Below are positions 1-25,429 of a stretch of DNA of 25,429 bases, piece after piece. The position numbers and the translations under genes were made by a program. The notes beneath the pieces are model-generated. The model ran no database searches. It was not told the origin of the DNA and saw only the letters and a program-made list of their open reading frames with translations. How positions within the stretch are numbered: the stretch's first letter is position 1; each line of letters begins with the position of its first letter. The stretch covers positions 1-25,429 of the IMG/VR virus record IMGVR_UViG_3300048924_000032; one strand, 5' to 3'. Source of the DNA: a virus.

Positions 1-48
1 TCGATAGTAATTATTTTCTACGAAATGGGAATTATCTAGAAAACATAC

Positions 49-76
49 TTTACAAAGTGGCGATATTTGTTTAATC
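49..76 (+). promoter_or_regulatory. weak candidate late promoter
   Basis: TTTACA at 49-54 and TTTAAT (70-75) or TTAATC (71-76) resemble sigma70 -35 and -10 boxes, but the spacing is only 15-16 nt. A start near 82 would place the terminator at 111-139 immediately downstream, the arrangement expected of a Q-dependent late promoter. The stretch could equally be the end of an upstream gene, since frame 3 is open from 3 to a TAA at 72-74. Confidence 0.25.
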
Positions 77-110
77 TGAAACCAATGATGGAGTAGTGCA
101 GTCATTCGAT

Positions 111-139
111 AGCCCTGAGTTAATAGCTCGGGGCTTTTT
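111..139 (+). terminator. intrinsic terminator upstream of the late leader
   Basis: AGCCCTGAG (111-119) pairs with CTCGGGGCT (127-135) through nine pairs including one wobble. The loop is seven bases and a T-run ends at 139. It lies upstream of the lysis and structural genes. It could be a tR'-like terminator overridden by an antiterminator, or simply the end of the gene to the left. Confidence 0.8.
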
Positions 140-146
140 GCATTTG

Positions 147-509
147 CACAACAGGTAAGAGCATTGAGAACCGCCGAGACTGCCACGAAAGTCGTAAGTC
201 CGTGCAAACGTCATGCAGTGCTCTTTCCGTTGTGGTGAATGCGCAGGCTGATGCGCTAGAGACGGCACCCCCTTAATGAGGACTGCGCTATCTCTGGAGA
301 AAAGTCTTGGGGCACACGATGCCAGAGAAAGCTGGAGTTCAGCGCCAGCCATCACACACCTAACCTGCTACCTCAGGCAATCGGTCGAAAGACGCCGGAT
401 AAACGTAACCGGCCTTAATCGCACGACCTTTCTGAAAGCGTCCTATCACCAATCACCAGAACACATCCAGATACCCTTGCACATTCGTGGCGACGGGGTA
501 GGACGTTTT
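147..509 (+). ncRNA. candidate structured late-leader RNA
   Basis: This stretch holds no convincing gene but is dense in nested inverted repeats. A long helix joins 147-152 plus 157-166 to 216-225 plus 229-234. Further helices are 241-245/252-256, 291-297/322-328, 331-335/345-349, 364-367/374-377, 384-386/391-393 capped by a GAAA tetraloop, and 394-398/409-413. A 13-pair helix of 435-447 with 497-509 encloses 49 nt and ends in TTTT. The order suggests one multidomain RNA in the untranslated leader of the late transcript. I do not recognise an RNA family, and strand and ends are inferred. Confidence 0.38.
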
Positions 510-518
510 ACATAAATG

Positions 519-541
519 AAAAACCCAGCACTATGGCTGGG
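519..541 (-). terminator. hairpin with T-run on the minus strand
   Basis: CCCAGC (524-529) and GCTGGG (536-541) form a six-pair hairpin with a six-base loop. Read on the minus strand it is followed by five Ts (complement of 519-523). It would stop antisense transcription entering the leader. On the plus strand it is followed only by CTT. Confidence 0.4.
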
Positions 542-558
542 CTTCGTGAAGATGGGTG

Positions 559-586
559 GCAAGAGACTGCTCGAACAGCCTCTTGC
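559..586 (+). repeat. strong hairpin in the leader before the holin
   Basis: GCAAGAG (559-565) pairs with CTCTTGC (580-586), then a single A/C mismatch, then CTG with CAG, closing a six-base loop. It is not followed by a U-run, so it is more likely an RNA structural element than a terminator. A 9-nt direct repeat, ACCACGTTA, lies further on at 618-626 and 661-669. Nothing else recognisable lies between here and the holin start. Confidence 0.4.
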
Positions 587-708
587 CTGATTTGCTCATG
601 CCTTTAGTCACGAACAAACCACGTTACCGCAAAATGTATCCTGGATTTGTTCACTCAACAACCACGTTAAATCCTATTTTGAACAGATCCCCGCATCAGG
701 GGGTGGAA

Positions 709-1035
709 ATGCACAAGATGCCATATAAAAGCGATCCGAACCTCTGGTCGATCCTCATCGCTTTCGGCATGACCCTAGTCGGCGCAATAGCCAGTTACTC
801 CTTCAAAGTCCTCAACGGTGAAGCGTTCAGTTGGAGGACTATGTGCCTACAGCTCATCGTGTCGATATTTGCGGGCCTCCTCATGATTATGATCGCTATT
901 CACTATGGCTGGCCTCAAGAGGTCACCGGAGGTGTGTGCGGCATGGCGGGGTGGTCAGGTTCTTCCCTAATTAAAGCCCTTGAAGGTAGATTCCTGAACA
1001 AGGCGTCTGGAGTTGTCGATGAAGATAAGCAGTAA
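709..1035 (+). CDS. holin (LydA-like phage holin)
   Basis: A 108-residue membrane protein starting the lysis cassette. After a short polar N-terminus with the M-P-x-K-x-D pattern common in this group there are three hydrophobic stretches, at about residues 13-35, 44-66 and 70-90, and a charged C-terminal tail. Such holins accumulate in the inner membrane and open it at a set time so that endolysin reaches the murein. ATG 709 follows a GGGGTGG Shine-Dalgarno-like run. GTG 703 and ATG 718 are alternatives. The open frame extends back to 556, but that part is not protein-like and lies in the structured leader. The endolysin gene overlaps its end. Confidence 0.85.
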   Translation: MHKMPYKSDPNLWSILIAFGMTLVGAIASYSFKVLNGEAFSWRTMCLQLIVSIFAGLLMIMIAIHYGWPQEVTGGVCGMAGWSGSSLIKALEGRFLNKASGVVDEDKQ

Positions 1036-1477
1036 TCTGCAAGCATTCCTCGACATGCTTGCCTGGTCTGAAGGTACTAGCCGGATCAAAGGTAGTGATA
1101 ATGGCTACAACGTTATCGTAGGGGGCGAATTATTTACCGGATACGCCGACCATCCTCGCAAACTGGTTACGCTGCCAAATCTCGGAATCAAATCTACAGC
1201 TGCAGGCCGATACCAGTTGCTTTCGCGTTACTACGATGCATACAAGAAGCAGCTAGGCCTAAAGGACTTCTCTCCTGGCAGTCAAGATGCAATCGCCATC
1301 CAGCAGATAAAAGAGCGCAAGGCTTTGCCTGACATTGAGTCTGGAGACATTAAATCAGCAATTACAAAGTGCTCTAACATTTGGGCGTCGCTTCCAGGTG
1401 CAGGTTATGGTCAGCATGAACATAAAGTTGATGAGCTGATAAATAAGTACATCTCATATGGAGGTGCGCTTAAGTGA
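1019..1477 (+). CDS. endolysin, lambda R-type lytic transglycosylase
   Basis: A 152-residue murein-degrading enzyme close to lambda gpR (GH104 fold). It shares the blocks AFLDMLAWSEGT, VIVGGELFTGYADHPRKLV, AAGRYQLLSRYYDAYKKQLG and NIWASLPGAGYGQ. Glu18 in WSEGT corresponds to the catalytic glutamate of lambda R. There is no signal or anchor sequence, so export depends on the holin. ATG 1019 is preferred because GGAG at 1009-1012 lies six bases before it; TTG 1013 is the alternative. It overlaps the holin gene by 17 bases and the Rz gene by 4. Confidence 0.95.
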   Translation: MKISSNLQAFLDMLAWSEGTSRIKGSDNGYNVIVGGELFTGYADHPRKLVTLPNLGIKSTAAGRYQLLSRYYDAYKKQLGLKDFSPGSQDAIAIQQIKERKALPDIESGDIKSAITKCSNIWASLPGAGYGQHEHKVDELINKYISYGGALK

Positions 1478-1887
1478 ATATGACCATCATTAAAAACCTA
1501 ATCCCATTTGTTTTCGCTGCAATTATCATCGGCTTTATCGTGAAGCTTGGAGCTGATAACCGTCAGTTGCGCATCAGTAACGCCTCCCTGACAGCAGAGT
1601 CAAAGCAACTCAACGTCAAGAATAACGATTTGGCTACAACCCTGCAGAACCTGACCGATGCTGTCACCGACATGAACAAGTTGGTAGATAAAGAAGCAAA
1701 GCGCCGGGCAGCGGCTGAAATGAAATCACAGAAATTGCAGGAAGAGGTGAAAGATGCGCTTAAAGACAACAAGTGCTCTATCGAGCTTATTCCTGATTCT
1801 GTCATTGAGCAGTTGCGCAGACAGGCAGACTCAATACGAAGTGGTAAAGACACCGAAGGTTCCAATTCCGGCAAACCTTCTCGCTGA
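1474..1887 (+). CDS. Rz: i-spanin (Rz), inner-membrane spanin subunit
   Basis: A 137-residue protein with one N-terminal transmembrane helix (about residues 8-26), then a long Lys/Glu/Gln-rich helical region likely to form a coiled coil in the periplasm. With Rz1 it would bridge inner and outer membranes and fuse them in the last step of lysis. The start is GTG 1474, nine bases after GGAGG at 1460-1464 and overlapping the endolysin stop as GTGA; ATG 1480 is also possible. Rz1 begins inside it in another frame. Sequence is not lambda-like beyond topology, so the call rests on topology, position and the nested lipoprotein. Confidence 0.9.
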   Translation: MNMTIIKNLIPFVFAAIIIGFIVKLGADNRQLRISNASLTAESKQLNVKNNDLATTLQNLTDAVTDMNKLVDKEAKRRAAAEMKSQKLQEEVKDALKDNKCSIELIPDSVIEQLRRQADSIRSGKDTEGSNSGKPSR

Positions 1888-2044
1888 TTGCTTCATCCCC
1901 GCCATAAAAACAGACATGACATTCGGCGACAGCGTACAACTCAACGTTGCGCTTCTTGATGCTATTGATGCGTGTAACGGACAGGTGAGAACCATTCGTG
2001 AAATAGAATCCTCCCGACAAGGACAGATTGCTCAACCCCAATAA
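1754..2044 (+). CDS. Rz1: o-spanin (Rz1), outer-membrane lipoprotein
   Basis: A 96-residue protein that starts inside Rz in a different frame and runs 157 bases past its stop, the overlapping rather than fully embedded spanin layout. It has a lipoprotein signal: positively charged start, hydrophobic core, and lipobox L-S-S-C with Cys21 as the lipidated residue, followed by Ala at +2, which allows outer-membrane sorting. The mature part contains the short proline-bearing segment typical of o-spanins (TPKVPIPANLL). It is expected to pair with the C-terminus of Rz across the periplasm. Confidence 0.9.
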   Translation: MRLKTTSALSSLFLILSLSSCADRQTQYEVVKTPKVPIPANLLADCFIPAIKTDMTFGDSVQLNVALLDAIDACNGQVRTIREIESSRQGQIAQPQ

Positions 2045-2132
2045 GGTGGTGGTCACAATCTTGCTGACGGGTAAGCCGTAAGTAACCAATCACTACTGAG
2101 AAGCAGGGAAACCGTTGCGCTAAGGAGAGAGT

Positions 2133-2636
2133 ATGTCGCTTTATCCATTTGGTAGTGTGCCGGGGCCTCAAGGCGTACCAGGTCCGGCGTCATCAACAAG
2201 GCAGAAATCAGAATGCTACTTTTCAGGACTCAGCCTGGTAATCCCAACAACACCAACCAATCTGATTAACCTGATTAAAGCTCTCTCGCATACAGGCAAC
2301 CTGTCTCCGTTCTTCAACACGACAACAAACAAGTTCAACGTCTTCAACGTGAATGCCACCTGTACGTTCAAGGTGAACGTTATTGGCGCATGGAGCGGAT
2401 CCTCTACCAACCGCAGCATGACCATCGACTTCCCACAGACGAACGGCAACACGCTGAGTAAAACGCGTGATGCTCAGGTAACGGTGGATGCGTTGTCATT
2501 CCCGACATTCTTTAGCGTAGACAAAGACGGCAACCTGGCGACTAACGGCAGTGACATCACAATCGTATCGAACGGCGCGACATTCACTGCCACAGCGATT
2601 CTTCTCGTAGCTGAACAGATGGTTCCTAACCCTTAA
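2133..2636 (+). CDS. putative capsid decoration or fibre protein with collagen-like N-terminus
   Basis: I do not recognise a family. The 167-residue product has a short collagen-like segment near the N-terminus (GSVPGPQGVPGPASS, residues 7-21) followed by about 140 residues rich in Thr, Ser, Asn and beta-branched residues, suggesting a beta-sandwich that trimerises. There is no signal peptide. AAGGAG at 2121-2126 sits six bases before ATG. It leads a run of four small, closely spaced genes between lysis and terminase. A capsid-surface or fibre role is inferred from composition and from the head-fibre-like gene two positions on. Confidence 0.55.
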   Translation: MSLYPFGSVPGPQGVPGPASSTRQKSECYFSGLSLVIPTTPTNLINLIKALSHTGNLSPFFNTTTNKFNVFNVNATCTFKVNVIGAWSGSSTNRSMTIDFPQTNGNTLSKTRDAQVTVDALSFPTFFSVDKDGNLATNGSDITIVSNGATFTATAILLVAEQMVPNP

Positions 2637-2644
2637 GGTAAAAC

Positions 2645-2893
2645 ATGCAATTACTAAACGTACCCGCACCTAAAGGCGTGTGGACTCAGGTCTATGATGG
2701 GACCGCAGAAGCAACTATCTCTATTTCCGGTACTGAGGCTTATATCTGCCAGTCAACATCTGCACCGGGAAATCTGATTGGCCTCCCATTCAGCGGATCT
2801 TCTTTGACTCAGTACATTTATCACGCCTCTTCTGGCACCCCTGTATACGTCAAGCCACTTAACGCTGACGCAATCATTATCGTTAACGCATAG
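2645..2893 (+). CDS. small beta-rich virion-associated protein, unknown
   Basis: An 82-residue protein of no family I can name. It is rich in Thr, Ser, Val, Ile and Gly, with short alternating hydrophobic segments (for example EATISISGTEAYIC and TPVYVKPLNADAIIIVNA), consistent with a small beta-barrel. It begins 9 bases after the preceding stop and ends 9 bases before the next start, in a tight plus-strand cluster. Composition resembles phage surface proteins such as decoration domains. A structural role is an inference from neighbours only. Confidence 0.55.
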   Translation: MQLLNVPAPKGVWTQVYDGTAEATISISGTEAYICQSTSAPGNLIGLPFSGSSLTQYIYHASSGTPVYVKPLNADAIIIVNA

Positions 2894-2901
2894 GTGAAAT
2901 C

Positions 2902-3105
2902 ATGCCAGCAATCGTAGTCGCTCAGTCGGGCGAAGCAGTAAGCGTAGCAAAAGCATCAGAAACCCCAGTGGCAGCAACTACCTCCACTGCAGGAACAGTT
3001 AAGCAGATGACATTCACTGCTCAGTTAACAGCAGCGCCTACTCAGGCCGATTTCAACTCACTGCTGACCAAGCTGATCGCCGCAGGTCACATGGCATCAA
3101 GCTGA
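2902..3105 (+). CDS. head fibre-like protein
   Basis: A 67-residue protein whose centre and C-terminus resemble the head-fibre family (Pfam Phage_head_fibre): an Ala/Thr-rich N-terminal half, the segment STAGTVKQ, and a C-terminal helix TQADFNSLLTKLIAAGHMA that in such proteins supports trimerisation. It would decorate the capsid. It is much shorter than phi29-type head fibres and may keep only the trimer-forming end, perhaps acting with the proteins encoded by the two genes before it. The start follows GGTGAAATC. Confidence 0.6.
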   Translation: MPAIVVAQSGEAVSVAKASETPVAATTSTAGTVKQMTFTAQLTAAPTQADFNSLLTKLIAAGHMASS

Positions 3106-3113
3106 GGTGAGAA

Positions 3114-3299
3114 ATGGCGAAAATTAATAAATTCCTGATTTCAGTTCACCAGGATGGCTTCAGTTGGGAAAACTTTGAGTCGAAGGTTGATCCGGTGATT
3201 AAAGATGGGTTTCTGACAGTGAAGCTCACAAATGGCATACGCAGCTATAACCTGCAGAAGGTCAATCAGTACACAGTCCAATACGAAACTGAAGAGTAA
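3114..3299 (+). CDS. hypothetical protein
   Basis: A 61-residue, lysine-rich protein with no family I recognise. It has one aromatic segment (QDGFSWENFESKVDPVI) and a C-terminal beta-like stretch, with no membrane helix or signal peptide. It sits nine bases after the head fibre-like gene, behind a GAGGTGAGAA ribosome site, and six bases before the small terminase gene. It is real on the strength of spacing, ribosome site and coding composition. No role can be assigned. Confidence 0.55.
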   Translation: MAKINKFLISVHQDGFSWENFESKVDPVIKDGFLTVKLTNGIRSYNLQKVNQYTVQYETEE

Positions 3300-3304
3300 T
3301 TAAT

Positions 3305-3907
3305 ATGGCAACTCCGGATTGGGAGGCCATCGAGTCGGCTTACCGTGCCGGGGTGTTGAGCCTCAGAGAGATAGCATCGCAGCATGGCATAAGTGAAGGT
3401 GCCATACGTAAGCGTGCAAAGAGAGATGACTGGTCAAGAGACATCTCTGCAAAAGTCAAAGAAAGAGCAGATGATCTGGTACGCAAGGCAGAGGTACGCA
3501 AGCAGGTACGCGCTGAATCAGCGCTCTCTGAACGCGTACTGATAGAGTCAACTGCCGAAGCTATTGCCAATGTCAGGATGGAACATCGCGGAGATATCAG
3601 AAGGGCAAGAGAGTTAGCAAATCTGCTGTTTGAAGAGCTGTCTGTCGATTGTACTGATATTGAGATGATGAAAAAGCTTGGCGAGTTTATGTTCGACCCT
3701 GATGAGAAGACGGGTCGTGACAAGCTTAATGAGATTTACCAAAAGACAATCAGTCTGCCTTCACGTGTCAAATCCATGAAAGACCTTAGCGACACCCTCA
3801 AGACATTAATCGGCCTTGAGCGTGAGGCTTACAGCATCAAAGAGGATGAGCCTTCAAGCGTCAACAAAGGAACCAGCCTCAATGACTTCTACAACACCAA
3901 CTCTTAA
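3305..3907 (+). CDS. terS: terminase small subunit
   Basis: A 200-residue protein with an N-terminal helix-turn-helix (about residues 5-45, including LSLREIASQHGISEGAIRKR), then charged helices likely to form the oligomerisation core, and an acidic Ser/Asn-rich C-terminal tail of the kind that contacts the large subunit. It would recognise the packaging site and load TerL. It directly precedes the large terminase gene and overlaps it by 26 bases, the standard order. It belongs among the longer terminase small subunits with an HTH followed by a helical domain. Confidence 0.85.
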   Translation: MATPDWEAIESAYRAGVLSLREIASQHGISEGAIRKRAKRDDWSRDISAKVKERADDLVRKAEVRKQVRAESALSERVLIESTAEAIANVRMEHRGDIRRARELANLLFEELSVDCTDIEMMKKLGEFMFDPDEKTGRDKLNEIYQKTISLPSRVKSMKDLSDTLKTLIGLEREAYSIKEDEPSSVNKGTSLNDFYNTNS

Positions 3908-5255
3908 CCCGGTATTGAGAGACTTCTGGACTACGCAATCACGAAACAAGATTTTGTACGGTGGCCGGGCAAGCTCTAAGTCATGGGATGCAGCAGGTTT
4001 TGCCATCTATCTGGCAAACAATTACAAGCTGCGATTCCTTTGTGCTCGTCAGATACAAAACAAGATCGCCGAGTCGGTCTACGCGCTGCTTAAGATTCAG
4101 ATTGAGCGATTTGGCCTGCAGTCCCGTTTCCGCGTGCTGAAGGACAAGATAGTCAATCGCGTTACCGGAACGGAGTTCATCTTCTACGGGCTGAAGAACA
4201 GCGTTGATGAGATTAAGTCGCTTGAGAGTATCGACGTGCTCTGGCTGGAAGAGGCTCACGCACTGACTGAAGATCAATGGGAGATACTGGAGCCAACTAT
4301 TCGTAAAGAAGGCTCTGAGTGCTGGTTTATCTTCAACCCCAACCTCTACACCGATTTCGTGTATCAGAACTTCATCGTAAACCCGCCGCCGAGAACGCTG
4401 GTTCGCAAAATTAACTTTGATGAGAATCCTTTCTTATCGAAGACCATGCTTGAAGTCATTGACGCGGCAAAAGAGCGAGACGAAGAGGCATTTGAGCATG
4501 TCTATCTTGGTGTGCCACGTTCCGATGATGATGCGACGGTAATTAAACGCTCCTGGATAGAGGCATCAATCGATGCACACATAAAGCTTGGGTTCGAGCC
4601 AGAAGGCATGAAACGCATCGGGTTCGACGTTGCTGATGATGGTGAGGATAAGTGCGCAATGGTGTACGCGCATGGCTCTGTGGCGTTCTGGTGCGATGAA
4701 TGGTCAGCAAAAGAGGATGAGCTAAGCAAGTCATGCTCGCGCGTGTATGGCGAAGCGCTTAAGCGTGATGCTCACATTACCTATGACTCCATTGGCGTAG
4801 GCGCCTTTGCGGGCAGCAAGTTTGGCGAGATTAACGCAGAGCGTAAAACCAGAATCCAGTATGCGAAGTTCAACGCTGGCGATTCAGTGCATAACCCTGA
4901 AAAGCTCTACGTTGAGAAGATAACCAACAAGGATTACTTCTCGAACATCAAAGCTCAGTCCTGGTGGAGTCTTGCCGACCGGTTCAGAAACACATTCAAC
5001 GCCATTAAGCGCGGTGAGCCATTCAAACCAGAGAAGATGATCAGCATTTCCTCTGACATGCCCTATCTCGAAAAGCTTAAGACTGAACTCAGCACACCCA
5101 AGCGCGACTTTGACAACAACGGACGCGTAAAGGTTGAGAGCAAAAAAGACCTGGCTAAGCGTGAGATAAAGTCGCCAAACCTGTCAGATGCTTTCGTCAT
5201 GGCTTACGCACCAATTAACCGCTCACTTCTCGTTGGCAAAAACTCAGGCTGGTAA
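3882..5255 (+). CDS. terL: terminase large subunit (packaging ATPase and nuclease)
   Basis: A 457-residue packaging motor of the Terminase_3 type. The N-terminal ATPase has Walker A GGRASSKS (residues 27-34) and Walker B with catalytic acid DVLWLEE (118-124). The C-terminal RNase H-like nuclease begins at IGFDVADDGED, with Asp249 as the first metal ligand, then ITYDSIGVGA, and a late acidic residue in SDAFVMAYA. It cuts concatemers and pumps DNA through the portal. ATG 3882 is chosen over 3816 and 3846 because AAGGAA lies about nine bases upstream and the earlier residues read as TerS out of frame. The portal gene starts two bases after its stop. Confidence 0.95.
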   Translation: MTSTTPTLNPVLRDFWTTQSRNKILYGGRASSKSWDAAGFAIYLANNYKLRFLCARQIQNKIAESVYALLKIQIERFGLQSRFRVLKDKIVNRVTGTEFIFYGLKNSVDEIKSLESIDVLWLEEAHALTEDQWEILEPTIRKEGSECWFIFNPNLYTDFVYQNFIVNPPPRTLVRKINFDENPFLSKTMLEVIDAAKERDEEAFEHVYLGVPRSDDDATVIKRSWIEASIDAHIKLGFEPEGMKRIGFDVADDGEDKCAMVYAHGSVAFWCDEWSAKEDELSKSCSRVYGEALKRDAHITYDSIGVGAFAGSKFGEINAERKTRIQYAKFNAGDSVHNPEKLYVEKITNKDYFSNIKAQSWWSLADRFRNTFNAIKRGEPFKPEKMISISSDMPYLEKLKTELSTPKRDFDNNGRVKVESKKDLAKREIKSPNLSDAFVMAYAPINRSLLVGKNSGW

Positions 5256-5256
5256 C

Positions 5257-6744
5257 ATGTCAAAACGAAACACAAGCGCAGCACAGAAGCCGCGCAAGCT
5301 TGCTGTGGGCCAGTCATGGGCATCTGACAGCGAGTATCAAAAGCAAAAGATAGACAAGCACTTTGTTGGCTTGAAACATTCTGCGTATAAGCCACCAAAA
5401 GGCGTTGTGCCGGATACGGTAGTAGTGGGTGACAGCGTCGATTACAGCATGCTGAACAGCGTGTTTGTTTCGTCTGATTCTGTATTCATGGGCTATCCAT
5501 TGCTGGCTACCCTGGCGCAGAAATCAGAGAACCGCGTAGCCTGTGAGCAGTCTGTGAATGAGGTATTCCGCAAAGGCTTCAAAGTTAAGTCCAACGATAC
5601 CAAGAATGACCGCTCAGATATCATAGGCCAGCTTGAGGATGCATTTGAGAAGTATGCGGTAGAGAAACACCTTAAGCTGCTCGGATTCAACGCCGAGGCG
5701 TTTGGCAACTCATTCCTGTTCGTGAAAATGAAGGGTGATGAGAACGAGCGCGATAAAGAGCTGCTGCTTGACCCAACTAAGATTAAGAAAGGCGATCTGG
5801 AAGGGTTCCGCGTTATTGAGCCGATGTGGACCTATCCGCAGGCATACAACGCAATCGACCCCATCAGTCCTGAGTTCTTCGTGCCACAGCAATGGTATGT
5901 GATGGGGCGCATTGTTAGCGCCAGTCGCATGAAGTCTCTGGTGCTGTATTCGGTGCCGGACATGCTGAAGCCATCCTATAACTTTGGCGGCCTGTCTCTG
6001 ATTCAGATGATGCTTCCCTATGTAACGAACTGGGAGAGCGTGCGCGACGACATTCCGAGAATCATCACTTCTTTCAGGACATATATCTGGTCTACGGATA
6101 TGGAAACGTACCTGCAGGACCGCAATGAGTTCGACAAGCGTCTTGATACTCTGGTGTATGGGAAAGACAACCACGGAGTTCTGGCGATTGATAAGAGCCA
6201 GGAAACCCTGGAGCAGATGAACACATCGCTTTCAGGGCTTCAGGAACTACAGGCCGAGATGCTGAGGCTTATCTGCGTACCTTCTCGTCTTAGTGTCACA
6301 AGCCTTACAGGAAGCCAGCCAAGCGGCATGAACGCCAGTGGCGAGGGTGAGAGGGAATCACAGCACGAGAACATCTCCAACAAGCAGAAGAACAGCTATA
6401 AGCCGGTGCTTGACTGGGTGCTGAAAATCCTTTGTCTGAATGAGTTTGGGGAATTCTATGAAGATCTGTACATCGACTTCAATCCTCTGGATGAACTGAG
6501 CGACCTGGAAATTGCAGACATCAACAACAAGAAGGCTGACACCTACGTCAAGCTGATAGATGCTGAGGTCGTCACGCCTGAGCAGGTTTGCAAGGTGATC
6601 GCAGCCGATGATGATTCTGAGTTCAACGGCATTAAGTATGAGGTCGTGAGCATTTACCCTGAGGACGAGACTGATGAAGATAAAGACCCTTCGTCGGGTT
6701 CGATACAACGCGACGATAGCAAATCAATACGCGATGTCGCTTAA
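5257..6744 (+). CDS. portal protein (DUF1073 family)
   Basis: A 495-residue portal subunit, placed between terminase and minor head gene. Features of the DUF1073 portal family are visible in VFMGYPLLATLAQKSENR, the central wing/stem region, PSRLSVTSLTGSQPSG, and the late segment DLYIDFNPLDELSDLEIADI. The dodecameric ring would form the DNA channel and head-tail vertex. Residues 57-60 read VGDS, a motif repeated in the protease/scaffold and capsid proteins (see findings). Some databases name this domain after the anti-CBASS protein Acb1, but length and context here indicate a portal. ATG 5257 is used; the open frame back to 5188 overlaps TerL. Confidence 0.9.
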   Translation: MSKRNTSAAQKPRKLAVGQSWASDSEYQKQKIDKHFVGLKHSAYKPPKGVVPDTVVVGDSVDYSMLNSVFVSSDSVFMGYPLLATLAQKSENRVACEQSVNEVFRKGFKVKSNDTKNDRSDIIGQLEDAFEKYAVEKHLKLLGFNAEAFGNSFLFVKMKGDENERDKELLLDPTKIKKGDLEGFRVIEPMWTYPQAYNAIDPISPEFFVPQQWYVMGRIVSASRMKSLVLYSVPDMLKPSYNFGGLSLIQMMLPYVTNWESVRDDIPRIITSFRTYIWSTDMETYLQDRNEFDKRLDTLVYGKDNHGVLAIDKSQETLEQMNTSLSGLQELQAEMLRLICVPSRLSVTSLTGSQPSGMNASGEGERESQHENISNKQKNSYKPVLDWVLKILCLNEFGEFYEDLYIDFNPLDELSDLEIADINNKKADTYVKLIDAEVVTPEQVCKVIAADDDSEFNGIKYEVVSIYPEDETDEDKDPSSGSIQRDDSKSIRDVA

Positions 6745-7441
6745 AGGCCTCATATCGGAAATGGTCAAGAGTGCTGACTACTGGGCTCGTGCTCAGTACA
6801 ACGCACATCAGTCAGGCGAGCGAGGAATGAATGATATCGCCGACCGACTGATTGACCTCAGGGAGAGATGGGTTACCACGTTCTCAGATGCGGCTGTAAC
6901 AATAGCTCCTAAGTTTGTGAATGCAGTAGACAGCACAGCGACAAAATCACTCAAACGCTCAATCGGTGAAAAAGACCTGCCAAAGGTTAAGTTCACAATG
7001 ACGCCTGAGATGAAGCAGGCTGTTGATGGCATCGTTGCAGAAAACGTCAACCTGATAAAATCCATCCCTGAGAAGTACTTCACACAGGTGCAGACAATCA
7101 CTCTCCAGTCGATTACGCGAGGACGTGACCTGCAGTACATGACCGAAGAGCTGCAGAAACAATTCGGCGTGACGAGGCGCAGGGCAGAGCGCATTGCCAT
7201 CGACCAGAACAACAAGGCTACAGCTGAGTTAGCAAAGGTCAGGCAACAATCTTTGGGTATCACCAAAGGTATCTGGATACATTCAGGTGGTGGCAGTCAT
7301 CCAAGGCCGAAGCATGTAAAGGCAAACGGTCAGGAGTTCGACCTGGATAAAGGATTGCCGGTTGGTGATAACGGCGAATACGTGCTGCCGGGGCAAGAGA
7401 TAAATTGCGGTTGCAGCTGGAAGCCGGTGCTTCCGTTCTAA
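6674..7441 (+). CDS. minor head protein, Mu F / SPP1 gp7 type
   Basis: A 255-residue head morphogenesis protein. The C-terminal half has the Phage_Mu_F pattern: RRRAERIAIDQNNKATAELAK, an IHSGGGSHPRPKHV segment and a final PGQEINCGCSWKPVLPF with closely spaced cysteines and histidines that may bind metal. Family members sit inside the head near the portal and aid assembly or DNA ejection. The start codon lies 71 bases inside the portal gene, an unusually long overlap that implies coupled translation. An intrinsic terminator follows seven bases after the stop codon. Confidence 0.85.
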   Translation: MKIKTLRRVRYNATIANQYAMSLKGLISEMVKSADYWARAQYNAHQSGERGMNDIADRLIDLRERWVTTFSDAAVTIAPKFVNAVDSTATKSLKRSIGEKDLPKVKFTMTPEMKQAVDGIVAENVNLIKSIPEKYFTQVQTITLQSITRGRDLQYMTEELQKQFGVTRRRAERIAIDQNNKATAELAKVRQQSLGITKGIWIHSGGGSHPRPKHVKANGQEFDLDKGLPVGDNGEYVLPGQEINCGCSWKPVLPF

Positions 7442-7447
7442 AACAAC

Positions 7448-7470
7448 AGGTCGCTTAGGCGGCCTTTTTT
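7448..7470 (+). terminator. intrinsic terminator inside the head operon
   Basis: AGGTCGC (7448-7454) pairs with GCGGCCT (7459-7465) around a four-base loop, with six Ts at 7465-7470. It separates the portal and minor-head block from the protease, scaffold and capsid block. No promoter is obvious after it, so late transcription must read through, which fits antitermination. Confidence 0.85.
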
Positions 7471-7493
7471 ATTGCCTGAAGAAAGGTAAATCC

Positions 7494-8723
7494 ATGCCAG
7501 TACATCAAAAAGATGGCAAATGGTACTGGGGTAGCAAAGGCCCATTTGTGTCGAAAGAGAAAGCTGAAGAAGTAGAGCGAGCGGCATACGCCAATGGCTA
7601 CCGAGGCGACTCCTACGACATGGGCTCATCAGTCCGCACGTATGACGATTACGGGCGAATGAATATCACCCAGTGCAACATCAGCAAAGAATGCGTTAGC
7701 CCATACAGGGGGTCAAGTTTGCCGGGATGGAGAGATTTAGGTCTTAACCCTGATCGTCTCTATTACATCTACCGCCCTGCAGAAGAGCTTATCCGCGCCG
7801 CTGACTCGTTCAATAACGTGCCAGTGACCATTGAGCACCCCAACCAGTTAGACACGCCTGACACTCCGCAGGAGCGCGTAGGCACAACCGGGACAGATAC
7901 GCGATTCGAAGCTCCTTATCTCGTTGCCAGCATGAAGCTGTGGGACAAGGCTGCAATTGAAGGTGTGGAAAATTCCACACGACGCGAGCTTTCCATCTTC
8001 CCTTCATTCTTCGACCTGGATATGACCCCAGGCGAGTTCATGGGTCAGGCGTATGACGGCGTTGCCAGAAACATTTCAGGTAACTCTGTCGCGCTGACCA
8101 TTAAAGGCCGTGTTGGCGCTGAATGCGCCGTAGGCGATTCACAAGACCAAGAGGAAACTTTGATGGAAGGCTTGACCGACCTGATTAAAACCAAGTTTGC
8201 CACAGCATCCGATTCGGACGCTGATGAACTGGCAAAGGGCATCATGGAGCTTATGGCTCAGCATGAGCAAAGTGAAATCAATAAAGACAAGCCGGGCGAT
8301 AACGACGACCCGGAAAAAGATAAACCAGGTGATAACGATGATCCGGATAAGGACAAAGAAAAGTCTGGTGACAACGATGACCCAGAAAAAGAAAAGGATA
8401 AAGAGCCAATGGGTGATAGCGCCATTCGCGACCTGGTAGCCAAAGCCAAAACAGAAGCGCTGGCAGAAGCGCGTCGTGAGTTCTCAGCAACTCGTGAGGC
8501 CATGCGCACAGTTGAGCCAGTGTATGGGCATGTATCAGGTGACTCTGCAGATGATATCTACAAAGCAGTGCTCAAGCAGGAGAAGGTAAACATCGACGGC
8601 GTTCACCCATCAGCCTACAAAGCTCTGGTTCAGATGGCTATTCATAGCAAGACCAGCAAACAACCAGTAGGTGACTCTGCTGAGAAGCAGGCAAGCGCTG
8701 CTGACTTCCAAGAATATCTCTAA
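7494..8723 (+). CDS. prohead protease with scaffold-like C-terminal region (DUF2213 family)
   Basis: A 409-residue protein. Residues about 60-210 form the DUF2213 domain: IEHP holds a candidate catalytic His115 and RRELSIF a candidate nucleophile Ser167, as in herpes-type prohead proteases. Residues 223-409 look like a scaffold: acidic tandem repeats at 265-299, a helical Ala/Glu stretch, and a C-terminal tail. VGDS-like motifs at 213-216, 306-309, 348-351 and 392-395 could be self-cleavage sites. An internal start at 8163 may make scaffold alone. It lies directly before cement and capsid genes, as expected of protease/scaffold. Catalytic residues are assigned by pattern, not by alignment. 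Confidence 0.88.
   Translation: MPVHQKDGKWYWGSKGPFVSKEKAEEVERAAYANGYRGDSYDMGSSVRTYDDYGRMNITQCNISKECVSPYRGSSLPGWRDLGLNPDRLYYIYRPAEELIRAADSFNNVPVTIEHPNQLDTPDTPQERVGTTGTDTRFEAPYLVASMKLWDKAAIEGVENSTRRELSIFPSFFDLDMTPGEFMGQAYDGVARNISGNSVALTIKGRVGAECAVGDSQDQEETLMEGLTDLIKTKFATASDSDADELAKGIMELMAQHEQSEINKDKPGDNDDPEKDKPGDNDDPDKDKEKSGDNDDPEKEKDKEPMGDSAIRDLVAKAKTEALAEARREFSATREAMRTVEPVYGHVSGDSADDIYKAVLKQEKVNIDGVHPSAYKALVQMAIHSKTSKQPVGDSAEKQASAADFQEYL
8151..8165 (+). promoter_or_regulatory. internal ribosome site and start for a scaffold-only product
   Basis: GAGGAA (8151-8156) lies six bases before an in-frame ATG at 8163, inside the protease gene. Translation from here to 8723 would give a 186-residue protein holding the acidic repeats and C-terminal helices but no protease domain. 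The nested arrangement is known from lambda C/Nu3. Confidence 0.5.
8286..8390 (+). repeat. coding tandem repeat, acidic GDNDDP units
   Basis: Two 33-base units (8286-8318 and 8319-8351) and a longer third (8352-8390) encode D-K-P-G-D-N-D-D-P-x-K and close variants. Codon differences between units show that they are not a fresh duplication. The repeat forms a charged, probably disordered linker in the scaffold region. Confidence 0.85.
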
Positions 8724-8736
8724 GGGAAACCGAAAA

Positions 8737-9225
8737 ATGACCTTTCAGCAAACCGTAACTTTGTACCCAGCTCCGGGTAAAGAAGGCGATCTGGCATCAC
8801 TCAACCCTACCGCTGTGGCGCTGCCGCCTGAAGGTTCTTATAAGGCTGGCGCAAGTGGTGTCTATCAGGCTCGCTGGGTGTGGGTGGATGGCACTGACCC
8901 TACTCTGGTGAATAACACAGGCACAGGCCTTCCATTGGGCTTCGTGATGAATACCGGCAAGGGTGTCATTCCACTGGGTTCAACTGGCTCCATGCTTGTA
9001 GAGCCAGGCACTGACCTGGGCGTATTCACTGTCGGCGACTTCTGGGTGCGCACTGCTACCGCAGCAACTGTCGGGCAGAAAATCTTCGCAGTCCTGGCTG
9101 ATGGCACCACCAAAACTGGCGCTGCCGGTGCAACCATTTCTGGCGCAGTAGAGACTTCTTACTGGGTGGCGTCTGCAGCAGATGCAAACTCAATTATTAA
9201 AATGACCAAGCAGGGGGTTCTGTAA
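8737..9225 (+). CDS. capsid cement or decoration protein (DUF2190/Gp24-like)
   Basis: A 162-residue Gly/Ala/Thr/Val-rich protein with a beta-strand pattern and no signal or membrane segment. Size, composition and place directly before the major capsid gene match the structural cement proteins that lock expanded capsids of this phage type. ATG 8737 is used because AAGGGA lies ten bases upstream; the frame is open back to 8671 but overlaps the protease gene. Its TAA overlaps the capsid ATG (TAATG), coupling the two for high-level synthesis. Confidence 0.75.
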   Translation: MTFQQTVTLYPAPGKEGDLASLNPTAVALPPEGSYKAGASGVYQARWVWVDGTDPTLVNNTGTGLPLGFVMNTGKGVIPLGSTGSMLVEPGTDLGVFTVGDFWVRTATAATVGQKIFAVLADGTTKTGAAGATISGAVETSYWVASAADANSIIKMTKQGVL

Positions 9226-10256
9226 TGGAGCTTAATCAATCCACTCTGCCGCAGTACCTGAAAGTACTGGCAGACAAGGGCGTAGTCTTCGAGAAAACCC
9301 CTTCTTATCTTTCCATGAAAGGTGTAGTAGGTGACTCCGCAGTAGATATGGCTACTGTAGCAAACGGTGGTATTCCGGCTGCTGCAGCTCAGGTCATCGA
9401 CCCGATGATTATCAAGCAACTTTTCGCACCAACCGTGGCAACCCAGATTTACCCGGAAGTGAAGAAAGGCACATGGGCGGTTCAGGATGTATTGTTCCCA
9501 CGTACTGAAGAAGCGTACGAAATAGTTGCTTATGACGATCGCTCTCGCGCTGGCTCAACCCACGTCAACGCTAACTGGGAACAGCGTCGCCAGATGCGCT
9601 TCCAGGGCATGAACGAATGGGGAGACCTGGAGCAAGAGAAGTACGGCATGGCGCTGATTCCTTACGTTGCCATGAAGCAGGCGGCTGGCGTTGATGCCAT
9701 TAACCGTTTCTTCAACAAGTCATACATGTACGGCATCTCTGGTGCGCCTAACTTCGGCATCATGAACGACCCGGCATTACCTGCGGCTCTGACCCCAATC
9801 ACCACCGCTGACGGTAAAGTGAAATGGGCAGACAAAGACGCTGTTGGCATCTTCAACGATGTGAAGAAGATGTTCACCAACCTGGCTGCTAAAAACCAGG
9901 GTCTGGTGCAGGAAACTAGCCCAATGAAACTGGTTGTGAGCCCAAGCGATAACGCCTCTTTGGGCGCAATCAACGCGCTGGGTACGGCTTCAGCTATCGA
10001 CCTGATTAAGAAGACCTATACCAGCCTGACTGTTGTGGTAGTTCCTGAGTTTGGCACTCCTTCAGGTGGCCTGATTCAGCTGATCGCCGAGAGCCTGGGT
10101 GGTACTCCTGTCGGTAATACCGTCTACACAGAAAAAATGCGTGCATTCCCGGTATTCGTTGAGCACTCAATGACCAGCCAGAAACTGGCAGCCGGTACTC
10201 TCGGCACCGTTATCTACCGCCCATCCGGCGTTGTTCAAATGACAGGGACTCTCTAA
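9225..10256 (+). CDS. major capsid protein (DUF2184 family)
   Basis: A 343-residue HK97-fold coat protein of the DUF2184 group. Recognisable parts are the TVATQIYPEVKKGTWAVQDV segment, the E-loop and domain region RRQMRFQGMNEWGDLEQEKYG, the GISGAPNFGIMNDP block and the C-terminal YRPSGVVQMTGTL. Residues 35-38 (VGDS) lie at the end of a short N-terminal arm and are a candidate processing point, which would leave a mature chain starting near AVDMATVANGG. It is coupled to the cement gene before it and the small gene after it by TAATG overlaps. Confidence 0.92.
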   Translation: MELNQSTLPQYLKVLADKGVVFEKTPSYLSMKGVVGDSAVDMATVANGGIPAAAAQVIDPMIIKQLFAPTVATQIYPEVKKGTWAVQDVLFPRTEEAYEIVAYDDRSRAGSTHVNANWEQRRQMRFQGMNEWGDLEQEKYGMALIPYVAMKQAAGVDAINRFFNKSYMYGISGAPNFGIMNDPALPAALTPITTADGKVKWADKDAVGIFNDVKKMFTNLAAKNQGLVQETSPMKLVVSPSDNASLGAINALGTASAIDLIKKTYTSLTVVVVPEFGTPSGGLIQLIAESLGGTPVGNTVYTEKMRAFPVFVEHSMTSQKLAAGTLGTVIYRPSGVVQMTGTL

Positions 10257-10576
10257 TGGCTAACGTAGTAGTAAGTAGCAAGCTCATTCACGGCACCGTT
10301 TTCGAAGTGAACGGTAAAGAGATCGTGGTAAACGGCCAGAACAGCAGCGAACTCGTTGCTGTTCGCGGTTATGAAGGCTTATGCGGCATGACCCACATGC
10401 CTGAAGAACTGTGGCAGGCCATTGAGAGTAAGTACGCTGATATGACCGTTATCAAGGATGGTTTTATCTTCGCTCAGAAAAATGAGGCTAACGCCAAAGC
10501 TGCAGCAGAAGACAAGAAGGACCTGAAAACTGGCGGTGAGCAACACGTACTGAAAAAAGGCGAGAAAGAGGAATAA
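10256..10576 (+). CDS. small head-region protein, unknown
   Basis: A 106-residue protein I cannot place in a named family. The first two thirds look folded (KEIVVNGQNSSELVAVRGYEG, then a Trp-containing helix). The last 30 residues are Lys/Glu/Ala-rich and probably disordered. It begins in the capsid stop codon (TAATG) and ends three bases before the next gene. Genes in this slot of related phages encode small connector or head-completion factors; that role is inferred from position only. Confidence 0.6.
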   Translation: MANVVVSSKLIHGTVFEVNGKEIVVNGQNSSELVAVRGYEGLCGMTHMPEELWQAIESKYADMTVIKDGFIFAQKNEANAKAAAEDKKDLKTGGEQHVLKKGEKEE

Positions 10577-10579
10577 CGT

Positions 10580-10981
10580 ATGGGCGTCGTAACTCTGGAT
10601 GTGGCCGAGTGGAAGTCGAAATATCCGCAATATAACGCGCTTACAGACCAGCAGGTTGAAGACCTGTTTTACGCCGCAACTACCTATCTGGAGAACACGC
10701 CGCAATCCGTTATTACTGACGAAGAGAAGAGGAAATACTTCCTCTATCTTCTGACGGCGCACCTTGCTTACTTATTCTACGTTGATGCAAATGGCAATGG
10801 CGGTGTGACCGGAATGGTAGGCCGCCTTTCTTCTGCCTCTGAGGGTAGCGTAAGTGTAGGTTCGGCAATGAGCAATGTTCCATTCAATGCCGAGTTCTTT
10901 CTTCAGTCGCCATATGGATTCACCTTCTGGCAGGCCACAAAGATTTATCGGATGGGCTTTTACAGGTGTAGATGCAGATGA
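10580..10981 (+). CDS. head-tail adaptor (DUF4054 family)
   Basis: A 133-residue protein with the DUF4054 pattern: WKSKYPQYNALTDQQVEDLF, a helix ending in YLLTAHLAYLFY, then GMVGRLSSASEGSVSVGSA and a C-terminal YGFTFWQATKIYRMGFYRC. Proteins of this family occupy the connector just below the portal and act like SPP1 gp15-type adaptors. It ends in an ATGA overlap with the next gene, which keeps the neck genes at matched output. Confidence 0.85.
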   Translation: MGVVTLDVAEWKSKYPQYNALTDQQVEDLFYAATTYLENTPQSVITDEEKRKYFLYLLTAHLAYLFYVDANGNGGVTGMVGRLSSASEGSVSVGSAMSNVPFNAEFFLQSPYGFTFWQATKIYRMGFYRCRCR

Positions 10982-11442
10982 GCGACAAGATACTCGATGC
11001 GCTGAATAACATCGCCAGAAACCTCTCAGATAAGCAATTGAAGGTTGGATTTATAGATGGGGCCACATATCCAGACGGTACGCCTGTGGCAATGGTCGCA
11101 GCGACCAACGAATATGGAAATCCTGCCAATAATCAACCTCCAAGACCATTCTTCCGAAATGCCATTGCTGAGCATGAAAGCGAATGGCTGGATGCCATAT
11201 CAAGAGGCCTCCAGAAAGGCGTACCGCTTGATGATGTTCTTGCGGTGGTTGGTGAAAGGGCTGTGGGTGATGTCGTTCAGTCAATTGCCACGCTAATGGA
11301 TCCTCCGCTTTCCCCTGCAACTATCGCATCGCGCAAGTCGAAAGGTAATGCCTCAACAAAACCTCTCGTTGACACCAAAGTCATGATTCGTGATGTGCAT
11401 TATGAGGTAGGCGAAATTGAACCTTCACAAGATAGCCAATAA
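10978..11442 (+). CDS. neck or tail-completion protein (gp10-like)
   Basis: A 154-residue protein. The signature is VGFIDGATYPDGTPVAMVAA followed by NEYG and PPRPFFR, typical of small head-tail joining and tail-completion proteins in Mu-like and HK97 gp10-like groups. A longer C-terminal helical part follows. ATG 10978 forms an ATGA overlap with the adaptor stop and has AGGTG nine bases upstream, so it is preferred to ATG 10972, which is only three bases from that site. The exact family is less sure than the neck role. Confidence 0.7.
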   Translation: MSDKILDALNNIARNLSDKQLKVGFIDGATYPDGTPVAMVAATNEYGNPANNQPPRPFFRNAIAEHESEWLDAISRGLQKGVPLDDVLAVVGERAVGDVVQSIATLMDPPLSPATIASRKSKGNASTKPLVDTKVMIRDVHYEVGEIEPSQDSQ

Positions 11443-11788
11443 CGCCATTCGCAGAGTAAACCCAAACATCCAGGCGGTACTCAAAAAATACGCAGGTGAA
11501 ACCATCGGTCCCGGTCGAAAGCCAACTCCCTCTTATCTACCTGACCAGAACGTAACCATTCAGCTTCAGCCCATCAGTCGCGGCGATATGCAGCACGTCG
11601 ACGGAATGAATATTCAAGGGCTGGCGAAGGTGATTTATGTGAACGGGAACTATTTCAGCGTGCAGCGAGAACTGGAACAGGGCGGGGATATCTTCGTTAT
11701 CAATGGCGAGCAATGGCTTGTTGTTGAGCCTCTCGAGCTTTGGCCTGACTGGTGCCGCCTCATTGCTGTATTGCAGGTGAGCCCATGA
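11417..11788 (+). CDS. head-closure-like neck protein
   Basis: A 123-residue beta-rich protein with VTIQLQPISRGDMQHVDGMNIQG in the middle and INGEQWLVVEPLELWPDWCRLIAVLQ at the end, the layout of small stopper or collar proteins. I do not know a firm family name. The only usable start is TTG 11417: an in-frame ATG upstream at 11402 is followed by TAG, and the next internal Met is far downstream. It overlaps the previous gene by 26 bases and the next as ATGA. Confidence 0.6.
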   Translation: MNLHKIANNAIRRVNPNIQAVLKKYAGETIGPGRKPTPSYLPDQNVTIQLQPISRGDMQHVDGMNIQGLAKVIYVNGNYFSVQRELEQGGDIFVINGEQWLVVEPLELWPDWCRLIAVLQVSP

Positions 11789-12300
11789 ATGACTTCACCG
11801 TAGATAATGTAATCGACGTTCTGGCGGATTACATCGAACCCATAGCCGGTATTTGCCAGCAGGCACAGGCTAACAGGGTGCCGATGCAAAAAGGCCAGTT
11901 CTGCATCCTGACCCCCTTGCGATTCACGCGGCTATCTACGACGAGAGATATCAAGCAGGACACAGGCTCTCCGTCGACAAGCGCTATGGGGTACACCGAG
12001 GTTCGCCAGGCAGATATCCAGGTTGATATCTATGGTCAGGGTGCAGGGGATCGGGCAATCGCCCTAGAAACCACATTCGCCAGTAGCTACGGCTACGACA
12101 CCATCAAAGCCATCGACGCCAGACTGGCTCCTCTTTACTCATCTCCGGCAATTCAGGCTCCCATGATAGATGCGGAAAGCCAGTGGCAGGAGCGATACAC
12201 GCTAACTCTTTCTCTGCAGGCGCACATTACCGTGTCGTTCCCGCAGGACTACTTCGACAAAGCAGAAATTACAACTGAACAGGTGGATGACCGCCCATGA
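11785..12300 (+). CDS. neck/tail terminator protein (gp12-like, LIC_12616 type)
   Basis: A 171-residue protein placed between the head-closure gene and the sheath gene. The centre has a beta segment EVRQADIQVDIYGQGAGDRAIAL and the C-terminus YTLTLSLQAHITVSFPQDYF, matching the neck terminator family seen in contractile phages of this type. It likely caps the tail tube and joins it to the head. ATG 11785 overlaps the previous stop as ATGA behind an AGGTGAG site. Its own stop overlaps the sheath start in the same way. Confidence 0.7.
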   Translation: MNDFTVDNVIDVLADYIEPIAGICQQAQANRVPMQKGQFCILTPLRFTRLSTTRDIKQDTGSPSTSAMGYTEVRQADIQVDIYGQGAGDRAIALETTFASSYGYDTIKAIDARLAPLYSSPAIQAPMIDAESQWQERYTLTLSLQAHITVSFPQDYFDKAEITTEQVDDRP

Positions 12301-13787
12301 GCACAATCCCTTTATCCGTAGATTTTAATATCACGCCAAATGTCGTTACACCTGCCGGTTCTGCGGTTGATGCTAACGGCCTGATGCTGACTGACAATGA
12401 ACTGGTGCCTGTGGGCTCAGTTGTCTCTTACTTCTCTGCAGCTGATGTGTCAGCTTTGATGGGCAGCACATCAAAAGAATTCCTTGCCGCGCAGCAGTAT
12501 TTCAACGGCTACGAAAACTCATCCGTTATTCCGGGTGAATTGCTGATGTACCGCGTAATCACCGCTGATGTGGCAGGTTACCTGCTATCAGGCAATCTGA
12601 AAGGTGTTGCACTGGCGACGCTTAAGGCAATTCCATCAGGAACTATCACCCTCACCGTAGATGGTGTATCAACTACCAGTTCGTCCATCGACCTTTCCAC
12701 GGCTACAAGCTTTAGCGACATCGCATCCAAGCTGCAGACTGGTATCGGCGCGAGCAAGGTTGCGGTTGAGTGGCTGCCAATTGCCAATCGATTCATCATT
12801 CGCTCAGTGACTACCGGCGCTGATAGCCAGGTGTCTTATGCATCTCCTGGTGCGCTGGCAACAGGCCTGATGCTGACGCAAGCAACCGCTGCGACTGTTT
12901 CCCCGGGCTCTGATGCGGTCACGCTGACTGACACGATGAATAACATCATCAACACCAATCAGAACTGGATCCTGTTTAACTCCCTGGTTGAGTTAACCGA
13001 CGACCAGAAAACTGAGCTGTGTGCGTGGGCAAATGGCAGCAAAAACCGCTTCGGCTATGTGGTGCATGACACTACCGCTGCAGGCACTATCGCCAACAAC
13101 GCTAACTGCTTCGTGCAGAAGGTTGTCGTGGCTAACGGGTATGAGAACATCTTCCCGGTGTACGGTTCATATCTGTACAGCGTTACAGCGCTGGCATATG
13201 CGGCATCTGTAGACTTCGCTCGCACTAACGGGCGCGTATCGTTCAAATTCCGTGGCTTCTCAGGACTTGCTCCTAACGTAAGCGATCTGGCTACGGCGCA
13301 AGCCCTGAAGTCAAACGGATACAACTTCTACGGCTCTTACAGCCTTAACAAGACGATGGCGCAGTATGCATCAGGCGGTGCTATCTCAGGCAAATTCGTC
13401 TGGCTGGACAGCTTCATTGACCAGGTATGGATTAACGCGAATCTCGTAGGCGCTTATGCAAACCTGTTCACAAATAACCAGTCCTACCCATTCAACCAGA
13501 ATGGCTATGGCGCGATTCAGGCAGCCACAATCGATGTGGCAAACCAGGCTCTGACCTTTGGTGCAATTCAGAAGGGCGTCGTGCTCGACCAGGCACAGAT
13601 TCGAATCGTGAATAACACCGTGGGCAAGGATATCTCTGCGACCCTTTACTCTGAAGGCTGGTATCTGTTTATCCCAACTCAGACCGGTGCTGCTCGTCTG
13701 GAGCGCGACCTGAAAGGAGCAATCTTCTTTTATGTTGATGGGCAACTTATTCAGAGCATTACTATGTCGTCTACAGCTATTCTGTAA
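12297..13787 (+). CDS. contractile tail sheath protein (DUF3383 family)
   Basis: A 496-residue sheath subunit of the DUF3383 group. The first part has IPLSVDFNITPNVVTPAG and an Ala/Ser/Thr-rich domain. The second holds FARTNGRVSFKFRGFSGL, the SNGYNFYGSYS block and WLDSFIDQVWINANLVG. The C-terminal Y-x-E-G-W-Y-L-F-I-P segment fits the domain that joins neighbouring subunits. Its presence makes this a myovirus-like particle. The tail tube gene is expected next but is displaced by about 570 bases by an antisense homing endonuclease gene. Confidence 0.9.
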   Translation: MSTIPLSVDFNITPNVVTPAGSAVDANGLMLTDNELVPVGSVVSYFSAADVSALMGSTSKEFLAAQQYFNGYENSSVIPGELLMYRVITADVAGYLLSGNLKGVALATLKAIPSGTITLTVDGVSTTSSSIDLSTATSFSDIASKLQTGIGASKVAVEWLPIANRFIIRSVTTGADSQVSYASPGALATGLMLTQATAATVSPGSDAVTLTDTMNNIINTNQNWILFNSLVELTDDQKTELCAWANGSKNRFGYVVHDTTAAGTIANNANCFVQKVVVANGYENIFPVYGSYLYSVTALAYAASVDFARTNGRVSFKFRGFSGLAPNVSDLATAQALKSNGYNFYGSYSLNKTMAQYASGGAISGKFVWLDSFIDQVWINANLVGAYANLFTNNQSYPFNQNGYGAIQAATIDVANQALTFGAIQKGVVLDQAQIRIVNNTVGKDISATLYSEGWYLFIPTQTGAARLERDLKGAIFFYVDGQLIQSITMSSTAIL

Positions 13788-13810
13788 AAAGAGGACGGTT
13801 AAGCCGCCCT
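13786..13810 (-). terminator. intrinsic terminator of the HNH gene, overlapping its stop codon
   Basis: On the minus strand AGGGCGG (complement of 13804-13810) pairs with CCGTCCT (complement of 13792-13798) with one mismatch. The loop contains the HNH stop codon and five Ts follow (complement of 13786-13790). It ends the endonuclease transcript before it runs antisense into the sheath gene. Confidence 0.6.
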
Positions 13811-14287
13811 GCCGTGATTTACATGAAACCCTGAAGATATTTCGGCTATGATTCGTGCTTCACAAGCTTTAATGAAGTCTGAGTACCAGCCCAAGTGTTT
13901 GCGCTTACGATTAATGTTTATATATGCCTGCCATAGGTTGTGACGACGACTCCAGCACACCCCTGTGATTCCGGTTTTGCTGTCGCTCCTTACCGGCATA
14001 TTCATGGCGTTTCCTTCTCTGCTAACCAACCGAAGGTTTTCTATTCTGTTGTTTGTGAAGTTTCCGTCTATATGATCAATAAACATTCCGCTGGGTATTG
14101 TCCCTTTATGCATCTCCCAGATAATCCTATGCGTGCGATATGATACTTTGTCAATCATAACTCTTGAGTATCCGTGGTCATTGATACTTTTAACTAGAGT
14201 TCCTTCTTTGATACATCCCCGGCTTACTTTCCAATAAAGTTGCCCGGTGGATTGGCAGTATGTGAATAAAGAATTGTAATCAATCAT
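13799..14287 (-). CDS. HNH homing endonuclease with AP2 DNA-binding domain
   Basis: A 162-residue free-standing endonuclease. Residues about 50-95 carry the HNH_3 pattern: THRIIWEMHKG, the metal-site core FIDHIDGNFTNNRIENLRLV, then SREGN. Residues about 105-150 form an AP2 domain with TGITGVCWSRRHNLWQAYI and KHLGWYSDFIKACEAR. Such enzymes cut phage DNA lacking the gene and spread by repair. It lies in antisense between sheath and tube, opposite every structural gene. GAGG lies about ten bases upstream of ATG. The sequence looks more AT-rich than the flanking genes, consistent with recent entry. Confidence 0.93.
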   Translation of the reverse strand: MIDYNSLFTYCQSTGQLYWKVSRGCIKEGTLVKSINDHGYSRVMIDKVSYRTHRIIWEMHKGTIPSGMFIDHIDGNFTNNRIENLRLVSREGNAMNMPVRSDSKTGITGVCWSRRHNLWQAYININRKRKHLGWYSDFIKACEARIIAEISSGFHVNHGRAA

Positions 14288-14358
14288 AAAATATCCTCAT
14301 GCAATGATGGGTATTATCTCATTCTGAATTAACGAATTAAATTCAACAGGAATTTAAA

Positions 14359-14793
14359 ATGCCGATCGACATTACAAGTGCTAATTCCAAGCTGCGCATC
14401 GTCGTGCCATCTTACTACCCTGGCGGTTTTGATGTAGATGATTACGCAGCCGACAACATGTTTGAAACCGGTGCGCTTCAGAACAAAGAAGACATGATGT
14501 CAGCAGACGGTAAATACCATGCTGGCTTCATCTTCAACCCGACAGAGTTCACCATTAACCTGATGGCTACGTCGAATGCCAGTAGCCTATTGGATGACTG
14601 GATTGCGGCAGAGCGAACGGCAATCTCTGCGTTTGCCTGTAACGCCACCCTGACGGTACCAGCCTTAGGGGCGAAGTGGAACTTCGTGAACGGCGTCCTC
14701 TACACCTGGACACCAACCCCTCCAGGGCGTCGAGTTCTCCAGCCTCGCCCTGCAGTATTCCACTTTGAAACGGTAACCCGGAGTGCAATCTGA
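14359..14793 (+). CDS. tail tube protein
   Basis: A 144-residue protein in the tube slot after the sheath gene. Segments such as GGFDVDDYAADNMFETGALQ, an FNPTEFTINLMATS strand pair and WNFVNGVLYTWTPTPPGRRVLQ followed by VFHFETV fit the small beta-barrel tube proteins of contractile phages, which stack as hexamers inside the sheath. AGGAA precedes ATG by about eight bases. It ends in a TGATG overlap with the chaperone gene. The AT-rich 71 bases upstream lie between the two divergent starts and show no clear promoter. Confidence 0.75.
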   Translation: MPIDITSANSKLRIVVPSYYPGGFDVDDYAADNMFETGALQNKEDMMSADGKYHAGFIFNPTEFTINLMATSNASSLLDDWIAAERTAISAFACNATLTVPALGAKWNFVNGVLYTWTPTPPGRRVLQPRPAVFHFETVTRSAI

Positions 14794-15203
14794 TGTCTCG
14801 TAAGGAAATTCCTTTCATCGTCGAAGAAGAAGGGCGCGACAAGGGTAAAGAGTTTATCATCACAGAAATGTCGGCATGGGACGCCGACACTCTGGCGCAG
14901 GATATCTTCCGCGCGATGGGTGACTCCAATTACAGCCAGATTCCTGCTGATGTAATCGCCATGGGCTGTGCTGGTCTGGCTACTGTCGGTCTGAGCGTTA
15001 TCTCTGCATCATCTCCTGATGTTGCGCGTCAATTGCGCGATCGCCTGATGTCCACGGTTGATATTGTCATCACCCATGAAGGAACTCGCCAGCAGCGTAA
15101 AGTGAATGGCGCACTGGATTTCGAAGAGGTCTCCACTATCCGCACTCTGCTGGACAAAGTCTTCAAGGTTAACTTCGATTTTTTAACGATCGCCGGAGAG
15201 TAA
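14793..15203 (+). CDS. tail assembly chaperone
   Basis: A 136-residue protein between tube and tape measure, the usual position of tail assembly chaperones. It has a small N-terminal beta region (EIPFIVEEEGRDKGKEFIITEM) and helical segments, including DADTLAQDIFRAMGDSNYSQ and EEVSTIRTLLDKVFKV. It starts within the tube stop (TGATG). Near its end the codons GAT TTT TTA carry a T-TTT-TTA slippery heptamer; a -1 shift there continues into the next ORF and would give a 208-residue fusion, analogous to lambda G/GT. The chaperone would coat the tape measure and recruit tube subunits. Confidence 0.8.
   Translation: MSRKEIPFIVEEEGRDKGKEFIITEMSAWDADTLAQDIFRAMGDSNYSQIPADVIAMGCAGLATVGLSVISASSPDVARQLRDRLMSTVDIVITHEGTRQQRKVNGALDFEEVSTIRTLLDKVFKVNFDFLTIAGE
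15179..15185 (+). promoter_or_regulatory. -1 ribosomal frameshift site (T TTT TTA)
   Basis: The heptamer is in the correct zero-frame register: GAT (15177-15179), TTT, TTA. After a -1 slip reading continues at 15185 without a stop into the frame of the ORF at 15215-15418. A seven-pair hairpin, GGAAGAG (15217-15223) with CTCTTCC (15228-15234), lies about 31 bases downstream. Confidence 0.75.
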
Positions 15204-15214
15204 AGTACCCATTC

Positions 15215-15418
15215 ATGGAAGAGGAGTCTCTTCCGGCCAAACTGGTCTCGCCTGTAAACGTCTCTTCAGCGATTAACGCCATTATCTGCTCCGGCAAAGC
15301 CTCTTATCTGGACCTTCAGGAGAAGCTTTCCGTAGCAGATATGTACAACCTGCTGGAAATCATATCCGTTGAAAACTTCAACCAACGCGTCTGGCATAAG
15401 CATCAGGAGCAGCGATGA
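15215..15418 (+). CDS. second tail-chaperone ORF, probably made by -1 frameshift
   Basis: A 67-residue ORF in the -1 frame relative to the chaperone gene. Its ATG has no good ribosome site and is buried in the stem 15217-15223/15228-15234, so independent translation looks weak. Through the slippery site at 15179-15185 its frame is entered from 15185, adding 77 residues to the first 131 of the chaperone. The content is helical (SSAINAIICSGKASYLDLQ, then VADMYNLLEIISVENFNQRV). It ends in an ATGA overlap with the tape measure start. Confidence 0.7.
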   Translation: MEEESLPAKLVSPVNVSSAINAIICSGKASYLDLQEKLSVADMYNLLEIISVENFNQRVWHKHQEQR

Positions 15419-17244
15419 TTATCAATGAGTTGGCCTATAAGGTCACAATTAAGGCCGATGAGTTCCTGAACGGCAAGAAAAAGGTTGAAGAGGGCGTTAA
15501 GGAGCTTCAGGGCGCAGTAGATAAAAGCTTCGGCGACATTGATGAAACCTCCAAGCAAACTGGCAAAGTAATCGTCAAGACTGGCGATGACATTCAGCGC
15601 TCAACACGGAAAACGGGTAAAGGCCTAAAAGACGCTACGTTTGACGTTAAGAAATTTGGTTCAGCGGCAGCATCGTCCTTCAAAGGTGCTTATGTAGCGG
15701 CGGCAGGATTCCTTGGGATAGGCGCTGGGCTGTATGGCATCAAGCAGTTATTCACATCGACATCAAACGAAATCGTCCGGGCAAGCAACCAGGCTAAATT
15801 CTTCGGCACAGACGTAAACAAGATGTTCGGACTTCGCCGCGGCTTCCAGCAGGCAGGTCTCAACGGTGACGCCTTCATTGGTGCGTCTGGAAGTGCTCGC
15901 ATGGCACTGGCTAATATCGCAGACCCAACAGTATTTGGCGGACTGACAGGTGCAGCGCAGAACCTGATGGTGCTTGGCGCTCGTACAGGGCTGAACATCA
16001 ACAACCTTGGCGACCCGAGCAAAGCTCTTGGCGAATTCTCCCGGTACGGGAAAAATCACTCACAAGAGAACCTGATGCAGGTAATGGCGGCCGCAGGTTT
16101 CGATCCGACTGACGCAGCCAAGATTAAATCTGGGGAACTCAAGTCACTGGTTGATTCAGAGACGAAGAAGTCAAACATCACTGCTCAGCAGGTGAAGGAG
16201 CAGGAGGCCTTAGTGGTAACGCTGGGTCAGCTTGACTCTGAATTTGACCGCCTGAGACAGGACCTTGCGATTGCATTTGCTCCGGAAGTCATAGATGCAT
16301 TGAAGGCGTTTGGTAACTGGATTAAAGACCATCATGGTGACATCATCGGCTTCTTCAAAGAGGCCGGAGATTCAATTAAAAAGCTCACGGACTCGGTGGG
16401 TGGCGCGACAGCATTGCTTCTACTCCTCTCAGCCGGATTAAGAGCAAACCCATTAGTTATGGGGGCGCTTGCAGCAGCTGCAGCCAGCCATGGTATCGAC
16501 CAGGCTAGAGATAATGCAAGAAAGCAGGGCAAGGATGTTGGTTCCTATCTTTATGACAAGGTGCATGAGGATAAAAAGCCATTCATGACATGGGATGACG
16601 TTAAGTCGTTTTTTGGGTTTGGTGAGCCTGAGCAATATGGACAATCCGCAAGGGGGTCTGGCTCATCTGGAATGGATGATCTGCTTCACGGCATAATGAT
16701 GACTGAATCTGGCGGAAACCCGCTAGCTTATAACGTGTCCGGTGCTACCGGCGCGTTTCAGTTCATGCCTGGAACTGCAAGAGACCTCGGTTTGCGTGTC
16801 GATTCACAGGTGGACGAAAGGTTAGACCCCAGCAAATCCCGCGCAGCAGCGTCTGTTTACATGCGCCAGCTTCTGAAGAGGTACGATGGGAATGTCGACA
16901 ACGCTCTCCGCGCCTATAACTGGGGGATGGGTAACGTTGATAAGTGGATCGCCAATGGCAGTGACATTTCTCAGCTTCCCAAAGAAACCAGAGAATACAC
17001 TGGCAAGGTGTACGGCAACATGGGTAACGCCAGAAACTACTACGCCACACAGGGCAGGATTGCAGACAGCAGACCGTATGAGCTAGCGTCAGGGGGCGGA
17101 CAATCGCAGATTACCAACAGCACCCATATCAACACTGTGAATGTTAACAGCAACCCTCAGTCTGTCGATTCCCTGACTCAGAGCATCAACCAGCAGGCGA
17201 AAAGGGCAACAACGAACTCCTCATTTGCTACCTCTGTGAATTGA
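15415..17244 (+). CDS. tape measure protein with C-terminal lytic transglycosylase domain
   Basis: A 609-residue protein that sets tail length and is injected with DNA. The N-terminal part is charged and helical, with hydrophobic stretches at about 88-108 (AAAGFLGIGAGLYGI) and 330-355. Residues about 422-520 form an SLT domain: TESGGNP with catalytic Glu431, GATGAFQFMPGTARDLGL, and ALRAYNWGMGNV. The enzyme would open murein locally during entry. A Ser/Asn/Thr-rich tail follows. At roughly 0.15 nm per residue the tail would be at most about 90 nm, an estimate only. It starts as ATGA within the chaperone stop. Confidence 0.9.
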   Translation: MIINELAYKVTIKADEFLNGKKKVEEGVKELQGAVDKSFGDIDETSKQTGKVIVKTGDDIQRSTRKTGKGLKDATFDVKKFGSAAASSFKGAYVAAAGFLGIGAGLYGIKQLFTSTSNEIVRASNQAKFFGTDVNKMFGLRRGFQQAGLNGDAFIGASGSARMALANIADPTVFGGLTGAAQNLMVLGARTGLNINNLGDPSKALGEFSRYGKNHSQENLMQVMAAAGFDPTDAAKIKSGELKSLVDSETKKSNITAQQVKEQEALVVTLGQLDSEFDRLRQDLAIAFAPEVIDALKAFGNWIKDHHGDIIGFFKEAGDSIKKLTDSVGGATALLLLLSAGLRANPLVMGALAAAAASHGIDQARDNARKQGKDVGSYLYDKVHEDKKPFMTWDDVKSFFGFGEPEQYGQSARGSGSSGMDDLLHGIMMTESGGNPLAYNVSGATGAFQFMPGTARDLGLRVDSQVDERLDPSKSRAAASVYMRQLLKRYDGNVDNALRAYNWGMGNVDKWIANGSDISQLPKETREYTGKVYGNMGNARNYYATQGRIADSRPYELASGGGQSQITNSTHINTVNVNSNPQSVDSLTQSINQQAKRATTNSSFATSVN

Positions 17245-17262
17245 TACGATCGATTTATTTCA

Positions 17263-17291
17263 TGAACAGCATGGTTTTTGCGCAGTAGAAT
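17263..17291 (+). promoter_or_regulatory. candidate sigma70 promoter for the small membrane-protein gene
   Basis: TGAACA (17263-17268) and TAGAAT (17286-17291) are separated by 17 bases and match four and five of six consensus positions. The start codon follows 19 bases after the -10. A private promoter and terminator around one small gene are typical of a moron. Confidence 0.45.
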
Positions 17292-17310
17292 GGGGCATGG
17301 AGGTAAGACT

Positions 17311-17490
17311 ATGAGAAGTAATTTGCTTTATCTGTTTATCTACACGCTGACATTTACGATCGTTTCCCAGCCTGTAGACAAGTTAATGACAATAAGTCCA
17401 GGCTATGCGCTGCTGTTGCTAGCTCTGTGGGTCGCCGTATCGTCAGGCATTGTTCACATAATTCACTTCTGGCCCACCAAAGTACGCTAA
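17311..17490 (+). CDS. small two-helix membrane protein, moron-like
   Basis: A 59-residue protein with two hydrophobic helices, about residues 4-20 (NLLYLFIYTLTFTIVS) and 30-52 (GYALLLLALWVAVSSGIVHII), joined by a short polar turn and ending in a basic tail. No family is recognised. GGAGGT at 17299-17304 lies six bases before ATG, so the longer frame back to 17278 (TTG) is not needed. It interrupts the otherwise tight tail operon between tape measure and Dit-like genes, with a candidate promoter before and a strong terminator after. It may be expressed in the lysogen; superinfection exclusion is one possibility, unproven. Confidence 0.65.
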   Translation: MRSNLLYLFIYTLTFTIVSQPVDKLMTISPGYALLLLALWVAVSSGIVHIIHFWPTKVR

Positions 17491-17491
17491 T

Positions 17492-17513
17492 AACCCGCTT
17501 CGGCGGGTTTTTT
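17492..17513 (+). terminator. intrinsic terminator after the small membrane-protein gene
   Basis: AACCCGC (17492-17498) pairs with GCGGGTT (17503-17509) around a TTCG tetraloop, followed by Ts to 17513. It lies inside the late tail operon, so late transcripts need antitermination to reach the baseplate genes. The 20 bases from 17508 repeat 7465-7484 with one change. Confidence 0.92.
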
Positions 17514-17529
17514 ATTGCCTGGAGAAACG

Positions 17530-18345
17530 ATGAGCATCATCGACCTCAATACCGCAGACATATTTAATGCGATCGGCGGTGGTTCTCCATTGTCGATTAT
17601 CGACAGCGTTCTACACCCTCAGTATGTCATCAGAAATAGCACTACAGGAGCTGTAGCGCTTGAGTTCAGCGGCATGGCATCCATTCAGCCAAGTGGCAGG
17701 GCTCAGATAACGAATGCACCTGTTGAAGGTGGTAAATATCAGTCCATCAACAAAGTGAAAGAGCCGTCTGTTGTCAGGTGCGAAATCATTGTAACAGGCC
17801 TGACGGGGTTCTCAGGTGGCATCCCAAACATCTTCGACCTGACGTTTACCAGCCAGAGCAGCGTACTTGAAACCATCAAAACGATGCTGTCTACGGCCAA
17901 TACATACGACATCGAGACACCGAAAGAGACACTTGAGAGCTATGACCTGGTAGACCATTCATACGAGGTTAATTCACAGCGCGGCGTGAGCATGCTGACA
18001 ATATACCTGTACTTTCAGGAGGTCATGCAGCAGATGGAAGTGGTCCTTTCTGGCGCTCAATCTGAAGCAAAACCGACGAATGACTCAGTTAGTCAGGGCG
18101 TGACCGGAATGGGGGCGTCTACAAAAGATGCTGGCTCTACACCATCAACGGTAGACGAACTCGGTAAGTCATGGTCATCGCTGAAAACGTCAGTGTCAGG
18201 CATAGCCACAACAGCATCGAACGCTATGTCAACAAGTTTCCAGAGCGCTCTTGATACGGTCTCTAAGCCCATATTAGACGTAGCAAACAGCGCCACTCAG
18301 AAAGCCGCTGAGCTTGCCAAAGAAATCAATGAGAACATCACATGA
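17530..18345 (+). CDS. Dit-like baseplate/tail protein
   Basis: A 271-residue protein. The N-terminal domain (about residues 15-185) matches the Dit-like N-terminal fold in phages with a Pam3-type baseplate: ASIQPSGRAQITNAPVEGG, INKVKEPSVVRCEIIVTG and SMLTIYLYFQEVM. Residues beyond about 190 are Ser/Thr/Ala-rich with amphipathic helices. It would form the ring joining tube end to hub. GGAGA at 17521-17525 precedes ATG 17530. Its stop overlaps the plug gene as ATGA. Confidence 0.72.
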   Translation: MSIIDLNTADIFNAIGGGSPLSIIDSVLHPQYVIRNSTTGAVALEFSGMASIQPSGRAQITNAPVEGGKYQSINKVKEPSVVRCEIIVTGLTGFSGGIPNIFDLTFTSQSSVLETIKTMLSTANTYDIETPKETLESYDLVDHSYEVNSQRGVSMLTIYLYFQEVMQQMEVVLSGAQSEAKPTNDSVSQGVTGMGASTKDAGSTPSTVDELGKSWSSLKTSVSGIATTASNAMSTSFQSALDTVSKPILDVANSATQKAAELAKEINENIT

Positions 18346-18647
18346 GAACAATTCCACTTGAGCCGCAGAAGTCACAGTCTGTCTCTGTGGATTTGGCAGG
18401 TCAGAGATGCGTCATACGACTGATTCAGCGTGAAAGCTTCATATACATGGACCTTACCGTTAATGGGAATCCCATTATGCAGGGCGTTCCGTGCCTGTAC
18501 GGAAACAAAATGGTCAGGTATTCCTATCTCGGGTTTCAGGGCGATCTGGTTTTCCTCGACAACGTAGGCCAACAGAACCCGTCTTATGACGGTCTGGGTG
18601 GCAGGTTCATTCTTTACTACATAGAGGAGAGTGAGCTTGTACAGTAA
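18342..18647 (+). CDS. baseplate plug protein (Pam3 gp18-like)
   Basis: A 101-residue beta-rich protein closely following the Pam3 plug gp18 pattern: SVSVDLAGQRCVIRLIQR, MDLTVNGNPIMQGVPC, then YSYLGFQGDLVFLDN and the diagnostic PSYDGLGGRFILYYI. The family contributes to the closed lower end of the tail tube in cyanophage Pam3. It lies between the Dit-like and hub genes, the same order as in that phage type, and overlaps both. Confidence 0.78.
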   Translation: MRTIPLEPQKSQSVSVDLAGQRCVIRLIQRESFIYMDLTVNGNPIMQGVPCLYGNKMVRYSYLGFQGDLVFLDNVGQQNPSYDGLGGRFILYYIEESELVQ

Positions 18648-19500
18648 GCGATCCCTTCGATTTGAGTTCGTGAATGAAACTTCATCATTCGATGATGCCG
18701 GAAACAATCAAATCTCAATCAGTGAAGCCAGGGCGACGGTATCACTACAGTCATCTGGAAATCTCTTCGGAACTCAGGTTAACGTAGGAATTTTCGGGCT
18801 TGGGCTGGAAATGCTGGCGGCCTTGTCATCTAAAGCAATGGGCTTGTTCGGCACTGATACTGAACGCATCAGCATGAAGATTTTCGTAGAGAACACCGCG
18901 ATATTTGCGGGTTACATGACATCTTCTATCGCCAACATGAACGCCGTACCGAATACCGCACTGATGATTACGGCAACGGCCAATGCTGACCTGCAGAACA
19001 AAACCGCATCACCTTTTTCATTCAACGGCTCAACTCCAGTTACGAGCGTTATCAACGCTATCTGCAAAGCAGCCGGGTACACGCCTTACATCGTTGGCCT
19101 GGAAGGGAAAGTAATTTCAAACCCACACTATGAAGGTAGCGTGTTTGACCAGTTACGAGCTGTCTGCGACGACCTGAACATAGCCATGTCTGTCGCGCCA
19201 CCATCAATATCATTCTGGCCGCAGGAAAGCACAAAGGACGATGTGAAGCCTCTTATCTCTCCTGAGTACGGGTTAATTGGATATCCAGTCTTCTCAAATG
19301 GAGGCGTGATGTTCCAGACGCAGTTTTCAACGCTTCTGACAACAGGGCGTGATATAGAGCTGCAGACAACTCTTCCACATGCGAGCGGCGTTTATAAGCT
19401 CACCAGCGTAACGCATGAGCTGTCATCGTGGATAGAAGATGGACCATGGCATTCGGTGTGCATCGCAAACAGAAAATTAGAAGAGGCATCCAGTGGCTGA
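18637..19500 (+). CDS. baseplate hub protein
   Basis: A 287-residue protein between plug and spike genes. SFNGSTPVTSVINAICKAAGYTPYIVGLEG and VFDQLRAVCDDLNIAMSVAPPS resemble hub domains of the gp27/gpD fold, and VYKLTSVTHELSSWIEDGPW is a late, conserved-looking block. It would form the trimeric hub carrying the spike. TTG 18637 is chosen since AGGAG ends seven bases before it; GTG 18631 is only one base from the end of the same site. Non-ATG start in an overlap suggests output is tied to the plug gene. Confidence 0.72.
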   Translation: MYSKRSLRFEFVNETSSFDDAGNNQISISEARATVSLQSSGNLFGTQVNVGIFGLGLEMLAALSSKAMGLFGTDTERISMKIFVENTAIFAGYMTSSIANMNAVPNTALMITATANADLQNKTASPFSFNGSTPVTSVINAICKAAGYTPYIVGLEGKVISNPHYEGSVFDQLRAVCDDLNIAMSVAPPSISFWPQESTKDDVKPLISPEYGLIGYPVFSNGGVMFQTQFSTLLTTGRDIELQTTLPHASGVYKLTSVTHELSSWIEDGPWHSVCIANRKLEEASSG

Positions 19501-20158
19501 CCATTTATTTACGCCCACTAGTGCGCAAACTAGCGATGCGGAAAACCTCTCATACGTATTCAAAAAGCTCCTTTCAGGGGCTTTTTTTATTGAGCTTGTT
19601 CAGGTGACCGCAATTCGAGGAGATTCACCAAATCTGGTTGTGGACGTTATTCCGCTGGTCACCAGAACAGACCCATCGGGCGCAACCATCCAGAACTCGG
19701 AAATCTTCAATGTGCCGGTGTTCAGGCTTCAGCGTGGGGTGAGTGCGGTAATCATGAACCCTGTTCCAGGTGATATTGGCATGATCGCCATCTGCGACCG
19801 TGACAACTCAATAGCCCGGGCAAACCGCAAGCAGTCTGTGCCGGGAAGCAAGAGAATGCACAGCAAATCGGATGCGCTTTATTTGGGCGGCTTTCTTAAT
19901 CAGGCTCCGACCCAATACGTTGAGTTTGCAGATAACAAAATAAATATCGTCGCTCCAAATGGGGTAAACATCACGACGCCGGATATGTACGTCAGTGGAA
20001 ACATTAGGGCTGGCGGAGATATCACTGACAATGTCGGCACTCAGTCTGCATCACTCAAAACCCTGCGTGACAAATATGACCAGCATAAACACCCTGTTCC
20101 AGGCGTTCAAACTGGCGGTTCCACTGTCACATCAAACACCACGGATAAACCAGCATGA
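19493..20158 (+). CDS. membrane-puncturing spike protein (Gp138 family)
   Basis: A 221-residue spike. The N-terminal OB-fold region covers about residues 25-130 (FFIELVQVTAIRGDSPNLVV, GVSAVIMNPVPGDIGMIAICDRD). The C-terminal part has VEFADNKINIVAPNGVNITT, the start of a beta-helix, and ends in QHKHPVPG, where His198 and His200 match the H-x-H iron-binding tip of phage spikes. It pierces the outer membrane. GTG 19493 overlaps the hub stop. A strong intrinsic terminator (19562-19588) lies in codons for residues about 24-32. Confidence 0.87.
   Translation: MADHLFTPTSAQTSDAENLSYVFKKLLSGAFFIELVQVTAIRGDSPNLVVDVIPLVTRTDPSGATIQNSEIFNVPVFRLQRGVSAVIMNPVPGDIGMIAICDRDNSIARANRKQSVPGSKRMHSKSDALYLGGFLNQAPTQYVEFADNKINIVAPNGVNITTPDMYVSGNIRAGGDITDNVGTQSASLKTLRDKYDQHKHPVPGVQTGGSTVTSNTTDKPA
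19562..19588 (+). terminator. intragenic intrinsic terminator within the spike gene
   Basis: AAAAAGCTCC (19562-19571) pairs with GGGGCTTTTT (19577-19586) through ten pairs with one wobble around a five-base loop, with seven Ts at 19582-19588. All of it is coding sequence (K-K-L-L-S-G-A-F-F). RNA polymerase without antitermination would be expected to stop here often. Confidence 0.75.
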
Positions 20159-20514
20159 CCTACAGAACAATGCAATTAGACGTGTCTACATGGGATCTAA
20201 CGTTAGATGGCAGCGGCAATATTGCGACAGCTGACGAGTCATATTCAGTTGCTCAGGATGTTGCCAGCGCATGTCTTGTTTTCTCAGGTGAGTGCTATTA
20301 CGACACCACCCTTGGGATTCCGTGGAAAACCGATGTTCTTGGCAAGCGTCCGACTCCGAGCTTTATCCAGCAAAAGTTGCAATCAGAAGCGCTCAAATTA
20401 CCGATTATTGACCAGGCGATAGCCAATGTCTTCTTCGATAAAAACACCCGCAGTATGCGCGGAACTATCCGTGTGACCGACATCAATGGAAACACAGCGC
20501 AGGCCACACTATGA
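20155..20514 (+). CDS. baseplate wedge protein, gp25/W-like
   Basis: A 119-residue protein with the lysozyme-like wedge pattern of the GPW/gp25 and DUF2634 groups: LTLDGSGNIATADESYSVAQ, the GECYYDTTLGIPW segment in the place of the family's conserved region, and a C-terminal MRGTIRVTDINGNTAQ strand pair. It would link the sheath to the baseplate wedges. ATGA overlaps bind it to the spike gene before and to the J gene after, the usual W-J order. Confidence 0.82.
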   Translation: MTYRTMQLDVSTWDLTLDGSGNIATADESYSVAQDVASACLVFSGECYYDTTLGIPWKTDVLGKRPTPSFIQQKLQSEALKLPIIDQAIANVFFDKNTRSMRGTIRVTDINGNTAQATL

Positions 20515-21740
20515 CGACACTAAACACTGCAGTACCCGATGTAACCATTACTGAAAATGGCCTGTCTGTACCTGATGTTGCAGATATTCTTTCTGGTCGC
20601 CTGACTGACATGACAACAGCATTAGGCGGCGGAGCAAGCCAGTCTCTTAGCTCGCCGCAGGGTCAGATAGCACAATCAGATACAGAAATTATTGCCCAGG
20701 AATACGACAAGCTTCTTTGCCTGTTTAACCAGGTTAACCCTGATTATGCAACCGGGCGATTCCAGGATGGCATCGGGCGAATCTACTTTATGGATCGCAT
20801 CTCTGCCCAGGGGACAGTCACAACAGGAACTTGTATCGGACAGGCGGGAACGGTAATCCCAGCTGGCAGCACTGCTATCACTACTGACGGATATATCTAT
20901 CAGGCTATAGATAACATAACAATACCTGTTGGTGGTTCAGCAGATGGCGCATTCGTTAACACAACTACCGGGCCTATTCCTTGCGCAGCTGGCTCATTAA
21001 ACCAAATCTATCGCGCTGTGCCTGGATGGGATGCGATCACAAACGCAAGCCCTGGTGTGGTTGGTGTTGACGTTGAATCACGCATTGCATTCGAGACGCG
21101 CAGACAGCAGTCAGTTGCAAGGAATAGCCGCAACCAGGATGCTTCTGTTTTATCCGCGCTGCTAGCCACTAACGGAGTCCTGGATGCTTATGTATGGTCA
21201 AACCGCACAGCAGCAACGGTAAACAAAGGAACAACGAGCTTCCCTGTGTTAGCTCACTCCATCTTCATATCAGTCTATGGTGGAGCGGATGCGGATGTCG
21301 CTGAATCTATTTTCAGTACATATAACCCGGGAGCAAACCTCAATGGTAGCACCCATTATACTGTTTATGACAATGTGAACTATTCACCTCCATATCCTTC
21401 ATACGATATGCAATGGCAAAAAGCTACACCAACTCGAGTTTACTTTAAGGTTCAGATTGATAGCTCACTAAACCCTCCAAGCGATATAACCACTCAGGTT
21501 AAAAACATGATCATCTCAGTTTTTAATGGAGAGTATGAGGGCATAGGAAAAGCAAGAATAGGCTCAACTATAAATGCAGGGAAATATTACGCCCCTATCA
21601 TTTCGATTAGCCCTGATACGGTAGGCGTTCTAATGCTGCAGGTGTCATTGAATGGAACTACATTTACGCCATCCGTAACTATGGGGATTGACCAGGTTCC
21701 GACAATCCAGGCGTCGGATATCACTGTTACGTTGGTATAA
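20511..21740 (+). CDS. baseplate J-like wedge protein
   Basis: A 409-residue baseplate_J family protein. It has the N-terminal helical part (VADILSGRLTDMTTALGG, AQEYDKLLCLFNQVNPDYATG), then the GTVIPAGSTAITTDGYIYQ beta region, GVDVESRIAFETRRQQSVAR, where the typical E-x-x-x-x-R-R helix lies, and a C-terminal alpha-beta domain ending in IQASDITVTLV. J proteins form the wedge that transmits baseplate opening to sheath contraction. Confidence 0.92.
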   Translation: MTTLNTAVPDVTITENGLSVPDVADILSGRLTDMTTALGGGASQSLSSPQGQIAQSDTEIIAQEYDKLLCLFNQVNPDYATGRFQDGIGRIYFMDRISAQGTVTTGTCIGQAGTVIPAGSTAITTDGYIYQAIDNITIPVGGSADGAFVNTTTGPIPCAAGSLNQIYRAVPGWDAITNASPGVVGVDVESRIAFETRRQQSVARNSRNQDASVLSALLATNGVLDAYVWSNRTAATVNKGTTSFPVLAHSIFISVYGGADADVAESIFSTYNPGANLNGSTHYTVYDNVNYSPPYPSYDMQWQKATPTRVYFKVQIDSSLNPPSDITTQVKNMIISVFNGEYEGIGKARIGSTINAGKYYAPIISISPDTVGVLMLQVSLNGTTFTPSVTMGIDQVPTIQASDITVTLV

Positions 21741-21753
21741 CGGAGTGATTTAA

Positions 21754-22392
21754 ATGTGGCAGGAAACAATCCTAACTCAATACTCCGCCAGCCAAAAGTT
21801 ACTGGACATCATCGATACGTTTAATCAGGCCATAAGCCTTGACGAATTCACTGATGAGTTTATTAGCAAGGTATGGGATTTAACCACGTGTGAAACTTAT
21901 GGTCTTGACGTATGGGGTAAAATTGTTGGCATCAGCCGATACATCAACGCCCCGATAGATAGTTCAACATTTGGTTTTTCTGAGGCGGACGATCTAAATC
22001 CAGATTACCCAACACCATTTAATGACGCGCCATTTTATGGAGGAGTTCAGGAAACAACAAACGTAAGACTCGGAGATGATGCCTACAGAACGCTGATACT
22101 CTGCAAAGCTTTTACCAATATCAGTATTGCAACTATTCCAGAGATAAATCGCTTTCTGAAAATGCTTTTCTATCAGCGCGGAAGGGCTTACTGCATAAGC
22201 TATGGAGATATGACAATTGGCTTCACTTTTGAGTTTGAACTTGCTCCTTATGAAAGGTCAATTCTCACAAATTATGATGTCACTCCCGCTCCAAGTGGCG
22301 TGCTGGTTAATGTGAGCGAAATTATTACTCCTTACTTTGGATTCGCTTCAGATGCATACCCATTCAATGATGGAATATTCTACAGAGATTAA
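21754..22392 (+). CDS. baseplate/tail protein (DUF2612 family)
   Basis: A 212-residue protein between J and the tail fibre, where DUF2612 or gpI-type proteins lie. Diagnostic parts are LDEFTDEFISKVWDLTTCETYGLDVWGKIVGISRYI near the start and DDAYRTLILCKAFTNIS followed by IPEINRFLKMLF. It most likely finishes the wedge and holds the tail fibre. GGAG lies about eight bases before ATG. The C-terminal FNDGIFYRD shares the aromatic-turn style of the internal FNDAPFYGG. Confidence 0.82.
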   Translation: MWQETILTQYSASQKLLDIIDTFNQAISLDEFTDEFISKVWDLTTCETYGLDVWGKIVGISRYINAPIDSSTFGFSEADDLNPDYPTPFNDAPFYGGVQETTNVRLGDDAYRTLILCKAFTNISIATIPEINRFLKMLFYQRGRAYCISYGDMTIGFTFEFELAPYERSILTNYDVTPAPSGVLVNVSEIITPYFGFASDAYPFNDGIFYRD

Positions 22393-22394
22393 AT

Positions 22395-23180
22395 ATGAAC
22401 CGTACAGACGCGCCAGCTAAACAGTCAAAACCATTTGGTATAAATGGCCCAAGAGAGCCTATTCTTGCAACCACACCCAGCGGTGATAACACTGCATCAT
22501 ATGATCAGGGATTCCCCCCCATCACAATGATACTGAAATCAGCTGGGGGGTTACCGCCAAAAGGTCAGGACATGAACCAAATCTTGTATGAGCTTTCCGC
22601 TCTTTCTAGATGGTTCAGCGCAGGGGCTCAAAACGCTTACGATGCCACTTTCTCGGCAGCCATCGGCGGTTACCCAATGGGTGCAACGATTATTGGAAAC
22701 GATGGCACAACCAGATACATGAGCACTGTTGATTCCAACACCACTAACCCAAATACTGGCGGTGCAGGCTGGTTTAACTTAACCACCGGATATCTCAAAA
22801 CCGCTAACAACCTCTCAGAGATTGCAGCCGGTGGTAACACTGCAATAGCGGCTGCCATTTCAAATCTTGGGCTTGTTGGCGGCAATGTTGCTAGTGGCGC
22901 AGGTTACACTCAGAACTATTTCAAAATTCCCGTAAGCACTCCAGCCGGACTTGTTAATAAAGTTGTGCAGTATGGAACCGTAGACGCCCCCGCGGGACAA
23001 GATAACGTCCTTGGGCTGCCAATTCCATTTCCAAATGCAGTAAGGAGTTGGGGGGCGACAAGCAACTACACTGCTGGGTCAGGAACAATCAACACAGTAG
23101 CCATAAATGTTAATAGCACCTCGATTCTTGTAAGGGTTAGCGCTACGGCAACAGTTTTATGGTTCGCCATTGGGGAGTAA
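22395..23180 (+). CDS. short tail fibre protein with gp53-like C-terminus
   Basis: A 261-residue receptor-binding candidate. The N-terminal part (residues 1-75, with PFGINGPREPILATTPSG and GLPPKGQDMNQILYELSAL) is the conserved anchor of enterobacterial tail fibres. LKTANNLSEIAAGGNTAIAAAISNLGL is one copy of the common fibre repeat. The last 90 residues match the gp53-like tip, with NKVVQYGT, LPIPFPNAVRSWGAT and the terminal LWFAIGE. It is short for a fibre with this tip, having a single repeat. Confidence 0.87.
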   Translation: MNRTDAPAKQSKPFGINGPREPILATTPSGDNTASYDQGFPPITMILKSAGGLPPKGQDMNQILYELSALSRWFSAGAQNAYDATFSAAIGGYPMGATIIGNDGTTRYMSTVDSNTTNPNTGGAGWFNLTTGYLKTANNLSEIAAGGNTAIAAAISNLGLVGGNVASGAGYTQNYFKIPVSTPAGLVNKVVQYGTVDAPAGQDNVLGLPIPFPNAVRSWGATSNYTAGSGTINTVAINVNSTSILVRVSATATVLWFAIGE

Positions 23181-23183
23181 GTG

Positions 23184-23591
23184 ATGAAAAACTATTTATT
23201 TTCAGGGTTAACATTCTATCCATATAGCGAAAAAGATATCTATGAACAGGCTAGAAAGTGGCCCGAATCTGGTGTTGATGTCGATGAAGAAACGCGGAAT
23301 ATGTTCTTCATTTATCCTGTTGGGAAGACGCTTGGTGAGGATGAGGAAGGGATGCCGGTATGGGTTGACCTTCCACAACCACCAAACTCAGAGTTACGTA
23401 AAGCCGCTCTGACGGAATTGAGTAGCACATACCAAGATGATATTGAAAAGCTTAATAGAGCTTGGCTTGCGGCAGCGGTGAATGACGGCGTAAATGAAAC
23501 TACCAAAAAGGATTTGGTATTAACTCAGATTAACGCCAGAAAAACGCAGTATGCAAGTGACAGGGCGTCCATAATTGCTCAATACCCTTAA
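23184..23591 (+). CDS. tail fibre assembly chaperone
   Basis: A 135-residue protein of the Caudo_TAP (lambda Tfa) group: FSGLTFYPYSEKDIYEQA at the start, MPVWVDLPQPPNSELRKAALTELSS in the middle, and helical NARKTQYASDRASIIAQYP at the end. It helps fold and trimerise the fibre encoded immediately upstream. ATG 23184 follows GGGGAG by six bases; GTG 23181 is also in frame. The pair forms an exchange unit in which fibre and chaperone travel together. Confidence 0.9.
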   Translation: MKNYLFSGLTFYPYSEKDIYEQARKWPESGVDVDEETRNMFFIYPVGKTLGEDEEGMPVWVDLPQPPNSELRKAALTELSSTYQDDIEKLNRAWLAAAVNDGVNETTKKDLVLTQINARKTQYASDRASIIAQYP

Positions 23592-23607
23592 TTGAGTGGA
23601 GAAATAC

Positions 23608-23769
23608 ATGTCAGATAATGATGCACCAGTGAATAACGAAAGCGAATCTTCAACAAATTCAACAGAGATCAGATTCTGCCCAATTTGCGGAACGAAAATG
23701 TATCAAGGAATGCGCTATGGTTTCCTTTGCTGGATTTGTCCAGAGTGCGACTTTGACGAACCAGCTTAA
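23608..23769 (+). CDS. small zinc-ribbon protein
   Basis: A 53-residue protein. After an Asn/Ser/Glu-rich, probably disordered N-terminus of about 20 residues comes a compact zinc ribbon with two knuckles, FCPICGTKM and ICPECDFDE, four cysteines in C-x2-C plus C-x2-C. A further cysteine lies in LCWIC. GGAG at 23598-23601 lies six bases before ATG, and the gene starts 16 bases after the fibre chaperone stop. Such ribbons bind nucleic acid or proteins; no function is known here. Expression with the late operon is likely. Confidence 0.75.
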   Translation: MSDNDAPVNNESESSTNSTEIRFCPICGTKMYQGMRYGFLCWICPECDFDEPA

Positions 23770-23777
23770 CCAACATA

Positions 23778-23844
23778 CCAGCATAATTTTATTGGAAGGT
23801 TAATTTTATGCCCCTCTATTTCTACCAATAATAATTTGTGCTGG
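23778..23844. repeat. long imperfect inverted repeat between convergent genes
   Basis: Arms 23778-23795 and 23825-23844 are near-complementary (CCAGCA...TATTGG against CCAATA...TGCTGG) with two extra bases on the right, separated by 29 bases. It lies between the end of the plus-strand late operon and the minus-strand hydrolase. It may act as a bidirectional transcription or mRNA end, although there is no U-run. Confidence 0.55.
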
Positions 23845-23854
23845 CGTCAATTAA

Positions 23855-24559
23855 TTACTTAAAATATTTGTAATATAAAGAGTATGGAAAGGACGCCATA
23901 GCTCTGTTGAGTTCATTTTTCCATAAGGCATAGGCTTGTCCATTAAGGTGGGTTGAGTCTGGGAGCGAGTATTCAGGCTTGATCCCATTCTCACCTATGA
24001 CACCAGCCGGGAGTGGAACTACTACGCAATTTTTGAACTTCGCGCAGGTTAACTTTATCTTATAATCTGCAAGCGGAGCGTCTTTTGCGATGTGAGTTAT
24101 CTTATCCCTGTTCGGCACGAAGACCTGTGAGACATACAACTTTCGCGCCCTGGGGGCTGCATACTCAATCATCTCGACTATCTCATCGCCCACTTGAGAT
24201 CCGATTTCACCCATCAATAAATTATTGGTGCCAGCCTCAATGAAAACGGCCCGATACCTACCTAAATCCTCGCTTTTAACCCTGGCTTTAATACCATGAA
24301 CAGTATCACCGCCAATGCCTGCGTTGACGTGGGCAAAATGCAACCCATTTTGATTAAGCCCCTGGGTTATTGAGTCTCCAAACATGATGATCGTCTTGCT
24401 GGCTTCTTCATTATCAATCTGAGAAATCCGCATATGAATCAACTTATTAGTGACACCATAAAAACTACCTTCTGACTCATCACCCTTGAAATCAGTGTAC
24501 ATATCTGCGTGTGCAGAAAAGCTAAGAGCAATGGCTGATGCAATAAATTTATTTAACAT
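23855..24559 (-). CDS. secreted SGNH/GDSL hydrolase
   Basis: A 234-residue enzyme with a signal peptide (residues 1-18, cleavage after AHA) and all SGNH blocks: GDSIT with nucleophile Ser63, Gly81 in NAGIGGD, GTNN with Asn112 or Asn113 for the oxyanion hole, and DSTH with Asp201 and His204. It is probably a periplasmic or cell-surface esterase removing acyl groups from a glycan or lipid. It lies on the minus strand, convergent with the late operon, with TGGAGG just before ATG, so it can be expressed without the lytic cycle. Changing the host surface during lysogeny is inferred, not shown. Confidence 0.87.
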   Translation of the reverse strand: MLNKFIASAIALSFSAHADMYTDFKGDESEGSFYGVTNKLIHMRISQIDNEEASKTIIMFGDSITQGLNQNGLHFAHVNAGIGGDTVHGIKARVKSEDLGRYRAVFIEAGTNNLLMGEIGSQVGDEIVEMIEYAAPRARKLYVSQVFVPNRDKITHIAKDAPLADYKIKLTCAKFKNCVVVPLPAGVIGENGIKPEYSLPDSTHLNGQAYALWKNELNRAMASFPYSLYYKYFK

Positions 24560-24702
24560 GATACCTCCAGTACAGCAATGTTAACCGTTAAGCCATCAAT
24601 TCAACAACTATCATCCATTACGCCGCCCCTCTCGTTGCTGATGGTGGCACATTTAAATACCATGAACCTTCCATTACTTATCGGAGATAAGCAAATGGGT
24701 GC

Positions 24703-24730
24703 TTGATCACCACCACCGATCGATAATACT
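24703..24730 (+). promoter_or_regulatory. candidate promoter of the UmuD' gene
   Basis: TTGATC (24703-24708) and AATACT (24725-24730) are spaced by 16 bases, each matching four of six consensus positions. The putative -10 overlaps the LexA box, so LexA binding would block polymerase. A CTTATC/GATAAG inverted repeat (24677-24691) lies just upstream, with no known role. Confidence 0.5.
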
Positions 24731-24744
24731 GTATGCATATACAG
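24729..24744 (+). promoter_or_regulatory. LexA (SOS) box
   Basis: CTGTATGCATATACAG is a perfect CTGT-N8-ACAG operator with TA flanks giving a 20-base palindrome-like site. It lies 19 bases before the UmuD' start, whose ribosome site GGAGG is at 24753-24757. It predicts repression in the quiet lysogen and induction by DNA damage. Confidence 0.93.
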
Positions 24745-24763
24745 TAGCTATCGGAGGTGCATC

Positions 24764-25150
24764 ATGGGATTCCCGAGTCCAGCACAGGATTTTGTTGAAC
24801 AACGCATATCACTAGACCAGCGCATCATAAGCAGGCCAGCTGCTACGTACTTCATGCGTGCTGGTGCGACACACTATCGAGAGGGAATACTGAATGGTGC
24901 TTTACTTGTCGTGGACGCATCCCTGAGTCCGTGTGACGGTTCATTGCTGGTTTGCAGAATGGAAGGTGAGCTTAGGATTAAGCGGTATCGCAAATCACCC
25001 AAGCCTCACCTGGAGGATTTGCAGACAGGAAGGCGTGAAGAGATACCGGTTCACGATGACGGCACGAGCCCGGATGCGATATTTGGAGTGATCACCTACA
25101 TCATCAACGATGCGCGTTCTGGTGAGTTTGATGATTGTCCGGTGATGTGA
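24764..25150 (+). CDS. UmuD'-like protein (phage HumD type)
   Basis: A 128-residue homologue of UmuD that begins at MGFPSPAQDFVEQRI, aligning with residues 24 onward of E. coli UmuD, exactly at its Cys24-Gly25 self-cleavage point. It is thus born as the active UmuD' form, as in phage P1 HumD. The catalytic Ser60 position (SGDSM in UmuD) reads GATHY here, so Ser is lost, while a lysine at the Lys97 position (Lys73) remains in RIKRYRK. It would partner host UmuC (Pol V) in translesion synthesis; no umuC lies in the window. A LexA box controls it. Confidence 0.9.
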   Translation: MGFPSPAQDFVEQRISLDQRIISRPAATYFMRAGATHYREGILNGALLVVDASLSPCDGSLLVCRMEGELRIKRYRKSPKPHLEDLQTGRREEIPVHDDGTSPDAIFGVITYIINDARSGEFDDCPVM

Positions 25151-25160
25151 TGGGGAAAAA

Positions 25161-25190
25161 GCATAGCTATGCCCTCAAGCATGGCTGTGC
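25161..25190. repeat. palindrome and imperfect direct repeat near the prophage end
   Basis: GCATAGCTATGC (25161-25172) is a perfect 12-base palindrome. An imperfect copy, GCATGGCTGTGC, lies at 25179-25190. It follows the UmuD' gene. It could be a protein-binding site in the attachment region or contribute to transcript ending; there is no U-run. Confidence 0.5.
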
Positions 25191-25229
25191 GCTCTCTGTG
25201 TCACAGATGTGTCATGCATGGATGCCACA

Positions 25230-25303
25230 TAACGAAACGCAGAAGCATGTAACGACACATAATGACACAAACCACGTGCGAGCGCGGAAAAACTAATGAC
25301 ATT
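25230..25303 (+). repeat. direct repeats, candidate integrase arm-type sites
   Basis: TAACGAAACG (25230), TAACGACACA (25250), TAATGACACA (25260) and TAATGACATT (25294) share a TAAYGAMA core. The first three are spaced 20 and 10 bases apart, near whole helical turns. They lie 28-100 bases from the tRNA-derived core, where tyrosine integrases bind arm sites. Confidence 0.5.
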
Positions 25304-25330
25304 ACAGTGTGTTAAATAGTACTCTACGTT

Positions 25331-25375
25331 CTTCTAAGCCGTAGGTCGTAGGTTCGAATCCTACAGGGCGTGCCA
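25331..25375 (+). other. prophage attachment site (attR): 3' half of tRNA-Arg(UCU)
   Basis: The sequence is a tRNA from the anticodon loop onward: CTTCTAA loop with anticodon TCT, stem GCCGT, variable AGGTC, T-arm GTAGG-TTCGAAT-CCTAC (25348-25364), acceptor AGGGCGT, discriminator G and CCA (25373-25375). The upstream bases do not form a D-arm or 5' acceptor, so this is not a whole tRNA gene. It is the copy of the core left after integration into a tRNA-Arg gene. The intact gene should lie at the left end of the prophage. Bases 25376-25429 are host DNA with no feature I can name. Confidence 0.88.
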
Positions 25376-25429
25376 TTTCATCTCAACGCACGTCTCTATT
25401 CATCGACTTCACCCACGCTATGAAGGTTC

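Follow-up and report, generated by a model that had tools for sequence, protein, structure and literature searches.

A tRNA-elbow-like RNA clamp with kissing loops and exchangeable inserts in a phage late leader

Introduction

Lambdoid phages produce short late RNAs, such as the lambda 6S RNA and StxS, which end at the late terminator tR′. The bacterial Y RNA YrlA (RF02553) contains an inserted domain that we take, also from our own reading of the structure by eye, to be a permuted tRNA mimic. According to its Rfam consensus, STnc100 (RF02076) is built from a stem ending in GGUG, an AAU linker, a hairpin, a long variable middle and a second hairpin that is directly followed by CACC. A passage of PMC5331693 reports the STnc100_4 transcript on Northern blots in EHEC, a passage of PMC8550237 describes PasD as Hfq-dependent with many RNA partners by RIL-seq, and in a passage of PMC13192938 a structural kinship of STnc100 and PasD was proposed in 2026. 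GOLLD and ROOL are phage-borne RNAs with kissing loops that often lie near tRNA islands, and the GOLLD linker sometimes contains tRNAs, as stated in a passage of PMC12286853.

Here we analyze a stretch in the late leader of a virus (positions 147–509) that had been predicted from its letters to form one large structured RNA. The window is the whole of this virus record (IMG/VR record IMGVR_UViG_3300048924_000032), comprising 25,429 bases, in which a late leader is followed by holin, spanin-like, terminase, portal, capsid-like, transglycosylase-bearing (tape-measure-like) and baseplate genes. Apart from these, an HNH_3 endonuclease gene (13799–14287, minus strand, E 1.5e-21), probably a free-standing homing endonuclease, lies on the strand opposite to the late genes, a GDSL-type lipase/acylhydrolase gene (23855–24559, minus strand) is found close to the tail genes, and a Peptidase_S24 (UmuD-like) protein is encoded at the right end (24764–25150).

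Results

The late leader carries a row of separate RNA modules

The late leader contains the following features:

49–77, plus strand: candidate late promoter PR′, recognized by eye (TTTACA 49–54, 17-nt spacer, TAATCT 72–77)
111–135, plus strand: late terminator tR′, an 11-pair stem followed by TTTT, from the terminator scan and the alignment with the annotated P22 't late'
147–234, plus strand: module 1, a long bulged hairpin with the stem 147–166/216–234 and a variable interior (z −4.62)
231–356, plus strand: module 2, a tRNA-elbow-like clamp (model R1, 62.1 bits, E 1.2e-14; this score is by construction, the window being part of the seed alignment)
384–413, plus strand: module 3, a GAAA-capped 3-bp stem and a hairpin GCCGG..CCGGC, from motif recurrence in other loci
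435–509, plus strand: module 4, a late-leader hairpin common to P22 and other lambdoid phages (z −4.04; P22 homology 421–620)
523–543, plus strand: hairpin, terminator-like on the opposite strand, from the terminator scan and a shuffle test
558–587, plus strand: hairpin GGCAAGAG../..CUCUUGCC, from a shuffle test
718–1035, plus strand: holin gene, the first lysis gene 3′ of the RNA region (Pfam Phage_holin_3_3, E 4e-11)

The candidate PR′ gave no match in the consensus promoter scan and was placed by analogy to the annotated P22 late promoter, which lies upstream of the matching terminator. On the plus strand, the terminator scan returned no terminator-like site between positions 137 and 1100.

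All helices named in the original prediction are present in 147–509, and the pairing claimed to exceed chance does so, only that the excess is moderate for the stretch as a whole (z −2.51 for 140–520, reached by 1 of 100 shuffles; z −3.91 for 80–720, by 0 of 20). The long outer helix 147–166/216–234 is the dominant stem of 147–234, for which none of 200 shuffles was as stable, and the same holds for the 13-pair helix 435–447/497–509 (0/200), which is moreover compensated in P22, in E. coli ET151 and in locus L009. The additional hairpin further downstream also exceeds its shuffles (z −3.19, 2/200 as stable, tested as 554–590). The GAAA-capped stem (384–393) exists and resembles hairpins found elsewhere, but with 3 bp it is weak on its own; even tested together with the adjoining hairpin (384–412), it reached a z of −1.68 with 15 of 200 shuffles. 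The strongest set of helices had been missed: 231–237/350–356, 241–244/253–256 and 331–335/345–349 with a kissing contact 247–251/339–343, which together make up module 2.

The region had been described as being without a credible gene and without a match to a known RNA class, and both statements hold. The open reading frame 276–515 belongs to no Pfam family and is shifted by gains and losses of single nucleotides among homologues of the insert described below, so that a protein product was rejected and the homologues gave no indication of a coding region. No Rfam 15 family matched the window at the gathering threshold, and a search of positions 1–720 up to E 10 returned weak chance matches only. 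Neither by eye nor by Rfam did we find a hammerhead or other ribozyme. The class defined below is absent from Rfam 15 and is not described in the literature searched, which for the sequence search comprised main texts and included few subscription papers.

The prediction of one large RNA had to be given up in favor of a row of modules that occur in other combinations and orders in other phages. In a BLAST search against phages, different parts of the stretch had different relatives: P22 matches the window only at 421–620, where module 4 stands at the same late-leader place, and shows no match to modules 1–3, while a block of approximately 210–263 recurs in otherwise unlike phages, including P1, Magnus (Ackermannviridae), Escherichia HC6, 24-32N, mEp460 and Cronobacter ES2. 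In 147–509, separate RNA modules follow one another in tandem, with tR′ on their 5′ side and the holin gene on their 3′ side.

Module 1 directly precedes the clamp. A module-1-like upstream stem was present in 93 of 98 unique homologous flanks, namely those of clamp copies with a GUUGUGGUG-like outer stem, compared to 24 of 98 when the upstream letters were shuffled once, and it carries many compensatory changes. Copies with other outer stems, a set that overlaps slightly with these 98, show a smaller excess (93 of 184 versus 33 shuffled). Both modules have GUUG in common, which closes module 1 and is at the same time the 5′ end of the outer-stem region of the clamp (229–234 with 147–152 and with 350–358). 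Modules 1 and 2 may thus compete for the shared GUUG, and it is possible that it serves as a switch or processing signal.

The hairpin of module 3 (GCCGG..GUAACCGGC) was found at 25 unique places, 18 of which have a module-2 element on the same strand no more than 700 nt away, in loci that had been fetched for having module 2. Hairpins of this type, often behind a GAAA- or GGAA-capped stem, stand in RNA arrays of phages (L126, L127, L399, L027, L358 and others) and may represent a separate RNA type. Module 3 contains GATAAAC, which presumably resembles the end of a CRISPR repeat; an RNA-based anti-CRISPR was rejected, most other copies of the module being without GATAAAC.

The central module folds as an RNA clamp

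Positions 231–356 of the window fit every part of a clamp with kissing loops. In its scaffold, a 7-bp stem leads via AAU into a 4-bp hairpin, and the variable insert that follows is succeeded by a 5-bp hairpin abutting the 7-bp stem:

231–237, plus strand: 5′ strand of the outer 7-bp stem, pairing with 350–356; covariation
241–256, plus strand: hairpin A (D-arm-like), GCGC-AGGCTGAT-GCGC; compensatory changes at two pairs
247–251, plus strand: kissing strand GCUGA, pairing with UCAGC at 339–343
257–330, plus strand: variable insert of the window copy, from the insert-cluster comparison
291–328, plus strand: helix 291–297/322–328 inside the insert, compensated in L463 (by eye)
331–349, plus strand: hairpin B (T-arm-like), GCTGG-AGTTCAGCG-CCAGC; compensatory changes at four pairs in alignment A1 and at three in A6
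350–356, plus strand: 3′ strand of the outer 7-bp stem, directly abutting hairpin B; covariation

A pattern scan of IMG/VR with the 210–263 block returned at least 120 stretches, and further scans, from which the matches listed were used, left the outer stem and one or the other hairpin free to vary. A side-by-side comparison of these stretches shows that their 5′ and 3′ parts are constant and complementary to each other, with a variable middle between them. This anatomy was cast into a descriptor: a 7-nt stem with at least six pairs, a 3-nt linker, a 4-bp stem whose 8-nt loop contains GCUGA, the insert, and a 5-bp stem with CAG in its loop. Of 424 loci, 326 contain matches to it, 332 copies in total, and no match arose when these loci were read backwards; since the loci had been fetched by pattern, 332 is not an estimate of frequency.

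We then examined pairing in positions that had not been selected for it. Across 205 unique flank pairs with an unselected outer stem, pairs 1–7 are formed in 89–96% of the cases, and this value falls to 60, 43 and 24% at pairs 8, 9 and 10. The pairing falls beyond pair 7, and the outer stem is therefore seven pairs long, like the acceptor stem of tRNA. Sliding the register by 1–3 positions lowers the pairing at most positions; owing to a G-rich and a C-rich side, single ones retain up to 92%, and the true register is set apart by the number of its pair types. Hairpin A was paired in 63 of 68 cells (17 unique forms) where pairing had not been selected. Hairpin B, evaluated at a fixed loop length, was paired in 346 of 485 cells, a low value that results from the variable length of its loop, for which the later alignments allow. 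The window's own hairpin B is a compensated form, having GCUGG/CCAGC in place of GCCGG/CCGGC.

In a MAFFT alignment of 45 natural copies, 98.5% of the cells are paired, a percentage that is partly by construction as the rows come from the descriptor list and were partly selected for pairing, and 12 of 21 pairs are changed on both sides. The covariation score of this alignment amounts to 0.337 as compared to 0.101 in shuffled alignments, none of 500 of which reached the observed value. RNAalifold on its own arrived at the same stems plus one more pair in hairpin A. Since a structure at the DNA level would not favor G-U on one strand, we counted G-U and A-C in the outer-stem cells of 238 elements on the given strand and obtained 40 G-U versus 15 A-C (37 versus 6 in pairs 1–6), with a slight bias towards G-U because the filter treats it as a pair. 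The excess of G-U indicates an RNA fold.

Covariation supports the kissing contact of the two hairpin loops

In our first alignment, the contact between GCUGA of hairpin A and UCAGC of hairpin B was almost invariant because the search had fixed its letters. The Klebsiella phage 1611E-K2-1, which carries a homologue of the window insert, has GUCGA and UCGAC instead. We thus searched IMG/VR for first loops that differ at their two changeable positions, which returned 46 and 13 stretches and, together with L460, 60 altered first loops. To locate the second hairpin, we relied on its stem and on the outer stem, favoring loops of 9 nt and GG at the end, and did not use the letters of its loop. A partner was found for 39 of the 60; 25 of these are unique and 21 well formed.

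In 19 of the 21 well-formed cases, the second loop pairs with the first in all five positions. For 17 of the 19 this is achieved by Watson-Crick pairs alone (12 GUCGA/UCGAC, 3 GCCGA/UCGGC and 2 GUUGA/UCAAC), for two via G-U; the loops of L511 and L522 pair at four of five positions. The mean loop pairing score is 4.86 with the own partner, 4.02 with partners swapped between variants and 4.19 against the common UCAGC, a contrast that rests on one or two positions per case, which are the predicted ones. No such partner was found for 21 first loops. Eight of these (AGGAGGAU) have no apparent relation to the class, that of L485 runs off the contig, and L503 is without an insert. Upon re-examination, L500 has a compensated loop contact with a hairpin paired at four of five positions. 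L484 and L518 are clamp-like with an altered first loop and have no matching second loop within 300 nt, and no clear partner was found for the remaining eight.

When the variants were aligned with other copies (alignment A6), two of the kissing pairs had both partners changed, one in 14 and the other in 15 of 32 rows. Many of these rows share ancestry and are not independent events; three different compensated states are present among them. For the A6 structure as a whole, none of 500 shuffles reached the observed covariation. The clamp, including its kissing loops, is an RNA fold of the given strand, and we consider the existence and fold of this RNA class practically certain. The suggestion of the original prediction that a structured phage RNA occupies the cargo position between Q and the lysis genes is supported; this RNA is conserved and shows strong covariation.

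The inserts are hypervariable and exchangeable

The inserts of the 332 copies fall into 202 clusters, 158 of them singletons. In 24 of the 44 clusters with several members, the same insert is embedded between flanks with no relation to one another on either side; conversely, five pairs of copies have like flanks and different inserts. The window insert recurs in eight other loci of the 326, and is found in six phage records (five phages, including the Jedunavirus 1611E-K2-1), one E. coli genome and two Klebsiella plasmids.

Inside the window insert, the predicted helix 291–297/322–328 (UCUCUGG/CCAGAGA) is present as an alternative to the minimum-energy fold. A distant homologue of the insert on a Pseudomonas plasmid (L463) has UCGCUGA/UCAGCGG at the same place and is thus compensated, as judged by eye in this single homologue; the clamp around it looks degenerate. 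Taken over 221 inserts, stability exceeds that of the shuffles only slightly (mean z −0.49), and we rejected the idea that they are strongly folded. An antisense origin of the window insert was likewise rejected: searches with it matched 9 phage records and 1 of 5426 E. coli genomes, and the only matches outside the class were three weak ones at E 7. Since the insert has no good match outside the class, no target is indicated. T-arm-like motifs occur in 8 of the 202 insert clusters versus 0.6 in shuffles. As separate observations, a predicted tRNA-Pro in L275 (581–666) and Rfam tRNA matches in L191 (7101–7176) and L196 (3978–4026) fall inside the clamp inserts, the cassette being a tRNA or a remnant of one.

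Copies of the clamp occur in several kinds of genomic places

A pattern scan of bacterial species genomes returned at least 119 stretches. The matches listed belong, as we take it, to Beta- and Gammaproteobacteria with the exception of one Martelella, one Phycisphaerales and one Verrucomicrobia MAG, and two MAGs are assigned only to 'Proteobacteria'. Of 5426 complete E. coli genomes, 1001 carry the element or at least part of it. A survey with R1, which is a weak one, identified 5 of 185 genomes at E 0.001; among its weaker loci, L454 has the hairpin A motif, and L456 and L457 look unrelated.

Both a Q gene and a lysis gene were recognized around 36 of the 332 copies, and one or the other for 63; 269 have neither, as judged by tblastn with enterobacterial queries, by which diverged genes will be missed. 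CI-like repressors account for 6 of 60 upstream proteins. In L392, a BstA-like abortive-infection gene (2347–3111) is the nearest larger gene upstream of the clamp.

A tRNA gene lies within 200 bp on the same strand for 26 of the 332 copies, compared to a mean of 4.7 and a maximum of 10 in 200 random draws; 41 copies have a tRNA within 1 kb, 38 of them (38/332) one on the same strand. The gene order in MK448230 is Q, four tRNAs, the element and holin. In P1, tRNA-Asn and tRNA-Thr are followed by a row consisting of two clamps, upstream stems, a hairpin of type III and an STnc100-like clamp. Some 0.9 kb of tandem structured RNA modules thereby occupy the space between these tRNA genes and tciA (L126, 2435–3330), partly overlaid by one annotated hypothetical ORF of 58 codons. 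The row in Magnus is longer than that of P1 and includes an Rfam match to STnc100; more than 2 kb upstream of tRNA-Met (L127, 2380–4600) bear annotations of small hypothetical ORFs only and have the appearance of many RNA hairpin modules in succession.

The clamp of L040 is immediately preceded by a sigma-70-like site (10 of 12 matches), the scan of this locus returned no terminator-like site, and copies with the same insert have similar upstream letters. A conserved trailer (ATCACG..TTAGGACCGTG.. with TGTGTAG approximately 40 nt on) is located just 3′ of the clamp in L050, L053, L056, L070, L104, L112 and L116 and is probably a further RNA module. The occurrence of the central module next to repressor genes, within the tRNA regions of P1 and Magnus and behind the promoter-like site of L040 renders unlikely the role in antitermination that the original prediction had considered.

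Discussion

The reading that we favor, with the chances for and against it about evenly balanced, is that of a phage RNA made late and acting in trans, with a scaffold that presents an exchangeable effector insert. The module array 147–509 would be transcribed only late, once Q lets RNA polymerase pass tR′; this follows from the position of the modules 3′ of tR′, which, going by the biology of P22 and lambda, should be made only when Q-type antitermination works. The segment 231–356 is one copy of a mobile phage RNA class and would be released as a discrete or processed RNA; its scaffold folds like a tRNA elbow (the 5-bp hairpin stacked on the 7-bp stem, the loops kissing) and carries the insert in place of the anticodon arm. 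Such a scaffold would protect and present the insert, which in turn may act in trans on a target of the host, the phage or a competitor, either by base pairing or as a decoy. An arms race would change the inserts and leave the scaffold as it is. A scaffold that stays constant around an insert that keeps changing, in phages with little else in common, is to be expected of an effector under such selection. It also speaks in favor of this reading that the relatives by anatomy, STnc100 and PasD, are real transcripts. Against it count the low extra stability of the inserts, the lack of an indicated target and the absence of a terminator-like site from the scans both of the window 3′ of the module up to position 1100 and of L040.

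Several other explanations have to be weighed against this one. The elbow-like scaffold might itself be a decoy that binds tRNA-binding factors of the host or of an enemy, such as tRNA-cutting defense nucleases or toxins, modification enzymes or RNase P, as a sponge or false substrate. Stems of 7, 4 and 5 bp, a hairpin B that abuts the 7-bp stem and a contact between D- and T-like loops would fit such a mimic, as would the enrichment near tRNAs (26 of 332 copies within 200 bp on the same strand versus 4.7 expected from random draws) and the tRNA or tRNA pieces in some inserts (L275, L191, L196), and a passage of PMC7790460 suggests a role as competitive inhibitor for the tRNA-like part of YrlA. 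We nevertheless hold a decoy to be unlikely, as T-loop consensus, anticodon arm and CCA are missing, a recognized tRNA lies within 1 kb on the same strand for only 38 of 332 copies, and a scaffold that is purely a decoy leaves 202 types of insert unexplained. A cis-acting element of the late leader, with modules that assist the Q-modified polymerase or else stabilize the lysis mRNA, pace it or serve in its processing, appears quite unlikely. The location of the window module between tR′ and holin speaks for it; because no terminator-like site follows up to position 1100, the module may be only a part of the lysis mRNA. So do the 63 of 332 copies with a recognized upstream Q or downstream lysis gene and module 4, which is shared with P22 at this very place. 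The majority of copies, however, is found outside any recognized late operon, which makes a cis element less expected: 269 of 332 have neither neighbor (again with diverged genes missed by tblastn with enterobacterial queries), others lie beside repressors, in the tRNA regions of P1 and Magnus or behind the promoter-like site of L040, and P22 has module 4 yet no match to modules 1–3.

Exchange of inserts also raises the question whether the conserved arms are a DNA-level device, that is, recombination joints that move cassettes, the RNA fold being secondary. Integron attC sites and boundary sequences are examples of such joints, and the same insert in unrelated flanks as well as the five pairs with like flanks and different inserts would be in line with this. 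The predominance of G-U over A-C at paired positions of the given strand (40 to 15) and the covariation of the kissing loops, a contact for which a joint would have no need, point the other way, and no recombinase is among the commonest neighbor families listed (up to 25 per list). We therefore regard this explanation as very unlikely; a role in DNA-level recombination could exist in addition to the RNA fold. Lastly, the clamp shares with YrlA the 5′ GGYGAAUGC, an outer stem and a small hairpin followed by an inserted domain, and could be read as a diverged bacterial Y RNA without its Ro60 partner. That membership looked promising at first and was then rejected, the four loci with sub-threshold YrlA matches that we inspected being tandem tRNA genes. 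The YrlA model gives no match in the window at the gathering threshold, R1 gives none in the YrlA locus L431, and the YrlA 3′ ACUUGUCGCC is absent. No TROVE (Ro60) domain was identified by Pfam among the 19 larger window ORFs scanned, nor among the Pfam families listed for 120 neighbor proteins of other copies (all 22, and 25 of 31). A Y RNA of this kind is accordingly extremely unlikely.

Returning to the displayed effector, we tentatively put forward the wider possibility of an RNA display system common to phages of Beta- and Gammaproteobacteria: a clamp with about 200 types of unrelated cassettes, exchanged between phage families and sometimes arranged in arrays with further clamp types, including the STnc100/PasD kind, the cassettes being RNA weapons or shields. 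If this is true, cassettes would be aimed at hosts, defense systems or rival phages, and the arrays would correspond, at the RNA level, to the protein cargo islands of phages. What the analysis provides is an RNA class with a tertiary contact supported by covariation, mostly unannotated, in P1, an Ackermannviridae phage and lambdoid prophages. Should the insert be an effector, there would be a layer of exchangeable RNA cargo that is invisible to present gene annotation, with the scaffold as a handle for finding it. The presence of the element in P1, a laboratory phage, makes the question directly testable, and the clamp offers a natural tRNA-elbow mimic for structural work.

Compared to known RNAs, the clamp resembles tRNA in its 7-, 4- and 5-bp stems, in the T-like stem abutting the outer stem and in the contact between D- and T-like loops, and its insert sits where the anticodon arm would be. 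It differs from tRNA by a 3-nt linker, a 9-nt T-like loop without UUCRANN, kissing by five Watson-Crick pairs and the absence of an anticodon arm. ARAGORN identified no tRNA in the window, and NCCA occurs in 23 of 242 trailers, approximately as expected from composition. YrlA shares the features of its 5′ part and the likeness to tRNA, but has a permuted tRNA domain and the 3′ ACUUGUCGCC, both absent from the window clamp, where a second hairpin and kissing loops are found instead. GOLLD and ROOL, which are likewise borne by phages, differ in being large cage-forming RNAs, and their Rfam models matched neither the window nor 24 other loci scanned. The short late RNAs ending at tR′ belong to the same late leader, in which the window modules lie 3′ of tR′.

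The greatest likeness is to STnc100 and PasD. The arrangement of the STnc100 consensus, a GGUG/CACC stem enclosing AAU, a hairpin, a variable middle and an abutting hairpin, is also present in the window clamp; STnc100 and PasD are prophage-borne, and STnc100 lies in the same RNA-rich stretch of Klebsiella phage Magnus. The look-alike of STnc100 in P1 is not called by Rfam and reaches 17.2 bits (E 0.046) with R1. STnc100 differs in the sequences and loops of its hairpins, in having no GCUGA/UCAGC contact and in a terminator that is part of the family: the family-specific hairpins (C-rich first stem; CCGGGAGGNACCCGG) are absent from the window clamp, and a 3′ terminator hairpin of this type is absent from the plus strand of the window between 137 and 1100. 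The STnc100 model gave no match in the window at the gathering threshold, nor at E 10 for positions 1–720; R1 gave none up to E 5 on the STnc100 copies in L127, L439, L441, L442 and L449, the 13.1-bit R1 match in L442 being located away from its STnc100 copy. By score the window is thus not a member of STnc100, which by anatomy is its nearest relative. This kinship of the clamp with STnc100 and PasD, based on anatomy, offers a frame in which both prophage sRNAs may be understood.
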